A model generated the notes under the pieces. It ran no database searches. It was not told where the DNA came from and saw nothing but the letters and a program-made list of their open reading frames with translations. From Halorubrum rubrum (GTDB lineage Archaea; Halobacteriota; Halobacteria; Halobacteriales; Haloferacaceae), in assembly GCF_024494685.1 (NCBI RefSeq), contig NZ_JANHDM010000002.1:248001-312000 (forward strand): 64,000 bases of DNA, read 5' to 3'. Position numbers and translations under genes: made by a program. Positions 1 through 64,000 of this stretch are shown here, piece after piece (within the stretch, counting starts at the first letter, position 1; every line of letters starts with the position of its first letter).

Positions 1-1
1 G

Positions 2-553
2 GTCACGCCGGATCTCATGGCGCTCGGGAAGGGGCTCTCAGCCGGCTACGCGCCGATAAGCGCGACGATGGTCGCCGACCACGTCGTCGAGACGCTCGAG
101 GCGAACGACCACGCCTTCCAACACGGTCACACCTACAGCGGGAACCCGATCTCGACGGCGGTGGCCGACCGCGTGCTCGATCGCTACACTGAGGACCTGT
201 TCGCGGCGGCTCGACGGCGCGGGCGGCGGCTCGAGGAGACCCTGGAGCCGCTCGTCGAGAGCCCGATCGTCGGCGAGATCCGACGGGTGGGGCTCCAGGT
301 CGGCGTCGAGTTCGTCGCCGACCGGGAGACGAAGACGCCGTTCGATCCGGACGCCGATATCGCCGACCGGATCTACGACGCCGCGCTCGAGGACGGCGTG
401 TACACGTATCCCGGCGGCGGCAGCGTCGACGGACGGGCCGGCGATCACCTCATGCTCGCGCCGCCGCTCACGGTCGACGACGCGGACGTCACGACGATGG
501 GCGAGACCGTCGTCTCGGCCGTGAACCGCGTCGCCGGCGAGGAGGGATACTAA
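2..553 (+). CDS. Class III PLP aminotransferase, C-terminal part (5' truncated by window edge)
   Basis: The reading frame is open from base 2, so this is the last 183 codons of a gene that begins outside the window. The visible part starts at the segment LMALGKGLSAGYAPI, where the lysine after LG is the expected Schiff-base residue for pyridoxal phosphate in fold-type I class III (ornithine/acetylornithine/GABA-type) aminotransferases. The segment HTYSGNPISTAVA and the later VGLQVGVEFV fit the same family. The substrate cannot be told from this fragment. The internal ATG at base 17 is not a plausible start because the catalytic segment runs across it. It ends 63 bases before the convergent sufD gene. 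Confidence 0.85.
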   Translation, partial: VTPDLMALGKGLSAGYAPISATMVADHVVETLEANDHAFQHGHTYSGNPISTAVADRVLDRYTEDLFAAARRRGRRLEETLEPLVESPIVGEIRRVGLQVGVEFVADRETKTPFDPDADIADRIYDAALEDGVYTYPGGGSVDGRAGDHLMLAPPLTVDDADVTTMGETVVSAVNRVAGEEGY

Positions 554-616
554 CGGCGTTCTCGGAGGCGGTCGCGAAAAATCGAATCTCCGTGCGTCTT
601 CCCCGCGAGCGACCCG

Positions 617-1834
617 CTACTGGAGCCGTTCGACGACGAGTTCCTCGACGTCCTCGCGGAACTCGTCGACCGCGATCTCCTCTAAGACGGGCACGAAGAA
701 GCCCTCGACGAGCATGTTTCGCGCCGTGAGCGAGTCGATGGAGCGACTCTCCAGGTAGAACAGGTCCTCGGCGTCGACCTGCCCCACGGTCGCGGAGTGT
801 GACGCCTCCGTGTCGTGGTTGTGGATGATCAGCTTCGGCGACGCGTCCGCCTCGGCGTCGTCCGACAGCATCAGCGTGTTCTCGCGCTGGTAGCTCGAGG
901 TGTTCCACGCGTCACGGCCGACGTCCTGGACGCCCTCGTACACCGAGCGCGCCACGTCGTCGAGCACGCCGCGCGTGACGAGGTCGGCCGTGGTGTGTTC
1001 GGCCTGGTGCCAGACGCGGGCGTTGACGTCGAAGTGCTGGTCCTCGCTGCCGAAGAACGTCCCGACGATCTGGCTCTCGGAGCCGTCGCCGTTCAGTTCG
1101 GTCTCGACGTCGGAGCGGGTGAGCTTCGAGCCGAAGTTGCTCTCGATCCAGTCGATCGTGGCGTACGTGTCCGTGATCCCGCGTTTCAGCGAGTAGGTGT
1201 AGGTGTCGTCGTCGAGGTTCTGGAGCGAGCCAAACTGGACGGCCGCGTTCTCGCCGCCGACGACCTCGACGAGGTTCGAGAAGTACCGGTCTCCCTCGAT
1301 CTCGCTCTCCTCACCCGACTCGATCGACTCGAGGATCGTCACCGACGACGACTCCTCGGCGACTACGAGCGTCTGGCTGAACAGCGAGCGGGAGTTCATC
1401 TCCGCGCGGATCTTCACGTCCTCGACGTCGACGCCCTCGGGGACGTAGACGAACGTGCCGGTCGTAAAGAGCGCCACCGACAGCGCCGTGAGGTAGTTGT
1501 GCTCGGGGTCGAGCACGGTGCCGAAGTGCTCCTCGAGGGTGTCGCCGTACTCGTCGAACGCCTCGGTGAACGGCGCGACGACGACCTCGTCGTCGCCGGC
1601 GGTCCGCTCCGTCGCGTCCGACTGGTTCAGCGGGTCGACGAGCGCCTCGAAGTCCAGCGCCTCGAGGTCCGTCCAGCGCCGGCCGGGCGTCTGGATGACG
1701 TCGGGTAGCTCCGCAGTCTCCAGCGCCGAAAGCGCGTTCAGACGGGTCTCGAGGAGCCACTCGGGCTCGTCGCGTTCCTCCGCAATGTGTCGTACCGTGT
1801 CCTCCGAGAGGCTCTCGATTGCTTTCGTGCTCAT
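617..1834 (-). CDS. sufD: Fe-S cluster assembly protein SufD
   Basis: Scaffold subunit of the SufBCD iron-sulfur cluster assembly complex in the cytoplasm. The 405-residue product has the SufB/SufD beta-helix core (roughly residues 110-375), with family segments such as FVYVPEGVDVEDVKI and a C-terminal LFYLESRSIDSLTARNMLVEGF. That C-terminal segment closely parallels SufB next door, so the two are ancient paralogues. The N-terminus (IAEERDEPEWLLETRLNAL) also matches the SufB start. The gap to sufB is one base, so the two are surely cotranscribed in the order sufC-sufB-sufD. SufD is less conserved than SufB and is identified partly by this context. Confidence 0.95.
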   Translation of the reverse strand: MSTKAIESLSEDTVRHIAEERDEPEWLLETRLNALSALETAELPDVIQTPGRRWTDLEALDFEALVDPLNQSDATERTAGDDEVVVAPFTEAFDEYGDTLEEHFGTVLDPEHNYLTALSVALFTTGTFVYVPEGVDVEDVKIRAEMNSRSLFSQTLVVAEESSSVTILESIESGEESEIEGDRYFSNLVEVVGGENAAVQFGSLQNLDDDTYTYSLKRGITDTYATIDWIESNFGSKLTRSDVETELNGDGSESQIVGTFFGSEDQHFDVNARVWHQAEHTTADLVTRGVLDDVARSVYEGVQDVGRDAWNTSSYQRENTLMLSDDAEADASPKLIIHNHDTEASHSATVGQVDAEDLFYLESRSIDSLTARNMLVEGFFVPVLEEIAVDEFREDVEELVVERLQ

Positions 1835-1835
1835 G

Positions 1836-3263
1836 TTATCCGAGCGAACCCTCCATCTCCAGTTCGACGAGCCGGTTCAGCTCGACGGCGTACTCGATCG
1901 GCAGCTCCTCCGTGATCGGCTCGATGAACCCCGAGACGATCATCTGTTTCGCGTCGTCGTCGTCGAGACCGCGCGACTGGAGGTAGAAGATGTCCTCGTC
2001 GCCGATCTTCCCGACGGTCGCCTCGTGAGCGACGTCGACCTTCGACTCGTTGATCTCCATGTACGGCATCGTGTCGGAGGTCGACTCGTTGTCGAACATC
2101 AGCGCGTCGCACTCCACGGCGGTCGAGGAGTCAGAAGCGCCGTCGGCGATGTGGACGAGGCCGCGGTAGTTGGTGCGGCCGCCGTCCTTCGAGATCGACT
2201 TCGACTCGATCGTCGATTTGGTCTCGGGCGCGTTGTGGTACACCTTCGCGCCGGTGTCGATGTCCTGGCCCTCGCCCGCGAAGGCGATGGTGATGTGGTT
2301 GTCGCTCGCGCCGCGACCCTTCAGGATCGTCGAGGGGTACAGCATCGTCGCCTTCGACCCCATCGACCCCGAGATCCACTCCATTCGCCCGCCCTTCTCG
2401 GCGATCGCGCGCTTGGTGTTCAGGTTGTACGTGTTCTTCGACCAGTTCTGGACGGTCGAGTACTGGACGTGGGCGTCCTCGCCGACGAACACCTCGACGC
2501 CGCCGGAGTGGAGGTTGAACGCGGAGTACTTGGGCGCCGAACAGCCCTCGATGTAGTGGACCTCCGAGCCCTCCTCGGCGATGATGAGCGTGTGCTCGAA
2601 CTGGCCCATCCCCTCGGAGTTCATCCGGAAGTACGCCTGGATCGGCATCTCGACCGTGGTGTCCTCGGGGACGTAGACGAACGAGCCGCCCGACCAGATC
2701 GCGCCGTGAAGCGCCGCGAACTTGTTGTCGCTCGGCGGGACGGCCTTCGTCATGAAGTACTCCTTGACGAGCTCTTCGTGCTCCTGGACCGCCTTGTCCA
2801 TGTCACAGAAGACGACGCCCTTCTCCTCCCAGCGCTCCTGCATGTTCTGGTAGACGATCTCCGACTCGTACTGTGCGCCGACGCCGGAGAGCGCGTTCTT
2901 TTCTGCCTCCGGGATGCCCAGCTTGTCGAAGGTGTCCTTGATCTCCTCGGGGAGGTCAGTCCAGTCGTCGACGCCGCCGCGGACGTCGATGTCGGGACGG
3001 ATGTACGGGACGATCTGGTCGATGTCGACCTCCGAGAGGTCCGGCGCTTCGGGCCAGTCGGTCGGCATCGGCATCGCCTCGAACTGCTCGAGGGCGCGCA
3101 GGCGGCGCTCCAGCATCCACTCCGGTTCGTCCTTGTCCTCCGAGATGACGCGGATCGTCTCCTCGGTGAGGCCCTTCTCGCTTTTGAAGGCGGACTTCTC
3201 CTCCTTCTTGAACTCGAAGCGGGCCTCGGTGTCGGTCTCTTTGAGGTGGTCTTGTGAACTCAT
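1836..3263 (-). CDS. sufB: Fe-S cluster assembly protein SufB
   Basis: Main scaffold of the SufBC2D complex, on which Fe-S clusters are built. The product is 475 residues, the usual size. An N-terminal helical part (DEPEWMLERRLRALEQF) is followed by the beta-helix core from about residue 190. Recognisable segments include GGSFVYVPEDTTVEMPIQAYFRM (partly shared with SufD), YIEGCSAPKYSAFNLHSGGV and GDEDIFYLQSRGLDDDDAKQM. The start at 3263 is supported by a TATA-like CTATAC on the coding strand 24-29 bases upstream. The gene can therefore be transcribed independently of sufC as well as with it. Confidence 0.97.
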   Translation of the reverse strand: MSSQDHLKETDTEARFEFKKEEKSAFKSEKGLTEETIRVISEDKDEPEWMLERRLRALEQFEAMPMPTDWPEAPDLSEVDIDQIVPYIRPDIDVRGGVDDWTDLPEEIKDTFDKLGIPEAEKNALSGVGAQYESEIVYQNMQERWEEKGVVFCDMDKAVQEHEELVKEYFMTKAVPPSDNKFAALHGAIWSGGSFVYVPEDTTVEMPIQAYFRMNSEGMGQFEHTLIIAEEGSEVHYIEGCSAPKYSAFNLHSGGVEVFVGEDAHVQYSTVQNWSKNTYNLNTKRAIAEKGGRMEWISGSMGSKATMLYPSTILKGRGASDNHITIAFAGEGQDIDTGAKVYHNAPETKSTIESKSISKDGGRTNYRGLVHIADGASDSSTAVECDALMFDNESTSDTMPYMEINESKVDVAHEATVGKIGDEDIFYLQSRGLDDDDAKQMIVSGFIEPITEELPIEYAVELNRLVELEMEGSLG

Positions 3264-3285
3264 GTCAGTTGTTTACGTCTCTGGT

Positions 3286-3293
3286 TGTATAGC
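3286..3293 (-). promoter_or_regulatory. TATA-like box for sufB
   Basis: The coding (minus) strand reads GCTATACAA about 24-31 bases before the sufB ATG, the spacing expected for a leaderless haloarchaeal transcript. It lies in the 52-base gap between sufC and sufB. It suggests that sufB-sufD has its own promoter besides readthrough from sufC. This is called by motif and spacing only. Confidence 0.5.
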
Positions 3294-3315
3294 GTTGTTG
3301 TGTAACCACGGTTAG

Positions 3316-4230
3316 TTACGCCGTCCCGTAGGCGTCCTCGCGGACCCAGTCGTACCCCTCGTCCTCGAGCTTCTCCGCGAGCTCCGGGCCGCCGCTCTTC
3401 GCGACCTCGCCGTCTAACATTACGTGGACGTGGTCGGGCTCGACGTAGTCGAGGATGCGCTGGTAGTGGGTGATCTGGAGGATGCCGGTTCCCTGCTCGT
3501 CGCGGAGCGCGTTGATCCCCTTCGAGACGTCCTGGAGGCGGTCGATGTCGAGCCCGGAGTCGATCTCGTCGAGCACGGCGATCGCTGGCTCCAACATCGC
3601 TGCCTGGAGCACCTCGTTCTGCTTCTTCTCGCCGCCGGAGAAGCCGGCGTTGAGGTACCGCTGCATGAACTTCTCGTCCATGTCGAGCAGCTCCATCTTC
3701 TCCGAGAGGATCTCCTGGAACTCGGCGACGCCGATCTCGCCGTCGTCGGCGGGGCCCTCCATCGGGGAGGTGTCGTAGCCCTCGTCGTCGGCGTCCGCCT
3801 CCTCGGCGTCCTCGCCCTCGAACAGCTCCTCGCGCTCGTCGGCCTTCGCGTTGAGCGCCTGCCGGAGGAAGTTCGTCATCGTGACGCCCTCGATCTCCGC
3901 GGGGTACTGGAACCCGAGGAAGATCCCGAGCGCGGCTCGCTCGTTGGGCTCGAGTTCGAGCAGCTCCCAGTGGTAGTCATCGTCGTCGAGGTCGGCGTCA
4001 ACGTCCGCCAGGTCGGCCTCGTCGAGATGGAGCGCCACGCTCCCGTCCGTTACCTCGTAGGCTGGATGTCCGGCGATGACCTTCGCCAGCGTCGACTTGC
4101 CCGAGCCGTTCGGACCCATCAACGCGTGGATCTCGCCGGACTCGACCTCGAGGTCGACGCCTCGAAGGATCCGTTCACCGCCCTCTTCTGCCACCCGCAC
4201 GCGTAGGTCGCTGATCTCGAGAGTTGCCAT
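3316..4230 (-). CDS. sufC: Fe-S cluster assembly ATPase SufC
   Basis: ABC-type ATPase that powers SufBCD. Walker [10 protein letters not shown] is at residues 39-47. The ABC signature in [11 protein letters not shown] is near residue 200 and is followed by the Walker B segment [13 protein letters not shown], all typical of SufC. The product is 304 residues, longer than the roughly 250 usual in bacteria. The extra length is an acidic low-complexity insert between about residues 130 and 160 ([17 protein letters not shown]), a halophilic expansion just before the [12 protein letters not shown] segment. It is the first gene of the suf cluster. Confidence 0.96.
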
Positions 4231-4351
4231 ATGTAGGGTTCTGCCTCGTACGTGTATCGTGGGGGTTGCGGAGGTTAATAGTTACGGATACCCCGTCGAA
4301 AATCACGAATTAGAGAATAATTCTTTCGAGAACTGAAATCATGGTTCGTAA
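4231..4351 (-). terminator. polB-sufC intergenic region with likely polB terminator and sufC promoter
   Basis: This 121-base gap is markedly AT-richer than its surroundings. Read in the leftward direction it contains T-rich stretches after the polB stop (around 4300-4340, including AGAATTATTCT, a short imperfect dyad), which fit an archaeal T-rich terminator. Nearer sufC, around 4255-4290, there are TATA-like candidates (ATTAAC, GATACAC). The exact promoter element cannot be chosen from sequence alone. Confidence 0.4.
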
Positions 4352-7300
4352 TCACATGAACGAACCGAGGCCGGTCTGTTCTTGGCCGGTCTTGACCTCC
4401 TCCCAGGAGGTGCCGAGCGCCTCGATGATCCGCTCGATGGGTCCTTTCAGCGTCTTCTCGAGCATCTTCTCCCAGTCCACCTCGAACTCCTCGGGGATCT
4501 GGTCCGCGTACTCGAAACAGATCACGTCCGGGTCGCGTTTGAACTCGCCGTAGAGCCCGTTGCGTTGGGGATCGAGCCCCACCTCGGACTCCATCCGCTC
4601 CCAGAAGTCCGGATGGACCTTCTCCAAGTAGAGCCGCTTGGGCTTCGAGCCCCTCCCGAAGTTCGTCCCCAGCAGCTCGTTGGCGTACTGCGCGCCCCGG
4701 ACCTGCGCGGTCGGCGTCTCGTAGGCGTCGAGCCGCTTGCCGATCCCGCCGGGGATCCCGACCTCCTCGACGTCGACGTTCCCCGCGAGGAAGTCGTCGA
4801 TGACCCCCGAGAGGTACGTCGTGATCGCCGCGAGGTCCTCGTCGATGTCGTCGCCGGTGACGATGGTCTCGATGACATGCTGTTGGACCTCCTTCGTAAT
4901 CTGTGCGATGTCCGACCGCTTGTACTCGAAGCCCGTGATGTCGATGTCGTCGACGTCTTTCCCCTCCTTCCAGACGATGTGGCCCGCGTACCGCTTCTTC
5001 TTGCCCGCCTGGAAGAAGCGCCGGTAGAGCTTCTCGAACTCGATCTCGAAGCGGTGAAACTCGGCGTTCAACTCCTCGCGCGCGAAGTCGTCGTAGCGGT
5101 CGTTGATGTGATCCGCTATCTCGAAGGAGGTCGCGATCGCCTTTTCTTTCGATAAATCTCCGAGAGAAAGCATAACTGAATCGGTGTCCCCGTATGTAAC
5201 CTTCCTATCAAGCTCTTCGGTCACGCCGGCGGTGAAGTCGATCACCTCGCGGTTGGTCGAGGTGACGCCCGCGCTCATCTCGCGGTCGTACAGGCGGAAC
5301 CGGTCCCACCCGAAAACGCCGTACAACGAGTTCATCAGAACTTTGACAGCTCCCTGCTGCCGGTCGTACTGTTCGTACGCCTCGGTCCCCGGCTCGTGCT
5401 CGTTCCGGAGCGCCTTCTTCTCCTCGCGCTCGTCGAGGAGTTCGTTCACCATCTCCCGGATGATGCCGTCCGGCTCCTTCCGGAAGTGGACGCCCGTCGG
5501 GGTCCGGTAGGTGTCGCCGTCGTACGCCTCGGGGTCGACCTTCGTCTCCGGCGACGCGTTGATCGTCACCATGGACATGGGGTAGAGGCTCTTCAGGTCC
5601 AGCACGCTCACCATCTCGCGGACTCCGGAGATCGGGTCGAACACCGCGCCGCCCTCGAACTCCTCGGCCTCCTGTTGGCCCTTCGAGGGCAGCGCGAAGT
5701 TCCCGAACGCCATGTGGAGCACGTACATGTCGACCGCGTCCCCCGGCGTCGTCGCGTCCTCGAGCTTACAGCCGACGATCTTCCGGGCGTCGTCCCAGAA
5801 GGCGATCACGTCCTGTGCGCGGTCGATCTCGACGCACAGCTCCACGTCGCGGATGCTGTACTCGAGCAGGCGCTCCGGGTCCTGCTCCCAGAGGTCGCCG
5901 ATGTCGCCGGCGTACCGCTCCTTGCCGACGCCGAGCTCGCGCTCTCCCACCGCGTCGAGCCGGTACGACTCCAGCTCCGTGAACATCGTGCGCTTGTAGG
6001 CGTACAGGAGGTCGAAGACGACGCGGCCCTTGACGTCGGGGCCGCCCCAGCCGGAGCGCCACACCTCGCCGATGCGGGAGAATCGATCCACCGAGAGATC
6101 GTACTCGCTTCCCGGATCGAGCTCTTCCATCCGGTCGAAGAAGTACGGGACGTCGAAGTCCTCGCAGTTGTGAACGAGACAATCATCTGCGAAGAAATTG
6201 TGCGTGGTGGTCTCGATGTCGTAGGTCGTCTCCGTGCCGACACGCTCCACATCCTCAACCTTCACAAACACGTACTCCGACCACTCGTCGAGAGTCGTTT
6301 CGTGCCGTTTGAGGTTGATTCCTCGGCGGCGTTTGTCCCGGCCGATCCGCTTTTCATCCGTACCAGTGTCCGCCTCAAAGAGCGCGTACGGGATGTTCTC
6401 GCTCCGTCCGCTTTCTCCGCCGTCTAGCGCTTTCAGCGCCTCTCGCTTTTTTGAGTGAGAGAGATGCGGGAGGACCCGATCCCTGAGTCGCTGGATCTCA
6501 CGCTCTGCGTCCGGGACCCGAACCACGTTTTCCCGCTGTTCTGCGTAGATGCCAAGCCGGCGGAATAGCTTCACGTACCATTCTCCGATGGATCGGTTTT
6601 CGGCCGCAACGGTCACCGAAGACGAGACGTTCCCGTCCCCGTCGATGACTCCCGCCAAGAACCGTTCTATATGCGATTCTGGAAGTTCGAAAATCGTCGA
6701 GAGATCGACTTCCACCTCGTTTTTATCACCGAACGGAATCCCGAGCCCGTTGAACGCGTACATTCGGGCGTAATCCAGTACGTTCTGCTTGTAGCATCCC
6801 TTTCCATCGGGTTGAAGATGGGTCTCACCAGGGAACTGTCCGTGTAACTCCTCACGCGTGTTGTAGAAACGGACTCCGTCCTCGGGCGACATCGTTCCAT
6901 CCGTGAGAACGAGTCCTGCGAGATACAGCTCGTGGTCGGTGAGTTCCCTGTCGAGGTCGTTCCGCGTGCGGCGGTACTCCTTCCCGCCGTCAGGGAGCGC
7001 AACGTCGTACCGGTCAGACGCAACCTGACAGCGCTCCGGCGTCCAGACATCTGTCTTCGGGTGATGTAAGGTTCCCGCGGCGAGATCGAACTCCTCTGCG
7101 AGCTCAGAAACGGCGCCGTAAGGAAGTTCAGATTTGAACGATTTGATCGCTTCTTTACTACCGAACCGCTGGCATTCGATCGGGACGAGGTCACTGAGGG
7201 TCGGGACACGCTCCGAGTCGACGTTCAATTTTCGCGGCTTGAGGAGATAGTCCCCGACGTCGATCTCGCTTCCCTCCTTCCAGTCGACTTGATCGTCGTC

Positions 7301-8476
7301 ACCGACCATCACACGATGGTCCTCCGAACTGCGGAGATCAGTTCCGTCCGCGAGCCTGTATCTGAGAATATCCTTCTCGCTTTCCCACTTGTTCGTGACC
7401 TCCGCGGTCGTCGTCTGCTGTTCGTCGCTCCCGATCACCTCGTCTCCGACGGACACGTCTTCGATCCGTTGCTCGGTCCCGTCCGCTTTGAGAATCTGAC
7501 TATCCGCCGGTAGACAGTTCCACCCTGTAAAGAGATCCGGGTCCGTCTCGTCGATGTAGTCCACGAACGCGTCGAGCATCGCGGCCTCCTCCTCGAAGAC
7601 ACGGACCTCGAAATCGAGCTCCCCGTCCTCGACGATCCCCTCGTAGTCGGGGAGTTCCGACGGCGGCGGCACCTCCGCGTCGGGCGCGTCGTACAGCCAG
7701 ACGACGTACTCGTCGTCGTAGGAGTCGTGGCTGGTGAGGCAGATGATCGGTTCCTCGCCGTCCTCGGGGAAGCCGCGGCGGTCGTCGACCTCGATGTCGA
7801 AGGTGTTCACCCGCATCTCGGCGTCGACGTCGGCGGGTTCCAGCATCCCCTCGTGGACCTGGATCGTCCCCTCCCCGTCGTCGAGGCGGCGCTCCTCGAC
7901 GCGCAGGCCGCCGTTGAGCCCGTTGTCGATCAGAAAGCGGTTCGGAAAGAGGATGTCCGCCTCGAAGGTGGTCTCGAAGTCGTCCCGGATGTTCCCAACG
8001 TCACGCGGGGTCCGCGTGACGATCCGGGTGAGCGGCTCGCCGCGGATGCTCTCGTAGGGCTCGCCCTCGGCGTTCTCCTCGCGGGTGCCGATGACCACGT
8101 CGTACGCCTCGGCGGGGTCGCGATCGAGCTCCGCGGTCGGGACGTAGAAGTACGGCTCGACGCCGAGGACGCGGAGGTGTTCGACGTCGTCGTCGCCGTC
8201 GGGGTTCGGCCGGCGGCCGAACACGTGGACGACGGGGTACTCGTCGCTGCCGTACCCCTCGACCGCGTAGTCGATCTGGGTGATCATCAGCTCGACGGTG
8301 CCCGTCGATTCCGGGAACTTCGCCTCGTCGACGTCGACGACATCGCTGACGCGTCCGTGTCCGCCGCCCGCGACGACCCTCGCCTCCTCGGCGGCGAGGT
8401 CGTCGCGGGCGCCGCCGTCGCCGTCGGCGTCCGCACCGGCGGGCGACGAGAAGTCCGTGAGCCCCGACTGAGTCAT
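4352..8476 (-). CDS. polB: Replicative family B DNA polymerase PolB, intein-containing
   Basis: DNA-dependent DNA polymerase with 3'-5' proofreading. The precursor is 1374 residues and the mature extein is about 924. Exo I is at residues 226-230 (FDIEV). Exo II (GWN-CEDFDVPYF) is interrupted by a 450-residue intein. After the intein come motif A (DLKSLYPMSM), motif B (KVLMNSLYGVFGW) and motif C (YGDTDSVML). The last eight residues, QTGLGSFM, resemble a PCNA-interacting (PIP) box. I chose the ATG at 8476, not a longer frame reaching 9064, for two reasons: a TATA-like CTTTTAG lies 23-29 bases upstream, and the extension overlaps other genes and has no polymerase similarity. The gene precedes sufC on the same strand. 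Confidence 0.97.
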   Translation of the reverse strand: MTQSGLTDFSSPAGADADGDGGARDDLAAEEARVVAGGGHGRVSDVVDVDEAKFPESTGTVELMITQIDYAVEGYGSDEYPVVHVFGRRPNPDGDDDVEHLRVLGVEPYFYVPTAELDRDPAEAYDVVIGTREENAEGEPYESIRGEPLTRIVTRTPRDVGNIRDDFETTFEADILFPNRFLIDNGLNGGLRVEERRLDDGEGTIQVHEGMLEPADVDAEMRVNTFDIEVDDRRGFPEDGEEPIICLTSHDSYDDEYVVWLYDAPDAEVPPPSELPDYEGIVEDGELDFEVRVFEEEAAMLDAFVDYIDETDPDLFTGWNCLPADSQILKADGTEQRIEDVSVGDEVIGSDEQQTTTAEVTNKWESEKDILRYRLADGTDLRSSEDHRVMVGDDDQVDWKEGSEIDVGDYLLKPRKLNVDSERVPTLSDLVPIECQRFGSKEAIKSFKSELPYGAVSELAEEFDLAAGTLHHPKTDVWTPERCQVASDRYDVALPDGGKEYRRTRNDLDRELTDHELYLAGLVLTDGTMSPEDGVRFYNTREELHGQFPGETHLQPDGKGCYKQNVLDYARMYAFNGLGIPFGDKNEVEVDLSTIFELPESHIERFLAGVIDGDGNVSSSVTVAAENRSIGEWYVKLFRRLGIYAEQRENVVRVPDAEREIQRLRDRVLPHLSHSKKREALKALDGGESGRSENIPYALFEADTGTDEKRIGRDKRRRGINLKRHETTLDEWSEYVFVKVEDVERVGTETTYDIETTTHNFFADDCLVHNCEDFDVPYFFDRMEELDPGSEYDLSVDRFSRIGEVWRSGWGGPDVKGRVVFDLLYAYKRTMFTELESYRLDAVGERELGVGKERYAGDIGDLWEQDPERLLEYSIRDVELCVEIDRAQDVIAFWDDARKIVGCKLEDATTPGDAVDMYVLHMAFGNFALPSKGQQEAEEFEGGAVFDPISGVREMVSVLDLKSLYPMSMVTINASPETKVDPEAYDGDTYRTPTGVHFRKEPDGIIREMVNELLDEREEKKALRNEHEPGTEAYEQYDRQQGAVKVLMNSLYGVFGWDRFRLYDREMSAGVTSTNREVIDFTAGVTEELDRKVTYGDTDSVMLSLGDLSKEKAIATSFEIADHINDRYDDFAREELNAEFHRFEIEFEKLYRRFFQAGKKKRYAGHIVWKEGKDVDDIDITGFEYKRSDIAQITKEVQQHVIETIVTGDDIDEDLAAITTYLSGVIDDFLAGNVDVEEVGIPGGIGKRLDAYETPTAQVRGAQYANELLGTNFGRGSKPKRLYLEKVHPDFWERMESEVGLDPQRNGLYGEFKRDPDVICFEYADQIPEEFEVDWEKMLEKTLKGPIERIIEALGTSWEEVKTGQEQTGLGSFM
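6167..7516 (-). other. Intein with LAGLIDADG homing endonuclease inside PolB
   Basis: Residues 321-770 of the PolB precursor. It begins with Cys321 (CLPADSQILKADG), has the block B-like segment SSEDHRVMV, and ends FFADDCLVHN, with the terminal His-Asn followed by Cys771 as +1 nucleophile. Two dodecapeptide endonuclease motifs are present, LAGLVLTDG (519-527) and LAGVIDGDG (607-615). It is therefore a full-size bifunctional intein, not a mini-intein. Removing it restores the Exo II motif GWNCEDFDVPYF. The DNA here is visibly less GC-rich than the extein DNA, as expected for a horizontally mobile element. Confidence 0.95.
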
Positions 8477-8498
8477 ACGCTCCGTTCGCCGTACCCGG

Positions 8499-8505
8499 CT
8501 AAAAG
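8499..8505 (-). promoter_or_regulatory. TATA-like box for polB
   Basis: The coding strand reads CTTTTAG 23-29 bases before the ATG at 8476, which fixes the start of polB and implies a leaderless message. Confidence 0.5.
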
Positions 8506-8651
8506 ACCGGCGTTCGTTCCCGGACCCGTCCCTCGGCTCACGGCGTCCCGACGGCCCCGGTCGAGTCCGCCACGCTCGGACGGCGGCGACCCGACCGGTG
8601 ACACTCACCCCCACGGAAAAGCCTATATCGTGTACTGACTTACCACGGTCC

Positions 8652-8825
8652 ATGCCCTCGAACCCGCTTCGGGACGACGGGACGCACCGTTCGGGCGACC
8701 ACGACGCGGTCGACGCCGACGTGGAGGTGTACGAGGACGACGGCAACGTGGTGCTCTTCGAGGCGGAGAACCCGCTCGCGTGGGTCGAGGCCAGCCGAAC
8801 GGTCCGGCTCGCGGACGCGGCCTGA
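8652..8825 (+). CDS. Small haloarchaeal protein, DUF7331-like
   Basis: A 57-residue acidic protein whose second half (YEDDGNVVLFEAENPLAWVE) matches a family of 50-60-residue haloarchaeal proteins that I recall as DUF7331. Its function is unknown. The start is set by a TATA-like CTATAT at 8623-8628, 24-29 bases before the ATG. Its position between polB and the DUF7322-like and DUF7346-like genes beside rad50 appears to be a conserved haloarchaeal neighbourhood (from memory). There is no signal peptide or membrane segment. Confidence 0.75.
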   Translation: MPSNPLRDDGTHRSGDHDAVDADVEVYEDDGNVVLFEAENPLAWVEASRTVRLADAA

Positions 8826-8906
8826 ATCGCGTTTCGACGCGTCCGACCCGTTCCTCCGCGACCGCCGGACACAACCCCTTTGACCCGCCGCGCCGTACCG
8901 GCGAAC

Positions 8907-9389
8907 GTGTTCCCCTTCGACGAGGACGACGAGGGCGAGGTCTCCTTCGGGGAGAGCTCCGACGCCGAGCGCGAGATGACGCCGGAGATCCCGAAGGCCC
9001 CCTCGGTCAAGTCGTTCGACGACGACGGGGACTTCTCGGCCGCCGGCGACGTCGACGGCGGCACCCTCCGCGCGTTCGTCGTCGCCGTGATCTACGCGAA
9101 CGTCGCGGTCCTCCTCGCGAGCCTCGGGCCGATGGTCTGGTTCTTCGAGGGATGGATCCGGATCGGCATCGTCCTGACCGTCGCGGGGATCCTCGCCGGG
9201 ATCCGCACGTATCAGACGTACCGGTCGTGGGATCGGTCGCGGGGGGACGACGGGGGCGAGGAGGCGGCCGCCGCCGAAACTGAACGCCCCGCTGACGGCG
9301 ATGCCGCCGGCGACGATGCCGCTGACGCGGGCGTGGACGCGACCGTGACCGACGACGCCGACGCGGACCGCTCCGCCCCGGAACCGTAA
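8907..9389 (+). CDS. Two-TM haloarchaeal membrane protein (DUF7322-like)
   Basis: About 160 residues. An acidic N-terminal cytoplasmic-like segment is followed by two hydrophobic helices (about residues 56-80, LRAFVVAVIYANVAVLLASL, and 85-108, WIRIGIVLTVAGILAGI). The C-terminal tail is highly acidic and Ala/Asp-rich. I prefer the GTG at 8907 to a TTG at 8880 because the residues between are basic and unlike the rest. The family assignment is from memory and the function is unknown. Confidence 0.65.
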   Translation: MFPFDEDDEGEVSFGESSDAEREMTPEIPKAPSVKSFDDDGDFSAAGDVDGGTLRAFVVAVIYANVAVLLASLGPMVWFFEGWIRIGIVLTVAGILAGIRTYQTYRSWDRSRGDDGGEEAAAAETERPADGDAAGDDAADAGVDATVTDDADADRSAPEP

Positions 9390-9416
9390 TCCGTCCCGCT
9401 CTCCTACCTCGGTCCG

Positions 9417-9863
9417 ATGCGAACGGTCCGAGACGCGGACGGCGACACGTATCTCCTCGTGAAGCGGTCCGACGAGTCCAGCCGGATCCGCGACCCGGAG
9501 ACGGGCGCGGAGCGGTACGTCGAGAACGCGACCCTCGAGACGGTCGAGGGGGAGTCACCGCTCGCGACCGCGGCGAGGGGGGTTCCGGAGCCCGTCCGCC
9601 GGACGATCCGGGCGGTCCCCGACGACCGGGCGCTCGGGCTGCTCATCGAGCTCGTCGATCGCGGACCGCTGTCGGTCCGCGAGGTCACGGACGCCTACGA
9701 CATGTGCGAGTCCGACCTCCACGGCCGGCTCGCCGGGTTCCGCGTCGCCGAACTGATCGAGGAGGCCGACGTCGGCGGCCGCCGGGGATACGCCGCGACG
9801 CCGGTCGCCGAGGCGGCGGTTCGACTGTTACGCGGGGACGCCGAGAAAACGGACGAGTCGTAG
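9417..9863 (+). CDS. Winged-helix protein next to rad50 (DUF7346-like)
   Basis: A 148-residue protein. The first part (RTVRDADGDTYLLVKRSDESS) resembles a small beta domain that reads like a record of modifiable residues. The C-terminal part (about residues 68-138) has winged-helix features: ALGLLIELVDRGPLSVREVT, then a probable recognition helix and wing (LIEEADVGGRRGYAATPVAEAA). It is convergent with rad50 across a repeat-bearing gap. I recall a haloarchaeal family of this type beside mre11-rad50, but no function is established from sequence. Confidence 0.65.
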   Translation: MRTVRDADGDTYLLVKRSDESSRIRDPETGAERYVENATLETVEGESPLATAARGVPEPVRRTIRAVPDDRALGLLIELVDRGPLSVREVTDAYDMCESDLHGRLAGFRVAELIEEADVGGRRGYAATPVAEAAVRLLRGDAEKTDES

Positions 9864-9890
9864 GGATCGACCGCCGACCGCGCCGCGACC

Positions 9891-9990
9891 GCACCTCACG
9901 CCTCCCCAGCCTCGGTCTTGGCGGCCCGCCGGAGCCGCCGGCGGGCCGCCTCGCCCTCCCTCGCGCGAGCCGTTCGCGGCCACCGGCCGC
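9891..9990 (+). repeat. Dispersed hairpin repeat, copy A
   Basis: The core GCACCTCACGCCTCCCCAGC starts at 9891. It is followed by a hairpin with perfect 13-bp arms (9920-9932 and 9938-9950) around a 5-base loop, then by GC-rich sequence. The core recurs on the opposite strand at 47837-47862 and, slightly diverged, at 52711-52734, each followed by a different hairpin. It lies between convergent genes (the winged-helix gene and rad50), where it could also act as a bidirectional terminator. Confidence 0.75.
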
Positions 9991-10043
9991 TCACGGGCGC
10001 GCGCCACCGCGGACGCGTCGGTCGTCTCGGTCGCCTCTCCGCC

Positions 10044-12737
10044 TCAGTCGTCCGCGAGGGACGCGACGTCGACCCCGGCGGCGTCCTCGCGAGTGACGGT
10101 CGAGCGGTTCGTCCGCGGATCCTTCTCGACGGTCACGAGCTCGTCCGCGGCCCCCACCAGCTCGTCGTCGTGGCTCACGATCACGATCTGTTTGACGCCG
10201 AACCCGCGCATCTCCTCGACGAGGTCGACGAGCCGGGAGACGTGTCCGGAGTCGAGGAAGACGGTCGGCTCGTCGAGGATCAGCGGGGGCGTCGGCGCGG
10301 CCCCCTCGATCCCCTCCGCGAGCAGCCGGTAGATCGCACAGCGCAGCGAGAGGTTGAACAGCGCCCGCTCGCCGCCGGAGAGCTGCTCGGGGTCGAGCGC
10401 CTCCCCGTCCTTCTGGTAGACCGTGAGCGCGTACTCGCCGTCGAGTTCGATGTGCGAGTACGCGTCGTTGCCGTACACCAGCTCGAACGTCTCGTTGAGC
10501 GTGCGCTCGAGCTCCCGGACGTTGCGTTGGCGGAGCTCCGCGCGGAGTTCCCCGTACGTCGCCTCCAGCTCCGTCGTCTCCTCGTGGAGCGATTCGAGCG
10601 CCGCGACCGTCTCGGCGAGCGCCTCGCGCTCCCCGCGGAGCTCCTCCAGCGCCTCGATCTCGCCGCGCACCCCGCCGATCGCGTTCTGGAGCTCGGTCCG
10701 CCGCTCGTCGAGCCGGTCGAGCTCCTCGTCCACCTTTTCCACGTATTCCTCGGCTTCCGCCTTGCGCTCGCGAGCCGTCTCGACCGCCTCCTCGTCGACC
10801 GCCTCGCGAAGCTCGTCGCGCCGCTCGCGTTTATCCGCGAGCCGGTCGCGCCGCTCGTCGTTCACGGCCTCCAGGTCCGCGCGCTTCTCGCGCCGTCGCG
10901 CGATCTCCGCCTCCAGCTCCTCGACGGTCGCGAGCCGCTCCTCGACCGCGTCGACCGCCTCGCGAGCGTCCGCGACGCGCTCGAGTGAGTCCTCCAGCTC
11001 CCCCACCCGCTCCGCGGTCGCGTTCGCCTCCTCGCGTTTCTCCTCGGCGACCTCCCGCGTCGACTCGGCCTCCTCGCGCTTCTCCGTCGCCGCCTCGTGC
11101 TTCTCCGCCGCCGCCTCGCGCTTCTCCGTCGCCGCCTCGCGCTTCTCCGCGACGCGCTCCTCGAGGGTTCCGGTCCTCTCGTCGATCTCGGCGAGCCGAT
11201 CGGCGGCGTCCGCGAGCGCGTCGATCTCCTCGAGTCGGGCGTCGAGGTCGCTCGCGCGCTCGCGGGCGGACTCCAGCTCCTCTTCCAGCGCGGCGACGCG
11301 CTCGCGGTCCTCCTCGATCCCCGTCGCGTGCGGGGAGTCCTCGACCGGCTGGCCGCACTCGGGGCACTTGCCGGCGGCCAGCAGCTCCTCGGCCTCCGCG
11401 ACGCGCTCGCGGGCGTTCTTCAGCTCCGTCTCCAGCTCCGCGACGCGCTCGCGGACCTCGCCGCGGCGCTCCCGCAGCGTCTCCCGGCGCTCGGCGACGT
11501 CCCCGCGGTCGACGTCGGCGTCGGCCGTCTCGAACCGTTCGCGGAGCGCGTCGGCCTCCTCGCGGAGCGCCTCGATCGAGGCCTCCCGCTCGGCGGCCGC
11601 CCGCTCGGCGGCGCCCGCTTCCTCGACGAGGTCGTCGGCCGCCTCCTCGAACTCGTCGGCGCGACCCGCGAGGTCGTCCGCCTTCGCCGCGAGGTTCGCC
11701 GCCTGGTTGCGGAACGCCTCGGCTCTCACCCGTCGATCGTCGAGCTCCTCGCGGACCTCCGCCTCCCGGTCGGCGATCGCCTCGCGACGCTCCGCTATCG
11801 CCTCGTCGCTCGCGGCCTCGAGGCCGGCCGCGTCGAGCCGGTCGGCGATCGCCGACTCGACCTCGCCGATCCGCTCGCGGGTCTCGCGGATCGTCTCCCG
11901 GTGCGTCTCGCGTTCGCGTTCCGTCTCGCGGATCGCCGTCTCGATCGACTCGACGGCCTCCTCGACGTCCGCAAGCTCCTCCCGCTTCTCCTCGTGGGTC
12001 GACAGCGTCTCGGCCGCCGCCTCCCGCGTCTCCTTCGCGCGCTCCCGCTGGGCCTCGTAGCGGTCGATCGCGTCAGTCACCTCGCCGAGGTCGCTCTCGA
12101 GCCCGTTGAGCCGCCCGTGGAGGTCCTCCCCTTCCTTCCGCTCGATCCGCGCCTCCTTCTCCTCGAGGACGGCCCGTTTGGCGTTCAACACGTCCTCCAC
12201 GCCCAGCCTGGCGTCGCCCGCGCGCTCGCGGTACTCCTCGAGTTTCCCGAGCTGGAGGAGGTCGTCGATCACGTCCTGCCGCTGGCTCGGCGTGGCGTTG
12301 ATGAGCGCGTTCACCTCCCCCTGCCGGACGTACGCGCAGTTGACGAACGCGTCGGCGTCCATCCGGAGCAGCTCGGTCACGAACCGCCGGACGGCCGTCG
12401 CGCCGTCGCGCGTCGCGTCGCCGCCGGCGGTGGTCTCGAGGGCACAGTCGTGGTCGACGCGGTCGTCGTACCGGCGGAGCCGCCGCTCGACGTGGTAGGC
12501 GGTCCCGTCGTGGGTGAACCAGAGGTCGACCTCCGTCTCCTCCTCGCCGTTCGTGATCACGTCCTCGAGAGTCCCCTCCAGCGCCTTGGAGCCGTACAGC
12601 GCGAAGAAGCAGGCCTCGAGCAGCGACGACTTGCCGCTGCCGTTGATCCCGTGGATGACGGTGACGCCCTCGGAGAGTCGGAGGTCGGCGTCGCCGTACG
12701 GCTTGAAGTTCGAGAGCCGGATCCGGTCGAACCTCAC
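10044..12737 (-). CDS. rad50: DNA double-strand break repair ATPase Rad50
   Basis: SMC-like ATPase partner of Mre11. Walker [10 protein letters not shown] is at residues 30-38. Two long acidic coiled coils flank the zinc hook CPECGQPV (first Cys at residue 458), the midpoint of the 897-residue chain. The ABC signature ([20 protein letters not shown]) and Walker B ([11 protein letters not shown]) are near the C-terminus, followed by [11 protein letters not shown]. The gene overlaps mre11 by 4 bases, so translation is coupled. The coiled coils contain Glu/Ala/Arg-rich near-repeats (such as [21 protein letters not shown]), and these give long spurious antisense frames. Confidence 0.97.
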
Positions 12738-14026
12738 AGGTAGTCCTCCATGGAGACCTGTCCGTCCGCCGGCGTGGACGGGTCGGATCGCTCGGTTCCG
12801 TCGTCGGTCGCGTCGTCCCCGGTCGGCCGCTCGTCCCCGGTCGAGCCGTCGTCGGTCGTGTCGTCACCGGCCGCGTCGCCCTCGCCCGCCCCGCCGTCCG
12901 CGGCGGCGAACGCGGCGGGGTCGTCGAGCCGCTCCTCGACGCGGCTCTTCACCGTCTCGCGGACGTTGGCGTCGGCGATCGAGTCGGATCGGACCGCGTC
13001 GTCGACGTCGAGCCCGGCCGCGGAGAGCCCCATCTCCTCGATCCGCTCGCGGACGGCCGCCTCCGGGTCGGCGAAGCTCACGTCGAACTCCTCGTCGGTC
13101 TCCACCGTCCGTCGGTCGGTGACGCGCGCGACGAGCGCTCCCTCGGCGTCCGCGAATGCCTCGACCGCGGCCGGGGTGACAGGGTCGCCCTCGCCGGTTA
13201 TCTCGACGAGCACGACGGCGTCCGCGAGGTCGTGTTCGCGGACCCGCTCGCGGACGCGCGCCTCGCCCTCCCCGGCGTCGAGATCGACCGACACGAACAC
13301 GAACTCCCGAGTGTCGAGCGCGCGTCGCCGGATCTCCACGCGGTCGTCGCCGCCGACGGCCGCCCCGTCGAAGGCGACGAGGTTGTAGCCGCGTCCCTCG
13401 CGCTCGCTCGCGCTCGCGCGCTCGGTCGACCCCGGATAGGTGACCCACGTCCCCGCGACCTCGGCGCTGTCGGGGGTGTGGTTGTCACCGAGGAGCATCG
13501 CGTCGAAGTCGACGTCGCTCTCGTCGAGGACGGTCTCCGTGTCCCAGTCCGCGTGCGCGAACGGCTCGAAGAGGCCGTGGGCGACGAGCGCCGCGTAGTC
13601 GGCGTCGTGCGGCTCGAACGCGTACTCGAGCTCGTCCCGTCGGGAGACGGGGACGTGATCGAGGCCGTAGAAGGCGACGTCGCCGACGACGGTCGGCGCG
13701 TCGCCGAGCCGGGTCGCGAGCCCCAGCCGCTCGAAGAGGTCGAGCCACTGTCCCCCGCGGGTCGACTCGTGGTTGCCCACGACGGCGAGGAAGGGGATCC
13801 CGGCGTCCGCGAGTCGCCGGAGGACGGCGATCGTCCCCATGAGGTCCGGGAGTTCGGGCCGCCGGTCGTGAAAGAGGTCGCCGGCGTGGACGACGGCGTC
13901 GACGTCGTCGTCGACCGCGTCGTCGACGACGGCCCCGAACGCGTCGAGGAAGTCCTGGCGTCTGACCGGCGAGTGGTACTGCTGGTACCCGACGTGGGTG
14001 TCGCCGGTGTGGATCACCCGTGTCAT
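12734..14026 (-). CDS. mre11: DNA double-strand break repair nuclease Mre11
   Basis: Mn-dependent metallophosphoesterase of the Mre11-Rad50 complex. The phosphoesterase motifs are in order: GDTHVGY (residues 8-14), [18 protein letters not shown] and a LLGDNH-type motif (ALVAHG before it). The product is 430 residues. After the capping domain comes a long acidic Asp/Gly/Thr-rich linker (about 355-420), then a conserved-looking end QVSMEDYL that resembles a PCNA-interacting motif. It overlaps both rad50 downstream and a small gene upstream by 4 bases, making a three-gene coupled operon. Confidence 0.96.
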
Positions 14027-14382
14027 CGGCTCGACGGTTGGCCCGTGTCGGGTTTAGGGGTTCCGGGCGGGTCGGGCGGAGCGGGTCGGGCGGGTCCGCC
14101 GGGACGTTCCGCCGATTCCGAGGCGACGACCCGATACCGACGGTACGCCTCGAGCGCCTCGCGCCCGCGCTCGGCGAGGTCGACGTCGCCGGCGCGGTCC
14201 GCCTCGTCCACCGCCGTCGCGAGTCGGGCGACCCCGACCGCCTCGACGAAGCCGGCCGCCCGGCGGAGGTCGGTTCGGGCGGCGTCCGCCTCGGCGATCA
14301 CCGCCGCGTAGGGGCGGGTCGCGGTGTCCGTTCGCGTCGCGAGCGCGGCGAGCGCCCGTTTGACGTCGTCCGTCGAGACCAT
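14023..14382 (-). CDS. Conserved haloarchaeal protein, first gene of the mre11-rad50 operon
   Basis: A 119-residue protein, Ala/Arg/Asp-rich and mostly helical (VKRALAALATRTDTATRPYAAVIAEADAA reads as two helices), with a Pro-rich C-terminal tail. I recognise no domain. Its stop overlaps the mre11 start by 4 bases (ATGA), and a TATA-like TCTAAAC sits about 25 bases before its ATG. It therefore leads the operon and probably acts with Mre11-Rad50. What it does is unknown. Confidence 0.75.
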   Translation of the reverse strand: MVSTDDVKRALAALATRTDTATRPYAAVIAEADAARTDLRRAAGFVEAVGVARLATAVDEADRAGDVDLAERGREALEAYRRYRVVASESAERPGGPARPAPPDPPGTPKPDTGQPSSR

Positions 14383-14448
14383 GCGGCCGCTGGGTCGGCA
14401 TCGGGTTTAGACCCTCGGTGGTGGGATGGGCGGTCGACGGGCCGCGGC

Positions 14449-14712
14449 TCACACCGCCAGCGAGTACAGCCGCTTGCGGGCGTCGGTAAAGGAAAAGCGG
14501 GAGTCTATCACGTCCTCCTCCTCGAGCCGAGAGAGCGCGTACCGGACGGTCCGCGGGGGGAGGAGCGTCTCCTCGGCGAGTTGGCTCTGGGTCAGCGTGT
14601 CGTTGTAATCGAGGACCTTCGCGACGAGTTTGGCGCTCGGCGGCAGGTCGCGAACGGCCTCCCAGCGGTCCGAGACGTCCTCGTCGGCGGCGACGGCTTC
14701 CGTGGTGCTCAT
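14449..14712 (-). CDS. MarR/winged-helix transcriptional regulator
   Basis: An 87-residue single-domain winged-helix protein. Helices (LPPSAKLVAKVLDYNDTL), a helix-turn-helix (TQSQLAEETLLPPRTVRYAL) and a wing ending RFSFTDARKRLYSL fill almost the whole chain, with no sensor domain. It is divergent from pan across an AT-rich 140-base promoter region. The regulated genes are unknown; divergent autoregulation or control of pan is possible. Confidence 0.85.
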   Translation of the reverse strand: MSTTEAVAADEDVSDRWEAVRDLPPSAKLVAKVLDYNDTLTQSQLAEETLLPPRTVRYALSRLEEEDVIDSRFSFTDARKRLYSLAV

Positions 14713-14852
14713 GCGTGGTCGTCAGTATCTCATGCTGCTAGATAATATTTACTATCCTATTTTATTACCTAGAGACATGTGTTTCGCGGCGGGACGGACC
14801 TCGAGTGCCACCACCCGAAGCCTCTTATCCGCGAGACGCTTTATTACGGCCA
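14713..14852. promoter_or_regulatory. AT-rich divergent promoter region between the MarR-type gene and pan
   Basis: This is one of the most AT-rich stretches in the window (ATAATATTTACTATCCTATT around 14742-14761). A TATA-like CTCTTATC at 14822-14829 lies 24-31 bases before the pan ATG. For the leftward gene, TATA-like AAATATTA lies upstream of its ATG at 14712. The symmetric AT-rich centre could hold a regulator site. Confidence 0.5.
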
Positions 14853-16070
14853 ATGAGTGACACCGTCGACGACGTCGACATGCCCTACGACGAGGGGTCG
14901 GCGTCGAGACAGGAGAAGATCGAGACCCTCCAGGATCGGCTGGAGGTCCTCGAGACGCAGAACGAGGAGATGCGCGACAAGCTCCTCGACGCCAACGCCG
15001 AGAACAACAAGTACCAACAGAAGCTCGAACGGCTCACCCACGAGAACAAGAAGCTCAAGCAGTCGCCGCTGTTCGTGGCCACCGTCCAGGAGCTCACGGA
15101 GGACGGCGCGGTCATCAAACAGCACGGCAACAACCAGGAGGCGCTGACGGAGATAACCGACGAGATGCGCGAGGAGATCGGCCCCGACGACCGGGTCGCG
15201 GTCAACAACTCGCTTTCCGTCGTCAAGAAACTCGAGAAGGAGACGGATGTTCGCGCCCGCGTCATGCAGGTCGAACACTCTCCGGACGTCACCTACAACG
15301 ACATCGGCGGGCTCGAAGACCAGATGCAGGAGGTCCGCGAGACGGTCGAGATGCCGCTCGAACGCCCCGAGATGTTCACGGACGTCGGGATCCAGCCGCC
15401 GAGCGGCGTCCTGCTGTACGGCCCGCCGGGGACGGGCAAGACGATGCTCGCGAAGGCCGTAGCCAACGAGACGGACGCCACCTTCATCAAGATGGCCGGC
15501 TCCGAACTCGTCCACAAGTTCATCGGCGAGGGCGCGAAGCTCGTCCGCGACCTCTTCGAGGTCGCCCGCGAGAACCAGCCCGCGGTCCTCTTCATCGACG
15601 AGATCGACGCGATCGCCTCGAAGCGGACGGACTCGAAGACGAGCGGCGACGCCGAGGTCCAGCGGACGATGATGCAGCTGCTCTCGGAGATGGACGGCTT
15701 CGACGAGCGCGGCGAGGTGCGGATCATCGCCGCCACGAACCGCTTCGACATGCTCGACCCCGCCATCCTCCGGCCCGGCCGCTTCGACCGTCTCATCGAG
15801 GTGCCCAAACCCGACACCGCGGGCCGGGAGATCATCTTCCGGATCCACACCCGCAAGATGAACCTCGCCGACGGCATCGACTTCACCGAACTCGCCGGCA
15901 TGGTCGAGGACGCCTCCGGCGCGGACATCAAGGCGATCTGTACCGAGGCCGGGATGTTCGCGATCCGCGACGACCGGACGCAGGTCACCCTCGACGACTT
16001 CCTCGAGGCCTACGAGAAGCTCCAGGCGACCGACGAGAGCGACGCCGACGACTCGCTCGCGTTCGCGTAG
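14853..16070 (+). CDS. pan: Proteasome-activating nucleotidase PAN
   Basis: Hexameric AAA+ ATPase that unfolds substrates for the archaeal 20S proteasome. The N-terminal coiled coil covers about residues 20-75 (LQDRLEVLETQNEEMRDKLL) and is followed by an OB domain. Then come Walker A GPPGTGKT (about 190-197), Walker B LFIDEIDAIA, and the second region of homology with AATNRFDMLDPAILRPGRFD. The chain is 405 residues. It ends LAFA, so the canonical HbYX docking motif has Phe in place of Tyr. The start at 14853 was preferred over an in-frame upstream codon because of the TATA spacing and family length. Confidence 0.97.
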   Translation: MSDTVDDVDMPYDEGSASRQEKIETLQDRLEVLETQNEEMRDKLLDANAENNKYQQKLERLTHENKKLKQSPLFVATVQELTEDGAVIKQHGNNQEALTEITDEMREEIGPDDRVAVNNSLSVVKKLEKETDVRARVMQVEHSPDVTYNDIGGLEDQMQEVRETVEMPLERPEMFTDVGIQPPSGVLLYGPPGTGKTMLAKAVANETDATFIKMAGSELVHKFIGEGAKLVRDLFEVARENQPAVLFIDEIDAIASKRTDSKTSGDAEVQRTMMQLLSEMDGFDERGEVRIIAATNRFDMLDPAILRPGRFDRLIEVPKPDTAGREIIFRIHTRKMNLADGIDFTELAGMVEDASGADIKAICTEAGMFAIRDDRTQVTLDDFLEAYEKLQATDESDADDSLAFA

Positions 16071-16144
16071 GGCGGACGCCGCCCCGACCGAAAGCCGGTG
16101 GTTTATATCGGCCGCCGTCGTTCTCGGACCAACGAGGGACCATC

Positions 16145-16282
16145 GTGACGACCGCAGAGTTCTCGTGTCCGGGCTGTAACCAGACCATCGAGGTGAACGA
16201 CGAGATGCGCGAGACCATCCTCGAGGTCGGCTGTCCGGTGTGTACGACCGCCGTGAGCACCGACGACTTCGCCGAAGCGTAG
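16145..16282 (+). CDS. Mini zinc ribbon protein 1 (DUF7560-like)
   Basis: A 45-residue protein with two CxxC knuckles, CPGC and CPVC, about 23 residues apart, which should bind one zinc ion. It starts at GTG 16145; a TATA box (TTTATAT, 16102-16108) lies 37 bases upstream. It is clearly paralogous to the 50-residue product at 17660-17812: both share the pattern EV-x-D-x-MRE-x2-LE-x-GC-x-VC between and around the cysteines. The function is unknown; such ribbons often mediate protein or nucleic-acid contacts. Confidence 0.8.
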   Translation: MTTAEFSCPGCNQTIEVNDEMRETILEVGCPVCTTAVSTDDFAEA

Positions 16283-16386
16283 TCCCGGATCGTGGACCTC
16301 GCTCGCGTTCTCCTCCCGGTCGAGTGCTCCCCGTCCGGCGACGTTCCTCCGTCCGTCTTCTCGTTCGACGCACGCGAAGCGGCCGC

Positions 16387-16998
16387 ATGAACGACTCTCC
16401 CGGCGCTTCTCGCTCCGCCGATCCCGTACGGCGTCACCCCCACCACACGTTCAAGCCGGGGACGGTGTCGACCGGGACGTTCCAGCGCTACGTCTTCGAC
16501 GTCTGCGACTCCGCGGCCGACTGGGGGATCGAACACGTCCTGCTCGTCAACGGCCGCTACCTCGTCCAGGATCCCGAACTGGAGGTCGTCGTCCGCCGAC
16601 TCCGCACCGAGAGCGACCTCGAGGCGTTTCACGTCCCGCTCGTGGAGCCGTTCGCGGACGTCGCCGAGGAAATACGGACCGGCGAGGTCTCGTTTCACGC
16701 CTCGGAGTTCGAGACGAGCATCATGCTGGAGCTGTTCCCCGAACTCGTCGACATGGACGCCGCGACCGCGGTCGACCCGTCCGCGGGGTCGCTCCCGCTC
16801 ACCAACGACGACGCGCTCGGCGAGAACCGGGTGGGATGGGCGTTCACCGCCGACGAGATGGCGTCGATCACCCCCGCGGGCAACGTCGGCGACCCGACGG
16901 TCGCAACGGCCGAGACGGGGGCGGCGCTCGTCGACGCGGCGGTCTCGGACGTGGTGACGCTGATCGAGGAGCTGGAGCGTCGGCGACGCGAGGAGTGA
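16387..16998 (+). CDS. Degenerate creatininase-family protein lacking the metal site
   Basis: The 203-residue product resembles the C-terminal two-thirds of creatinine amidohydrolase-type proteins: a PGTVS-like strand, then HVLLVNGRYLV, then HASEFETSIMLELFPELVD. The family's N-terminal metal ligands (Glu and His of an E-x-H segment, plus Asp) are missing altogether. The motif NGHYEN or NGHGGN appears here as NGRYLV, so the metal-binding His and Glu are also gone. No in-frame N-terminal remnant exists upstream. It is either a decaying gene or a pseudoenzyme with a new role. Reading-frame integrity argues for some selection. Confidence 0.7.
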   Translation: MNDSPGASRSADPVRRHPHHTFKPGTVSTGTFQRYVFDVCDSAADWGIEHVLLVNGRYLVQDPELEVVVRRLRTESDLEAFHVPLVEPFADVAEEIRTGEVSFHASEFETSIMLELFPELVDMDAATAVDPSAGSLPLTNDDALGENRVGWAFTADEMASITPAGNVGDPTVATAETGAALVDAAVSDVVTLIEELERRRREE

Positions 16999-17066
16999 AC
17001 GGAGACGGGGCGCGAGGAGCGAACGGAGCCGAGAGGCGGGGCGAGAGGGAACGAGGCTCCCGTAGA

Positions 17067-17519
17067 CTACTCGTCGCGCTCGACCGTGATCGTCCGGCCG
17101 GTCAGCCGGTCGGGAGCGAGCCGGTAGAGCTGGATGTCGAGGTCGGGCTTGCCGTCGGCCCAGATCTCGAAGAGCGGCCGGCGGGTCTCGCCGTACTGGG
17201 CGATCGTCTCGGGGGTGAGCGTCGCGGGGTCGACCCGCTCGAGCGTCCCGACGGCGACGACGCTGGTGTAGCGCCCGCCGTCCTCCTCGTACACCACGAT
17301 TCGGGCGTCGGGATCGGACCCGAGGAACTCGCGTTTCTCGCTGTCGACGGTGGAAACGAGCCGCAGGAACGTCTCACGTGAGTCCTCGTCGTAGCCGTAG
17401 GAGATCGGGATCGCGTACGGGGCGTCGTCGCGGGCGAGCGAGAGCACGCCGGTCTCGTGGCGGGCGAGGAACGCGTCTATCGCGGACGCGGACATCTCGG
17501 CCTCGCGCTTCGTCGTCAT
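17067..17519 (-). CDS. Pyridoxamine 5'-phosphate oxidase (PPOX)-family flavoprotein
   Basis: A 150-residue protein with a split-barrel flavin-binding fold. The N-terminal helix AIDAFLARHETGVLSLARDD leads to the strands PYAIPISYGYDEDS, and the middle and end contain YTSVVAVGTLERVD. Similar small PPOX proteins bind FMN, heme or F420, and the substrate here is unknown. A TATA-like GTTTATCC lies about 27-33 bases before the ATG at 17519. It converges with the creatininase-like gene. Confidence 0.85.
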   Translation of the reverse strand: MTTKREAEMSASAIDAFLARHETGVLSLARDDAPYAIPISYGYDEDSRETFLRLVSTVDSEKREFLGSDPDARIVVYEEDGGRYTSVVAVGTLERVDPATLTPETIAQYGETRRPLFEIWADGKPDLDIQLYRLAPDRLTGRTITVERDE

Positions 17520-17659
17520 ACCCTACGTCTCTACACACGGGGGGATAAACCACACGAGACCGGGTGACGGCCCCGTCGCTCGCGGGTCGAACCGCGGTCG
17601 TCGGTGGTGGTCGCGAAGAGGGCTCTGGCGGCGGAGATTCGCGGGCTTCGGACCGGCGG

Positions 17660-17812
17660 TCACTCCACGGCGGGGGCGGTGAGGTCGGCGTCGACGACGG
17701 GCGCGCCGCAGACGACACAACCGGCCTCGAGCAGCGCCTCCCGCATCGCGTCGTCCACCTCGAACGAGCGGCGACACTCCGGGCAGACGAACGTGTGTGT
17801 GGGTGTCGTCAT
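17660..17812 (-). CDS. Mini zinc ribbon protein 2 (DUF7560-like)
   Basis: A 50-residue paralogue of the protein at 16145-16282, with knuckles CPEC and CVVC. The start at 17812 (MTTPTHTF) is preferred over an upstream ATG at 17842 because it matches the family N-terminus. The gene lies behind the PPOX gene on the same strand. The two ribbons therefore sit at the outer ends of two convergent gene pairs. Confidence 0.8.
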   Translation of the reverse strand: MTTPTHTFVCPECRRSFEVDDAMREALLEAGCVVCGAPVVDADLTAPAVE

Positions 17813-17899
17813 GAACGGATATGGAACGGCCGTTCCTATCAAACGATCATCGAGTTCTCACGCCGTCAGAATCCGATCGGTCGAGCACCGTCCGCGCGG

Positions 17900-18634
17900 T
17901 CAGTCGAGCACGGTCGCGAGGATCTTTCGCTGGGCGGCCGCGATGTGTTCGCTGAACGTCGAGCGGTCGATGCCGAGATCCGCGGCCACCTCGCCCGCGT
18001 TCGCGCCCTTCGGGTGGTCGAAGTAGCCGGCGTCGTAGGCGGCCGTGAGCACCTCGCGCTGTCGTTCCGTCAGTTCGCTCCGGTCGAAGGTGGCCAGGTC
18101 GCTCTCCTCGGGGGTCGACGATGACTGTAACAGCCGCAGCACCTGCATGTCCGCACAGGACTCCTGAAGCTCCTCGAGGACCGCCCGCAGCGTCGGGAGG
18201 TCGGCCGCGTGAAACGTCACGAGGAGCCGACCGTCACGGACGACCGTCTCCGTCGCCGGGACGCCGTGGCGATCGAGCACCGAGAACGGCGACTCGTCCG
18301 TGCACGGCACCTCGAACCGGTAGGCCGCCTTTCGGCCGTAATCGAACACCGTCTCGACGCCCTCCGGGACCTCGAGGTCGGCGTCCGCGAGGAACTCGAT
18401 CACGACGGCGTCGCCGCCGGTGACGCCGGGATCCGCGGCGTCGCCGTCGTCGGGCTCGCCGCGATCGGGCGTCTCGACCTCGTCGCCCGCCGACCGGTCG
18501 CCCGCGCTCGCCGGCTCGGGGACGAGCCGACTCCGCGCCACGCTGTAGATCGGGGTCGACCCGTCGAGCACGCCGTCGAACGGCGACGGCGACGACGTCG
18601 GCAGCGAGACCTCCGCCCTGATGCCGGCTCCCAT
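17900..18634 (-). CDS. Bat-type HTH-10 transcriptional regulator
   Basis: A 244-residue regulator. The C-terminal about 60 residues form the bacterio-opsin-activator HTH (LTERQREVLTAAYDAGYFD, then the helix-turn-helix GEVAADLGIDRSTFSEHIAAA). The N-terminal domain (about 70-180) is a beta-rich module with DGRLLVTFHAADLP, as in other Bat-like proteins lacking a GAF or PAS domain. An acidic linker lies near 55-75. It is transcribed divergently from a winged-helix gene, and a TATA-like GTTTTGTC lies about 28 bases before its ATG. Confidence 0.88.
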   Translation of the reverse strand: MGAGIRAEVSLPTSSPSPFDGVLDGSTPIYSVARSRLVPEPASAGDRSAGDEVETPDRGEPDDGDAADPGVTGGDAVVIEFLADADLEVPEGVETVFDYGRKAAYRFEVPCTDESPFSVLDRHGVPATETVVRDGRLLVTFHAADLPTLRAVLEELQESCADMQVLRLLQSSSTPEESDLATFDRSELTERQREVLTAAYDAGYFDHPKGANAGEVAADLGIDRSTFSEHIAAAQRKILATVLD

Positions 18635-18794
18635 CGTTCGTTCCTCCCCGCCGCCGGACAAAACGTTGACGGCCCGCCCGCCGTTCGGAGGGGGACCGCA
18701 CCCCGTCGCCGTCCGCCGCTCCCCGCGACCGCCTATAAAACACCCCGCATATACAGGGACGGTGTACGGGGGGACGGCGGACGGATCCATAGAC
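18635..18794. promoter_or_regulatory. Shared divergent promoter region of two regulators
   Basis: This 160-base gap separates two divergent regulator genes. On the plus strand CTATAAAA (18733-18740) and CATATACA (18748-18755) are TATA candidates for the rightward gene. If the first is used, a leader of roughly 30 bases results. On the minus strand, CGTTTTGTCC precedes the Bat-type gene. The arrangement invites cross-regulation. Confidence 0.5.
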
Positions 18795-19184
18795 ATGAAA
18801 CGAGACCCGTCCCGCGTGGGTGGACCGACGACGCTGACGGAGGCGGACGACGCCTTGGACGCCGCGTTCGACGCGCTCTCGGATCCCGACTGTAGGCGCA
18901 TCCTCGCCGCAGTGGACGAGCCGATGACCACGAGCGAGATCGCCGACGACTGTGACATCGCCCTCTCGACGGCGTATCGCAAGGTCGAGCGACTGAGCGA
19001 GACGCCGCTTCTCGCCGAGGGTATCCGATTCGATCCCGACGGCGACCACGCGGCCGAGTACTCCCGGGGAGTCACCGACGCGACCGTCGAACTCTCCGAC
19101 GCCGGCGTCCGGCTGACGGTGGAGTCTTCGGAGGCCGAGGCGTCGATGGCCGCCTTCGACGCACCCGGCGTCTCCGCGGACTGA
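18795..19184 (+). CDS. Winged-helix transcriptional regulator
   Basis: A 129-residue protein with an ArsR-like winged helix: FDALSDPDCRRILAAVDEPM, then the HTH TTSEIADDCDIALSTAYRKV and a wing with the acidic loop FDPDGDHAAEYSR. The C-terminal strand (DAGVRLTVESSE) may dimerise. I chose the ATG at 18795 over a frame-open extension that runs back into the Bat gene. It pairs divergently with that Bat-type regulator, a combination common in haloarchaea (from memory). Its targets are unknown. Confidence 0.85.
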   Translation: MKRDPSRVGGPTTLTEADDALDAAFDALSDPDCRRILAAVDEPMTTSEIADDCDIALSTAYRKVERLSETPLLAEGIRFDPDGDHAAEYSRGVTDATVELSDAGVRLTVESSEAEASMAAFDAPGVSAD

Positions 19185-19279
19185 CGCGACGGGGCCGGCG
19201 TCCACCGCAGGCGATGCCGTTTTCGATCCTGATAATCGGACGGTCACGATTATACGTTCCGTTGGGCGACCGTGAGCGT

Positions 19280-20749
19280 ATGACCGACCCGCCGGAGACC
19301 GAGACGCTTCTCGATCTCGCGGGGGAGGCGGTCGTCGTGATCGACGAGGAAGGAACCGTCCGGTATCTCAACGCGACCGTCACCGATATTCTCGGGTTTC
19401 AGCCCGACGATCTGGTGGGCGAAAGCGTCTTCAAGTTCGTTCACCCCGACGACGAGCCGCGTGTCGAGCGGGTCTTCGCCGGGGTCGTCGCCGGCACGTC
19501 GCCGAACGAGCCGTTCGAATATCGGTGTGAAACCGCCGACGGCGACTGGGTCTGGCTCCGGAGCGACCTGTATCCGCCATCGCGAACCGGCGTCGGCGGC
19601 TACGTGTTGAGCTCTCGGAACGTCACCGAGGAGGTCGAGCCGATCCGCCGGCTCGAGACGATCGTCTCGAAGTCGCCGGACGTCCTCTGGATGTTCGACG
19701 CCGACTGGTCGGAGCTGCTGTTCGTCAACGACTCGTTCGAGGCCGTGTTCGGGTTGCCGCCGGACAGCCTACGTGAGCGTCCGCGCCGGTTTCTCGACGT
19801 CGTCCACCCCGACGACCGCTCGCGCGTCGAGCGCGCGATGGCGCGGCTCTCGGCGGGCGAGACGGTCCACATCGACTACCGGATCGAGCCTTCGGACGGC
19901 GAGACGAAGTGGCTCCGCGTGCCGGGCGAGCCGGTGTACGGGGACGACGACGAGACGGTCGTGGCGGTGTCGGGATTCGCCCGCGACGTCACCGACGAGT
20001 ACCGACGAAACCGACAGCTCGCGGTGATGGACAACCTGTTGCGTCACACCATCCGAAACGACATGAACGTCGTGATAGGGACCGCAGAGCGCATCGCCGA
20101 CCGGACGACCGGCGGACCCGAGACCGACGCGGAGACGATCCGACACGTCGCCGCGGAGCTCCTCGAGACCGCGGAGAAGCAGCGGGACGTGATCGACCTT
20201 CTGAGCGAGGGAGGTTCGCCGCGTCCCGTGCCGGTCGAATCGATCGTTTCGGAGGCGGTCGATCGGGTGCGGGCCCGCGAGCCGAGCGGCGAGTTCGACG
20301 TCGCGTGTGCGGACGGGGTGACCGCGCTCGCGATCCCCGAACTCCGCCACGCGGTCGAGGAACTCGTCGAGAACGCGGTCGAGCACGCCGAGTCGGCTCC
20401 CGCGGTTCGCGTCGAGGTGACCGCCGAGGAGGGACGCGTCGCGATCGAGGTTAGGGACACCTGCCCGCCGATCCCGACCGAACAGCGCCGCGTCATCACC
20501 GACGCCTGGGAGATGAACCACCTCAGACACACCGTCGGGATGGGGTTGTGGCTCGTCTACTGGATCGCCGAGCGGTCCGGCGGCCACCTCGAGTTCGACA
20601 CCCACTCGAACGGGAACGTCGTCACGATCGCCGTCCCGAGCGCGCGTGAGACCGCGAGCGAGAACGTCGATGGACCGACGGGAGCGACCGCGACGACGGA
20701 AGCGGAGGCGACCGACAGCGACCGGCGAAACGAGGTCACGCCCGAGTGA
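19280..20749 (+). CDS. PAS-PAS sensor histidine kinase
   Basis: A 489-residue soluble kinase without transmembrane helices. PAS 1 (about residues 8-120) includes VVVIDEEGTVRYLNATV and PAS 2 (about 125-245) includes FVNDSFEAVFGLPP. The phospho-acceptor region has His in LLRHTIRNDMNVV. The HATPase domain has the N-box ELVENAVEHAE and G-box GMGLWLVYWIAERSGGHLEF. The acceptor box with N-D-M-N after the His is the haloarchaeal type. The start at 19280 is supported by the TATA box GATTATACG at 19248-19256. No response regulator is adjacent. Confidence 0.92.
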   Translation: MTDPPETETLLDLAGEAVVVIDEEGTVRYLNATVTDILGFQPDDLVGESVFKFVHPDDEPRVERVFAGVVAGTSPNEPFEYRCETADGDWVWLRSDLYPPSRTGVGGYVLSSRNVTEEVEPIRRLETIVSKSPDVLWMFDADWSELLFVNDSFEAVFGLPPDSLRERPRRFLDVVHPDDRSRVERAMARLSAGETVHIDYRIEPSDGETKWLRVPGEPVYGDDDETVVAVSGFARDVTDEYRRNRQLAVMDNLLRHTIRNDMNVVIGTAERIADRTTGGPETDAETIRHVAAELLETAEKQRDVIDLLSEGGSPRPVPVESIVSEAVDRVRAREPSGEFDVACADGVTALAIPELRHAVEELVENAVEHAESAPAVRVEVTAEEGRVAIEVRDTCPPIPTEQRRVITDAWEMNHLRHTVGMGLWLVYWIAERSGGHLEFDTHSNGNVVTIAVPSARETASENVDGPTGATATTEAEATDSDRRNEVTPE

Positions 20750-20834
20750 GCCGCGGTCACGAACGATCGCGAGGATTTCGGACCCCGAAGAACAGTCATC
20801 GACGTTAAACCGGAAGTCCGCGTAGGTGGACCCG

Positions 20835-22994
20835 ATGGGTACGCTCAACGAACTGTTCGACCCGGATCGGGTCGCGGTCGTCGGCGCGACGGCCCGCGAG
20901 GGCGCGGTCGGGCGCGCCGTCACGTCCAACCTGCTCGCTGACTTCGACGGCGAGACGGTCCCCGTCAACCCGAACTACGACGAGGTGCTCGGGACGGCCT
21001 GCGTCGACGCGGTCGGCGACGCCGACGCCGACGTCGCGGTCGTCGTCGTTCCGCCCTCGATCGTCTTGGACGCCATCGAGGCGTGCGGCGAGGCGGGGGT
21101 CGACAACGTCGTCGTGATCACCGCGGGGTTCGGCGAGACGGGCGAGGACGGCGCGGACCGCGAGCGTCGCCTCGCCGAGATAGCCGCCGAGTACGATCTG
21201 AACCTCGTCGGCCCGAACAGCCTCGGGATCATGTCGACGCCCTCGGGGATGAACGCCACGTTCGGTCCCGAGAACGCCCTGCCGGGCGGGCTCTCCTTCA
21301 TGAGTCAGTCCGGCGCGTTCGTCACCGCGGTCCTCGACTGGGCCAACGACAACGGCGTCGGCTTCAAGGACGTGGTCTCGCTCGGGAACAAGGCCGTCCT
21401 CGACGAGACCGACTTCGTCGACCACTGGGGAGACGACGAGGAGACGGACGTGATCATCGGCTACCTCGAGGGGATCGAGGACGGCCGCGAGTTCATCGAG
21501 ACCGCCCGTGAGACCGCCGCCGACACCCCGATCGTGGCCGTGAAGTCCGGTCGAACGAGCGCCGGCGCGCGGGCCGCCTCCTCGCACACCGGCACGCTCG
21601 CCGGCTCCGAGAGGGCGTACGAGGCGGGCCTCGATCAGGCCGGCGTCATCCGCGCCGAGTCGGTCGACGAGCTGTTCGACGCCGCCGGCATCCTCGGCAG
21701 CCAGCCGCTGCCCGACACCGACAGCGTCGCGATCGTGACCAACGCCGGCGGACCCGGCGTGATGGCGACCGACGCGGTCGGCGACGCCGGCCTCGAGCTG
21801 GCCTCGTTCACGGGCGAGACCACCGCGGCGTTACGCGAGTCGATGCCCGAGGAGGCGAACGTCCACAACCCCGTCGACGTGATCGGCGACGCCGACGTCG
21901 ACCGGTTCCGCGAGGCGCTCGAGACCGTCATCGCCGACGACAACGTGGGGGCCGCGCTCGTGTTGGCCGCCCCGACCGCGACCCTCGAGTTCGACGAGCT
22001 GGGCGAGGCGGTGCGCGAGACGGTCGCGGACACCGACGCGCCGGTGGCCGCCTGCCTCATGGGCGGCGACCGGACGCGCGAGCCGAAACGGAGGCTCCAG
22101 GCGGCGGGGATACCCTGTTACTTCGACCCCGCCCGCGGGATCGAGAGCCTCGCGACGCTCGCGGAGTACCGCGACATCAGGGAACGCGAGTACGCCGACC
22201 CGATGTCGTTCGACGTCGACCGCGCCCGCGCCCGCGAGGTGCTCTCTTCGGTCCGCGACCGCGAGGACAACCGCCTCGGCGTGGAGGCGATGGAGCTGCT
22301 CGACGCCTACGGCATTCCCACGCCCGCCGGCGAGATCGTCGACTCGCCGGAGCGCGCGAGCGAGGTCGCCGCCGGGATCGACGGCGACGTGGTCATGAAG
22401 ATCGTCTCGCCGGACATCCTGCATAAGTCGGACATCGGCGGCGTCGCGGTCGGCGTCGCCGACGCGGACGCCGCCGACACCTACGAGGACCTGATCACCC
22501 GCGCACGCAACTACCAGCCGGACGCGACGATCCTCGGCGTCCAACTCCAGGAGATGGTCGACCTCGACGACGGCGTCGAGACCATCGTCGGGATGAACCG
22601 CGACCCGCAGTTCGGCCCGCTCGTGATGTTCGGGCTCGGCGGGATCTTCGTGGAGGTGATGGAGGACACCGCCTTCCGCGTCGCGCCCGTCTCCGAGCCG
22701 GAGGCCCGCGGGATGACCGAGGAGATACGCTCCGCGCCGCTGTTGCGCGGCGCGCGCGGCCGCGACCCGGTCGATCTCGACGCCGTGATCGAGACGATCG
22801 GCCGGCTCTCACAGCTCGTCACCGACTTCCCCGCCATCCTGGAGCTCGACGTCAACCCGCTCGTCGCACTGCCCGACGCCGACGGCGACGCGAACGTCGC
22901 CGCCGTCGACGTCCGACTCACCGTCGACCCCGAGGAGCTCGACCTCGAGACGCCTCACGCCGAGGACGCCGACACCGAGGAACCCCACCAATGA
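20835..22994 (+). CDS. acd: ADP-forming acetate/acyl-CoA ligase, fused alpha-beta
   Basis: Converts acyl-CoA, ADP and phosphate to acid, ATP and CoA (archaeal acetate formation). It is a single 719-residue chain. The N-terminal CoA-binding domain (DRVAVVGATAREGAVG) and ligase domain carry the phosphorylated His in ASSHTGTLAG (near residue 254). The ATP-grasp domain occupies about 480-700 (GIPTPAGEIVDSPERASEVA, then VMKIVSPDILHKSDIGGVA). The start at ATG 20835 is favoured over GTG 20826 by a TTAAAC TATA box 25-30 bases upstream. The gene overlaps the next by 4 bases. Confidence 0.95.
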   Translation: MGTLNELFDPDRVAVVGATAREGAVGRAVTSNLLADFDGETVPVNPNYDEVLGTACVDAVGDADADVAVVVVPPSIVLDAIEACGEAGVDNVVVITAGFGETGEDGADRERRLAEIAAEYDLNLVGPNSLGIMSTPSGMNATFGPENALPGGLSFMSQSGAFVTAVLDWANDNGVGFKDVVSLGNKAVLDETDFVDHWGDDEETDVIIGYLEGIEDGREFIETARETAADTPIVAVKSGRTSAGARAASSHTGTLAGSERAYEAGLDQAGVIRAESVDELFDAAGILGSQPLPDTDSVAIVTNAGGPGVMATDAVGDAGLELASFTGETTAALRESMPEEANVHNPVDVIGDADVDRFREALETVIADDNVGAALVLAAPTATLEFDELGEAVRETVADTDAPVAACLMGGDRTREPKRRLQAAGIPCYFDPARGIESLATLAEYRDIREREYADPMSFDVDRARAREVLSSVRDREDNRLGVEAMELLDAYGIPTPAGEIVDSPERASEVAAGIDGDVVMKIVSPDILHKSDIGGVAVGVADADAADTYEDLITRARNYQPDATILGVQLQEMVDLDDGVETIVGMNRDPQFGPLVMFGLGGIFVEVMEDTAFRVAPVSEPEARGMTEEIRSAPLLRGARGRDPVDLDAVIETIGRLSQLVTDFPAILELDVNPLVALPDADGDANVAAVDVRLTVDPEELDLETPHAEDADTEEPHQ

Positions 22995-24049
22995 CAGATA
23001 CCACCACACTCGTCACCGCGACCGGAGAGGGAGCCGGAAAGACTGCGATCACCGTCGCGCTCGCGCGGCTCGCGGCCGACCGCGATCGGAGCGTCGCCTA
23101 CATGAAACCGAAGGGGACGCGGCTCCAGTCGAACGTCGGCAAGACGCTCGACCGAGACCCGATGCTCGCCCGCGAGGTGCTCGGTCTGGACGCCGAGATG
23201 CATCAGATGGAGCCCGTCGTCTACTCGCCGACGTTCATCGAGGGCGCGATCCGCGGCACCGAGGACCCCGAGGCGCTCCACGAGCGGATCCGCGAGGAGT
23301 TCGACGGGATCGCGGCCGACCGCGACCACGTCTTCGTCGAGGGGGGCGGCGACTGGACGACCGGCGGCGTCGTCGACCTCACCGACGTGGACGTAGCCGA
23401 ACTGCTCGACGCGCGGGTCGTGCTCGTGGCCGAGTACGGAACGCCCGGCGACCTCGACGAGGTGCTCGCCGCCGCCGACGCGTTCGGCGACCGGCTCGCC
23501 GGCGTCGTCTTCAACAAGGTCGGCGACGCGGCCTTCGACTCGCTCGATCACGACGGGATCCCCTTCCTCGAGTCCCGCGGGATCGCCGTCTTCGGGGCGC
23601 TCCCGCACGAGAAGGAGCTCGCGGGCGTCACCGTGGGCGACCTCGCCGACGAACTCGGCGCGGAGCTGCTTACCGACGGCTCCACCGACGCGTTCGTCGA
23701 GCGGTTCCTCGTCGGCGCGATGGGCGGCGACGAGGCGCTCCGGCACTTCCGGCGCGCTCGCGACGCGGCGGTGATCACGGGCGGCGACCGCGCGGACGTC
23801 CAGACCGCCGCCCTCGACGCCTCGGGCGTGAAGTGTCTCGTGCTCACCGGCGGCCACCGTCCCTCGGGCGCGGTGCTCGGACGCGCGGCCGAGGCCGGGA
23901 CCGCCGTGCTCGCCGTGAACACCGACACCGCCACCGCGATCGACCGCGTCGAGGCGGTCATCAGCGGCGGCCGGACCCGCGACGCCCGCACCGTCGAACG
24001 AATGGCGGCGCTGCTCGAGGCCCACGTCGACGTGGACGCGATCGTCTGA
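22991..24049 (+). CDS. Phosphotransacetylase N-terminal-like protein (AAA_26 plus DRTGG)
   Basis: A 352-residue protein built like the regulatory N-terminal half of bacterial Pta. A P-loop ATPase/dethiobiotin synthase-like domain (TATGEGAGKTAITVALARL, residues 8-26) is followed by a DRTGG domain (about 220-335, with ITGGDRADVQTAALD). The catalytic phosphotransacetylase domain is absent. Translation is coupled to acd by an ATGA overlap, so it probably senses or tunes the acyl-CoA ligase in this organism. That role is inferred from context only. Confidence 0.88.
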   Translation: MTDTTTLVTATGEGAGKTAITVALARLAADRDRSVAYMKPKGTRLQSNVGKTLDRDPMLAREVLGLDAEMHQMEPVVYSPTFIEGAIRGTEDPEALHERIREEFDGIAADRDHVFVEGGGDWTTGGVVDLTDVDVAELLDARVVLVAEYGTPGDLDEVLAAADAFGDRLAGVVFNKVGDAAFDSLDHDGIPFLESRGIAVFGALPHEKELAGVTVGDLADELGAELLTDGSTDAFVERFLVGAMGGDEALRHFRRARDAAVITGGDRADVQTAALDASGVKCLVLTGGHRPSGAVLGRAAEAGTAVLAVNTDTATAIDRVEAVISGGRTRDARTVERMAALLEAHVDVDAIV

Positions 24050-24100
24050 TCCGACGGGCGCGGCCGACCGACGGCCGGTGACGACCGACGACGGCCGTCG

Positions 24101-24228
24101 AGCGTTCCCGTCGGCGAGCGTTCCCGTCGGCGAGCGTTCCCGTCGGCGAGCGTTCCCGTCGGCGAGCGTTCCCGTCGGCGAGCGTTCCCGTCGGCGAGCG
24201 TTCCCGTCGGCGAGCGTTCCCGTCGGCG
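24101..24228 (+). repeat. Eight perfect tandem copies of a 16-bp unit
   Basis: The unit AGCGTTCCCGTCGGCG is repeated eight times without a mismatch, from 24101 to 24228. It ends 62 bases before the start of the CdpA-like gene and about 30 bases before that gene's TATA-like element. Sixteen is not a multiple of three, and the frame here encodes nothing conserved, so this is a noncoding minisatellite. Perfect identity implies recent expansion by slippage or unequal exchange. Confidence 0.97.
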
Positions 24229-24290
24229 ATCGCCTCCGATCGGATGAGCGTCTGACGTACTGTTTTCACGGTGGCCGACGAAGAAGGCGC

Positions 24291-25343
24291 ATGACCAGTC
24301 TCTCGGAGGCGTACGGGGGGAAGGGACGCTCCGAGGTCGACCCGCGACGGCTGTCGATCGGTGCGGGGTTGTTCGTCGGCGGGACGCTGCTCCTCGTCGC
24401 GGGGATCCTCGTGGCCGCGGAGGTGCTCGTGCCGAATGGGTACACCTCCGGCGCGGCGAGACGTCTCGGCGGGATCCTCGGCGGGAGCGGCGTCCCGCTC
24501 ATCACGCTCGGCGTGATGGCGGTCCTGCCGGCCGACCGGCGCACTCGCGTGGCGTCGGTCGTCGGCGCGGCGATCATGGCGCTCGGCGTCGCGCTGTTCT
24601 CGCAGGCGTACCCGAACCACTGGGTCGGCGGGCCGCGCCCGGAGCTCGTGGACCTCACGCTCCCGACCGCCGGCGTCTACTTCCTCGGGGCCGCGACGAC
24701 GATGTGGTGCGTCTTCGTCGGCGTCGCCAACTTCAAGACCCGCAACGACCCCGGCGGAACGGTGACGATGGAGGTCACCCACAAGGGCGAGACGAAGGTG
24801 ATAGAGGTCGAACGCGATCGGGTGAGGGGACTCGGCGGCGGCGTCGGGCTCCTCGGCGGCACCCCCGACGGGGACGTCGAGACGCAGACGAACCGCTCGG
24901 AACCGACGGAGACGGCGGACGCCGCCCCCGGACCGACCGCCGATTCACCGTCGAGGAGCGAGTCGCACCCGGCGTCGACCGGCGAGTCCGGCTCCGGTCC
25001 GAGCGGCGGGTCCGCGCCCGCCGACTCGCTCGGTCTCTCCTCGACCACGCCGTCCGGTCGCAGCGACGGCGGGAGCGCGTCCGCCGACCTCTCCTCGCCG
25101 CTCGACCGGCCGTCGGGAGCGGACGCGCCGGCCGCCCCGAACGCACCGAGCGGACCGGACGGCTCGGAAGCCGGATCGCGGGCGACTGGGGGGACCGCGC
25201 GCGACGGCCCCGGCGACACCTACTGCGGGAACTGCGCGGAGTTCGATTACGTCCGGACCGACGACGGGATGCGGCCCTACTGCGGCCACTACGACGAGGT
25301 CATGGACGACATGGAGGCCTGCGATCAGTGGACGCCGCAGTGA
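24291..25343 (+). CDS. Four-TM protein with disordered linker and C-terminal Cys motif; probable CdpA-type cell division protein
   Basis: 350 residues. Four hydrophobic helices lie in the first about 150 residues (first helix LFVGGTLLLVAGILVAA). A short beta segment (TVTMEVTHKGETKVIEVE) is followed by about 120 residues of Ser/Pro/Gly/Asp-rich disorder. The conserved C-terminal 40 residues carry YCGNCAEFDY, PYCGHYDEVMDDM and ACDQWTP (four cysteines). This matches what I recall of haloarchaeal CdpA (DUF7139 N-terminus), a membrane protein reported to organise FtsZ. The ATG at 24291 is 21-33 bases after TGTTTTCA, and the in-frame extension upstream is repeat DNA. Confidence 0.75.
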   Translation: MTSLSEAYGGKGRSEVDPRRLSIGAGLFVGGTLLLVAGILVAAEVLVPNGYTSGAARRLGGILGGSGVPLITLGVMAVLPADRRTRVASVVGAAIMALGVALFSQAYPNHWVGGPRPELVDLTLPTAGVYFLGAATTMWCVFVGVANFKTRNDPGGTVTMEVTHKGETKVIEVERDRVRGLGGGVGLLGGTPDGDVETQTNRSEPTETADAAPGPTADSPSRSESHPASTGESGSGPSGGSAPADSLGLSSTTPSGRSDGGSASADLSSPLDRPSGADAPAAPNAPSGPDGSEAGSRATGGTARDGPGDTYCGNCAEFDYVRTDDGMRPYCGHYDEVMDDMEACDQWTPQ

Positions 25344-25373
25344 GGGCGTCGTCTTTTTTCCGCCTCGCGTGAC

Positions 25374-26483
25374 TCAGGTCGGCTCTCCGGACGGGAGCTG
25401 TGACTCCGCGATCGCGAACGTGAGCGTGCTCAACACGCCGAGCAGCGTCCCGGCCGCGAGCGCCATCGCGAGGTCCGCGAGCGCCAGGGCCGTGACCCCC
25501 GGAGCCGCCGGGAGGAAGAAGCCCGACACCGCGTACAACACCACCGCGATGGCGACGACGTAGAAGGGCGCGTTGAGGTACCGCCACCGGAAGCGGCCGG
25601 CGAGGTACTCGTCGGTGATCTGTCCGAGGCTGGAGGTCACCCCGGCGACCGCGAGCCACTGGACGAAGCCGTGGACGAACGCGGTGACGGTCGCGCTCGG
25701 CGGGAGGCTCCCGTCCGTGACGCCGCGGACGGCTTCGACGGTCTCCGCGCCCTGGACCCCGCCGACGAGGACCAGCGCGAGCGCGACGATGTAGGTGACG
25801 AGCGTCACCCGCCCAGCGTAGAGCACGTTCCGGACGGAATCGGCCGCGCCGTCGACGGTCTCCTCCAACCCGAGCCCACGGAAGAGCGAGTAGAGGCCGA
25901 CGCCGCCGGAGATCAGCCCCAGCACGGCCGCGCCCTCGACGTCGAAGAGGTTCGCGACGACCACGAGCGGGTAGATGAGGAGTAAGATTCCGAGCGGCAC
26001 GAGGATGGTGCCGCGGGTCTCGGGGTCCGCGAGCACCTGCTTGATCGTGTAGTACAGCGACTCGAGGTCCTGCGCCTGCCGGACGACGACGCGCCGGACG
26101 CCGTCGATCCGCATCCGCGAGCGGATCACGGGGAGCACCGACTCGTCCTGTGCGCCGTCGGTGATCACGATCGCCGAGACGTCCTCGCCGGTCGACAGCT
26201 CCGCGAGGACGCGGTCGACCTCCGCGCCGACCGCGCGGTTGGCCTTCACGTCCGGGCCGTCGACGCCCGTGACGGCCGCGACCTCGACCGCCTCCCCCTC
26301 GGCGGCCAGCTCGTCGTGGACGGTCACACCCTGGAACAGCACGTTCACGTCGGAGTCCTCCGGGTCGGCGGTGGCGAGCGCGACCGCGGCCTCGGTGACG
26401 TCGTCGTCGCCGATCACCGGGGTCGGGATCCCCGTCTTTCGGCCGAGGTCGTCATCGAGGTCGACACAGAGGACGAGCAGCAT
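25374..26483 (-). CDS. DUF373 membrane protein
   Basis: 369 residues. The N-terminal soluble domain (about 1-140) has an alternating strand/helix pattern, starts LLVLCVDLDDDLGRKTGI and contains VTAVTGVDGPDVKANRAV-like and SAIVITDGAQDESVLPVI segments. Six or so transmembrane helices follow (from IKQVLADPETRGTILVPLGI). This is the DUF373 architecture, found across Euryarchaeota with no assigned function. A TATA-like AGCATATGC lies about 25-31 bases before the ATG. It converges with the CdpA-like gene. Confidence 0.9.
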   Translation of the reverse strand: MLLVLCVDLDDDLGRKTGIPTPVIGDDDVTEAAVALATADPEDSDVNVLFQGVTVHDELAAEGEAVEVAAVTGVDGPDVKANRAVGAEVDRVLAELSTGEDVSAIVITDGAQDESVLPVIRSRMRIDGVRRVVVRQAQDLESLYYTIKQVLADPETRGTILVPLGILLLIYPLVVVANLFDVEGAAVLGLISGGVGLYSLFRGLGLEETVDGAADSVRNVLYAGRVTLVTYIVALALVLVGGVQGAETVEAVRGVTDGSLPPSATVTAFVHGFVQWLAVAGVTSSLGQITDEYLAGRFRWRYLNAPFYVVAIAVVLYAVSGFFLPAAPGVTALALADLAMALAAGTLLGVLSTLTFAIAESQLPSGEPT

Positions 26484-26816
26484 TCACCGGGGGTATGCGA
26501 GGGGTCGGCATATGCTTTCGGCTCGCGGTCCTCCCGCTCCGATGAAACGCTCGGCGGGTGAGACCGTCCGACCTTCTCGTGGGCAATACGGGTGACTCAC
26601 TCGTGATTCACAACCAGTCGGTAGTGATGAGTCGTGTACCGCTCGCTTTGTTCGCAGTACGTTCATCCACAGGGAGACGCCCGTGTCTCGGACAGACTCC
26701 AGCGATAGAAACTGCGAGCGAAGGGAGCTGTGCGCACTCTTTAGCGACAGACTGATTCATGCCGTCCGATGTCGGAAAAGGGGGACGACAGCGGAGTTGC
26801 CCGTCTCCCGCCGACC
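26484..26816. other. 333-base intergenic gap without a recognisable gene
   Basis: The left end holds the promoter of the DUF373 gene (TATA near 26508-26514). From about 26580 to 26770 the sequence is less GC-rich than its neighbours. It contains short dyads such as GTGACTCAC...GTGATTCAC. I see no ORF with haloarchaeal composition, no tRNA-like fold and no transposase remnant. It could be the relic of a lost element or an unannotated small RNA, but nothing shows it. Confidence 0.5.
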
Positions 26817-27548
26817 CTACGCGCCTGGGTGTTCGACGCCGTTCAACAGCCGCCGGACGTTGTCGCCGTCGCTGATGACCTGCGGATACGCGCCGAGACA
26901 GACCACGAAGTCGTCGCCGACCTCGGTCGGCTCGGTGACGTGGAGCGTCATCTCGACGGTCGCCCCGCCGTCGGCGAGCTCCGATTCGGCCTCGTACTCC
27001 ACGACCGTCGTCTCGGTCCCGACCACGTCGGTGGTGTACTCCGAGGCGCGCTCGACGTCGCTTATCCCCTCATAGCGGTTCTGGAGCATCGTCGCCAGCT
27101 CGTCGGTACTCATCTCGGCGACGGGGTTGAACGTCCGGCCGAGCACCTCGACCTGCGGGGTCGAGAGCGCGGCGAACACCGCCGCCCGGTACCGCTGGCC
27201 GAGGAAGTCGACGCCGCGGTCGTACTCGGCGATCCGGTTCGTCACCTCGACCTCGCGGGTCTGGCCGGCCGCCTCGAACTCGCGGGTGATCTCGTCGTCG
27301 GTCACGCCCTGGGACTCGTAGCCCGTCTCCTCGAGCGCGGCGTCCGAGACCGTCGCGGCCTCCGCGGTGAACTCGACTGGGTCGCCGCCGGTGACGAAAT
27401 CGAGGGCCGTACAGCCGGCGAGCCCGGCGATGCCGAGCGACCCGCCGGCGGCGATCGCCCGGCGTCTGGTGACGCTCCCGTCGGCGTCGCCCTCGCCGTC
27501 GCGGCCCTCCCCCTCGGTCGCCTCCGGCGCGGTCGCGGTGCGTTCCAT
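26817..27548 (-). CDS. Tat lipoprotein, DUF6517 family
   Basis: 243 residues. After an acidic N-terminal stretch there is a twin-arginine signal (TRRRAIAAGGSLGIAGLAGC, residues 27-46) ending in a lipobox, so the mature protein should be exported folded and lipid-anchored at Cys46. The mature domain is all beta/alpha without Cys, including DFVVCLGAYPQVISDGDNV near the end. I recognise it as the haloarchaeal DUF6517 type, of unknown function. A TATA-like AAGTATGTA lies about 27-33 bases before the ATG. Confidence 0.85.
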   Translation of the reverse strand: MERTATAPEATEGEGRDGEGDADGSVTRRRAIAAGGSLGIAGLAGCTALDFVTGGDPVEFTAEAATVSDAALEETGYESQGVTDDEITREFEAAGQTREVEVTNRIAEYDRGVDFLGQRYRAAVFAALSTPQVEVLGRTFNPVAEMSTDELATMLQNRYEGISDVERASEYTTDVVGTETTVVEYEAESELADGGATVEMTLHVTEPTEVGDDFVVCLGAYPQVISDGDNVRRLLNGVEHPGA

Positions 27549-27688
27549 ACCTCCCCTCCGAGCGAGCGGGCGTACATACTTTGTGTTCGAGACCGGCCGG
27601 AACCGCCCTCGCGACCCGTGTGGGGGGGTTCGCGCCCGAGACGGCGCTTCGGACGCTTTTTCACGTCGGAGCGAGTATCGGGGCGTAG

Positions 27689-28687
27689 ATGATCTCCAAG
27701 GGCTGTGAACAGTGCGCCAAGGGCGGCAAGATGGTGCTGTTCGTCTACGGCTACTGCGACCAGCGGGACTGCTTCTACTGCCCCCTCGGAGAGAACCGGA
27801 AGAACGTCACGGACGTGTACGCCAACGAGCGGAAGGTGGAGTCCGACGAGGACGTGATCGAGGAGGCCAAACGCATGAGCGCGCTCGGCACCTCGATCAC
27901 GGGCGGCGAGCCCCAGGAGGCGATGGCGAAGACGACCCGGTATCTTCGACTCCTGAAAGACGAGTTCGGCGAGGATCACCACACCCACCTCTACACGGGG
28001 ATCCCCGGCGGCCGAGAGAACATGCGCCGGCTCTCGGAGGCCGGCCTCGACGAGATCCGCTTTCACCCGCCCTTAGAGCTGTGGGGCGACATGCACGGCA
28101 CGGAGTGGGAGGAGATCCTGTACGTCGCCCGCGAGGAGGGGCTCACGCCCGCATTCGAGATCCCCGGCATCCGCGCGGAGCCGGAGTTCCTGGAGTTCCT
28201 CGACGAGGGGGCCGCCGAGTTCTGTAACGTCAACGAGTTCGAGATGAGCGACGGGAACTACCGTCGGATGCAAGCGGAGGGGTTCGAACTTCAGGAGGGG
28301 CACATGTCCGCGGTCGAGGGATCGAAGGACGCATCGATCGTCGAGGAGATGGCCTCCCACGAGAAGGTGTACTTCTGTACGTCGGTGTTCAAGGACGCCG
28401 CCCAACACCGCAACCGGCTCAAGCGGATGGCACGGAACGTCCGGCGCGAGTTCGACGAGGTGACCGACGACGGCACGCTCGTCTACGGTAAAGCGTTCGC
28501 CGCCCCCGAACGGTTCGAGGCGCTCGGCGTCCCCGAGGAGTTCTACACGGTCAAGACGAACCACGTCGAGGTCGCGTGGTGGCTCCTGGAGGAGATGGTC
28601 GAGGACGGCGACCTCGACGAGGGCGAGATCGTCGAGCAGTACCCCACCGTGAACGGGACCGTCGTCGAGCGGACGCCGGTCGCGTAG
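27689..28687 (+). CDS. Radical SAM protein with CX4CX2C motif (COG2108-like)
   Basis: 332 residues. The iron-sulfur motif is Cys23-x4-Cys28-x2-Cys31 (YCDQRDCFYCPLG), one residue longer than canonical CX3CX2C. An extra N-terminal pair, Cys6-x2-Cys9, precedes it. The segment TSITGGEPQEAM supplies the SAM-binding GGEP. The rest fits a TIM-barrel radical SAM enzyme related to pyruvate formate-lyase activators (COG2108, from memory). The substrate is unknown, and no obvious partner peptide or glycyl radical enzyme is adjacent. It lies alone between a lipoprotein gene and htpX. Confidence 0.85.
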   Translation: MISKGCEQCAKGGKMVLFVYGYCDQRDCFYCPLGENRKNVTDVYANERKVESDEDVIEEAKRMSALGTSITGGEPQEAMAKTTRYLRLLKDEFGEDHHTHLYTGIPGGRENMRRLSEAGLDEIRFHPPLELWGDMHGTEWEEILYVAREEGLTPAFEIPGIRAEPEFLEFLDEGAAEFCNVNEFEMSDGNYRRMQAEGFELQEGHMSAVEGSKDASIVEEMASHEKVYFCTSVFKDAAQHRNRLKRMARNVRREFDEVTDDGTLVYGKAFAAPERFEALGVPEEFYTVKTNHVEVAWWLLEEMVEDGDLDEGEIVEQYPTVNGTVVERTPVA

Positions 28688-28792
28688 GGGTGCCGGTCGC
28701 GTAGCGTCGAGCCGACGCCCGCGCGCTCTCCGCCGTCCCGTCCCCGTCCACGCGCGAGAGGTTTTTATCGTATCGCTCACAACGCGCGAGCG

Positions 28793-29854
28793 ATGCCCTC
28801 CACCCTCGCAGAGCGCCCCACGACCTCCCCGGAGAACCGCGCGAGCCTCCCCGAGGACCCCGGCCTCCGGCGTCGCCTGCTCGTCGCGATCGCGTTGGTC
28901 GCCGTCCTCCCGTTCGCGTTCATCTACGCGTTCGTCTTCGTGACGAACACCGTTCTGCTCCCGCTTCTGGAGTGGCAGGGGAGCGGTCCCTACCACGGTC
29001 GGGTGTACGTCGACCCGCTGTTCGCGGTCGTCGTCGTCGCCGGCGGGCTGGCACTTCAGGCCTGGAAGGGCCCCTCGATCGTGCTCGGCAGCATCGGCGC
29101 CAGACGCGTCGACGCCGACGAGTACCCCGATCTCCACGCGCGCGTCACGCGGCTGGCGAAGGCGGCCGACGTCGAGCCGCCGGACGTCGCGGTCGCGCAC
29201 AACGACGCGCCGAACGCGATGGCCGTTCAGGGGCCCCGCGGCGCGGCCGTCGTCGTCACCACGGGGCTGCTCGACGCCCTCGACGAGCGCGAGCTGGAGG
29301 CGGTGTTGGCCCACGAGGTGTCACACCTCGCCAACGACGACGCCACGGTGATGACCGTGGCGTGGCTGCTGCCGACGGTCACCTACTACGTCGCGACCGC
29401 GGCCGCGTACGTCCTCTACGGGATGGCGCGGACGATGGGTCACGGCGGCGACGGTGACGGCGGCGACGGCGCGGCGAAGGCGATCCTCGTCCTCCTCGTC
29501 ACCGCGGTCGTCACGCTCGCGGTCTCCGCGATGTTCTGGGCGGCGAGCGTGCTCGTCCATCGGGTGCTCTCGCGGTACCGCGAGCACGCCGCCGACCGCG
29601 GCGCGGCGGCGATCACGGGCGATCCGACCGCGCTCGCGAGCGCGCTCCGGAAACTCGACGAGCGGATGGCGGACGTGCCCGACCGGGACCTCCGGTCGCT
29701 CGACGGCGGCGCGGAGGCGCTGTACGTCGCGCCGCTCGAGGGGCGGGCGTTCACCGACGCGGAGCTGGTGTCGACGGACGTCTTCCCGGCGACGCACCCG
29801 CCGACGGCCGACCGGATCGACCGGCTCCGGGAGATCGCCGGGGAGCTCGAATGA
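28793..29854 (+). CDS. htpX: HtpX-like M48 membrane metalloprotease
   Basis: Integral-membrane zinc protease of the M48 family, probably in membrane protein quality control. 353 residues. Two N-terminal helices (from LLVAIALVAVLPFAFIYAFV) come first, then the zinc motif HEVSHLAND near residue 172. Two further helices follow, and then the third zinc ligand region SRYREHAADRGAAAITG. A TATA-like TTTTTATC is about 25-30 bases before the ATG. The stop overlaps the start of the next gene by 4 bases. Confidence 0.93.
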   Translation: MPSTLAERPTTSPENRASLPEDPGLRRRLLVAIALVAVLPFAFIYAFVFVTNTVLLPLLEWQGSGPYHGRVYVDPLFAVVVVAGGLALQAWKGPSIVLGSIGARRVDADEYPDLHARVTRLAKAADVEPPDVAVAHNDAPNAMAVQGPRGAAVVVTTGLLDALDERELEAVLAHEVSHLANDDATVMTVAWLLPTVTYYVATAAAYVLYGMARTMGHGGDGDGGDGAAKAILVLLVTAVVTLAVSAMFWAASVLVHRVLSRYREHAADRGAAAITGDPTALASALRKLDERMADVPDRDLRSLDGGAEALYVAPLEGRAFTDAELVSTDVFPATHPPTADRIDRLREIAGELE

Positions 29855-31122
29855 ACCGCCGCCGACTGCTCGCCGCGCTCGCGACGGGGTCGATCGCGAC
29901 GCTCGCGGGGTGCGGGTACGCCTACGGCGGCGGCGACGTCCGCGCCCGCGAGCTCGCGGGCGGCTCGGGCGTCTTCATGGCCGGCTGGAGCGCCCACGCG
30001 ACCGCCGGGGACCGGCTGGCGTTCGCCGAGTCGGGCGATTCGCCCTTCGAGGGCGAGCGGACCGCCGTCGACGTGATCGACCGCGACGCCGACGCGGTCG
30101 GGTCGTTCCGACACGAGGGGACGAGCGTCGGGCTGGCGCTCGGGTCCGCCGGGGAGCGGGCCTACCTCCGCGAGTCGACCGGGAGCGTGGTCGCCGTCAC
30201 GCCCACGGCGGACGACGCGGCCGGGATGGACGGCGAGGACGACTCGGACGGCGGGAGCGACGGAACCGGCGCGAACCGGACGAGCGACGCGGACGACGGC
30301 GACGGGTTCGACGCGGACGACGAGGGACCGTCCCGGCCCGTCGACACCCCCGACTGGCGGGCGTCGCTCGCCGACGTGACCGGGACGCCGGCGGCGGGGA
30401 CGGATCCCGTCGAACGGCGCGAGACGGAGCCGCTCGCGGCCGACGGACTGGGCGCGTACGTCGGGAGCGGCCCTGTCGTGATCGCCGCCCGCGGGGGGGA
30501 CGTCGACTGGACGGCCGAGGTCGGCGGGGACGTGCGCGGGCTGTGGTGTGCCGACGCCGAGGGTCCCGACGGCGTCGTCGTCGCGACGGCCGACGCGGTC
30601 GTCGCGCTCGCGCCCGACGGCTCCCGCCGGTGGCGTCACGCGTCCGGGACCGGATCGAGCCTCGTCGTCGACGGCGACCTGGTCGTCCTCCGCGAGGGCG
30701 ACGACCTGCTCGCGCTCGAGCGTCCCGACGGCGCGGAGGCGTGGCGTACCGGGGTCGACGGCGGCGGGCCGCCGCCGACCGTGACGGGCGACCGCGTCGC
30801 CGCCGTGAGCCGGGGGGAGGTCCACGTCCTCGACCGGGACTCCGGCGACCCGCTGTGGCGGACCGGGGTCGCGCCCGACCGCGACCGTCACCGCTCCCTC
30901 GTCGTCGACGCGGGGCGCGCGTACTTCGTCGACCCGGACGGCGAGGCGGTCGCGGTCGACGCCGCGGACGCGGGCGGCGACCGGGCCTGGACGCGGGAGC
31001 TCGAGGTCCGCTCGCCGACGGTCGTCGACGGCTGGATCGACGGCGGGACGGTCGCGTTCGCGTTCGACACCGGCGAGTTCGTGTGGCTCCAGCGGTACGA
31101 CGAGGACCCCGGACTGCTGTGA
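29851..31122 (+). CDS. PQQ-like beta-propeller lipoprotein
   Basis: 423 residues. The signal RRRLLAALATGSIATLAGC (residues 3-21) is Tat-like with a lipobox, giving a lipid anchor on Cys21. The mature chain consists of repeated beta blades with VVVATADAVVALAPDGSRRW, DGDLVVLREGDDLLALERPD and HVLDRDSGDPLWRTGV, the PQQ/WD-like propeller signature (as in BamB or dehydrogenases). No catalytic residues are visible. There is an acidic insert near 125-165. Translation is coupled to htpX, suggesting an envelope-associated role with the protease. Confidence 0.85.
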   Translation: MNRRRLLAALATGSIATLAGCGYAYGGGDVRARELAGGSGVFMAGWSAHATAGDRLAFAESGDSPFEGERTAVDVIDRDADAVGSFRHEGTSVGLALGSAGERAYLRESTGSVVAVTPTADDAAGMDGEDDSDGGSDGTGANRTSDADDGDGFDADDEGPSRPVDTPDWRASLADVTGTPAAGTDPVERRETEPLAADGLGAYVGSGPVVIAARGGDVDWTAEVGGDVRGLWCADAEGPDGVVVATADAVVALAPDGSRRWRHASGTGSSLVVDGDLVVLREGDDLLALERPDGAEAWRTGVDGGGPPPTVTGDRVAAVSRGEVHVLDRDSGDPLWRTGVAPDRDRHRSLVVDAGRAYFVDPDGEAVAVDAADAGGDRAWTRELEVRSPTVVDGWIDGGTVAFAFDTGEFVWLQRYDEDPGLL

Positions 31123-31210
31123 GCGGCGGCGGTCGCCCTCGCCGCCGGCCGCCGCCGACCGACGCCCGGTCCCACCACGCTTTTCGCACCCCGACGTCTA
31201 CGTCGACGCG

Positions 31211-32017
31211 ATGAACGCCGTCACGCTCGGTCCCGCCGGCACGTACTCCCACCGCGCGGCGCGGGCCGTCGCCGCAGAGGTGTCGTTCCGCGAGTCGGTC
31301 ACCGCCATCGTCGACGCCGTCGCGAGCGGCGAGTTCGAGCGCGGGGTCGTTCCCATCGAGAACAGCATCGAGGGGTCCGTCTCCGAGAGCCTGGACGCGC
31401 TCGCCGACCACGAGGTCGCGGTCACCCGCGAGGTCGTCACCCCCATCCGGCACGCGCTGCTCGCGCAGTCCTCGGAGTTCGATCTCGTCGCCAGCCACTC
31501 GCAGGCGCTCGCGCAGTGTCGAAACTGGCTGGAGGCGAACCACCCCGACGCCGGGCTGGAGGCGGTCGCCTCGACGGCCCGCGGGGTCGAGCGCGCCCGC
31601 GAGGACGCCCGCGTCGCCGGCATCGGCCATCCCGACAACGCCGGCGACGACCTCGAGATCCTCGCCGCGGACATCCAGGACCGCACCTCGAACGCGACCC
31701 GATTCCTCGTGGTCGGCCCCACGAGCGCCCGCTCGGACGCCGGGGGCAAGACCACGCTCATCGTGTACCCGAACGCCAACTACCCCGGCCTCCTCCTCGA
31801 ACTGCTGGAGGCGTTCGCCGACCGGAACCTGAACCTCTCGCGGATCGAGTCGCGCCCGAGCGGCGAGCGCCTCGGCGACTACCTCTTCCACTTCGACGTC
31901 GAGGCTGGGCTCTACGAGGACCACATGGCGAAGGCGGTCGAAGACGTCGAGGCCATCGCCGACAACGGGTGGGTTCGGGTGTTGGGGTCGTACGACACCC
32001 AGCACGTGTTGGAGTAG
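31211..32017 (+). CDS. pheA: Prephenate dehydratase
   Basis: Converts prephenate to phenylpyruvate in phenylalanine synthesis. 268 residues with no chorismate mutase domain. The catalytic domain begins VTLGPAGTYSHRAA and contains GVVPIENSIEGSV and the TRF motif in NATRFLVVG. The C-terminal ACT domain (about 185-268) carries the phenylalanine-sensing ESRPSGERLGDYLF. A likely promoter with CTTTTCG lies about 25-30 bases upstream. Confidence 0.95.
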   Translation: MNAVTLGPAGTYSHRAARAVAAEVSFRESVTAIVDAVASGEFERGVVPIENSIEGSVSESLDALADHEVAVTREVVTPIRHALLAQSSEFDLVASHSQALAQCRNWLEANHPDAGLEAVASTARGVERAREDARVAGIGHPDNAGDDLEILAADIQDRTSNATRFLVVGPTSARSDAGGKTTLIVYPNANYPGLLLELLEAFADRNLNLSRIESRPSGERLGDYLFHFDVEAGLYEDHMAKAVEDVEAIADNGWVRVLGSYDTQHVLE

Positions 32018-32077
32018 CGCGTCTCGGTCGGTCCGTCCCGCGTTCCCGTCCGTCGCGACCGAACGCGAGGACTCCGT

Positions 32078-32983
32078 TCACCCCGACAACGTGACGAGTG
32101 ACGCGCCGACCACGACGACCGCCGCAGCCGCGACCAGCGGCCACGTGATCCGCTCGAGACGTTCCGGAAGGAACAGGACGGACAGCGCGATGACGATCAG
32201 GGGGGCGGTGTGTGTGATCGGGATCGCGATCACTACCGGGGCGGACGCGATCGCCCCGAAGTACGCGAGCAACCCGACCGTGCTCGCCAGTCCGGCGCCG
32301 ACGTACCATCGCATGTGTGGGTTCCCGAACAACGACGGTACGGGGCGCTCGTTCAGGCTCCGATATCCGGCGTAGCCGACGAATGCCGTGCCCATCATCA
32401 CGGTGAGTCCGACGAGGATCGGCGTGCCGGTATCGAGTCCGACCCTGACGAGTATCGGCTCTATGCCGACGAACATCGCGGCGCTCACCGGAAACAAGAG
32501 CGAGGTACCCACCTCCCGCAACGAGTCGTGGGACGGATCGGTCGAGGCGGTCACCCACGAAATGGTGGCGACCCCGCCGACGATACAGACGATCCCGGCG
32601 AGATGTGGCAGCGTGAGCGTTTCATCGAACAGCCCCACCGCCAGCACGGCGGCGACGAGCGTCGAGGCCGACACGATCGGGGTCGTTCGGCTCGCACCGA
32701 TCCGCTCGATCCCCGCGAACAGACAGATCCGTCCGAGGACGAGGCCGACGACTCCTGCCGCGGCGAACGCCCCGAGCGCCACCCGTGAGAGCCCGTACTC
32801 CGGGTAGTAGCGGATCGCGGCCAGCGGTGCGACGAAAACGAGGTTCACGCCCATCACGACGACGACCGCGTCACTCGTGTCGCCCGTCGCAGTGCCGATC
32901 CGGATACACAGGTTCTGTACGGCCAAGAGAACGGCGGCAGCGATCGCCAGCGTGAGCCCGACCAGCGGGACGAGTTCCGTCAT
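32078..32983 (-). CDS. EamA/DMT-family transporter
   Basis: 301 residues with about ten transmembrane helices arranged as two EamA repeats (first helix LVGLTLAIAAAVLLAVQNLC; second repeat from LLFPVSAAMFVGIEPILVRV). It is a member of the drug/metabolite transporter superfamily. Its substrate cannot be inferred. The gene's codon use is slightly less GC-rich than that of its neighbours. It converges with pheA. Confidence 0.9.
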   Translation of the reverse strand: MTELVPLVGLTLAIAAAVLLAVQNLCIRIGTATGDTSDAVVVVMGVNLVFVAPLAAIRYYPEYGLSRVALGAFAAAGVVGLVLGRICLFAGIERIGASRTTPIVSASTLVAAVLAVGLFDETLTLPHLAGIVCIVGGVATISWVTASTDPSHDSLREVGTSLLFPVSAAMFVGIEPILVRVGLDTGTPILVGLTVMMGTAFVGYAGYRSLNERPVPSLFGNPHMRWYVGAGLASTVGLLAYFGAIASAPVVIAIPITHTAPLIVIALSVLFLPERLERITWPLVAAAAVVVVGASLVTLSG

Positions 32984-33192
32984 TCTGGTTTTGTGCGCGT
33001 GTTACGTCGTTACCACGCCGACCTCCCGAACCCGTTCCGTGATCGAATACGCCAAAAGACGGTCCCGCGATTCCTGATCGCCATACCTCGCTCGAGCACG
33101 CGGAATGAAATAAAACCCTGACGACATGTGGTCCCATGTAACATGTATCACGATCGTGTCCGGTCCCGACCCGCCGAGCCCCTCGGCTGGCC
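32984..33192 (-). terminator. cysS terminator and EamA promoter region
   Basis: This 209-base gap lies between two leftward genes. On the minus strand GGTTTTATTTCATTCC (around 33103-33118) is a T-rich tract suitable for ending cysS transcripts. A short dyad ACATG-TGGTCC-CATGT lies just right of it at 33125-33140. Sequence before the EamA ATG should hold its promoter (CTTTTGGCG around 33050-33060), but no convincing TATA box is unique. Confidence 0.4.
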
Positions 33193-34668
<1,476 letters not shown>

Positions 34669-34819
34669 TACGCGGCGATACCCGCGGGGAGGCTTTGAAA
34701 TCGTCGGATCGTCGCCGGAGCGGTACGCTCGACGCTCGATCGGGACCGCCGAAAGACTACAACGGGAACCTGAGCCATCCGACGCGTTATGGGACCGGGA
34801 CCGAAATCCCGATCCACCG

Positions 34820-35737
34820 ATGGATCAACACGCGACCTCCGGGACCGACGACGCCGGAGACCCACTACCTCGGACCGACCGCAACGAGGACGCCGGAGAC
34901 GGGAGCCTCCGAACCGCCGCGGTCGATCTCCCCGACGGCCGCGAGATCGCCTACGCCGTCTGCGGCCCCGCGGACGGCCCGCCGGTCGTCCTCCACCACG
35001 GCACCCCCGGCTCGCGGCTGTTCGCGGCGCTGCTCGCGGAGGTCGCCGGCGAGGCGGGAGTCCGGCTCGTGGCCCCCGACCGACCCGGATACGGGCGCTC
35101 GTCGCCGCCGCCGGACGACTGGGGACGGCGCGATTGGTGCGCGGATCTGAGTAGGGTGCTCCGCGCGGAGTCGGTCGACCGAGCCGGACTGCTCGGGTTC
35201 TCCGGGGGCGGCCCGTTCGCGATCGCGGCCGCCGAAAGCGACCGGACGACCCGGCTCGCGCTGGTGAGCGCCGTCGTCCCCCCGAGCGACGAGGGCCTCG
35301 CCGGGCTCGCCCGGATCCCGTACGCGATCCGGCTCCTCTTTCCCCTGTTCGGCGCGTTCGCGTCGGTTTCGGGGCCGGAGACGGTCGTTTCCCAGTACAC
35401 CGACCGGTCGGTGTCGCCGGCGGTCGCGCGGGCGGTCGCCGCGGACTTCCACGAGGCGCTCGGCGGCGGCGAGGGCGTGCTCGGCGGTGCGCTCGGGAGC
35501 GGCGCGAGCGCGGTCGAGCGCGAGAGCCGGTCGTTCGCGACCGGGTCGGTCGATCCCGATTCCCTCGATCTCCCGGTTCGCGCGTGGCACGGTACCCGCG
35601 ACGACAACGCCCCGCTCTCGCCGGTCGGGGAGTTCGTTGCGGAGGCGGGAGGAACGCTGACGACCGCCGACGCCGACCACCTCGGGACGCTGCTCGATTC
35701 GGCGTCCGACGCGCTCCGGTGGGTCGCACCCGAGTAG
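34820..35737 (+). CDS. Alpha/beta hydrolase
   Basis: 305 residues. The oxyanion loop HHGTPGSR comes first, then the nucleophile elbow GFSGGGPFA (Ser). The catalytic His is near the C-terminus in DADHLGTLLDS, and the acid is probably Asp in WHGTRDDNAP. This is the general alpha/beta hydrolase fold without a lid that would reveal the substrate. The start (MDQHATSG) drops a long upstream extension that overlaps the divergent cysS gene. Confidence 0.88.
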   Translation: MDQHATSGTDDAGDPLPRTDRNEDAGDGSLRTAAVDLPDGREIAYAVCGPADGPPVVLHHGTPGSRLFAALLAEVAGEAGVRLVAPDRPGYGRSSPPPDDWGRRDWCADLSRVLRAESVDRAGLLGFSGGGPFAIAAAESDRTTRLALVSAVVPPSDEGLAGLARIPYAIRLLFPLFGAFASVSGPETVVSQYTDRSVSPAVARAVAADFHEALGGGEGVLGGALGSGASAVERESRSFATGSVDPDSLDLPVRAWHGTRDDNAPLSPVGEFVAEAGGTLTTADADHLGTLLDSASDALRWVAPE

Positions 35738-35756
35738 GGGATCGCGATCCCCCGCG

Positions 35757-37010
35757 CTACCGCCGGGAGCCGACGTCCGTCCGCGAGGCCACCTCGTAGC
35801 CCGCCCCGCGGACCGCCTCGACGACCCGTTCCATGTGGGCCGGGCCGTTCGTCTCCACCTCGAAGACGAGGTCGGCGTCGCCGACGGGGAGGTCCGGGCG
35901 ACTCCGTTCGTGGCGGACGGTCCGGATGTTCGCCCGCTCCTCGCCGATCAGCGTCGCGATCTCGCCCATCTTCCCCGGCGTGTCGTCGATGCGGACGACC
36001 AGCTCGACGAGCTGGTGGCGATCGACCAACGCGTGGGTCAACACCTCCTGGAGCGACGTGATATCGATGTTCCCGCCGCAAAGCAGCGGGACGACCGTCT
36101 CGCCGGCCAACTCGAGCTCCGCGACGAGTCGGTCGTCGAGGAGGGCGGCCGCGGCGGTCGCGCCCGCGCCCTCGACCATCTGTTTGGCGCGCTCCAAGAG
36201 CAGCAGGATCGCGGCGGCCACGTCGTCGTCGCTGACGACCACCACGCCGTCGAGGTGCGCCTCGAGGAGGTCGAAGGTGAGGTCGCTCATCCCGCCGGTG
36301 GCGATCCCGTCGGCGATCGTGTCGGGCTCCTCGCGGGTCACGAGCTCGCCCGCAGCGAGGCTCTCCGAGAGCGTCGAGGCACCCTCGGTCTGGACGCCGA
36401 CGACCCGCACGTCGGAATCGCGCGCCTTCACCGCGGTCGCGACCCCGCCCGCCAGCCCGCCGCCGCCGACGGGGACGAGCACGGTGTCGACGTCGGGTGC
36501 CTGATCGAGCACCTCCAACCCGATGGTCCCCTGTCCGGCGACCACGTCCGGGTCGTCGAAGGCGTGGACGAACCGCGTTCGCGGGTCGTCGACGAGCGTC
36601 CGCGCGTGGTCCATGGCCTCGGCGAAGACGGCCCCCTCGAGGACCACGTCGGCCCCGTACGACCGCGTCGCCTCGATCTTCGCGCCCGGCGCGGACTCGG
36701 GCATCACGACGGTCGAGTCGAGCCCCGCCGCGGTCGCCGCCAGCGCGACCCCCTGCGCGTGGTTGCCCGCGCTCGCGGCGACGACCCGCTCGGCCGACGG
36801 CTCCGACTCCACGAGCCGGGAGATCGCGTTGTACGCGCCGCGAGGTTTGAACGAGCCGGTGCGCTGGAGGTGTTCCATCTTCAGCCGAACCTCGGCGCCA
36901 CACCGGTCGGAGAGCGATCGGCTTCGCTGGACGGGGGTGCGTTGGACGATGTCGGCGTCGGCGAACCGGGCCGCCGCGGCCTCGACGTCGTCGATCGTGA
37001 CTCGGGACAT
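35757..37010 (-). CDS. ilvA: Threonine ammonia-lyase with ACT domain
   Basis: PLP enzyme converting threonine to 2-oxobutyrate, the first step of isoleucine synthesis. 417 residues. The Schiff-base lysine lies in RTGSFKPRGAYN (near residue 55), the glycine-rich phosphate loop in PVGGGGLAGG, and the C-terminal ACT domain covers about 325-410 (VVRIDDTPGKMGEIATLIG). The ATG at 37010 has CCTTTTCG about 28-33 bases upstream. A long in-frame extension over the neighbouring gene is not used. Confidence 0.93.
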   Translation of the reverse strand: MSRVTIDDVEAAAARFADADIVQRTPVQRSRSLSDRCGAEVRLKMEHLQRTGSFKPRGAYNAISRLVESEPSAERVVAASAGNHAQGVALAATAAGLDSTVVMPESAPGAKIEATRSYGADVVLEGAVFAEAMDHARTLVDDPRTRFVHAFDDPDVVAGQGTIGLEVLDQAPDVDTVLVPVGGGGLAGGVATAVKARDSDVRVVGVQTEGASTLSESLAAGELVTREEPDTIADGIATGGMSDLTFDLLEAHLDGVVVVSDDDVAAAILLLLERAKQMVEGAGATAAAALLDDRLVAELELAGETVVPLLCGGNIDITSLQEVLTHALVDRHQLVELVVRIDDTPGKMGEIATLIGEERANIRTVRHERSRPDLPVGDADLVFEVETNGPAHMERVVEAVRGAGYEVASRTDVGSRR

Positions 37011-37138
37011 GACGCCCGGATCCGCGCCCCACAACGAAAAGGACCCGGTCGCGGAACCGCGTTCCCGCTCGCGGCGGCGCGTGCGTGAAACGGGACCGCC
37101 GACGCGAGCGAGCGTTTCGCCGGTGATACGCGGCCGCC

Positions 37139-39421
37139 TCAGTCGCCGCTCGCCTCGGCGTCCGTCTCGAAGGCGGCCCACTCGGGGTGGGTGTCGGGCG
37201 CGTCGGGGAGGTACGTCCCCTCGTTCCCGCACTCGGTGACGAGCCGACACGTGGAGCGCTCGGGGGGCCAGACGGCCTCGACGCCGGGGCCCTCGGTACC
37301 CGCCTCGCCTCCCTCCGTCTCCCGGACCGTCACCTCCTGCCGGTAGGTGAACGTCGAACCCGCGGGATCGACGAGCGTCACCGTCACGGCGACCACGTCG
37401 CCCTCGGGGTCGAACGGGACGGGCTCGTCGGCGTCGGCGTCCGCCGCCGAGCCGGGCAGTCGCACGCCCTCCGGCGTCACCGTCCAGTCGACCGCGAGCG
37501 ACTCTCCGGGGTCCGTCACGGTGTAGGAGACGTGGTCCGGACCGCCATCGCCGCCCCGACGCGGATCCACGCGTACCTGCGCGCGGGCGACGCGCTCGGG
37601 AACCTCGACGGTCGTCTCGGCGTCGAGTTCGGAGCCGGACCGCCGGTCGAGCGTCTCGAGTTCCGGCGTGACGTACACGTCGGGGTTCGGGGTCCACGTG
37701 CCGTGGTACGCGTAGCGGTACGGCGTTCGGTCGGGATAGGCGTCGAGCACCGCGAAGTCCTCCACCGGATCGCGTTCGAGCGCGTACACGACGTCGCCGT
37801 CGAGCCCCGGCTCGTTCCGGAGGTACTGGAACGGGTGGTTCTGCCACTCGCCGTACGGCGTGGGCAGGAACACCAGCCCGTCCTCGAACGTCGTCTCGTC
37901 GATCGGCGCGTACGCCGCCTCGTGTTTCGCGTCGACCGCGGCGTTCCGCTCGATCGGCTCCGAGGCGGCGTCCACGGCGGCGACGCCCGCGACGACGACC
38001 GCGCTGGCGACCACGACCGCGACCGCGACGCGGGCGACCGCGGGGGAGACCCCCCGACTCGCGAGCCGTTCGCGCGCCGAGGAGAGCACGCGCCGTCCCG
38101 CGGCGACGCCGAGCCCGCCGAACACCGACAGCGGCACCAGGAGGTCGAAGTGGTAGAAGGGGCCGAACAGCGACGCGAGCCCGTCGGTCGGGTCCGAGAG
38201 GTCGGCGAGCGCGTTGTGCGTCCCCCAAAAGAAGAGGTTACCGACGACGACCGCGACCGCGACGCCGACGAGGAGCAGGGCGGCCGTCCGGCGGAATCCG
38301 GGCGAGCCGGGGGAGTCGGGAGAGCCGGCGGCGTCGACGGCCGCAGCGCCGCTCACGTCCCCGTGGGCACGCCAGCCGTGGATCGCGACCGCACCGCCGA
38401 TCGCGGCCAGCGCGGTCCCGAGCGGGCCGCCGGCGAGCCAGCGCGTCGCGATCTCCTGGATCGCGTACCGGTTCGACTCCAGCGCCAGCGCCGGGGTGTA
38501 CTCGACCGAGTGCCCGAGGATCCGCCGCTCGCCGAAGCCGGGGCCGTCCATCGGCGCGAACGCCTGGTAGGGGAAGACGAGCGGGTCGCCCGTCATCCGG
38601 ACGTTGTACGCGAGCGTGATCCCGACGAAGAGCGTGCCGAAAATCGCGGTCAGCCCGTGGCGGCGGATCGGGTCCGGGAGCGACGAGACGTTCGGAAGCG
38701 GCGAGAGACCGTCGGCGCGTGCGGCCGCCCGTCCGACCCGCCACAGCGCGTGGAGGATGAACGGCGCGGCGAACAACACCGCGGTGTACGGGCGCGCGAA
38801 GAAGGCGACCCCGATCGCGATCCCCGCGAGGCCGGCGGCTCGGAGGGAGCCGTCGCGGACGCTCCGGAGGTACGCGACCGCGAAGACCAGGTTGAAGAAC
38901 GTCGTGGGCGCGTACGGGAGGAAGGCGGAGGAGGTCGCGATCGCCATCGGCGACGCGGCGAAGAGGACGGCCGCGGCGAGGCCAGCCCGCCGGCCGAACG
39001 TCAGCGACCCGAGCAGGTACACGAGCGCGGCGTTGCCGGCGGCGATCGCCGCGAGCGTCACGCGCGGCTCGCCGAACAGCCCCATCGAGACCGCGAACGT
39101 CGCCGCCGGAACGGGGTTGTACTTCGGGTAGAGCCGGCCGCCGTCCTCGACGAAGAACCACGGGTGGAAGGCGTCCGCGAGCGCGCCGGCGTGGAACTCC
39201 AGCTGGCCGCCGAGGAGGAGCGCGGCCTGCGTGAGGTAGACCCCCTCATCGTGGTTCGCGGAGTGGTGTGAAAAGACGGTGGCGGCGATCGCGAACGTCA
39301 GGACGCCGGCCGCGAGCGAGACGAGCGCCGCGGCCGCAGTGACCCGGTCTGCACGGGCGAGCCGCTCGCGGAGGCGGATCGCGAGGCGGCGCGGACGGAG
39401 ACCGGAGAGAGAAGTAGACAC
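37139..39421 (-). CDS. GT-C-type membrane glycosyltransferase (GT39/ArnT-like) with external domain
   Basis: 760 residues. Roughly 11-13 transmembrane helices span about 25-450. The first external loop carries HHSANHDEGVYLTQAALLL, the acidic Asp-Glu site typical of GT-C enzymes that use a lipid-linked sugar. A large hydrophilic, beta-rich C-terminal domain (about 450-760) with three Cys near the end probably faces outside. Such proteins add sugars to proteins or lipids on the outer face. It begins 18 bases after the iron-type binding protein gene, so the two are likely cotranscribed and share its operator. Confidence 0.85.
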   Translation of the reverse strand: MSTSLSGLRPRRLAIRLRERLARADRVTAAAALVSLAAGVLTFAIAATVFSHHSANHDEGVYLTQAALLLGGQLEFHAGALADAFHPWFFVEDGGRLYPKYNPVPAATFAVSMGLFGEPRVTLAAIAAGNAALVYLLGSLTFGRRAGLAAAVLFAASPMAIATSSAFLPYAPTTFFNLVFAVAYLRSVRDGSLRAAGLAGIAIGVAFFARPYTAVLFAAPFILHALWRVGRAAARADGLSPLPNVSSLPDPIRRHGLTAIFGTLFVGITLAYNVRMTGDPLVFPYQAFAPMDGPGFGERRILGHSVEYTPALALESNRYAIQEIATRWLAGGPLGTALAAIGGAVAIHGWRAHGDVSGAAAVDAAGSPDSPGSPGFRRTAALLLVGVAVAVVVGNLFFWGTHNALADLSDPTDGLASLFGPFYHFDLLVPLSVFGGLGVAAGRRVLSSARERLASRGVSPAVARVAVAVVVASAVVVAGVAAVDAASEPIERNAAVDAKHEAAYAPIDETTFEDGLVFLPTPYGEWQNHPFQYLRNEPGLDGDVVYALERDPVEDFAVLDAYPDRTPYRYAYHGTWTPNPDVYVTPELETLDRRSGSELDAETTVEVPERVARAQVRVDPRRGGDGGPDHVSYTVTDPGESLAVDWTVTPEGVRLPGSAADADADEPVPFDPEGDVVAVTVTLVDPAGSTFTYRQEVTVRETEGGEAGTEGPGVEAVWPPERSTCRLVTECGNEGTYLPDAPDTHPEWAAFETDAEASGD

Positions 39422-39439
39422 GGGCGGTAGAGTGACCGT

Positions 39440-40636
39440 TCAGACCTGAACGCCGGCCTCGCGCATGAGGTCGATCGTCGGCTCGAGGTCGGACAGCTTC
39501 GTCAGGTCGATGTCCGGCACGTCGAGCTCGTCGATCGTCGGGAGGTCACCGATCGGCTCGACCTCGGGAATGAGCGGGTACTCGAACGTGGAGCGCGCGA
39601 AGTAGTCCTGTGCCTCCGCCGACAGCAGGTGGCGGACGAAGTTCGACGCGAGGTCGGCGTCGCTCGCGGTGTCGACGACCGCCGCGCCGGCGACGTTGAA
39701 CATCGCCCCCGCGTCGCCCTCGGTGAACGCGGTGGCGATCGGCGCGTTCGGGTTGCCGTCGAGCACGCGCTGGATGTAGTAGTGGTTCGTGAACGCCGCG
39801 TCGATCGCGCCGTCGGCGATCTCCTGACAGGTCCGGAACTCGTCCGGGTACGCCGTGGCGCCGGACTCGACCATCGCCTCCAGCCACTCGAGCGTCTCTT
39901 CCTCGCCCTCGAGCAGCCGCATCGCGGTCACGAACGCCTGACAGGAGCCGTACGACGGGGCCCATCCCAGGTCGCCGTCGAACTCCTCGGGGTACGCCAT
40001 GACGTCGTCCGGCACGTCGCTCTCGTCGTACTCGTCGGTGTTGTACGGGACCGTTCGGGCCCGTCCGGAGGTACCGACCCACTGTTCGGTGCGGAACTCG
40101 GATCGGACCTTCTCGGCCACGTCGGAAGGGAGCGCCTGCGTGCGTCCGGCGTCGGCGAGCGCGCCGAGCGCGCCCGAGTTGACAGAGTAGAACACGTCCG
40201 CCGGCGACCCCTGTCCCTCGTTGGCGATCTGGTTGACGAGGTCGGTCGAGCCGCCGTAGCGAACGGTCAACTCGAGGTCGTCGTAGAGGTCGTCGATGTA
40301 GCCGACCAGTTCGCCGACGAGGAACTCGCCGCGGCCGGAGTAGACGGTGAGCTCGCCCGACAGCTCCGGCATCTCGGCCATCGGCGTCCCGCCGGGAGCA
40401 CCGCGACCCTCGCGACCCGAGCCGATCTGGCCGAGCGAGTCCTCGGCGTCGCCGCCGCCGTCTCCGCCACCGTTTCCGTCGCCGCCCTCGCCGTTACCGC
40501 CGTCGCCCGCGTCCTCGTCCTCGCTGCCGGAACAGCCCGCGATCCCGGCGACGCCGACCGAGCCGGCCGCGGCGAGGAACCGCCGTCGTCGCACGTTTCT
40601 TCCGTCGTCGTGTCCGTCGAGTTCGTGTCCGGTCAT
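39440..40636 (-). CDS. Ferric-iron-type ABC solute-binding lipoprotein
   Basis: 398 residues. The twin-arginine signal RRRRFLAAAGSVGVAGIAGC ends in a lipobox and is followed by a long Gly/Asp/Asn linker. The mature protein is a type II periplasmic-binding fold of the FbpA/FutA group (GELTVYSGRGEFLVGELV at its start). The segment TNHYYIQRV has the adjacent tyrosines used by FbpA-like proteins to hold Fe(III). No ABC permease or ATPase gene is nearby. A TTTAGG-N4-CCTAAA operator lies 5-20 bases before the ATG, in keeping with iron control. Confidence 0.88.
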   Translation of the reverse strand: MTGHELDGHDDGRNVRRRRFLAAAGSVGVAGIAGCSGSEDEDAGDGGNGEGGDGNGGGDGGGDAEDSLGQIGSGREGRGAPGGTPMAEMPELSGELTVYSGRGEFLVGELVGYIDDLYDDLELTVRYGGSTDLVNQIANEGQGSPADVFYSVNSGALGALADAGRTQALPSDVAEKVRSEFRTEQWVGTSGRARTVPYNTDEYDESDVPDDVMAYPEEFDGDLGWAPSYGSCQAFVTAMRLLEGEEETLEWLEAMVESGATAYPDEFRTCQEIADGAIDAAFTNHYYIQRVLDGNPNAPIATAFTEGDAGAMFNVAGAAVVDTASDADLASNFVRHLLSAEAQDYFARSTFEYPLIPEVEPIGDLPTIDELDVPDIDLTKLSDLEPTIDLMREAGVQV

Positions 40637-40640
40637 GTGT

Positions 40641-40656
40641 TTTAGGCTTACCTAAA
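40641..40656. promoter_or_regulatory. Iron-box-like operator 1 (binding-protein gene)
   Basis: TTTAGGCTTACCTAAA: perfect 6-bp arms with a 4-base centre, 5 bases from the ATG at 40636. On the coding strand ATTAAAC just upstream serves as TATA. The operator therefore sits between TATA box and start codon of a leaderless gene, where a bound repressor would block initiation. The arms match half-sites of DtxR/IdeR-type boxes. Confidence 0.8.
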
Positions 40657-40675
40657 TACGTTTAATCGTGTCGAT

Positions 40676-41857
40676 TCAGTCGTCCGCGGGCGCCGGCGTC
40701 CGCCGGATCGCGTCGAGGCAGTCGAGCCAGTCGCGCATGTACTCGCCACAGTGGTTGAGGAACGCGCCGTTGTTCCACTCGGAGAAGTCGCCCTCCGCGA
40801 GCGCGTCGGCCGTCTCGTCGAAGACGGCCGCGTACGAGTCGGCGTCGTCGCCCGCCCCGTCGACGACCTCCCAGACGTGTTCGTTCAGCTCCAGCCCCGC
40901 CACCTCGTTCGCGAGGTCGTCGAACGTCGACCGCGGGGCCTTGTTGTGCTCACAGAGCGGCCCGCCGTTGTAGATCCGCTTGCCCAGCACGTCGCAGGCG
41001 CGTTTTAAGAACAGCCCCGACCAGATGTCGTCGAAGCGGCCGACGTCCCACTCGTTGTCGTCCATCGGCAGCTGGTAGAACGCGGGGATCACCTCGCGGC
41101 GGAACGCGAGGTTCATCGAACAGACCGTGAGGTAGTTGCCGCGGGCGGCGACGAAGTCCTCGCCGAAGTCGTCGGCGGTCGTCCGGGTCTGCGCCTGCCC
41201 CTCCAGGTCCCCGTCCATCAGGATCCGGACGGCGTCGAGGTCGGGAACGTTCGTCCACAACCCCTGTGAGGCGACGACCTCGCCGGACTCGACGTCGGCG
41301 GTCCCCGTCTCGACCGTCTCGTCCATCGCGGAGTAGGGGTAGCCGCGCGGGTAGAGCCCGTGTTCGTCGGCGTTCTGGTAGAGGACGTTCACCCAGTGCT
41401 CGTCCGAACTGACGCGCTCGATCTCCCCCTCGAACGCGAGGTTCGCCATGTGACGGCCGAAGTAGTCCTCGTCGTCGTGCGGGAGCGTGTCGTCGTCGAT
41501 GAAGACCCCGTACTCGAACTCGGGGTTCGCCCACATGTAGAGGAGGCCGAAGCTCGTCTCGGCGTGGCTGGCGGCGGGCACGACGTGGCCGTACTCCACG
41601 ACCCCGTTGTCCGCGTACCACTCCTCGCGGCGCGCCCCGTCGAAGACCTCGCCGGAGACGCCCAGCTCGTCGAGCATCTCACGCATCTCCGCGACGTCAC
41701 AGAAGTCCTCGGTGACGAGCACGAAGTGGAGCCGCGAGACGTCGAACCCGTGCGTGCGGGCGTTTTCGACGTACGCTCGAATACACTCGTACTCCCGGAT
41801 CGTGGGGACGATCACGCAGATATCCCCGTTCGCGGCTGACGGTCTGTGTTCTGCCAT
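40676..41857 (-). CDS. GT75/RGP-like glycosyltransferase or UDP-sugar mutase
   Basis: 393 residues, cytoplasmic, no membrane helix. It resembles reversibly glycosylated polypeptides and UDP-arabinopyranose mutases (annotated alpha-1,4-glucan-protein synthase). Shared segments are ICVIVPTIREYE at the start, VFIDDDTLP (the DDD metal/nucleotide site), RGYPYSAM (the position carrying the glycosylated Arg in RGPs), QGLWTNVPDLDA and RFDDIWSGLFLKRA. It may activate a sugar for surface glycans. The ATG at 41857 is chosen over a TTG 9 bases earlier. An iron-box-like operator lies 11-28 bases upstream. Confidence 0.8.
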   Translation of the reverse strand: MAEHRPSAANGDICVIVPTIREYECIRAYVENARTHGFDVSRLHFVLVTEDFCDVAEMREMLDELGVSGEVFDGARREEWYADNGVVEYGHVVPAASHAETSFGLLYMWANPEFEYGVFIDDDTLPHDDEDYFGRHMANLAFEGEIERVSSDEHWVNVLYQNADEHGLYPRGYPYSAMDETVETGTADVESGEVVASQGLWTNVPDLDAVRILMDGDLEGQAQTRTTADDFGEDFVAARGNYLTVCSMNLAFRREVIPAFYQLPMDDNEWDVGRFDDIWSGLFLKRACDVLGKRIYNGGPLCEHNKAPRSTFDDLANEVAGLELNEHVWEVVDGAGDDADSYAAVFDETADALAEGDFSEWNNGAFLNHCGEYMRDWLDCLDAIRRTPAPADD

Positions 41858-41867
41858 ACTCCACAAT

Positions 41868-41885
41868 TTTTAGGCCAGCCTAAAA
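41868..41885. promoter_or_regulatory. Iron-box-like operator 2 (GT75 gene)
   Basis: TTTTAGGCCAGCCTAAAA: perfect 8-bp arms around CA, 11 bases from the ATG at 41857. The promoter (AGTATTTTAGG on the coding strand) overlaps the outer arm. It shares TTTAGG-N4-CCTAAA with the operators at 40641 and 43080. Confidence 0.85.
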
Positions 41886-41929
41886 TACTGACGATTCGTC
41901 GTCCGCCGCGGTACCCCCGCCGCCGGCGT

Positions 41930-43072
41930 TCACCACGAGTCGTCGGTGAGACTGCCGCCGTCGGCCTGCACCGAGGGGGTCGGCTCGCCGTCCGCGGCGG
42001 GGCCGGCGGTGGGTGAGAGACCGAGCGCGAGCGCCGCCACCCCGCCGCCCGCGAGCGTCACCGCGTTCTTCAGCGCGTGGTCGAGGATCGCCGCCGCGAG
42101 CGCCGTCTCGACGGGCAGCCCCGTAGCGCTCACGACGAGACCGGTGAACGCCGCCTCGTAGAGGCCGATCCCGCCCTGCGAGAGCGGGAGCACCTTCGCG
42201 AGGTTGCCGACGCTGACCGCGAGCGTCCCGACGACGAGCAGCGTCGGCGTCGGGACGACCCCCCCGACCCCGCCCGTGAGCGCGGCGAGCACGAGGACGG
42301 CCGTGAGGACGTCGAGCGCCCAGACGACGGCGCTCCAGAGGAACACCGTACCGAGGCGTCGGGGGTCGGCCGCGACGACCCGGACGGACGAGCCGAACCG
42401 GACGACCGCGTCGACGGCCCGCGAGAGACGCGGCCGCGAGACGCGGGCGCGGAGCGCGGGGCCGAACCGCCGGTCGCTCCGGGCGACCGCGACCGCCGCG
42501 ACCGAGAGGGTTCCGGCGACGGCGGCGATACCGGCCGCGGCCGCGAGCGCGGTCGACGGCGCGACGGCGCCGATCGACTCGCCCGATCCGGGCGACCGAC
42601 CGGTCAGGAGCAGGATGCCGAGCGCGACGCCGCCGAGGGCCCCGATCGCCACGAGGTCGAACGCGCGCTCGACCGCGAGCGACGCGACCCCCGTCGGGTA
42701 CGGCACGTCCCGATGCTCCTTGAGCAGGTACGCGCGGACCGCGTCGCCGGCCCGCGCCGGGATCACGAGGTTCGCGGTCTGGCTCGCGAACACCGTCGCC
42801 GTGAGGAATCCGACCCGGTAGCGCCGCCCCATCGCCGCGAGCACGTCCCCGTACCGGCGGCCCCGGATCGGCCACGAGAGGAGGTAGGCGACGAGCGCCG
42901 CGACGAGGAGCGTCGGGTTCGCGGTCGCGGCCGCTTCGACGACGGCGTCGAGGTCGAGCGTCCGCGTCAACACCGCTCCGCCGATCCCGAGGACGAGGAC
43001 GGTTCCTGCGATCGTGAGCCACCCCCGAGGGAGGCGGTCACGGAGTCGAGCGACGGCGAGGCGCGGATTCAT
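41930..43072 (-). CDS. UPF0104/lysylphosphatidylglycerol-synthase-TM-type membrane protein
   Basis: 380 residues with about eight transmembrane helices. The family segment SWPIRGRRYGDVLAAMG is followed by TVFASQTANLVIPARAGDAVRAYLL-like sequence (the conserved N-x-x-x-P-x-R-x-G-x-x-x-R loop) and SLAVERAFDL. Relatives include the membrane half of MprF and candidate archaeal dolichol-phosphate-sugar flippases, so lipid or lipid-linked glycan translocation is plausible. It is the first of four leftward genes. A perfect TTTAGGTCGACCTAAA palindrome lies 8-23 bases before its ATG. Confidence 0.85.
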   Translation of the reverse strand: MNPRLAVARLRDRLPRGWLTIAGTVLVLGIGGAVLTRTLDLDAVVEAAATANPTLLVAALVAYLLSWPIRGRRYGDVLAAMGRRYRVGFLTATVFASQTANLVIPARAGDAVRAYLLKEHRDVPYPTGVASLAVERAFDLVAIGALGGVALGILLLTGRSPGSGESIGAVAPSTALAAAAGIAAVAGTLSVAAVAVARSDRRFGPALRARVSRPRLSRAVDAVVRFGSSVRVVAADPRRLGTVFLWSAVVWALDVLTAVLVLAALTGGVGGVVPTPTLLVVGTLAVSVGNLAKVLPLSQGGIGLYEAAFTGLVVSATGLPVETALAAAILDHALKNAVTLAGGGVAALALGLSPTAGPAADGEPTPSVQADGGSLTDDSW

Positions 43073-43079
43073 ACAATTG

Positions 43080-43095
43080 TTTAGGTCGACCTAAA
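43080..43095. promoter_or_regulatory. Iron-box-like operator 3 (UPF0104-type gene)
   Basis: TTTAGGTCGACCTAAA, a perfect 16-bp palindrome ending 8 bases from the ATG at 43072. On the coding strand TTAAAT immediately upstream (43097-43102) is the TATA box, 25-30 bases from the start. The operator again separates TATA box from a leaderless start. Confidence 0.88.
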
Positions 43096-43167
43096 TGATT
43101 TAACGCTGGCGGTTCGCTGAGACGGACCGGCACGACGCGTTTGTTCATGGGAGCCGAACGACCACGC

Positions 43168-43439
43168 ATGAACGAAGCCGCGACGGGCCGCGAGGACGAA
43201 GCGGAGCGCGACGGGTCTAACGGAGACGAACGGGCCGAGTTCGCCGGTTCGGAGCGGACTCGGATGTGGCTTGTCGAGCGAACCTACTCTGACGACGAGC
43301 AAAATATGGTGATCCTCACCTACGCGACACCGGACGGCGCACAATATTCCGAAAGGAACGCGCGCTGCCCTCGTTTGCGGACGTGCGCGACACGACCGCC
43401 GCCGTCGACGCCGACGATCTGAGTCGCGATCGGTGCGGG
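43168..43439 (+). pseudogene. Frameshifted relative of the small protein at 52056-52310
   Basis: Residues MWLVERTYSDDEQNMV-ILTYATPDGAQY match the intact paralogue's VWLVDRQFDSKGLVRLTYAT (52056 gene). Right after GAQY, at ACAATATTCCGAAAGG (about 43342-43357), the frame breaks. In the next frame the sequence continues FRKERALPSFADVRDTTAAV, DADDL. One missing T in a TATTTCC run would join them. The C-terminal helix of the family (ER-x-AAEASRMA) is also missing. So there are two lesions, although a sequencing error could explain the first. Function of the intact family is unknown. Confidence 0.75.
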
Positions 43440-43507
43440 GGCGGTCGAGTGGGCTCGTCCCCTCCCGACGCACGCACCTTTTCACCGCGCGCACCCAAAT
43501 CGACCCG

Positions 43508-44068
43508 ATGCGTGCCACCCTGGAAACGCTCGGGATCGCCCTCCTCGTCGGCGCCGTACAGACCGTCCTCGGCGTCGTCGGCCTCGTCGGGCTGTTCGCG
43601 CTGTCGACGCCGCTCTCCGCCGCGCCGTGGACCGTCGTCACCAGCGTGTACGCGCACGGCTCGATCGGCCACCTGCTGGCGAACGCGCTCGCGCTGCTCC
43701 TCGTCGGACCCCTCGTCGAGCGCCGGACGGCCCGCCCCCGATTCCACGCGTTCGTGGTCGGAACCGGCGCGCTCGCCGGGATCGCACAGGTGACGCTCGG
43801 CGGCCTGCTCGGTCCCTCGCTGCCCGTGTTGGGACTCAGCGGTGCGGTGTTCGCGCTCGGCGGCTATCTGCTCGCGGGGAACGTCGTCAGCGCGACGCTG
43901 TTCGACCGGCTTCGGCTCTCCGCACGGGCACAGTTCGCCCTGTTCGGGCTCGCCGCCGTCGTCCTCACCGCGGCGACGGCGGCGCCCGGCGTCGCGCTGA
44001 TCGCCCACGCGACCGGCGCGTTCTGCGGGCTCGTCGCCGGGCGCGTGCGGCTGCTCGACGTGCGGTGA
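43508..44068 (+). CDS. Rhomboid-family intramembrane serine protease
   Basis: 186 residues and about six transmembrane helices. The loop HGSIGHLLANALALLLVGPL (His and Asn), the catalytic serine in GLSGAVFALGG and the catalytic His in IAHATGAFCGL are all in the expected order. The start at 43508 leaves a short N-terminus before the first helix (LGIALLVGAVQTVLGVVGLV). It converges with rpsJ. Substrates are unknown. Confidence 0.9.
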   Translation: MRATLETLGIALLVGAVQTVLGVVGLVGLFALSTPLSAAPWTVVTSVYAHGSIGHLLANALALLLVGPLVERRTARPRFHAFVVGTGALAGIAQVTLGGLLGPSLPVLGLSGAVFALGGYLLAGNVVSATLFDRLRLSARAQFALFGLAAVVLTAATAAPGVALIAHATGAFCGLVAGRVRLLDVR

Positions 44069-44104
44069 ACGCGTGGGTGGAACGGGTGGATACGGCCTCG
44101 GCTG

Positions 44105-44145
44105 GGCGCGTCGAAAAACGAAAGGGTGAAAGAGAAACGCCTTAG
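44105..44145 (-). terminator. T-rich terminator of the tuf-rpsJ operon
   Basis: On the minus strand just beyond the rpsJ stop the sequence reads CTCTTTCACCCTTTTCGTTT, followed by further T residues. Such T tracts without a hairpin are the usual archaeal terminator. It lies in the convergent gap with the rhomboid gene. Confidence 0.6.
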
Positions 44146-44148
44146 CGC

Positions 44149-44457
44149 TTAGTCCTCGAGAACGATCTCGATGCTGACGTCGTTTGGCACCTGAACGCGC
44201 ATGAGCTGACGAAGCGCGCGTTCGTCGGCGTCGATGTCGATCAGCCGCTTGTGAACGCGCATCTCCCAGTGCTCCCACGTCGCCGTCCCCTCACCGTCCG
44301 GGGACTTCCGCGACGGGATCTCCAGCGTCTTCGTCGGCAGCGGGATCGGGCCCGACAGGGCGACTCCCGTCGAGTCCGCGATCTCGCGGACGTCGTCGCA
44401 GATGGCGTCGAGGTCCTCGGGGCTGGTACCGGCGAGGCGGACGCGTGCCTGCTGCAT
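44149..44457 (-). CDS. rpsJ: 30S ribosomal protein uS10
   Basis: 102 residues and full length: [20 protein letters not shown] at the start, then [20 protein letters not shown] (the extended loop contacting 16S rRNA in the small-subunit head) and [20 protein letters not shown]. It follows tuf by 3 bases, the standard archaeal tuf-rpsJ pair. Confidence 0.98.
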
Positions 44458-44460
44458 CGA

Positions 44461-45726
44461 TTATCGCTCGTTGACTTCGAGCACTTTCCCGGCCGCGATG
44501 GTCTGACCCATGTCGCGGATGGCGAAGCTGCCGAGTTCCGGGATCTCGCCGGACGGCTCGATGCTCAGCGGCTTCTGCGGGCGGACGGTGACGACCGCGG
44601 CGTCGCCCGACTTGATGAAGTCCGGGTTCTCCTCGGCGACCTCGCCCGAGGAGGGGTCGATCTTCTGATCGATGGACTCGATCGTACAGGCGACCTGCGC
44701 GGTGTGCGCGTGGAAGACCGGAGTGTAGCCGGCCGTGATCACCGACGGGTGCTGCATGACGACGACCTGCGCCGTGAACGTCTCGGCGACGCTCGGCGGG
44801 TCGTCGGCGGGACCACACACGTCGCCGCGACGGATGTCGTCCTTACCGAGACCGCGGACGTTGAACCCGACGTTGTCGCCGGGCTCGGCCTTGGGCACCT
44901 CCTCGTGGTGCATCTCGACCGTCTTCACCTCGCCGCCCACGTCGGACGGCTGGAAGGAGACGTTGTCTCCCGTGTTGAGGATGCCGGTCTCGACGCGTCC
45001 GACGGGGACGGTCCCGATCCCGGAGATGGTGTAGACGTCCTGGATGGGGAGTCGGAGCGGCGCGTCCGTCGGCGGCTCGGACTCCGGCAGGTCGTTGAGC
45101 GACTCCAGCAGCGTGGGGCCGTCGTACCAAGGCGTGTTCTCGGACTCCTCGGCGATGTTGTCGCCCTCGAACGCCGAGATCGGCACGAACGTCGTGTCGT
45201 CCGTCGCGAAGCGGACCTGGTTGAGCAGGTTCTTGACCTCCTCGACGACCTCGTCGTAGGAGGACTCCTGGTAGTCGACCAGGTCCATCTTGTTGACGCC
45301 GATGATGAGCTCGTTGATGCCCAGCGTGCGGGCCAGGAATACGTGCTCTCGGGTCTGGGGCGCGACGCCGTCGTCGGCCGCGACGACGAGCACCGCGTTG
45401 TCGGCCTGCGAGGCGCCCGTGATCATGTTCTTCACGAAGTCACGGTGGCCCGGGCAGTCGACGATGGTGAAGTAGTAGGAATCCGTGTCGAACTCCTGGT
45501 GGGCGATGTCGATCGTGACGCCACGCTCGCGCTCCTCGGCGAGGTTGTCCATCACGTAGGCGAACTCGAAGCCGCCTTTGCCCTTCTCTTCTGCTTCCTC
45601 GCGGTGCTGCTCGATTACGTGCTCGGGGACGCTCCCCGTCTCGAAGAGGAGTCGACCCACGAGCGTACTCTTGCCGTGGTCGACGTGGCCGATAATGGCC
45701 AGATTCTGGTGCGGTTTGTCACTCAT
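44461..45726 (-). CDS. tuf: Translation elongation factor EF-1 alpha
   Basis: GTPase that delivers aminoacyl-tRNA to the ribosome. 421 residues. G1 is [10 protein letters not shown]3 DCPGHRDF and G4 GVNKMDLVD, and domains 2 and 3 are complete (ending [11 protein letters not shown]). A TATA-like TTTTAG sits well upstream, about 60 bases before the ATG, so unlike most genes here the message probably has a short leader. Confidence 0.98.
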
Positions 45727-45909
45727 GGGGTAATCACGCGCTAAGGCGCTCTGTGAGTACGTTTTCGGTTGATTCCACTAAAACGGTTTCGATACGGCTT
45801 ACGCTCGATCGCGACGCTGTCGCCTGATTCCTGTGATCGGGGAACACGGCAGGCCAACGCACGACGGGGGTCGATCGAGCTGCCTCGCTCGGGGGGCGCC
45901 CGCCCCGAG

Positions 45910-46884
45910 TCAGCGCAACCGACCCACGTCGCCGAGGATCGCGCTCGCCGTCTCGGGGCCGCCGGCGCCGCGCCCGGAGATGTTGAGCCTCCCCGCGTGC
46001 GTGGTCTCGATCTGAACGATGTTCTGCGTGCCCGAGACCGCGAGCGTCCCGTTCTCGTGGACGAGCCGCGGGGCGACGCGAACCGTCTCGCCGGTCGCCT
46101 CGCCGATCAGCCGGACCGTCCGGCCGTCCTCGGCGGCGAGCCGGAGGACCGATCCGGGCACGTCGCGGATCCCCTCGACGGACGCGTCCGCGAGCGAGAA
46201 CTCCCGCGCGTCCGCCGGGTCGTCCGCCCCGCCGAACGAGAGCACGTTCGCGAGGATGACGCACTTGAGCGCCGCGTCGGTCCCGTCGACGTCGAAGGAG
46301 GGGTCCGCCTCCGCGACGCCGAGGTCCTGCGCCTCCGAGAGCACGTGGTCGTAGTCGAGCCCCTCCGCGGCCATCCGCGTGAGGATGAAGTTCGCGGTCC
46401 CGTTGAGCACGCCCCGCACCGCGGTGACGTGGCCCGGTTCGATGTCCTCGACCGTCGACACCGCCGGGATCGCTCCGCCGACGGTCGCCTCGAAGCGCAC
46501 GTCGCCGGCGCTGTCGGCGGCGAGCGCCTGGACGTCGCCGTACCGCTCCGCGACCGGCCCCTTGTTCGCCAGTACGACGTGGCGGTCCCGCTCCAGGGCG
46601 GTCCGGACGTGTGAGAAGCCCGGCTCGGCGTCGCCGAGCGTCGTGGGCGTCGCCTCCACGAGGACGTCGTAGTCGGCCGCGAGCGCGTCCGCCGGGTCGG
46701 CGTCGCCGACGATCCCGCGTTCGGCCTTGCGGGTCACGACCGCTTCGGCGTCGACGCTGCCGGAAGAGTCCGCGACGACCGCGCTCGAGGAGTCCGCGAC
46801 CGCGACGACCTCGTGGCCGTGCTCGCCGGCCAGCTCGACGACGGAGCGCCCGACCGCGCCCGCGCCGACGACGGCGAGTCTCAC
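45910..46884 (-). CDS. hom: Homoserine dehydrogenase
   Basis: NAD(P)-dependent conversion of aspartate semialdehyde to homoserine, for threonine and methionine synthesis. 324 residues, catalytic part only. The nucleotide-binding site is VVGAGAVGRSVVEL. The catalytic core has VLANKGPVAERYG and ATVGGAIPAVSTVEDI, and the segment GVLNGTANFILTRMA is the family signature. It lacks the C-terminal ACT domain of longer Hom proteins; a separate ACT protein is encoded just upstream with a 4-base overlap, probably supplying feedback regulation. Confidence 0.95.
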   Translation of the reverse strand: MRLAVVGAGAVGRSVVELAGEHGHEVVAVADSSSAVVADSSGSVDAEAVVTRKAERGIVGDADPADALAADYDVLVEATPTTLGDAEPGFSHVRTALERDRHVVLANKGPVAERYGDVQALAADSAGDVRFEATVGGAIPAVSTVEDIEPGHVTAVRGVLNGTANFILTRMAAEGLDYDHVLSEAQDLGVAEADPSFDVDGTDAALKCVILANVLSFGGADDPADAREFSLADASVEGIRDVPGSVLRLAAEDGRTVRLIGEATGETVRVAPRLVHENGTLAVSGTQNIVQIETTHAGRLNISGRGAGGPETASAILGDVGRLR

Positions 46885-47495
46885 GCCTCCACCCCCGCGA
46901 GCGGCGCGACGACGCGAAGCTCCTTCTCGTCGGCGATCTCGCGGACCGCCGCGATCGCCTCCGCCGTCTCGCCCGAGCGCGCCTCCAGCCGAAGCCGAGC
47001 GCTCGAGACCTCCTCGGTCCCCTGCGGGGCCGCGAGCGACACGTCCGCGACCGACGCCGACGCGGACGCCTCGATCCGCGAGAGCGTGTCCGAGAGGTCG
47101 GTGTCGATGAGGTGGCCGAACAGAACGAGGGTGATCTCCTCGGCGTACCGCTCCGTGCCCGCCTGCATCACCGTGATCCCCTCCGCGCGGAGCGCGTCGA
47201 CTATCCCCTCGAAGCGCTCGGTCGTCGCCTCGAAGTCGACCTCGACCGGGATCCGGCCGCGCGGGGTCTTGTTCCCCCGCTCGTGGTAGATCGACAGCAG
47301 GTTGCCGCCGTTGTTCGCGATCGGCTGGAGCGCCGCGAGCAGCTGTCCCGGCTCGTCGACGAGCTCGAGCCGGACCGTGTGGGTCGACGGCGAGGGGTCG
47401 TGACCGCCGTCGGCCGCCGGGTCCGTCTCGCCTTCCGCGTCCGCCGACTCGCCGTCGACCGCCTCCTCGGGCGCGCCGTCGCGGGTGTCGCTCAC
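46881..47495 (-). CDS. ACT-domain protein coupled to homoserine dehydrogenase
   Basis: 204 residues. After an acidic tail, an ACT domain (about 45-115: TVRLELVDEPGQLLAALQPI) is followed by a second beta-alpha-beta region (about 120-204). It probably binds an amino acid, such as threonine, and regulates Hom in trans. The start is GTG at 47495, whose bases overlap the TGA of an upstream 37-codon ORF (GTGA). The stop overlaps the hom start. The three reading frames are therefore translationally linked. Confidence 0.85.
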   Translation of the reverse strand: MSDTRDGAPEEAVDGESADAEGETDPAADGGHDPSPSTHTVRLELVDEPGQLLAALQPIANNGGNLLSIYHERGNKTPRGRIPVEVDFEATTERFEGIVDALRAEGITVMQAGTERYAEEITLVLFGHLIDTDLSDTLSRIEASASASVADVSLAAPQGTEEVSSARLRLEARSGETAEAIAAVREIADEKELRVVAPLAGVEA

Positions 47496-47605
47496 GCGAT
47501 CACCCCCCGCGAACTCGCCGCCGTCAGGCACGTTCCTGTCGGCGCGGAGCGGCCGCTTGCTGGCTCCGTGCCGATGCGCCGAGCGGGAGTCGTGCCCGTC
47601 TGCAT
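47492..47605 (-). CDS. Putative 37-codon leader ORF, threonine-rich, upstream of ACT-hom
   Basis: The ATG at 47605 lies 26-31 bases from the TATA box at 47631-47636, so it is where a leaderless transcript would begin. The ORF encodes MQTGTTPARRIGTEPASG and 19 more residues. Seven of 37 are Thr, the product of the pathway that the operon serves. Its TGA overlaps the GTG of the ACT gene. There is no similarity to any domain. It may be a regulatory leader peptide or only a coupling ORF. GC-rich DNA can produce Thr/Ala/Arg-rich peptides by chance. Confidence 0.5.
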   Translation of the reverse strand: MQTGTTPARRIGTEPASGRSAPTGTCLTAASSRGVIA

Positions 47606-47630
47606 ACCCGAAAGGAGTCGCCGGGATCGG

Positions 47631-47636
47631 TATAAG
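47631..47636 (-). promoter_or_regulatory. TATA box of the leader-ACT-hom operon
   Basis: The coding strand reads GGCTTATACC. It is 26 bases from the leader ORF's ATG but about 136 bases from the ACT gene start. If the ACT gene were the first translated frame, it would have an unusually long untranslated leader. Confidence 0.55.
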
Positions 47637-47739
47637 CCTTCGGCGATGGCAGTCGTTGCCTTCGAGACGTGTGAACACACGTGAACGTGCTCGATACAGG
47701 CGAAGGAGTGAGCGATCGCGGTGGCGCGCCGGTGAGCGG

Positions 47740-48006
47740 GCCGAAGGCTCGCGAACCCGACCGCGAGGGACGCCGCGAACGAAGTGAGCGGCAGCGAGGC
47801 GCTACGCGCCTCTGGCAGCCGGACGTAGTCCGGCGACGAGGCTGGGGAGGCGTGAGGTGCGGGGCTGTGCGGTCGAGTGGGGCTCAAAGGAGCAGCCGCG
47901 AGGACGAAGCACGGCGCAGTAAGCACCGCAGCGAAGGAGCAAAGCGACTGAGCGAGGCGCACAGCAAGCCGCACGAGTCCTCGCGGCTGGGGCTTTGGAG
48001 GTGTTC
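47740..48006 (-). repeat. Dispersed hairpin repeat, long copy B
   Basis: The core (minus strand CCGCACCTCACGCCTCCCCA, at 47843-47862) is preceded on the plus strand by hairpins such as GCCGGACGTAGTCCGGC (47819-47835) and AGGCGCTACGCGCCT. On the other side, a perfect 12-bp inverted repeat, AGCCGCGAGGAC (47894-47905) and GTCCTCGCGGCT (47977-47988), encloses about 70 bases. The end reads GGGGCTTTGGAGGTG. I remember this type of sequence as abundant in Halorubrum intergenic DNA. Together with the leader ORF's promoter and the fusA terminator it fills the noncoding stretch 47606-48208. No protein is encoded. Confidence 0.7.
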
Positions 48007-48114
48007 ACCGCCCCAGCAACGATCCCGTTCTACTCACCCCGATCACCATCGAAACACCCGTTCTACAACCACTCTTCATCGATCAACCGTTTCGGACGGA
48101 GAGACATCTGAAGA

Positions 48115-48200
48115 GGAGGATTTCAACGAAGCCGAGAGAACGGAAACGGTCGAAAAGGGAGAGAGCGAAGAAAACGGAAAAACCGCGATCGGATCCGCCG
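48115..48200 (-). terminator. T-rich terminator region of fusA
   Basis: On the minus strand beyond the fusA stop there are several T tracts (GGTTTTTCCGTTTTCTTCGC, then CCCTTTTCGACCGTTTCCG). They form a strongly pyrimidine-rich run of about 85 bases in otherwise GC-rich DNA. This is consistent with efficient archaeal termination. Confidence 0.6.
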
Positions 48201-48208
48201 ACGTCAGC

Positions 48209-50398
48209 TCAGATGTAGTCGATAGAGCTGGGCAGTTCCAGTTTCATCCCCTTGCGCTCGCGGATCTCCATGATCTTCTCGCGCTGGAGGTTGTCCACGA
48301 GCACGCGGAAGCCCGCGTTCTCCGTGTTCCAGGAGGCGCGGCCCTCGGTGGCCGAGCGGATGTCGGAGGAGAACCCGATCATCTCCTCGACGGGCGCGAT
48401 GCCCTCGACGACCATGAGGTCGCCCTCCTGATACATGTCGTCGACGCGGCCGCGGCGGCCCTGGATCTCGCCGGAGGCGGCACCCATGTGCTCGCTGGGC
48501 ACGTCGATCCGGACGTCCTGGATCGGCTCCAGCAGGCGCACCTCGCCGTCGATCAGCGCGCGGTGGACCGCGTCGCGGACGGCGGGAATGACCTGTGCGG
48601 GACCGCGGTGGATGGTGTCCTCGTGGAGCTTCGCGTCGTGGAGGCGGAACAGCGACCCCTGGACCGGCTCGGCGGCCAGCGGGCCGTCGTCGAGCGCTTC
48701 CTGGAGCCCCTCCAAGACGAGCTCCATCGTCTCGTTGAGGTGCTGGATCCCCTTCGTGTCGTCGATGAGGATGTTCGTCCGGTGGATATCCTCGACGTTC
48801 TGGGAGGTGTCCTTGTCCATGCCGGCCTCCTGGAGCGCCTCGCGGCGCTCCAGCTCGGGCATGTCCATCGAGACCTCGCCGAGCTGGATGGCGTCGACGA
48901 TCTCCTGGGCCATCGGCTCGACCGTGAGGTAGAACTTGTTGTGGCGGTTCGGCGAGACGCCCTCGACCTCGCGGGACGCCTCCTGGGGCTGCTCGCGGTA
49001 GACGACGATCGGCTCGCCGGTGATGACCGGAATGCCCTGGTTGTCGCGGATCCGCTGGGTGATCACTTCGAGGTGGAGCTCGCCCTGCCCGCTGATGAGG
49101 TGCTCGCCCGTGTCCTCGTTGATCTCGATCTGGATCGTCGGGTCCTCCTTGGCGACCTGCTGGAGCGTCTCGATGAGCTTCGGCAGGTCGTCCATGTTCT
49201 GCGCCTCGACGGACTTCGTGATGACCGGCTCGGAGATGTGCTCGATCGACTCGAACGGCGTCATCTCCACGGAGGAGACGGTGGAGCCCGCGATGGCGTC
49301 ACGCAGCCCGGTGACCGAGGCGATGTTCCCGGCCGGGACGTGCTCCACCTCCTCGCGCTCCGATCCCATGAAGAGGCCGACGCTCTGAATGCGGTTCTTG
49401 CCCGCCGTGCCGGAGACGTACAGCTCCTGGCCCTTCTCGAGCGTGCCGGAGAAGACGCGGCCCGTCGCGATCTCGCCCGCGTGCGGGTCCATCGAGATGT
49501 CGGTGACCATGAAGACGACCTCGCCGTCCTCGTCGACCAGCTGCATCCCCTCGGCCAGGGAGGAGTCCGGGTCGCCGCGCCAGATGCGCGGGACGCGGCG
49601 GGGCTGGGCGTCCACGGGGTTCGGGAAGTGCTCACAGACCATGTCGAGCACGACGTCCGAGAGCGGCGTGCGCTCGTGGAGCTCGTCGCGCTCGTCGTTC
49701 CGCTCGAGCTCCATGATGTCGCCGAAGTCCATGCCGGTCCGCTGCATGGAGGGCATCGAGACGCCCCACTTGTACAGCGCGGAGCCGAACCCGACCGTCC
49801 CCTCCTCGACTGAGACGGTCCAGTCGGTGGGGATGTCGTCCATGTTCTCGGCCATCCCGCGGATGAGTTCGTTGACGTCGGCGATGACGGACATGAGCCG
49901 CTCCTGCATCTCCTGGGGCCCCTCCTGGAGCTCCGAGATGAGGCGGTCGACCTTGTTGATGAACAGCGTCGGCTTCACGCCCTCGCGGAGCGCCTGGCGG
50001 AGCACCGTCTCCGTCTGGGGCATCGCGCCCTCGACGGCGTCGACGACCACGAGCGCACCGTCGACCGCGCGCATCGCGCGGGTGACGTCGCCCCCGAAGT
50101 CGACGTGGCCCGGCGTGTCGATGAGGTTGATGAGGTGGTTGGTGTCCTCGTACTCGTGAGTCATCGAGACGTTCGCCGCGTCGATGGTGATTCCCCGCTC
50201 CTGCTCGTCCTCCTTCGTGTCCATCGCGAGCTGCTCGCCCGCGGTGTCCTGGGAGATCATGCCCGCACCCGCCAGCAGGTTGTCGGAGAGCGTCGTCTTC
50301 CCGTGGTCGACGTGGGCGGCGATGGCGATGTTCCGGATGTGCTCCGGATTGTCCATCAGCCGCTCGCACTCTTGAACGATCTTCTTGCGTCGGCCCAT
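48209..50398 (-). CDS. fusA: Translation elongation factor EF-2
   Basis: Ribosomal translocase GTPase, 729 residues without an intein. The G1 motif [10 protein letters not shown] is near residue 27, G3 DTPGHVDFG and G4 FINKVDRL. The segment [14 protein letters not shown] near residue 600 contains the His expected to become diphthamide. The C-terminal domain ends [10 protein letters not shown]. The ATG at 50398 ([10 protein letters not shown]) is preferred to an upstream in-frame codon; CCTTTTGACC sits about 27-33 bases before it. Confidence 0.98.
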
Positions 50399-50586
50399 TA
50401 TACCGCGTGTTACCGCCAGCAGGGTCAAAAGGGTAGTGTTTCTCCGCGACCGTTTCGCCGGGGATCACCCCGGATCGCCGCCGATTTCGTGTCGATCGGT
50501 CGCACGATCGATCGGGTCTCGACCCGCGGAGCCGGTCGCCGATCCACGGCGGACGGATTTAAGTAACAGGTCGGGAACGGAGACAC

Positions 50587-51234
50587 ATGAACGAGACGCT
50601 CTCACGGATCGTCGACAGCGGCGTCGTCGCGGTGTTGCGTGGAGTCCCGGCCGACCAGCTCATCGGGATCGCGGAGGCGCTCCGCGAGGGCGGCGTCACC
50701 GCCGTCGAGATCACCGCCGACACGCCGGGCGTCGCCGACCTGATCGAGGACGTCTCCGGCTCCTTCGACGACGACGAGGTGGTGATCGGCACCGGCACCG
50801 TCCTCGACAGCGAGACCGCCAGAACCACCCTGATGGCCGGCGCGGAGTTCGTCGTCTCGCCGAGCCTCCACGAGGACGTCATCGAGACGTGTAACCGCTA
50901 CGGGGCCGTGAGCGCGCCCGGCGTCATGACGCCGACGGAGGCGGTCCGCGGCTACGAGGCCGGCGCGGACTTCGTGAAGGTGTTCCCCGCGAAGACCGTC
51001 GGTCCGGCCCACATCGGCGCGATGAAGGGGCCGCTCGGGCAGATCCCGATGATGCCGACCGGCGGCGTCGGCCCCGACAACGCCGCCGACTTCGTGGAGG
51101 CCGGCGCGTTCGCCGTCGGCGCGGGGGGCGCGCTCGTCGACTACGACGCGGCCGAACGCGGGGAGTACGAGGAGATCACGGAGGCGGCCCGCGAGTTCAC
51201 GCGGATCGTCGAGGAGGCGCGCGCGGACGGGTAG
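50587..51234 (+). CDS. KDPG/KHG aldolase
   Basis: Class I aldolase that splits 2-keto-3-deoxy-6-phosphogluconate to pyruvate and glyceraldehyde 3-phosphate. This is the last specific step of the haloarchaeal semi-phosphorylative Entner-Doudoroff pathway. 215 residues. The catalytic Glu is in GVTAVEITADTPG and the Schiff-base Lys in GADFVKVFPAKTVG. The phosphate-binding loop is MMPTGGVGPDN. TATA box ATTTAAGT at 50557-50564 fits the ATG. Confidence 0.93.
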   Translation: MNETLSRIVDSGVVAVLRGVPADQLIGIAEALREGGVTAVEITADTPGVADLIEDVSGSFDDDEVVIGTGTVLDSETARTTLMAGAEFVVSPSLHEDVIETCNRYGAVSAPGVMTPTEAVRGYEAGADFVKVFPAKTVGPAHIGAMKGPLGQIPMMPTGGVGPDNAADFVEAGAFAVGAGGALVDYDAAERGEYEEITEAAREFTRIVEEARADG

Positions 51235-51336
51235 AGAGCGGAAGAGAAGAGAGCGAGAGTCCCGATCGGCGCGTACCCGTGTGACTACCGCGACCGGAAC
51301 GCTTTCGGAGCCGTCGCCGGACACCTCCATCCGTCG

Positions 51337-51642
51337 ATGATCGTACTCCACGCGGTCTTCCCGATCGAGCAGGACCGGCTCGACGAGGCGCTCGATCACG
51401 CGAGGACCCTCGTCGAGGAGTCGAACCGGGAGGACGGGACGATAGAGTACCGGGCGGCGACCGACGTCGAGGACGGGACCACGCTCCGCTTCTTCGAGCA
51501 GTACGAGGACGCGGCGGCGTTCGAGGCCCACACGGAGACCGACCACTTCCGGGCGTTCGAGGCGGCGCTCCCGGACCTGCTCGCCGGCGAACCGGAGGTA
51601 CGCCGGTTCGACGTGGAGTCAGCGGCGGAGCTCGACCTCTGA
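51337..51642 (+). CDS. ABM-domain protein, putative quinol monooxygenase
   Basis: 101 residues with the dimeric ferredoxin-like ABM fold: VLHAVFPIEQDRLDEALDHA, then EYRAATDVEDGTTLRFFEQY and FEAHTETDHFRAFEAALPDL. Similar proteins (YgiN type) oxidise quinols or protect against reactive quinones, but many have no known substrate. Confidence 0.85.
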   Translation: MIVLHAVFPIEQDRLDEALDHARTLVEESNREDGTIEYRAATDVEDGTTLRFFEQYEDAAAFEAHTETDHFRAFEAALPDLLAGEPEVRRFDVESAAELDL

Positions 51643-51687
51643 AGGACCGGCGAAACTGGTTTCAGGTAACTGTCGATCGAGTACCCT

Positions 51688-51930
51688 TCACACGACCTGC
51701 TCGCCGTCGTCGTCGTACACAGCGATGGCGTCGACGGGGCAGACCCGCGCAGCGAACTTCGCGTCGAGCTCCTCGCCCTCTGGGACGTCGACGACGAACA
51801 CGTCCTCGTCCGCCTCCTCGCCCCCGACGAGGTCGGCCTTCCCGTCGTTCAGATCCTTCTCGAAGCCGTCCCACTCGGCGACACACTGGTACATCCCGAT
51901 ACAGGTGTCCCGATCGAACTCGACGCGCAT
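51688..51930 (-). CDS. Three-cysteine ferredoxin
   Basis: 80 residues. Cys10 and Cys16 lie in DTCIGMYQCVAE and Cys64-Pro in RVCPVDAIAVYDD. Three cysteines, with none at the usual middle position, indicate a [3Fe-4S] cluster, or a [4Fe-4S] cluster with a non-Cys ligand, as in ferredoxins that serve cytochrome P450s. The region between is an acidic halophilic expansion (DGKADLVGGEEADEDVFV). No redox partner gene is adjacent. Confidence 0.88.
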   Translation of the reverse strand: MRVEFDRDTCIGMYQCVAEWDGFEKDLNDGKADLVGGEEADEDVFVVDVPEGEELDAKFAARVCPVDAIAVYDDDGEQVV

Positions 51931-52055
51931 ACGCCGGCTACGCGAGGCGGGTACAAAGCGGTGGCGGCGGGCACACGGGACGGTCGCTCACCGGCGATCG
52001 GCTTCGCCGGTCGCGGCCGGTGGTTTAACTGCCCGACGTGCGGACCGATCGGTAC

Positions 52056-52310
52056 ATGACCGCAGTCTGGCTCGTCGACCGGCAGTTCGACTCGAAGGGG
52101 CTCGTCCGGCTGACGTACGCGACCGAGGACGGCGAGCGCGTCCACACCAAGGAGCTGGCCGAACAGCGGCTGGTCACGGGCGGCGGGGTGACCGCCGGCC
52201 GCGACGTCGACGAGGACGCGCTCGGGGAGGCTCCCGCCGACGAGGTGGAGCGGTTCGCCGCGGAGGCGTCGCGGATGGCCGCCGAACACGACCTCGACGA
52301 CACGGTGTGA
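52056..52310 (+). CDS. Small haloarchaeal protein, intact paralogue of the 43-kb pseudogene
   Basis: 84 residues: a beta segment (VWLVDRQFDSKGLVRLTYAT) followed by an acidic helix-rich tail (ADEVERFAAEASRMAAEHDL). Function is unknown. The start ATG at 52056 is preferred to GTG 52038 because TTTAACT at 52024-52030 is 26-32 bases upstream. It shares about half of its N-terminal 30 positions with the frameshifted copy at 43168-43439. Confidence 0.8.
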   Translation: MTAVWLVDRQFDSKGLVRLTYATEDGERVHTKELAEQRLVTGGGVTAGRDVDEDALGEAPADEVERFAAEASRMAAEHDLDDTV

Positions 52311-52403
52311 GCGGTCCGGCGGCGTCCGGTCGTGATCGGCCGGGTCACTCCCCGACCCGCCGACGCGGGGAACCTATTTCCGAACACCGGGCGACGAACG
52401 ACC

Positions 52404-52610
52404 ATGAGCGACGCGCGGGACGGAAGGACCATCCCCGTGAACCACGCGGTGTCGGTCGTCGTCTCGGCGGGCGCGGTCGGCGGGGCGGTCGGGTACCTGT
52501 TCACCGTTCACCTCCTCGAGCCGGCCGCGTCCGAACTCGAGGCCGTGTGGCTCACCACGGTCGCGTTCGCCGTCGTCGGGCTGTACGTGTGGGGCTTCCT
52601 TCGGTCGTAG
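52404..52610 (+). CDS. Two-TM small membrane protein
   Basis: 68 residues with two hydrophobic helices ([17 protein letters not shown], about 17-33, and [18 protein letters not shown], about 49-66) joined by a short acidic loop. I recognise no family. It has the acidic N-terminus usual for haloarchaeal cytoplasmic tails. The in-frame extension upstream of 52404 has no supporting promoter. Confidence 0.7.
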
Positions 52611-52710
52611 GCCCCTGGTCCGTTCGCTCCGGCGAGCCGCCGGTTCATCCCGATGTCGGACCGAATATCGCGGAAGCCACGGATGCTGTCGTCGGCGACC
52701 GCATCCCGCC

Positions 52711-52830
52711 CCGCACCTCACGTCCCCAACCTCGCATCGACCGCGCCGCCGGAAACCGCTCGGCGGCGCGGCCGCTGCTCCCTCGCACGCGTTCCTCGGG
52801 ACTCCGTCCCTCGTCTCACGCGCGCCGAGC
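52711..52830 (+). repeat. Dispersed hairpin repeat, copy C
   Basis: The core CCGCACCTCACGTCCCCAAC (52711-52730) differs from copy A by small changes. It is followed by a hairpin with 11-bp perfect arms, CCGCGCCGCCG (52741-52751) and CGGCGGCGCGG (52761-52771), then GC-rich sequence with CCCTCGCACGCG and TCCCTCG. It fills most of the 298-base gap before hel308. The rest of the gap holds only that gene's TATA box (TTTAAATC near 52878-52885). Confidence 0.7.
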
Positions 52831-52908
52831 CGCGTGTTCGGGGCGTCGTTCCCGCCCCTCCCGCCCCGTTCCGACGGTTTAAATCGCGTCGGCGACCAAG
52901 GGAGGCCA

Positions 52909-55374
52909 ATGCAACCGACCGCCCTCTCCGGGCTCCCCGCGGGCGTCGGCGAGGCGCTCGAGGCCGAGGGCGTCGCCGACCTGTACCCGCCCCAGGAGGC
53001 CGCCGTCGAGGCGGGCGTCCTCGACGGCGAGAGCCTCGTCGCGGCCGTCCCCACCGCCTCCGGCAAGACGCTGATCGCCGAACTCGCCATGCTGTCGGCG
53101 ATAGAACGCGGCGGCAAGGCGCTGTACATCGTCCCGCTTCGCGCGCTCGCCAGCGAGAAGAAGGCGGAGTTCGAGCGCTGGGAGGATCACGGCGTCACGG
53201 TGGGCGTCTCGACGGGCAACTACGACTCCGACGGCGAGTGGCTCGCGACCCGCGACGTCATCGTCGCCACCTCGGAGAAGGTGGACTCGCTGATCCGCAA
53301 CGGCGCGCCGTGGATCGACGATTTGACCTGCGTCGTGAGCGACGAGGTTCACCTCGTCGACGACGCGAGCCGCGGCCCGACCCTCGAAGTGACGCTCGCG
53401 AAGCTCCGGCAGGTGAATCCCGGCCTCCAGACCGTCGCGCTGTCGGCGACCGTCGGCAACGCCGACGTCATCGCCGAGTGGCTCGACGCCGAACTCGTCG
53501 AGTCGGAGTGGCGGCCGATCGACCTCCGCGTCGGCGTCCACTTCGGCAACGCGATCAACTTCGACGACGGGAGCCAGCGGGAGGTGCCAGTCGACCGCGG
53601 CGAGGAGCAGACCGCGCGACTCGTCGCGGACGCGCTCGACACGGAGGAGGAGGGACAGGGCGGCTCCTCGCTCGTGTTCGTCAACTCCCGGCGGAACGCC
53701 GAGTCGTCGGCGCGGAAGCTCGCGGACGTGACCGGACCGCGGCTCACGGTCGACGAGCGCGACCGGCTCCGCGAGCTGGCCGCGGAGATTCGCGGCGTCT
53801 CCGACACCGACACCTCCGAGGACCTCGCCGACGCGGTCGAGGACGGGTCCGCCTTCCACCACGCCGGGCTCGCGGCCGAACACCGGAGTCTGATCGAGGG
53901 CGCGTTCCGCGACCGACTGATCAAGTGCGTCTCCGCGACGCCGACGCTCGCGGCCGGAGTCAACACCCCCGCACGGCGGGTCGTCGTCCGCGACTGGCGG
54001 CGCTACGACGGCGAGTTCGGCGGAATGAAGCCGCTCGACGTGCTCGAGGTCCACCAGATGTGCGGTCGCGCCGGCCGCCCCGGACTCGACCCGTACGGCG
54101 AGGCGGTGCTGCTCGCGAGCGACGCCGACACCATGGACGAGCTGTTCGACCGGTACGTCTGGGCCGACGCCGAGCCCGTGCGCTCGAAGCTCGCCGCCGA
54201 GCCCGCGCTGCGGACCCACGTGCTCGCGACGGTCGCCTCCGGCTTCGCCTCGACCCGCGGCGGCCTCCTCGAGTTCCTCGAGAACACGCTGTACGCGACC
54301 CAGACCGACGACGCGGGGCGGCTCGCCGCGGTCACGGACAGCGTCCTCGAGTACCTCGCGGCCAACGGCTTCCTCGAGCGCGACCGCGAGGGCGGAACGG
54401 AGTCGCTCTCGGCGACGGGGATCGGCCACACCGTCTCGCGACTCTACCTCGACCCGATGAGCGCGGCGACGATGATCGACGGGCTCCGGGACGTGTGTGC
54501 GGTCGACGACGCGGCGGTCGAGGGGGCGGCCGCCGGAGCGTACGAGCGGTCGGCCGCGGCGGACGCGGCGGACGACGGCGAGGATCCCGGCTTCGGGACG
54601 TACAGCCGGGTCGGTGGCGATGACGGCGGCGAGACCGACGCCGACGATGCCGACGTCGATGCCGCCGGCGATCCCGCATCCGACATCACCCCGCTCGGGC
54701 TGTATCACCTGGTGAGCAGAACGCCGGACATGTACGAGCTCTACCTGAAATCGGGGGACCGCGAGACGTACACCGAGATCTGCTACGAGCGCGAGGCGGA
54801 GTTCCTCGGCGACGTGCCCTCCGAGTACGAGGACGTCCGCTTCGAGGACTGGCTCGCGGCGCTGAAGACCGCCCGGCTGCTCGAGGACTGGGCCGACGAG
54901 GTCGACGAGGACCGGATCGCCGAGCGCTACGGCGTCGGTCCCGGCGACATCCGCGGGAAGGTCGACACCGCGGAGTGGCTGTTGCGCGCGGCCGAGACGC
55001 TCGCGGCCGACGTGGACGGTGTCGACGGCGACGCGGTCCTCGCGGTCCGACGGGCCAGAAAGCGGGTCGAGTACGGCGTCCGCGAGCAGCTGCTCGACCT
55101 GGCCGGCGTGCGCGACGTCGGTCGCAAGCGCGCTCGCCGGCTGTACGAGGCGGGCGTGGAGACCCGCGCCGACCTCCGAGAGGCGGACAAGGGCGTCGTG
55201 CTCGGCGCGCTCCGCGGCCGCGAGCGGACCGCGGAGCGGATCCTCGAACACGCCGGGCGCGAGGACCCCTCGATGGACGGGATCGACGCGGACCGGTCCG
55301 CCTCCGCGGCCGCGACCGCCGGGAGCGGCGACGGCGACGACGAGGGGCAGGCCAGCCTCGGTGACTTCCGATGA
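52909..55374 (+). CDS. hel308: Hel308-type DNA helicase
   Basis: Superfamily 2, Ski2-like 3'-5' helicase acting at stalled replication forks. 821 residues. Motif I is AVPTASGKT (near residue 47), [22 protein letters not shown] and [16 protein letters not shown]. An acidic insert (about 530-590, [12 protein letters not shown] region) is a halophilic addition. A helix-hairpin-helix ([20 protein letters not shown]) and the PIP-like end QASLGDFR follow. The start at 52909 fits a TTTAAATC TATA box. It overlaps cgi121 by 4 bases. Confidence 0.95.
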
Positions 55375-56027
55375 CCGGCTCCGGCGATCCGGTCGACTCC
55401 GACGCTCCAACCGACTCCGGCGGCTCGGTCCGCGACCTCGACCCCGCGACGACGCCGAACCACCCCGCGCCGCGTCCGGAGACCCGCCTCGTCGAGGGGG
55501 TCCTCGTCGTCGACGACCTCGACGCGTTCCTGGCCGACCTCGAGGCGATCCGCGAGGAGACGGGCGCGGTCGTCCAGGCGTTCGACGCCGACCGCGTCGT
55601 CGACGCCGCGCACCTCCGGCTCGCGACGCGCCTCGCCGCCCGATCGATCGCGCGCGGCGAGGCGGTCGCGCGCGATCCCGCGGTCGAGATACTGGTGTAC
55701 GCCGCGGGTCGGCGACAGATCGACCGCGCGCTCGACCTCGGCGTCTCGCCGGGCGAGCGACGGGCCGCCCTCGTGGTCGCCGACTTCGGCGACGTCACCG
55801 GCGCGGATGGCGAGGACGACGACGCCCACCCGCCAGCGGACCTCGAGTCGGCCGTCGCGTCGGTCGAGGATCTCCTCTCGGCGGGGCCGGAGCCGACGCT
55901 CGGCGCGTTCGACGAGGAGGCGGTCCGCGACTACTACGGGGTCACCGACCGCGAACTCGACGCGACCGTCGGCGACCTCCCCGACGTCGTCCGCGAACGC
56001 GTCGCGCTGCTCGACGTCGAGAAGTGA
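55371..56027 (+). CDS. cgi121: KEOPS complex subunit Cgi121
   Basis: 218 residues. KEOPS makes the t6A37 modification of tRNA; Cgi121 binds tRNA and the Bud32 kinase. Family features are [20 protein letters not shown], then [20 protein letters not shown] and the core [20 protein letters not shown]. The acidic Pro-rich N-terminus (about 40 residues) and the insert near 140-155 are halophilic extras. Coupling to hel308 by ATGA overlap recurs in Euryarchaeota as far as I recall. Confidence 0.9.
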
Positions 56028-56092
56028 CCGACGGACGGCGCGATGCCGCGGCTCTCGACCGCGAGGTGGGTCCGGTCGTCACGCCAAACGTA

Positions 56093-56155
56093 CCCCCTTC
56101 CTTCAGCTGGAAACCGCAAGACTGGGTCGGTGTGTCGTTCCAGTAGAAGCGAAAG
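56093..56155. promoter_or_regulatory. Inverted ORB-like (Orc1/Cdc6 box-like) pair
   Basis: At 56093-56114 the minus strand reads GTTTCCAGCTGAAGGAAGGG followed by GG: a GTTCCAG dyad with a downstream G string, as in archaeal origin recognition boxes. At 56137-56155 the plus strand reads GTTCCAGTAGAAGCGAAAG, the same dyad without the G string. They face each other 22 bases apart. No orc1/cdc6 gene is in the window, so this is a candidate Orc-binding or other protein site, not a demonstrated origin. Confidence 0.4.
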
Positions 56156-56242
56156 AAACGAAGGATCGAAAGCGGCGACGGGACGGGAAACGGAGAGCGA
56201 CGCGGCGTGAACGGAGCGTCGGTCGGTCGCGGAGAAGACGGA

Positions 56243-56315
56243 TAGTCCATCCTGGATTCGAACCAGGGTCGAAGCCCCCAGAAGGCTTCAGGATTGGCCA
56301 CTACCCCAATGGACT
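56243..56315 (-). tRNA. tRNA-Gln (anticodon CUG)
   Basis: A 73-base cloverleaf on the minus strand. The acceptor stem is AGTCCAT paired with ATGGACT and the discriminator is A. The D-arm has GGGTAGTGGCC. The anticodon stem-loop AAGCC-TTCTGGG-GGCTT gives anticodon CTG (plus-strand bases 56279-56281). The T-arm is CCTGG-TTCGAAT-CCAGG. There is no intron and no encoded CCA. A TATA-like TTACAAAC lies about 28-35 bases upstream of the 5' end. Confidence 0.97.
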
Positions 56316-56490
56316 GTGTGCACCACCGCTACTCAACGCGTGTTTGTAAGCGTTGCGCGTCGCGTGCTCCCTGTCACGCGCTCGCACACGACTCCGCTCT
56401 ATCACCGCTCGTTCCCTCGATCGATCCGTCGCTGTCGTCGGACGTGGATCGATCGACGTTCTTTAACCGAGCGAATACCCACGGCCGTGT

Positions 56491-57081
56491 ATGTACATCG
56501 GACGGTTCGTCGTCGTCGGTCCCGGAATCGGCGCGTATCGAGTCTCCTCGCGGTCGTTCCCGAACCGTCGAGTGGTCGATCGGGACGACACGCTGACCGT
56601 GGGGCCCACGCCGGACGCGCCCGAGACGGACAACCCGTACGTCTCGTACAACTGCGCGCGCCGCGTGGAGACGTCGACCGGTGGACCGCTCGCGGTCCTC
56701 GGGAACGGCTCGCACGTCGACCCGATAGCCGAAAAGCTCGAGGTCGGCTATCCCGCCCGCGACGCGCTCGCGACGTCGCTCCTCGCGCTCGACTTCGAGA
56801 AGGACGACTACGACACCCCGCGGGTCGCGGGCGTGGTCGGCGCGGAGACCGCGACGGTCGGCACGGTCCGGCGGGACGCGCTGCTCGTCGAGTCGGTCGA
56901 CGCGCCGACGCTCGTGGCGACCTACGAGCGCGACGCGCCCGCCGCCTACGACCTCGCGGCCGCCGACGCCGACGCCGCCGCGAGCGAGGTCCTCGACGCC
57001 GACTTCGAGCATCCCGTGTGTGCCGCCGGCGCGGCCGTCGACGCCGACGGCGTCTCGCTGGCGTTCGACAACGGGGAGTGA
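56491..57081 (+). CDS. purO: Archaeal IMP cyclohydrolase
   Basis: Last step of purine synthesis (FAICAR to IMP), the archaeal PurO type. 196 residues. The family start [20 protein letters not shown] is followed by [32 protein letters not shown] and [11 protein letters not shown]. The TATA-like box CTTTAACC at 56461-56468 is 23-30 bases before the ATG, so the message is leaderless. Confidence 0.96.
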
Positions 57082-57163
57082 CCGCCCGACCGGCGGGTCC
57101 GCTCCCGTCGATCCCGACCGCGGCCCCGTCGGCCCCGGCTCCGGCGAGGACCGGCCGAGCCCC

Positions 57164-57538
57164 CTACGTCTCGTCGGGGTCGAACGCGTCGATCGACTCG
57201 TGGACTCCGGCGACCCACTCGTCGAGCGCGCCGTGGAGGAGCCGCTTCGCCTCGGGGACGGGGATCGCGGTGTACTGGTAGACGTACCCGCCCGAGTCCA
57301 GTAGGCGGCGACGACGCTCGACGAGCCCCTTCTCGCGGAGCGTCGACAGGGAGCGGTTCACGTTCGAGCGGTCGCGATCGAGCGTGTCCGCCAGCTCGGC
57401 GACGGTGCTACCCCGATGCTCGATGAGCGTCAGGTACGTCCGGCTCTCGTGGTCGCGGATGCCGAAGACGCACGAGAGCACGTGTTCGAACGACGGGGAG
57501 ACGTCGCCGACGAGGTCCTCGATCTCTGCTTCGGCCAT
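57164..57538 (-). CDS. TrmB-like winged-helix transcriptional regulator
   Basis: 124 residues. The N-terminal helix EDLVGDVSPSFEHVLSCVFG leads to a winged helix with SRTYLTLIEHRGSTVAELAD and the HTH recognition part LDRDRSNVNRSLSTLREKGL, then a basic wing RRRRLLDSGGYVYQY. A C-terminal helix (LLHGALDEWVAGVHESI) probably dimerises. There is no sugar-binding domain. Targets are unknown. It converges with purO. Confidence 0.88.
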   Translation of the reverse strand: MAEAEIEDLVGDVSPSFEHVLSCVFGIRDHESRTYLTLIEHRGSTVAELADTLDRDRSNVNRSLSTLREKGLVERRRRLLDSGGYVYQYTAIPVPEAKRLLHGALDEWVAGVHESIDAFDPDET

Positions 57539-57569
57539 GGGAACGTGTCGTCCGCGACGGGATTAAAGG

Positions 57570-57809
57570 TCAGTTTTCGGCGGCGTACCCCATGCGGTCG
57601 AGGCAGGCGCGCATCTCCGCCTCCTCGGTGTGCCTGTGGAGGCTCGTCGGGGTGTCACAGTGGTACGTCTCGCCGTCGTACCGGAGCACCACCTCGTGGG
57701 CGCTTCCGGCCACCTCGACGTCGAGGACGACCCGTCGTCCCTCCCGTAACGCGGCGATGATCTCGTCGGCGGGGCGCTCGCCGGGCTCGATCCGGAGCGG
57801 AGGCGTCAT
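57570..57809 (-). CDS. Small conserved haloarchaeal protein (DUF8001-like)
   Basis: 79 residues. The segments DEIIAALREGRRVVLDVEVA and EVVLRYDGETYHCDTPTSLH suggest a beta-sheet domain with a C-terminal helix (EEAEMRACLDRMGYA). I recall a haloarchaeal family of this kind, with no known function. It lies directly upstream of the TrmB-like gene, on the same strand, with a 31-base gap. Confidence 0.7.
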   Translation of the reverse strand: MTPPLRIEPGERPADEIIAALREGRRVVLDVEVAGSAHEVVLRYDGETYHCDTPTSLHRHTEEAEMRACLDRMGYAAEN

Positions 57810-57870
57810 GGACGCGATTTCGAGGGGTCGATGGATAAAACTCCCGTGCCGAGTCGATTCCGTCCTCGCG

Positions 57871-58557
57871 TCAGGTCATCGTCGACTCGGGGCCGCCCTC
57901 CTCCTCGGGCGGCTCGACCCCCTCGGCGGCCGCGACGTCCTCGGTCCGTTTCTCGGTCTCGACGTGCCAGCGGTCGATCTCGGACTCGTACTCCGCGAGA
58001 ATGTCGCTCACCTCGGCTTTCAGCTCGTCGTCGTTGACGTTCACCTCGAACTCGAACGTCTCGCCGTCGTCGCCGCGAGCGACCTCGGTGACGTTGGCGC
58101 TGATGAGTTCGTTGTCGAAGTAGTACGGGGCCATCTGGGTCATCACCTTCCGGTACACCGTGTCCTCGACCTTCCGGATCGCCTTTCGGCCCGCCGAGTC
58201 GGCGGCGCGGGCGACGTGGTTTATCGACTCGCCCCAGCGCTCCACCGCGCCCTCCGTGTCGTCCTCCTCGACCTTCTCGTAGGACTCGGTGAGCTTCTCT
58301 CCGGCCGTCTGGAGGTCGTCTCCCGGCGTCTTGCCGGCCTTCTCGCCGTTGCCCTCGCTCACCGACGCCTGCTTCGCGGTCTTCTCCGAGACGTCCTCGT
58401 CGATCCGCTCGTGGGTCTTCGGCCGCCAGTCGTCGAACTCGTGGAATGCGTCGCCGTCCACGCCGGCCTCCCGGAGCGCGAGCGTGATCCGCTCGCCGTG
58501 CTCGACGACGTCTCCCCAGTCCCCGCGTTGTTTGAACCCGGAGATGCTCTCTTCCAT
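57871..58557 (-). CDS. DUF5828 family protein
   Basis: 228 residues, very acidic and soluble. N-terminal helices (FKQRGDWGDVVEHGERITLA) are followed by an Asp/Glu/Lys-rich segment (about 60-100). A central helical part has the conserved-looking VYRKVMTQMAPYYFDNELIS, and a beta segment (FEFEVNVNDDELKAEVSDIL) follows. I recognise it as DUF5828, restricted to haloarchaea and of unknown function. Confidence 0.82.
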   Translation of the reverse strand: MEESISGFKQRGDWGDVVEHGERITLALREAGVDGDAFHEFDDWRPKTHERIDEDVSEKTAKQASVSEGNGEKAGKTPGDDLQTAGEKLTESYEKVEEDDTEGAVERWGESINHVARAADSAGRKAIRKVEDTVYRKVMTQMAPYYFDNELISANVTEVARGDDGETFEFEVNVNDDELKAEVSDILAEYESEIDRWHVETEKRTEDVAAAEGVEPPEEEGGPESTMT

Positions 58558-58664
58558 TGGTTGTACTAACGAACGTGTCGAACGACTATAAGTCTCCCCG
58601 TCGGCGTCTCAGTGCTGATACGTGCGTGCGACGTGTCGACGGTGCTGCCGCCGCACGCGACGGT

Positions 58665-58904
58665 CTACTTCTCGTAGGCAAGCCGACGCGCGACGTCGTC
58701 GAGCCGCGATTTGAGATCGCCGAGGAACCCGGCGGGGGACACCCGGCGGATCGCGGACTCGTCGACCTCGATCCGCTCGCCCGCGAACGGGTCGCGCTCG
58801 GCGCGCTCCTCGGGCGACTCGTCGCCGTTCACCGCGTCGACGACGGTCGACATCGAACACCGGCCACACGCCTCGGTCCGTTTCGCGTTCGATTCGTCGG
58901 TCAT
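58665..58904 (-). CDS. Small haloarchaeal protein with a CxxC pair
   Basis: 79 residues starting MTDESNAKRTEACGRCSMST, with one CGRC pair that could bind metal only as a dimer. The C-terminal half (VSPAGFLGDLKSRLDDVARR) is an amphipathic helix. The ATG at 58904 is chosen over an upstream in-frame codon because the extra residues are unlike the rest. Function is unknown. Confidence 0.65.
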   Translation of the reverse strand: MTDESNAKRTEACGRCSMSTVVDAVNGDESPEERAERDPFAGERIEVDESAIRRVSPAGFLGDLKSRLDDVARRLAYEK

Positions 58905-59053
58905 GGCGCTGTCTGTTCCGATCGTGTGTTCGAGTTCACTAAACCGTGTCGGCGGTGCGCGCGGCACGCACGACCGGTTTCGGGCGGTTCGGAGGATCCG
59001 GTCCCCGTCGCGTCGCCCGACGCGCTTTTATGACGGGTGTGGAATCATCACGC

Positions 59054-59467
59054 ATGGGATACCGCGTCGTCGACACGGCGTCGATCGAACCGGAGCCGGA
59101 TCGCCCCTGCGAGTGCCGGAAGCTGACGGGCCCGGCGGGCCTCGAGGAGCTGGCGATGAACCGCTTCCGTGCCGATCCCGGCGAGCAGGTCCCGCTCGCG
59201 TACCACTACCACGAGACCCAGGAGGAGGCCTTCTACGTCCTCTCCGGTACGCTCGCGGTCGAAACGCCCGAACGGACCTTCGAGGTGGACGCCGGCGGGC
59301 TGTTCGCCGTCGACCCCGGAAGCCCCCAGCGTGCGCACAACCCCGCGGACGCCGACGGGGCGGTCGAACTGCTCGCGATCGGCGCGCCGCCGGCGTCCGG
59401 CGACGCGGTCGCGTACGATCCGACGACGGACGCGGACGCCGACGACGACGCCGGGGGCGACGAGTGA
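59054..59467 (+). CDS. Cupin-domain protein
   Basis: 137 residues. A single cupin: motif 1 has HYHETQEEAFYVLSGTLAVE (metal ligands His, His, Glu) and motif 2 has FAVDPGSPQRAHN. An acidic tail follows. TATA box CTTTTATG (59025-59032) is 22-29 bases before the ATG at 59054. The stop codon nearly abuts the next gene's start, so the two are coupled. The substrate is unknown. Confidence 0.88.
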   Translation: MGYRVVDTASIEPEPDRPCECRKLTGPAGLEELAMNRFRADPGEQVPLAYHYHETQEEAFYVLSGTLAVETPERTFEVDAGGLFAVDPGSPQRAHNPADADGAVELLAIGAPPASGDAVAYDPTTDADADDDAGGDE

Positions 59468-59469
59468 CG

Positions 59470-60126
59470 ATGGCCGGCCACGACGCGTCCGACGACGCGA
59501 CGGAGTCGAAACCGGGGACGGCCTCGCGTCACGATCACGAGGAGTTGCCGGCCGAGATCCGCGAGCGCGTCCCCGACTACGACGACGAGTATCTGGATCG
59601 AGTCTCCGACCGACTCATGTACAGCTACGACCTCTCGGCCGACTACGCCGTCGACGGCGAGCGGTTCGAACTGTACGCCGAGATGCGGATGCGCAACCAG
59701 AAACAGTTCCTCCACCCCGCGTTGAGCTACGCGGACCACGAGACGAAGGAGTACCTGTTCGCCCGGCGGGTGTCGACCCCGACCGTCGGGGAGCTGGAGC
59801 GGCTCGTCGAACTCGGTCACGAGATCGCCGACGAGCGCGTCGAAGGCGACGAGCAGCACTACGGCACCGACGTCACCTTCGTGCTCGTCGGCGACCGCCT
59901 CCCCGAGGACGTCGCCGACTTCGTCGACGGCTTCCGCGACCGCACCCTCCTGAAGTTCGGCTACTACGGCCACTACGAGGTGAACCTGATCGTCGTCGCG
60001 CCCGAGACGGAGTCGATCGTCGCCAGCGAGGCGGCGGAAATCGCCGACGCCTTCCGGCTCTGGGAGCCGGTCGAGGAGCCCGACGAGGGGTTCCTCTCGC
60101 GGTTCGCAAAGCGGTTCTGGCGGTAG
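59470..60126 (+). CDS. Conserved haloarchaeal protein cotranscribed with cupin gene
   Basis: 218 residues. The N-terminus is acidic and hydrophilic. The middle (IRERVPDYDDEYLDRVSDRL, then SYDLSADYAVDGERFELYAE) and the core DVTFVLVGDRLPEDVADFVD, GYYGHYEVNLIVVAP form a well-packed alpha/beta domain. The C-terminus FLSRFAKRFWR is basic and amphipathic and could touch the membrane. I do not recognise the family. The start could also be GTG 59464, which overlaps the cupin stop. Confidence 0.7.
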   Translation: MAGHDASDDATESKPGTASRHDHEELPAEIRERVPDYDDEYLDRVSDRLMYSYDLSADYAVDGERFELYAEMRMRNQKQFLHPALSYADHETKEYLFARRVSTPTVGELERLVELGHEIADERVEGDEQHYGTDVTFVLVGDRLPEDVADFVDGFRDRTLLKFGYYGHYEVNLIVVAPETESIVASEAAEIADAFRLWEPVEEPDEGFLSRFAKRFWR

Positions 60127-60218
60127 CGGTTCGGTCGAAAAAAACGGACCCCGCGAACCGGTTCGCGAGCGGTCGTCCGTCGCGGGCGGTCGGTCGTCCG
60201 CGGCTCGGTCGCTGCGAG

Positions 60219-62069
60219 TCAGTCGTCGCCGGGTTCGGCTGTCGGCCGGCTGCCGCCCCGAACCGACTTCAGGTTGCCGTACCCGAGCCGGAGGAGCGAC
60301 AGCGCGAGCCCGACGAGCACGAGCGCGAGGACGATCTGGACGACCGAGGAGATCTGCGCGCCGAGGGTTCCGGCACCGCCCTGGATGAGGTTGAGATAGA
60401 GGTTCTGGAACACCGCCAGCCAGAGCAGCCCGAGCACCGTGATCGTCACCATCACCGCCATCGGGACGCCGGTGGAGACGAGCTGTTTGGAGTCGTCCCA
60501 GTTCGCGATCCAGACGGTCGCGGTCAGGAGCGCCAGGGCGGCGAGCAGCTGGTTCGCGCCGCCGAACAGCGCCCACAGCGTCGCCCACTGCCCGGAGATC
60601 ACGAGGAGGTAGCCGAGCCCGATCTGGATCAGCGGGTTGGTGTACCGGCCGCGGGCGAACGAGCCGATGCCGCCCGAGAGGCCGGTGTCGGTGACGCCGC
60701 TCGGCGTGCCGACGATCTCCTCCATCATGTAGCGGCCGAGGCGGACGGCCGTGTCGGTGGAGGTGAGGAGGAAGCTCACGAGCACGAGCGCCATGAATAC
60801 CGAGCCGATCGTCTGGGGGATGTTGAAGCTCGTGAGGATCATGCCGCCGCCGCTCGCGAAGTTCGGGAGCGCGCCGCCGATACCCCCGCCGGCCGCGTCA
60901 CCGGCGAAGCCGGCGACCGCGAGCGTCGACAGCGCCAGCGCGGCGAGCAACCCCTCGCCGAGCATGCCGCCGTAGCCGATGAGCCGGGCGTCGCTCTCCT
61001 TGTTCAGCTGTTTCGCCGTCGTCCCCGAAGAGACGAGCGAGTGGAACCCGCTTATCGTCCCGCAGGCGATGGTGATGAAAAGCAGCGGGAACAGCGGGTA
61101 CAGTCCCGCTGCCTCGACGCCCCAGAAGCCTTGGAACGCGGCGATCGACGAGTCGATGACCAGCGGCTCCGCCGAGGTCGCGAACAGCGTACCGACGATG
61201 ATCGCGAGCACGCCGCCGCCGACGCCGGTGTACAGCAGGAACGACGAGAGGTAGTCCCGCGGCTGGAGGAGCACCCACACCGGGAGCGCGCTCGCGATGG
61301 CCCCGTACACCATGATCACCGGGACCCACGCGGCGGTGTTGCCGCCGAGCGCGGCCGCGCCCGGCACCCACGATCCGGTCCCGCCGAACAGCACGAACGT
61401 GCCGGCGGGGTGGCTCCCCTCGGCCAGCTCGAACAGCGCGAACGGGTACTGGATGCCGACCCAGACGCCGGCGAAGACGCCGGCGACGAAGAGCACGGTC
61501 CCCGGAACGAACGGTCCGTTGAGCTGGTAGAGGTACAGCCCGAACCCGATCGCGAGCAGGACGTACAGGAAGCTCGCGGTCGTCACCTGCGGGAACGCGT
61601 TGAAGACGATCCCCACCACGAGGGCGAACACCGCCACGACCAGGATGATCGTGAGGAACGCGAACCAGAGGAGGAGGTCCTTCCCCCGGTCGCCGACGTA
61701 CTGGCCGACGATGTAGCCGATCGACCGCCCCTCGTGACGGATCGAGCCCGAAAGCGAGATGAAGTCGTGGACCGCGCCCATCAGCGGGTTGCCGATGGCG
61801 ACCCACAGAAGCGCCGGGACCCATCCCCAGATCGCCCCCGCCGTGATCGGGCCGACGATAGGCGCGCCGCCCGCGATGCTCGAGAAGTGATGCCCCAGTA
61901 GCACCGGCTTCTTGGCCGGCACGTACTCCTGTCCGTCCTCGTATTTGTGTGCCGGCGTCTCCCGGTCGTCGTCGAGGTCGACGAACCGCGAGAGGTACCG
62001 CGAGTATCCCATGTACCCGACGGTGAACGTGGCCAGCACGGCAACTACGATCCAAATTACGTTTGTCAT
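60219..62069 (-). CDS. cstA: Carbon starvation protein CstA, peptide or pyruvate transporter
   Basis: 616 residues with about 16 transmembrane helices. Family segments are SRYLSRFVDLDDDRETPAHK, the GHHFSSIAGGAPIVGPI motif near residue 55, LWVAIGNPLMGAVHDFISL, and FHSLVSSGTTAKQLNKESDA in the middle. CstA proteins import peptides or pyruvate in starvation. No BtsSR-like system is adjacent. The upstream TATA-like element at 62110-62118 gives a message with a leader of about 15-25 bases. Confidence 0.95.
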   Translation of the reverse strand: MTNVIWIVVAVLATFTVGYMGYSRYLSRFVDLDDDRETPAHKYEDGQEYVPAKKPVLLGHHFSSIAGGAPIVGPITAGAIWGWVPALLWVAIGNPLMGAVHDFISLSGSIRHEGRSIGYIVGQYVGDRGKDLLLWFAFLTIILVVAVFALVVGIVFNAFPQVTTASFLYVLLAIGFGLYLYQLNGPFVPGTVLFVAGVFAGVWVGIQYPFALFELAEGSHPAGTFVLFGGTGSWVPGAAALGGNTAAWVPVIMVYGAIASALPVWVLLQPRDYLSSFLLYTGVGGGVLAIIVGTLFATSAEPLVIDSSIAAFQGFWGVEAAGLYPLFPLLFITIACGTISGFHSLVSSGTTAKQLNKESDARLIGYGGMLGEGLLAALALSTLAVAGFAGDAAGGGIGGALPNFASGGGMILTSFNIPQTIGSVFMALVLVSFLLTSTDTAVRLGRYMMEEIVGTPSGVTDTGLSGGIGSFARGRYTNPLIQIGLGYLLVISGQWATLWALFGGANQLLAALALLTATVWIANWDDSKQLVSTGVPMAVMVTITVLGLLWLAVFQNLYLNLIQGGAGTLGAQISSVVQIVLALVLVGLALSLLRLGYGNLKSVRGGSRPTAEPGDD

Positions 62070-62109
62070 TGGGTAACTGCCTCGTGCTACGAATTTTCGA
62101 AGTACGTGT

Positions 62110-62118
62110 TAAATATTC
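62110..62118 (-). promoter_or_regulatory. AT-rich core promoter of cstA
   Basis: The coding strand reads AATATTTAA about 41-49 bases before the cstA ATG. It is the best TATA candidate in the 164-base AT-rich gap between cstA and get3. The other half of the gap (62175-62225) has A/T tracts and the dyad TCTCA-GTGAGA. Confidence 0.45.
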
Positions 62119-62233
62119 CCATCATCCGTGATAGTTGCGGGGAGGACCGCCGCGTAATCGGGGTACCTGACGGCGTCTCAAATTGTTTTCTCTCAGTGAG
62201 ATATTGTTTTCTTTTCGTGTGCTATGATATCAA

Positions 62234-63205
62234 TCACGCGCGCTCGGGCGCCGCGGGATCGACGTCGAGCTCGGCGGCCACCTCGGCGAGGAGGTCCCCG
62301 CGGACCTCGCGGGTCCGCGACTCGATGGCGGCGAGAAGCGGGGGGTCGAACCCCTCCTCGACCTGCTCTATCCGCTCGCGTTCGGTCGCGACCTTCTCGC
62401 GCAGGTACCGGGCCCCGCGACCCTGCTCCTCGTCGTCGGGTTCGGGAGTGAGCTTGTTGGCCACGAGTCCGCGGACCGCGAGGTCACGCTCGGCGAACGC
62501 CTCGATCGCCCGGCCGGTCTCGTTGACCGACAGCTGGTCGGGATTCAACACGAGGAAGAAGGCGGCGTCCTCCCGAAGCGTCTCCCCGGCGTACTCGAAG
62601 AACTCCTTGCGGTCCTGAAGCCGGGCCAGAACCGGGTCGCCCTCCATCACGCGTCTGGCCTCCATGTCGCCTATCGCCGCCTTCTCGAAGAGGTCGATCG
62701 ACTGCTTCCGTTTGTACATCAGCCGCTCGATCCAGTCGCCGAGGAACTCGGGGAGCCCGAGCAGACGGAGCGTCGATCCCGTGGGCGCCGTATCGAAGAC
62801 GACCCGGTCGTACGGGTCGCTTTCCTCGCGCATCACGCCGACGAACGCGTCGAAGAGCGCCGCCTCGTACGCGCCGGGCGTCCCGTGGGACATCTCCAGC
62901 TGGCGGTTGATCTCCGAGACCATCGCGGCCGAGACCTGCTCGGAGAGCCCCTCGCGGATCTCGCCGAGGTGTCGTTGGACCTCGTCGTCCGGGTCGATCT
63001 CCATCGCGTCGAGTCCGTCGACGCCCTCGACCGGGGCCGGGTCGTCGTCGAACCGCTGGTCGAAGACGTCCGACACCGAGTGGGCGGGGTCCGTCGAGAC
63101 GACGAGGGTCCGCAGGCCGGCGCCCGCACACTTGTAGCCGTACGCACACGAGACGGTCGTCTTGCCGACGCCGCCCTTCCCACCGAAGAAGACGAACGGC
63201 TCCAT
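62234..63205 (-). CDS. get3: ArsA/Get3-family ATPase
   Basis: 323 residues. The P-loop FFGGKGGVGKTTVSCAYG is at residues 6-23, the switch segment VSTDPAHSVSDVF at 36-48, and A-loop-like LVLNPDQLSVNETGRA near 215-230. There is no arsenite-binding Cys triad, and no tandem repeat as in ArsA. It is the single-domain archaeal Get3/TRC40 type, probably handling tail-anchored or other membrane clients. The adjacent small gene overlaps it by one base. Confidence 0.88.
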   Translation of the reverse strand: MEPFVFFGGKGGVGKTTVSCAYGYKCAGAGLRTLVVSTDPAHSVSDVFDQRFDDDPAPVEGVDGLDAMEIDPDDEVQRHLGEIREGLSEQVSAAMVSEINRQLEMSHGTPGAYEAALFDAFVGVMREESDPYDRVVFDTAPTGSTLRLLGLPEFLGDWIERLMYKRKQSIDLFEKAAIGDMEARRVMEGDPVLARLQDRKEFFEYAGETLREDAAFFLVLNPDQLSVNETGRAIEAFAERDLAVRGLVANKLTPEPDDEEQGRGARYLREKVATERERIEQVEEGFDPPLLAAIESRTREVRGDLLAEVAAELDVDPAAPERA

Positions 63206-63501
63206 CAGAAGTGGTACTGCTGGCCCTTGCGCTCGATCAGGCTCTCACGGTCCCACAGCCGGCGCTCCCACGCCTCGAACTCGTCTTCGAGGTACGGCAA
63301 CAGCTCGGCGGTGTAGTACGAGACGGGCGAGGGGATCCCGAACGCGTCGGGGAAACACGCCAGCATGAACGCGTCCTCGGCGTCCTCCGCCTCCTTTTCG
63401 ATCTTCTCGTAGGCCGGATGGGTGATCATCCCGTGGTAGAGCCCGCGGAGCCACTCCTCGAGGGCGGCACGGAACGCCGCGATCCGGTCGGCGACTGTCA
63501 T
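63205..63501 (-). CDS. Small conserved partner gene of the Get3-type ATPase
   Basis: 98 residues, acidic and helical: ALEEWLRGLYHGMITHPAYE, then DAFMLACFPDAFGIPSPVSY and YLEDEFEAWERRLWDRESLI. I recognise no domain. Its TGA overlaps the ATG of get3 by one base (ATGA arrangement), so the two are translated together. Its function is presumably linked to the ATPase, by context only. Confidence 0.78.
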   Translation of the reverse strand: MTVADRIAAFRAALEEWLRGLYHGMITHPAYEKIEKEAEDAEDAFMLACFPDAFGIPSPVSYYTAELLPYLEDEFEAWERRLWDRESLIERKGQQYHF

Positions 63502-63605
63502 CGTCTTTCATCGCCGGGCGACCACCCTAAACCTGTCGCGGTCGTGAGCGGGACGTGCGGGAAGAACGAGGGCGGAGAGGGTAGCCGGGCGAGCGCGTCG
63601 TCGTC

Positions 63606-63806
63606 TCAGGCGGAGGTACCGTCCGTGACTTCCGGCTGGCTCTCCTCGGCGTCCCCGTCGTCGAGCTCCGGACGGTCGCCGTCGTCCGGGCTCGGCGCGT
63701 GTGTCCCGTCGCCCATCGAGAGCCAGACCAGGTACAACATGGCGAGGACCATCGATACCGTCGCGACGACCGCGGCGATCCCGGTGACGGGAACGAAACC
63801 GTTCAT
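63606..63806 (-). CDS. Single-TM small membrane protein
   Basis: 66 residues. One hydrophobic helix (VTGIAAVVATVSMVLAMLYL, about residues 7-26) is followed by an acidic cytoplasmic- or external-side tail rich in Asp/Glu. No family is recognised. The start at 63806 is chosen over a longer frame whose extra residues are basic. Confidence 0.65.
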   Translation of the reverse strand: MNGFVPVTGIAAVVATVSMVLAMLYLVWLSMGDGTHAPSPDDGDRPELDDGDAEESQPEVTDGTSA

Positions 63807-63927
63807 GCCGAGCGTTCGGTGGGGACGGCGTATCAACGTATCGGCTTTCATCGAGTCCGATCGCCGTTTGCCTCCGGGGGTCCCCGACTTCGGGGAGTTG
63901 AAGGGCCGGCGGGTCGGATGCACCCCC

Positions 63928-64000
63928 ATGAGCGACCGGATCCCGGTGACCGTGCTGTCGGGCAGTCTCGGGGCGGGCAAGACGACCCTCCTCAACCACC
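63928..64000 (+). CDS. CobW/COG0523-type P-loop GTPase, N-terminal fragment
   Basis: Only the first 24 codons are in the window. MSDRIPVTVLSGSLGAGKTT is the start of a COG0523 metallochaperone GTPase: Walker A is usually GFLGAGKTTLLNH, and here the second residue of that pattern is Ser. Most members deliver zinc, cobalt or iron to target proteins. The identity of the metal would need the CxCC motif, which is beyond the window. Confidence 0.85.
   Translation, partial: MSDRIPVTVLSGSLGAGKTTLLNH

Follow-up and report, generated by a model that had tools for sequence, protein, structure and literature searches.

A creatininase-family reading frame in the window (the whole 64,000-nucleotide stretch of Halorubrum rubrum DNA analysed here) is open over 203 codons and lacks metal-ligand motifs of its family, which raises the question of whether it is a gene in decay or a shortened protein put to a new use. 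The initial annotation proposed both. We conclude that an accessory gene of this Halorubrum-type haloarchaeon, for a creatininase-family metal hydrolase, has very probably become a pseudogene through recent inactivation, and that the product of what remains is expected to have no function. The features to which the text refers are as follows.

14805..16070, + strand: upstream gene, intact and syntenic, for what we take to be a PAN-like AAA ATPase (the true start may be further in)
16145..16282, + strand: upstream gene, intact and syntenic, for a small protein with two CxxC pairs, presumably zinc-ribbon-like
16387..16998, + strand: creatininase-family remnant ORF, 203 codons versus 265 in the three nearest relatives
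16397..16398, + strand: junction at which 179 bp of the three nearest relatives are absent (DNA alignment; placement ambiguous by a few bases)
16402..16437, + strand: some 12 codons (residues 6-17, GASRSADPVRRH) of former coding sequence, now out of frame (alignment)
16437..16441, + strand: C run with one base fewer than in the three nearest relatives, where the old frame is restored (alignment)
16461..16462, + strand: 6-bp in-frame deletion, PGTVTVSTETF in the relatives and PGTVSTGTF here (alignment)
16555..16557, + strand: NGH to NGR, replacing the conserved metal-ligand His (alignment with orthologues)
16696..16719, + strand: HASEFETS motif, unchanged (sequence comparison)
17067..17519, − strand: downstream gene, intact and syntenic, for a protein that we assume to be pyridoxamine-phosphate-oxidase-like

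The remnant and its intact orthologues

The ORF runs from an ATG at 16387 to a stop at 16996-16998, has 69% GC and matches the creatininase profile PF02633 with an E value of 2.5e-29 (102.8 bits; Pfam cut-off 31.3). The match is confined to profile positions 68-238 of 238 instead of spanning the full length, and because it starts only at position 68 the N-terminal third is truly missing, as had been proposed. With the creatinine amidohydrolase family the ORF shares this part of the profile and the HASEFETS motif, whose retention was also correctly noted, but it is without the N-terminal third and the NGH histidine, and is a remnant rather than a working member. Three other PF02633 genes in the same genome are paralogues with NGHGGN or NAHGGN; the remnant is the single copy of its orthologue group.

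Within the genus, an orthologue (E ≤ 1e-70) is present in 10 of 52 genomes, window included, and more distant family members are present in all 52. Across the family, 20 of 170 genomes carry an orthologue at E ≤ 1e-40, window included, and all 19 others were read and are intact. The named genome collection gave 13 loci, ten of them close orthologues. Altogether 30 reading frames were read, 25 of them distinct (the repeats are L052 = L007, L053 = L008, L055 = L009, L056 = L044 and L059 = L046), which leaves 24 distinct orthologues besides the window copy. A search motif collected 25 of the 27 loci, while L060 and L061, which do not carry it, were read separately.

All 24 are full length, with 259-302 codons, EQHGxHxPLGVD and NGHYL[AV]Q; the motif of the intact haloarchaeal group reads EQHGxHxPLGVD ... 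NGHYL[AV]QDPE (L052:4782-5576 and L061:4779-5576 included). The remnant lacks the first of these, the N-terminal ligand segment E-x-H...D, and has NGR where every one of the 24 has NGH. Its relation to the haloarchaeal proteins (Halorubrum cibi L052, H. aquaticum L053, Halorussus marinus L054 and others) is direct orthology; these differ from it in their complete ligand motifs, their greater length and their milder replacements. The nearest three, G001, G005 (H. aquaticum) and G007 (H. cibi), have 265 codons, lie at the same locus and are 90-92% identical to the remnant in the shared part, G001 being the closest. Neither the truncation nor the His-to-Arg change occurs in any of the 24 distinct other orthologues, so the dead form is not conserved across lineages, and the search for orthologues of this form came out on the side of decay.

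The initial annotation read NGRYLV (codons 55-60, with Arg at codon 57) as a damaged motif in a protein stripped of every metal ligand. The His-to-Arg lesion is real, but intact orthologues read NGHYLAQ or NGHYLVQ at this site; LV is therefore a normal clade variant and His-to-Arg the sole lesion there. The loss of ligands also holds in part: the NGH histidine and the N-terminal segment are gone, but the position of Glu122 in Pseudomonas putida creatininase is, by alignment, already Leu in the intact haloarchaeal group. We take the ligand set of that enzyme to be Glu34, His36, Asp45, His120 and Glu122; it was not found in the literature searched on metal ligands. By sequence (E 4e-25 to 2e-24) as well as by fold (best Foldseek E 6.8e-12, TM about 0.6), the closest solved structures to the intact H. 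cibi protein include those that we take to be of the P. putida enzyme (PDB 1j2t and 3a6k); its best matches by fold are creatininases. For L052 and L061, the two members scanned, the NCBIfam equivalogs (creatininase, MftE, IolN) all fall below cut-off. An ArfB-like role for the intact group was weighed because a formamidase is reported to have been formerly annotated as creatinine amidohydrolase (PMC9478397) and a Haloferax arfB candidate appears in another paper (PMC8305020). This role was rejected, as the NCBIfam ArfB model is absent at E 0.001 for L052 and L061.

Lesions and openness of the frame

Lesions were read by aligning the DNA of the window copy to that of its three nearest orthologues, which occupy the same locus. 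Three deletions (179, 1 and 6 bp) and the His-to-Arg change, all absent from G001, G005 and G007, are disabling lesions of the kind expected of a pseudogene. The largest falls after the eleventh base of the ORF, and the absent stretch carries the EQHGHHLPLGVD ligand segment. In the relatives this stretch has CCCGG or a close variant near each end, which makes slippage between short repeats a plausible origin of the deletion. The 1-bp deletion lies 40 bases (~13 codons) beyond the junction, and the out-of-frame codons sit between the two. The start of the gene is thus missing, as had been claimed, but this is not a clean in-frame truncation, as a short piece of old coding DNA is now read out of frame. 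The deletions total 186 bp or 62 codons, which is the difference between 265 and 203.

The initial annotation pointed to the 203 codons kept open. They are open, but this is uninformative and no evidence of maintenance, because the other frames are also nearly free of stops at this GC. Read from 16387, frame 1 has no stop between its first codon and 16955 and frame 2 is stop-free until at least 17100, so that all three forward frames at the locus are without a stop for more than 560 nt. Only about 2% (1.9-2.6%) of single-base changes in the gene create a stop. The scarcity of stop codons at 69% GC explains why the ORF has stayed open, and decay would leave an open frame as well. The case is cautionary: at ~69% GC a 200-codon open frame says almost nothing about maintenance, and automatic annotation might enter the remnant as a genuine creatininase.

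Selection and predicted structure

The codon alignment comprised 23 sequences and 179 codons (L056, L059, L060 and L061 left out), with 10 of the 23 used in the likelihood tests. Over these shared codons, 10 clear amino-acid replacements and 12 synonymous changes fall on the window lineage. Each replacement was scored on a profile built from the other orthologues with the near clade excluded, and random nonsynonymous mutations served as the comparison; the window mean is −5.32, against a neutral −5.22 (SD 0.72). Ten control tips were scored likewise, their own clade and the window being excluded from the profile. One has no replacement and the other nine average +1.02 to −3.62; six of these nine are significantly milder than neutral (P < 0.05), and the remaining three, which carry one or two replacements apiece, are not (P 0.06, 0.07 and 0.14). 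The comparison for control L006 is incompletely polarised, as one replacement probably belongs to the L007/L008 line. Replacements in the remaining part of the window gene have accumulated regardless of conservation, like random mutations. Together with the intact close relatives at the same locus and the absence of either lesion from the 24 other orthologues, this upholds the proposal of a recently truncated gene.

Site counting gives an omega of 0.28-0.35 for the window branch. Ten replacements among 22 changes exceed the expectation at an omega of 0.08 (P 0.001-0.004) and of 0.12 (P 0.013-0.038) and fall below that of full neutrality (P 0.003-0.013), with a neutral fraction of the branch of 0.19-0.32. 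Likelihood estimates for foreground versus background are 0.081 versus 0.052 (F3x4), about 0.25 versus 0.19 (equal frequencies) and 0.079 versus 0.044 (F61). The window branch is not significantly faster than background under the three codon-frequency models (p 0.34, 0.54 and 0.23), nor than the nearest branches under the two models used for that comparison (p 0.08 and 0.13), and a Fisher test of its replacement and synonymous counts against the three nearest is likewise not significant (p 0.15). All three codon models reject an omega of 1 for the full branch (p 9e-7, 0.002 and 7e-6). The dN/dS near one that had been named as the mark of simple decay is therefore not seen over the branch as a whole, which fits recent loss but also weak residual constraint.

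The likelihood branch omega depends strongly on codon-bias modelling (foreground 0.08 to 0.26). Alone, these tests show no relaxation; they do not separate the window from background and were set aside as a decay signal, conservation scoring being more telling. Combined, the selection data match recent loss. The counting of changed invariant columns was also set aside, since it fails to tell the window gene apart from intact ones: of the 69 columns in which the other 22 aligned sequences all agree, 2 differ in the window copy, and several intact members have no fewer changes (L048, 3 of 72). One of the two, Tyr to Asp, is His in L060, an orthologue outside the aligned set.

AlphaFold2 models were obtained from shallow alignments (10-11 rows), so that absolute pLDDT values are modest. 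The intact H. cibi protein (10-orthologue alignment) has a mean pLDDT of 70.4 and strands at 29-36, 72-74, 112-117 and 141-146; the window protein, likewise from a shallow alignment (11 rows), has a mean of 48.6 and no strands. The absent stretch spans helix 17-26, strand 29-36 and helix 48-63 of the intact model. These predictions suggest that the creatininase fold is lost in the remnant.

Alternative readings and history of the locus

An alternative that we consider very improbable is a pseudoenzyme: a truncated, metal-free protein that is still produced and has been retained in a new role, perhaps partnering or regulating the remaining creatininase-family paralogues. The rejection of an omega of 1 over the whole branch is in its favour, as is the HGGEFETS motif, resembling HASEFETS, in one of the three PF02633 paralogues of the same genome. 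The ORF is open, but this is expected anyway. The two deletions that break the frame add up to a multiple of three; restoration of the frame by a second deletion is a 1 in 3 event without selection. Against such a role, the form is absent from all 24 distinct other orthologues, the replacements are blind to conservation, and with two helices and a strand missing the remnant is not predicted to fold. Recruitment as a scaffold or regulator, the second proposal of the initial annotation, thus finds no positive support. That a compensating deletion kept the remnant in frame for a new metal-free role, such as binding or tuning one paralogue, is most unlikely.

It is very improbable that an assembly or sequencing error hides a whole gene, or that a miscalled C run has produced the 1-bp difference and the ORF is really out of frame. 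The host genome is a draft (3.2 Mb, 25 contigs), and the 1-bp difference does fall within a run of C. A mistake in that run alone would, however, only reinforce the reading as a pseudogene, and there are four kinds of lesion (179 bp, 1 bp, 6 bp and substitutions), with replacements elsewhere in the gene that also look unconstrained. Moreover, 24 of 31 G001 frames match the window in one piece. The other seven are paralogous hits (two), the polymerase insert described below (one), non-coding or shadow frames at 8.6-9.2 kb (two) and shadow frames at the creatininase locus (two, not counted as genes); with all seven accounted for, no neighbouring gene is evidently frameshifted and the window is not generally error-prone. 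A complete metal site in a close relative, which had been put forward as a sign of assembly error, was indeed found; given lesions of several kinds and neighbouring genes that look clean, however, it points to real gene decay and not to assembly error alone.

A shortened protein with a weak form of the old role is scarcely tenable: the branch omega of about 0.3 by counting is below 1, but this is explained by constraint preceding the loss, and with the Glu, His and Asp ligand positions deleted and the remaining His ligand now Arg, creatininase-type hydrolysis is not expected.

The surroundings accord with a recent pseudogene. In the three nearest relatives the orthologue is placed as in the window, downstream of the genes for the PAN-like ATPase and the small zinc-ribbon protein. 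In both of the gene-less genomes examined at this locus, G033 and G012, the site is empty: their zinc-ribbon and oxidase-like genes are about 40 and 230 bp apart, and no creatininase sequence is detectable between them. In an unrooted tree built from 1.15 kb of the neighbouring genes, the window groups with G001 (96.1% identity, support 88) and is separate from G005 with G007 (98) and G033 with G012 (92). In this group the creatininase-family gene is accessory, being intact in three genomes, a remnant in one and absent in two. This distribution could reflect either acquisition by some members of the group or loss from G033 and G012. Intact, remnant and empty forms of one locus across related genomes make this a small case of loss in progress.

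The pseudogene would have arisen from an intact gene at this locus, as retained in the three close relatives. The 179-bp stretch with three ligand positions would have been deleted between short similar repeats, and function would have ended with this deletion or with an earlier lesion. A 1-bp deletion about 13 codons further on returns the old frame, six more bases are missing, and replacements, NGH to NGR among them, have accumulated irrespective of conservation. The rest of the gene has probably been drifting over about the final fifth to third of the branch. Such a course would amount to the ordinary recent loss of an accessory enzyme gene.

Two further differences from G001 lie elsewhere in the window. 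The ORF at 4352-9064 (− strand, 1570 aa), presumably a family-B DNA polymerase, carries an in-frame insert of ~1347 bp at about 6170-7516 that is missing from the G001 copy and has intein-like ends (a Cys start, and a His-Asn end before Cys). In alignment with G001, positions 1-10000 are inverted relative to 10038-37058, which places a rearrangement near 10 kb.
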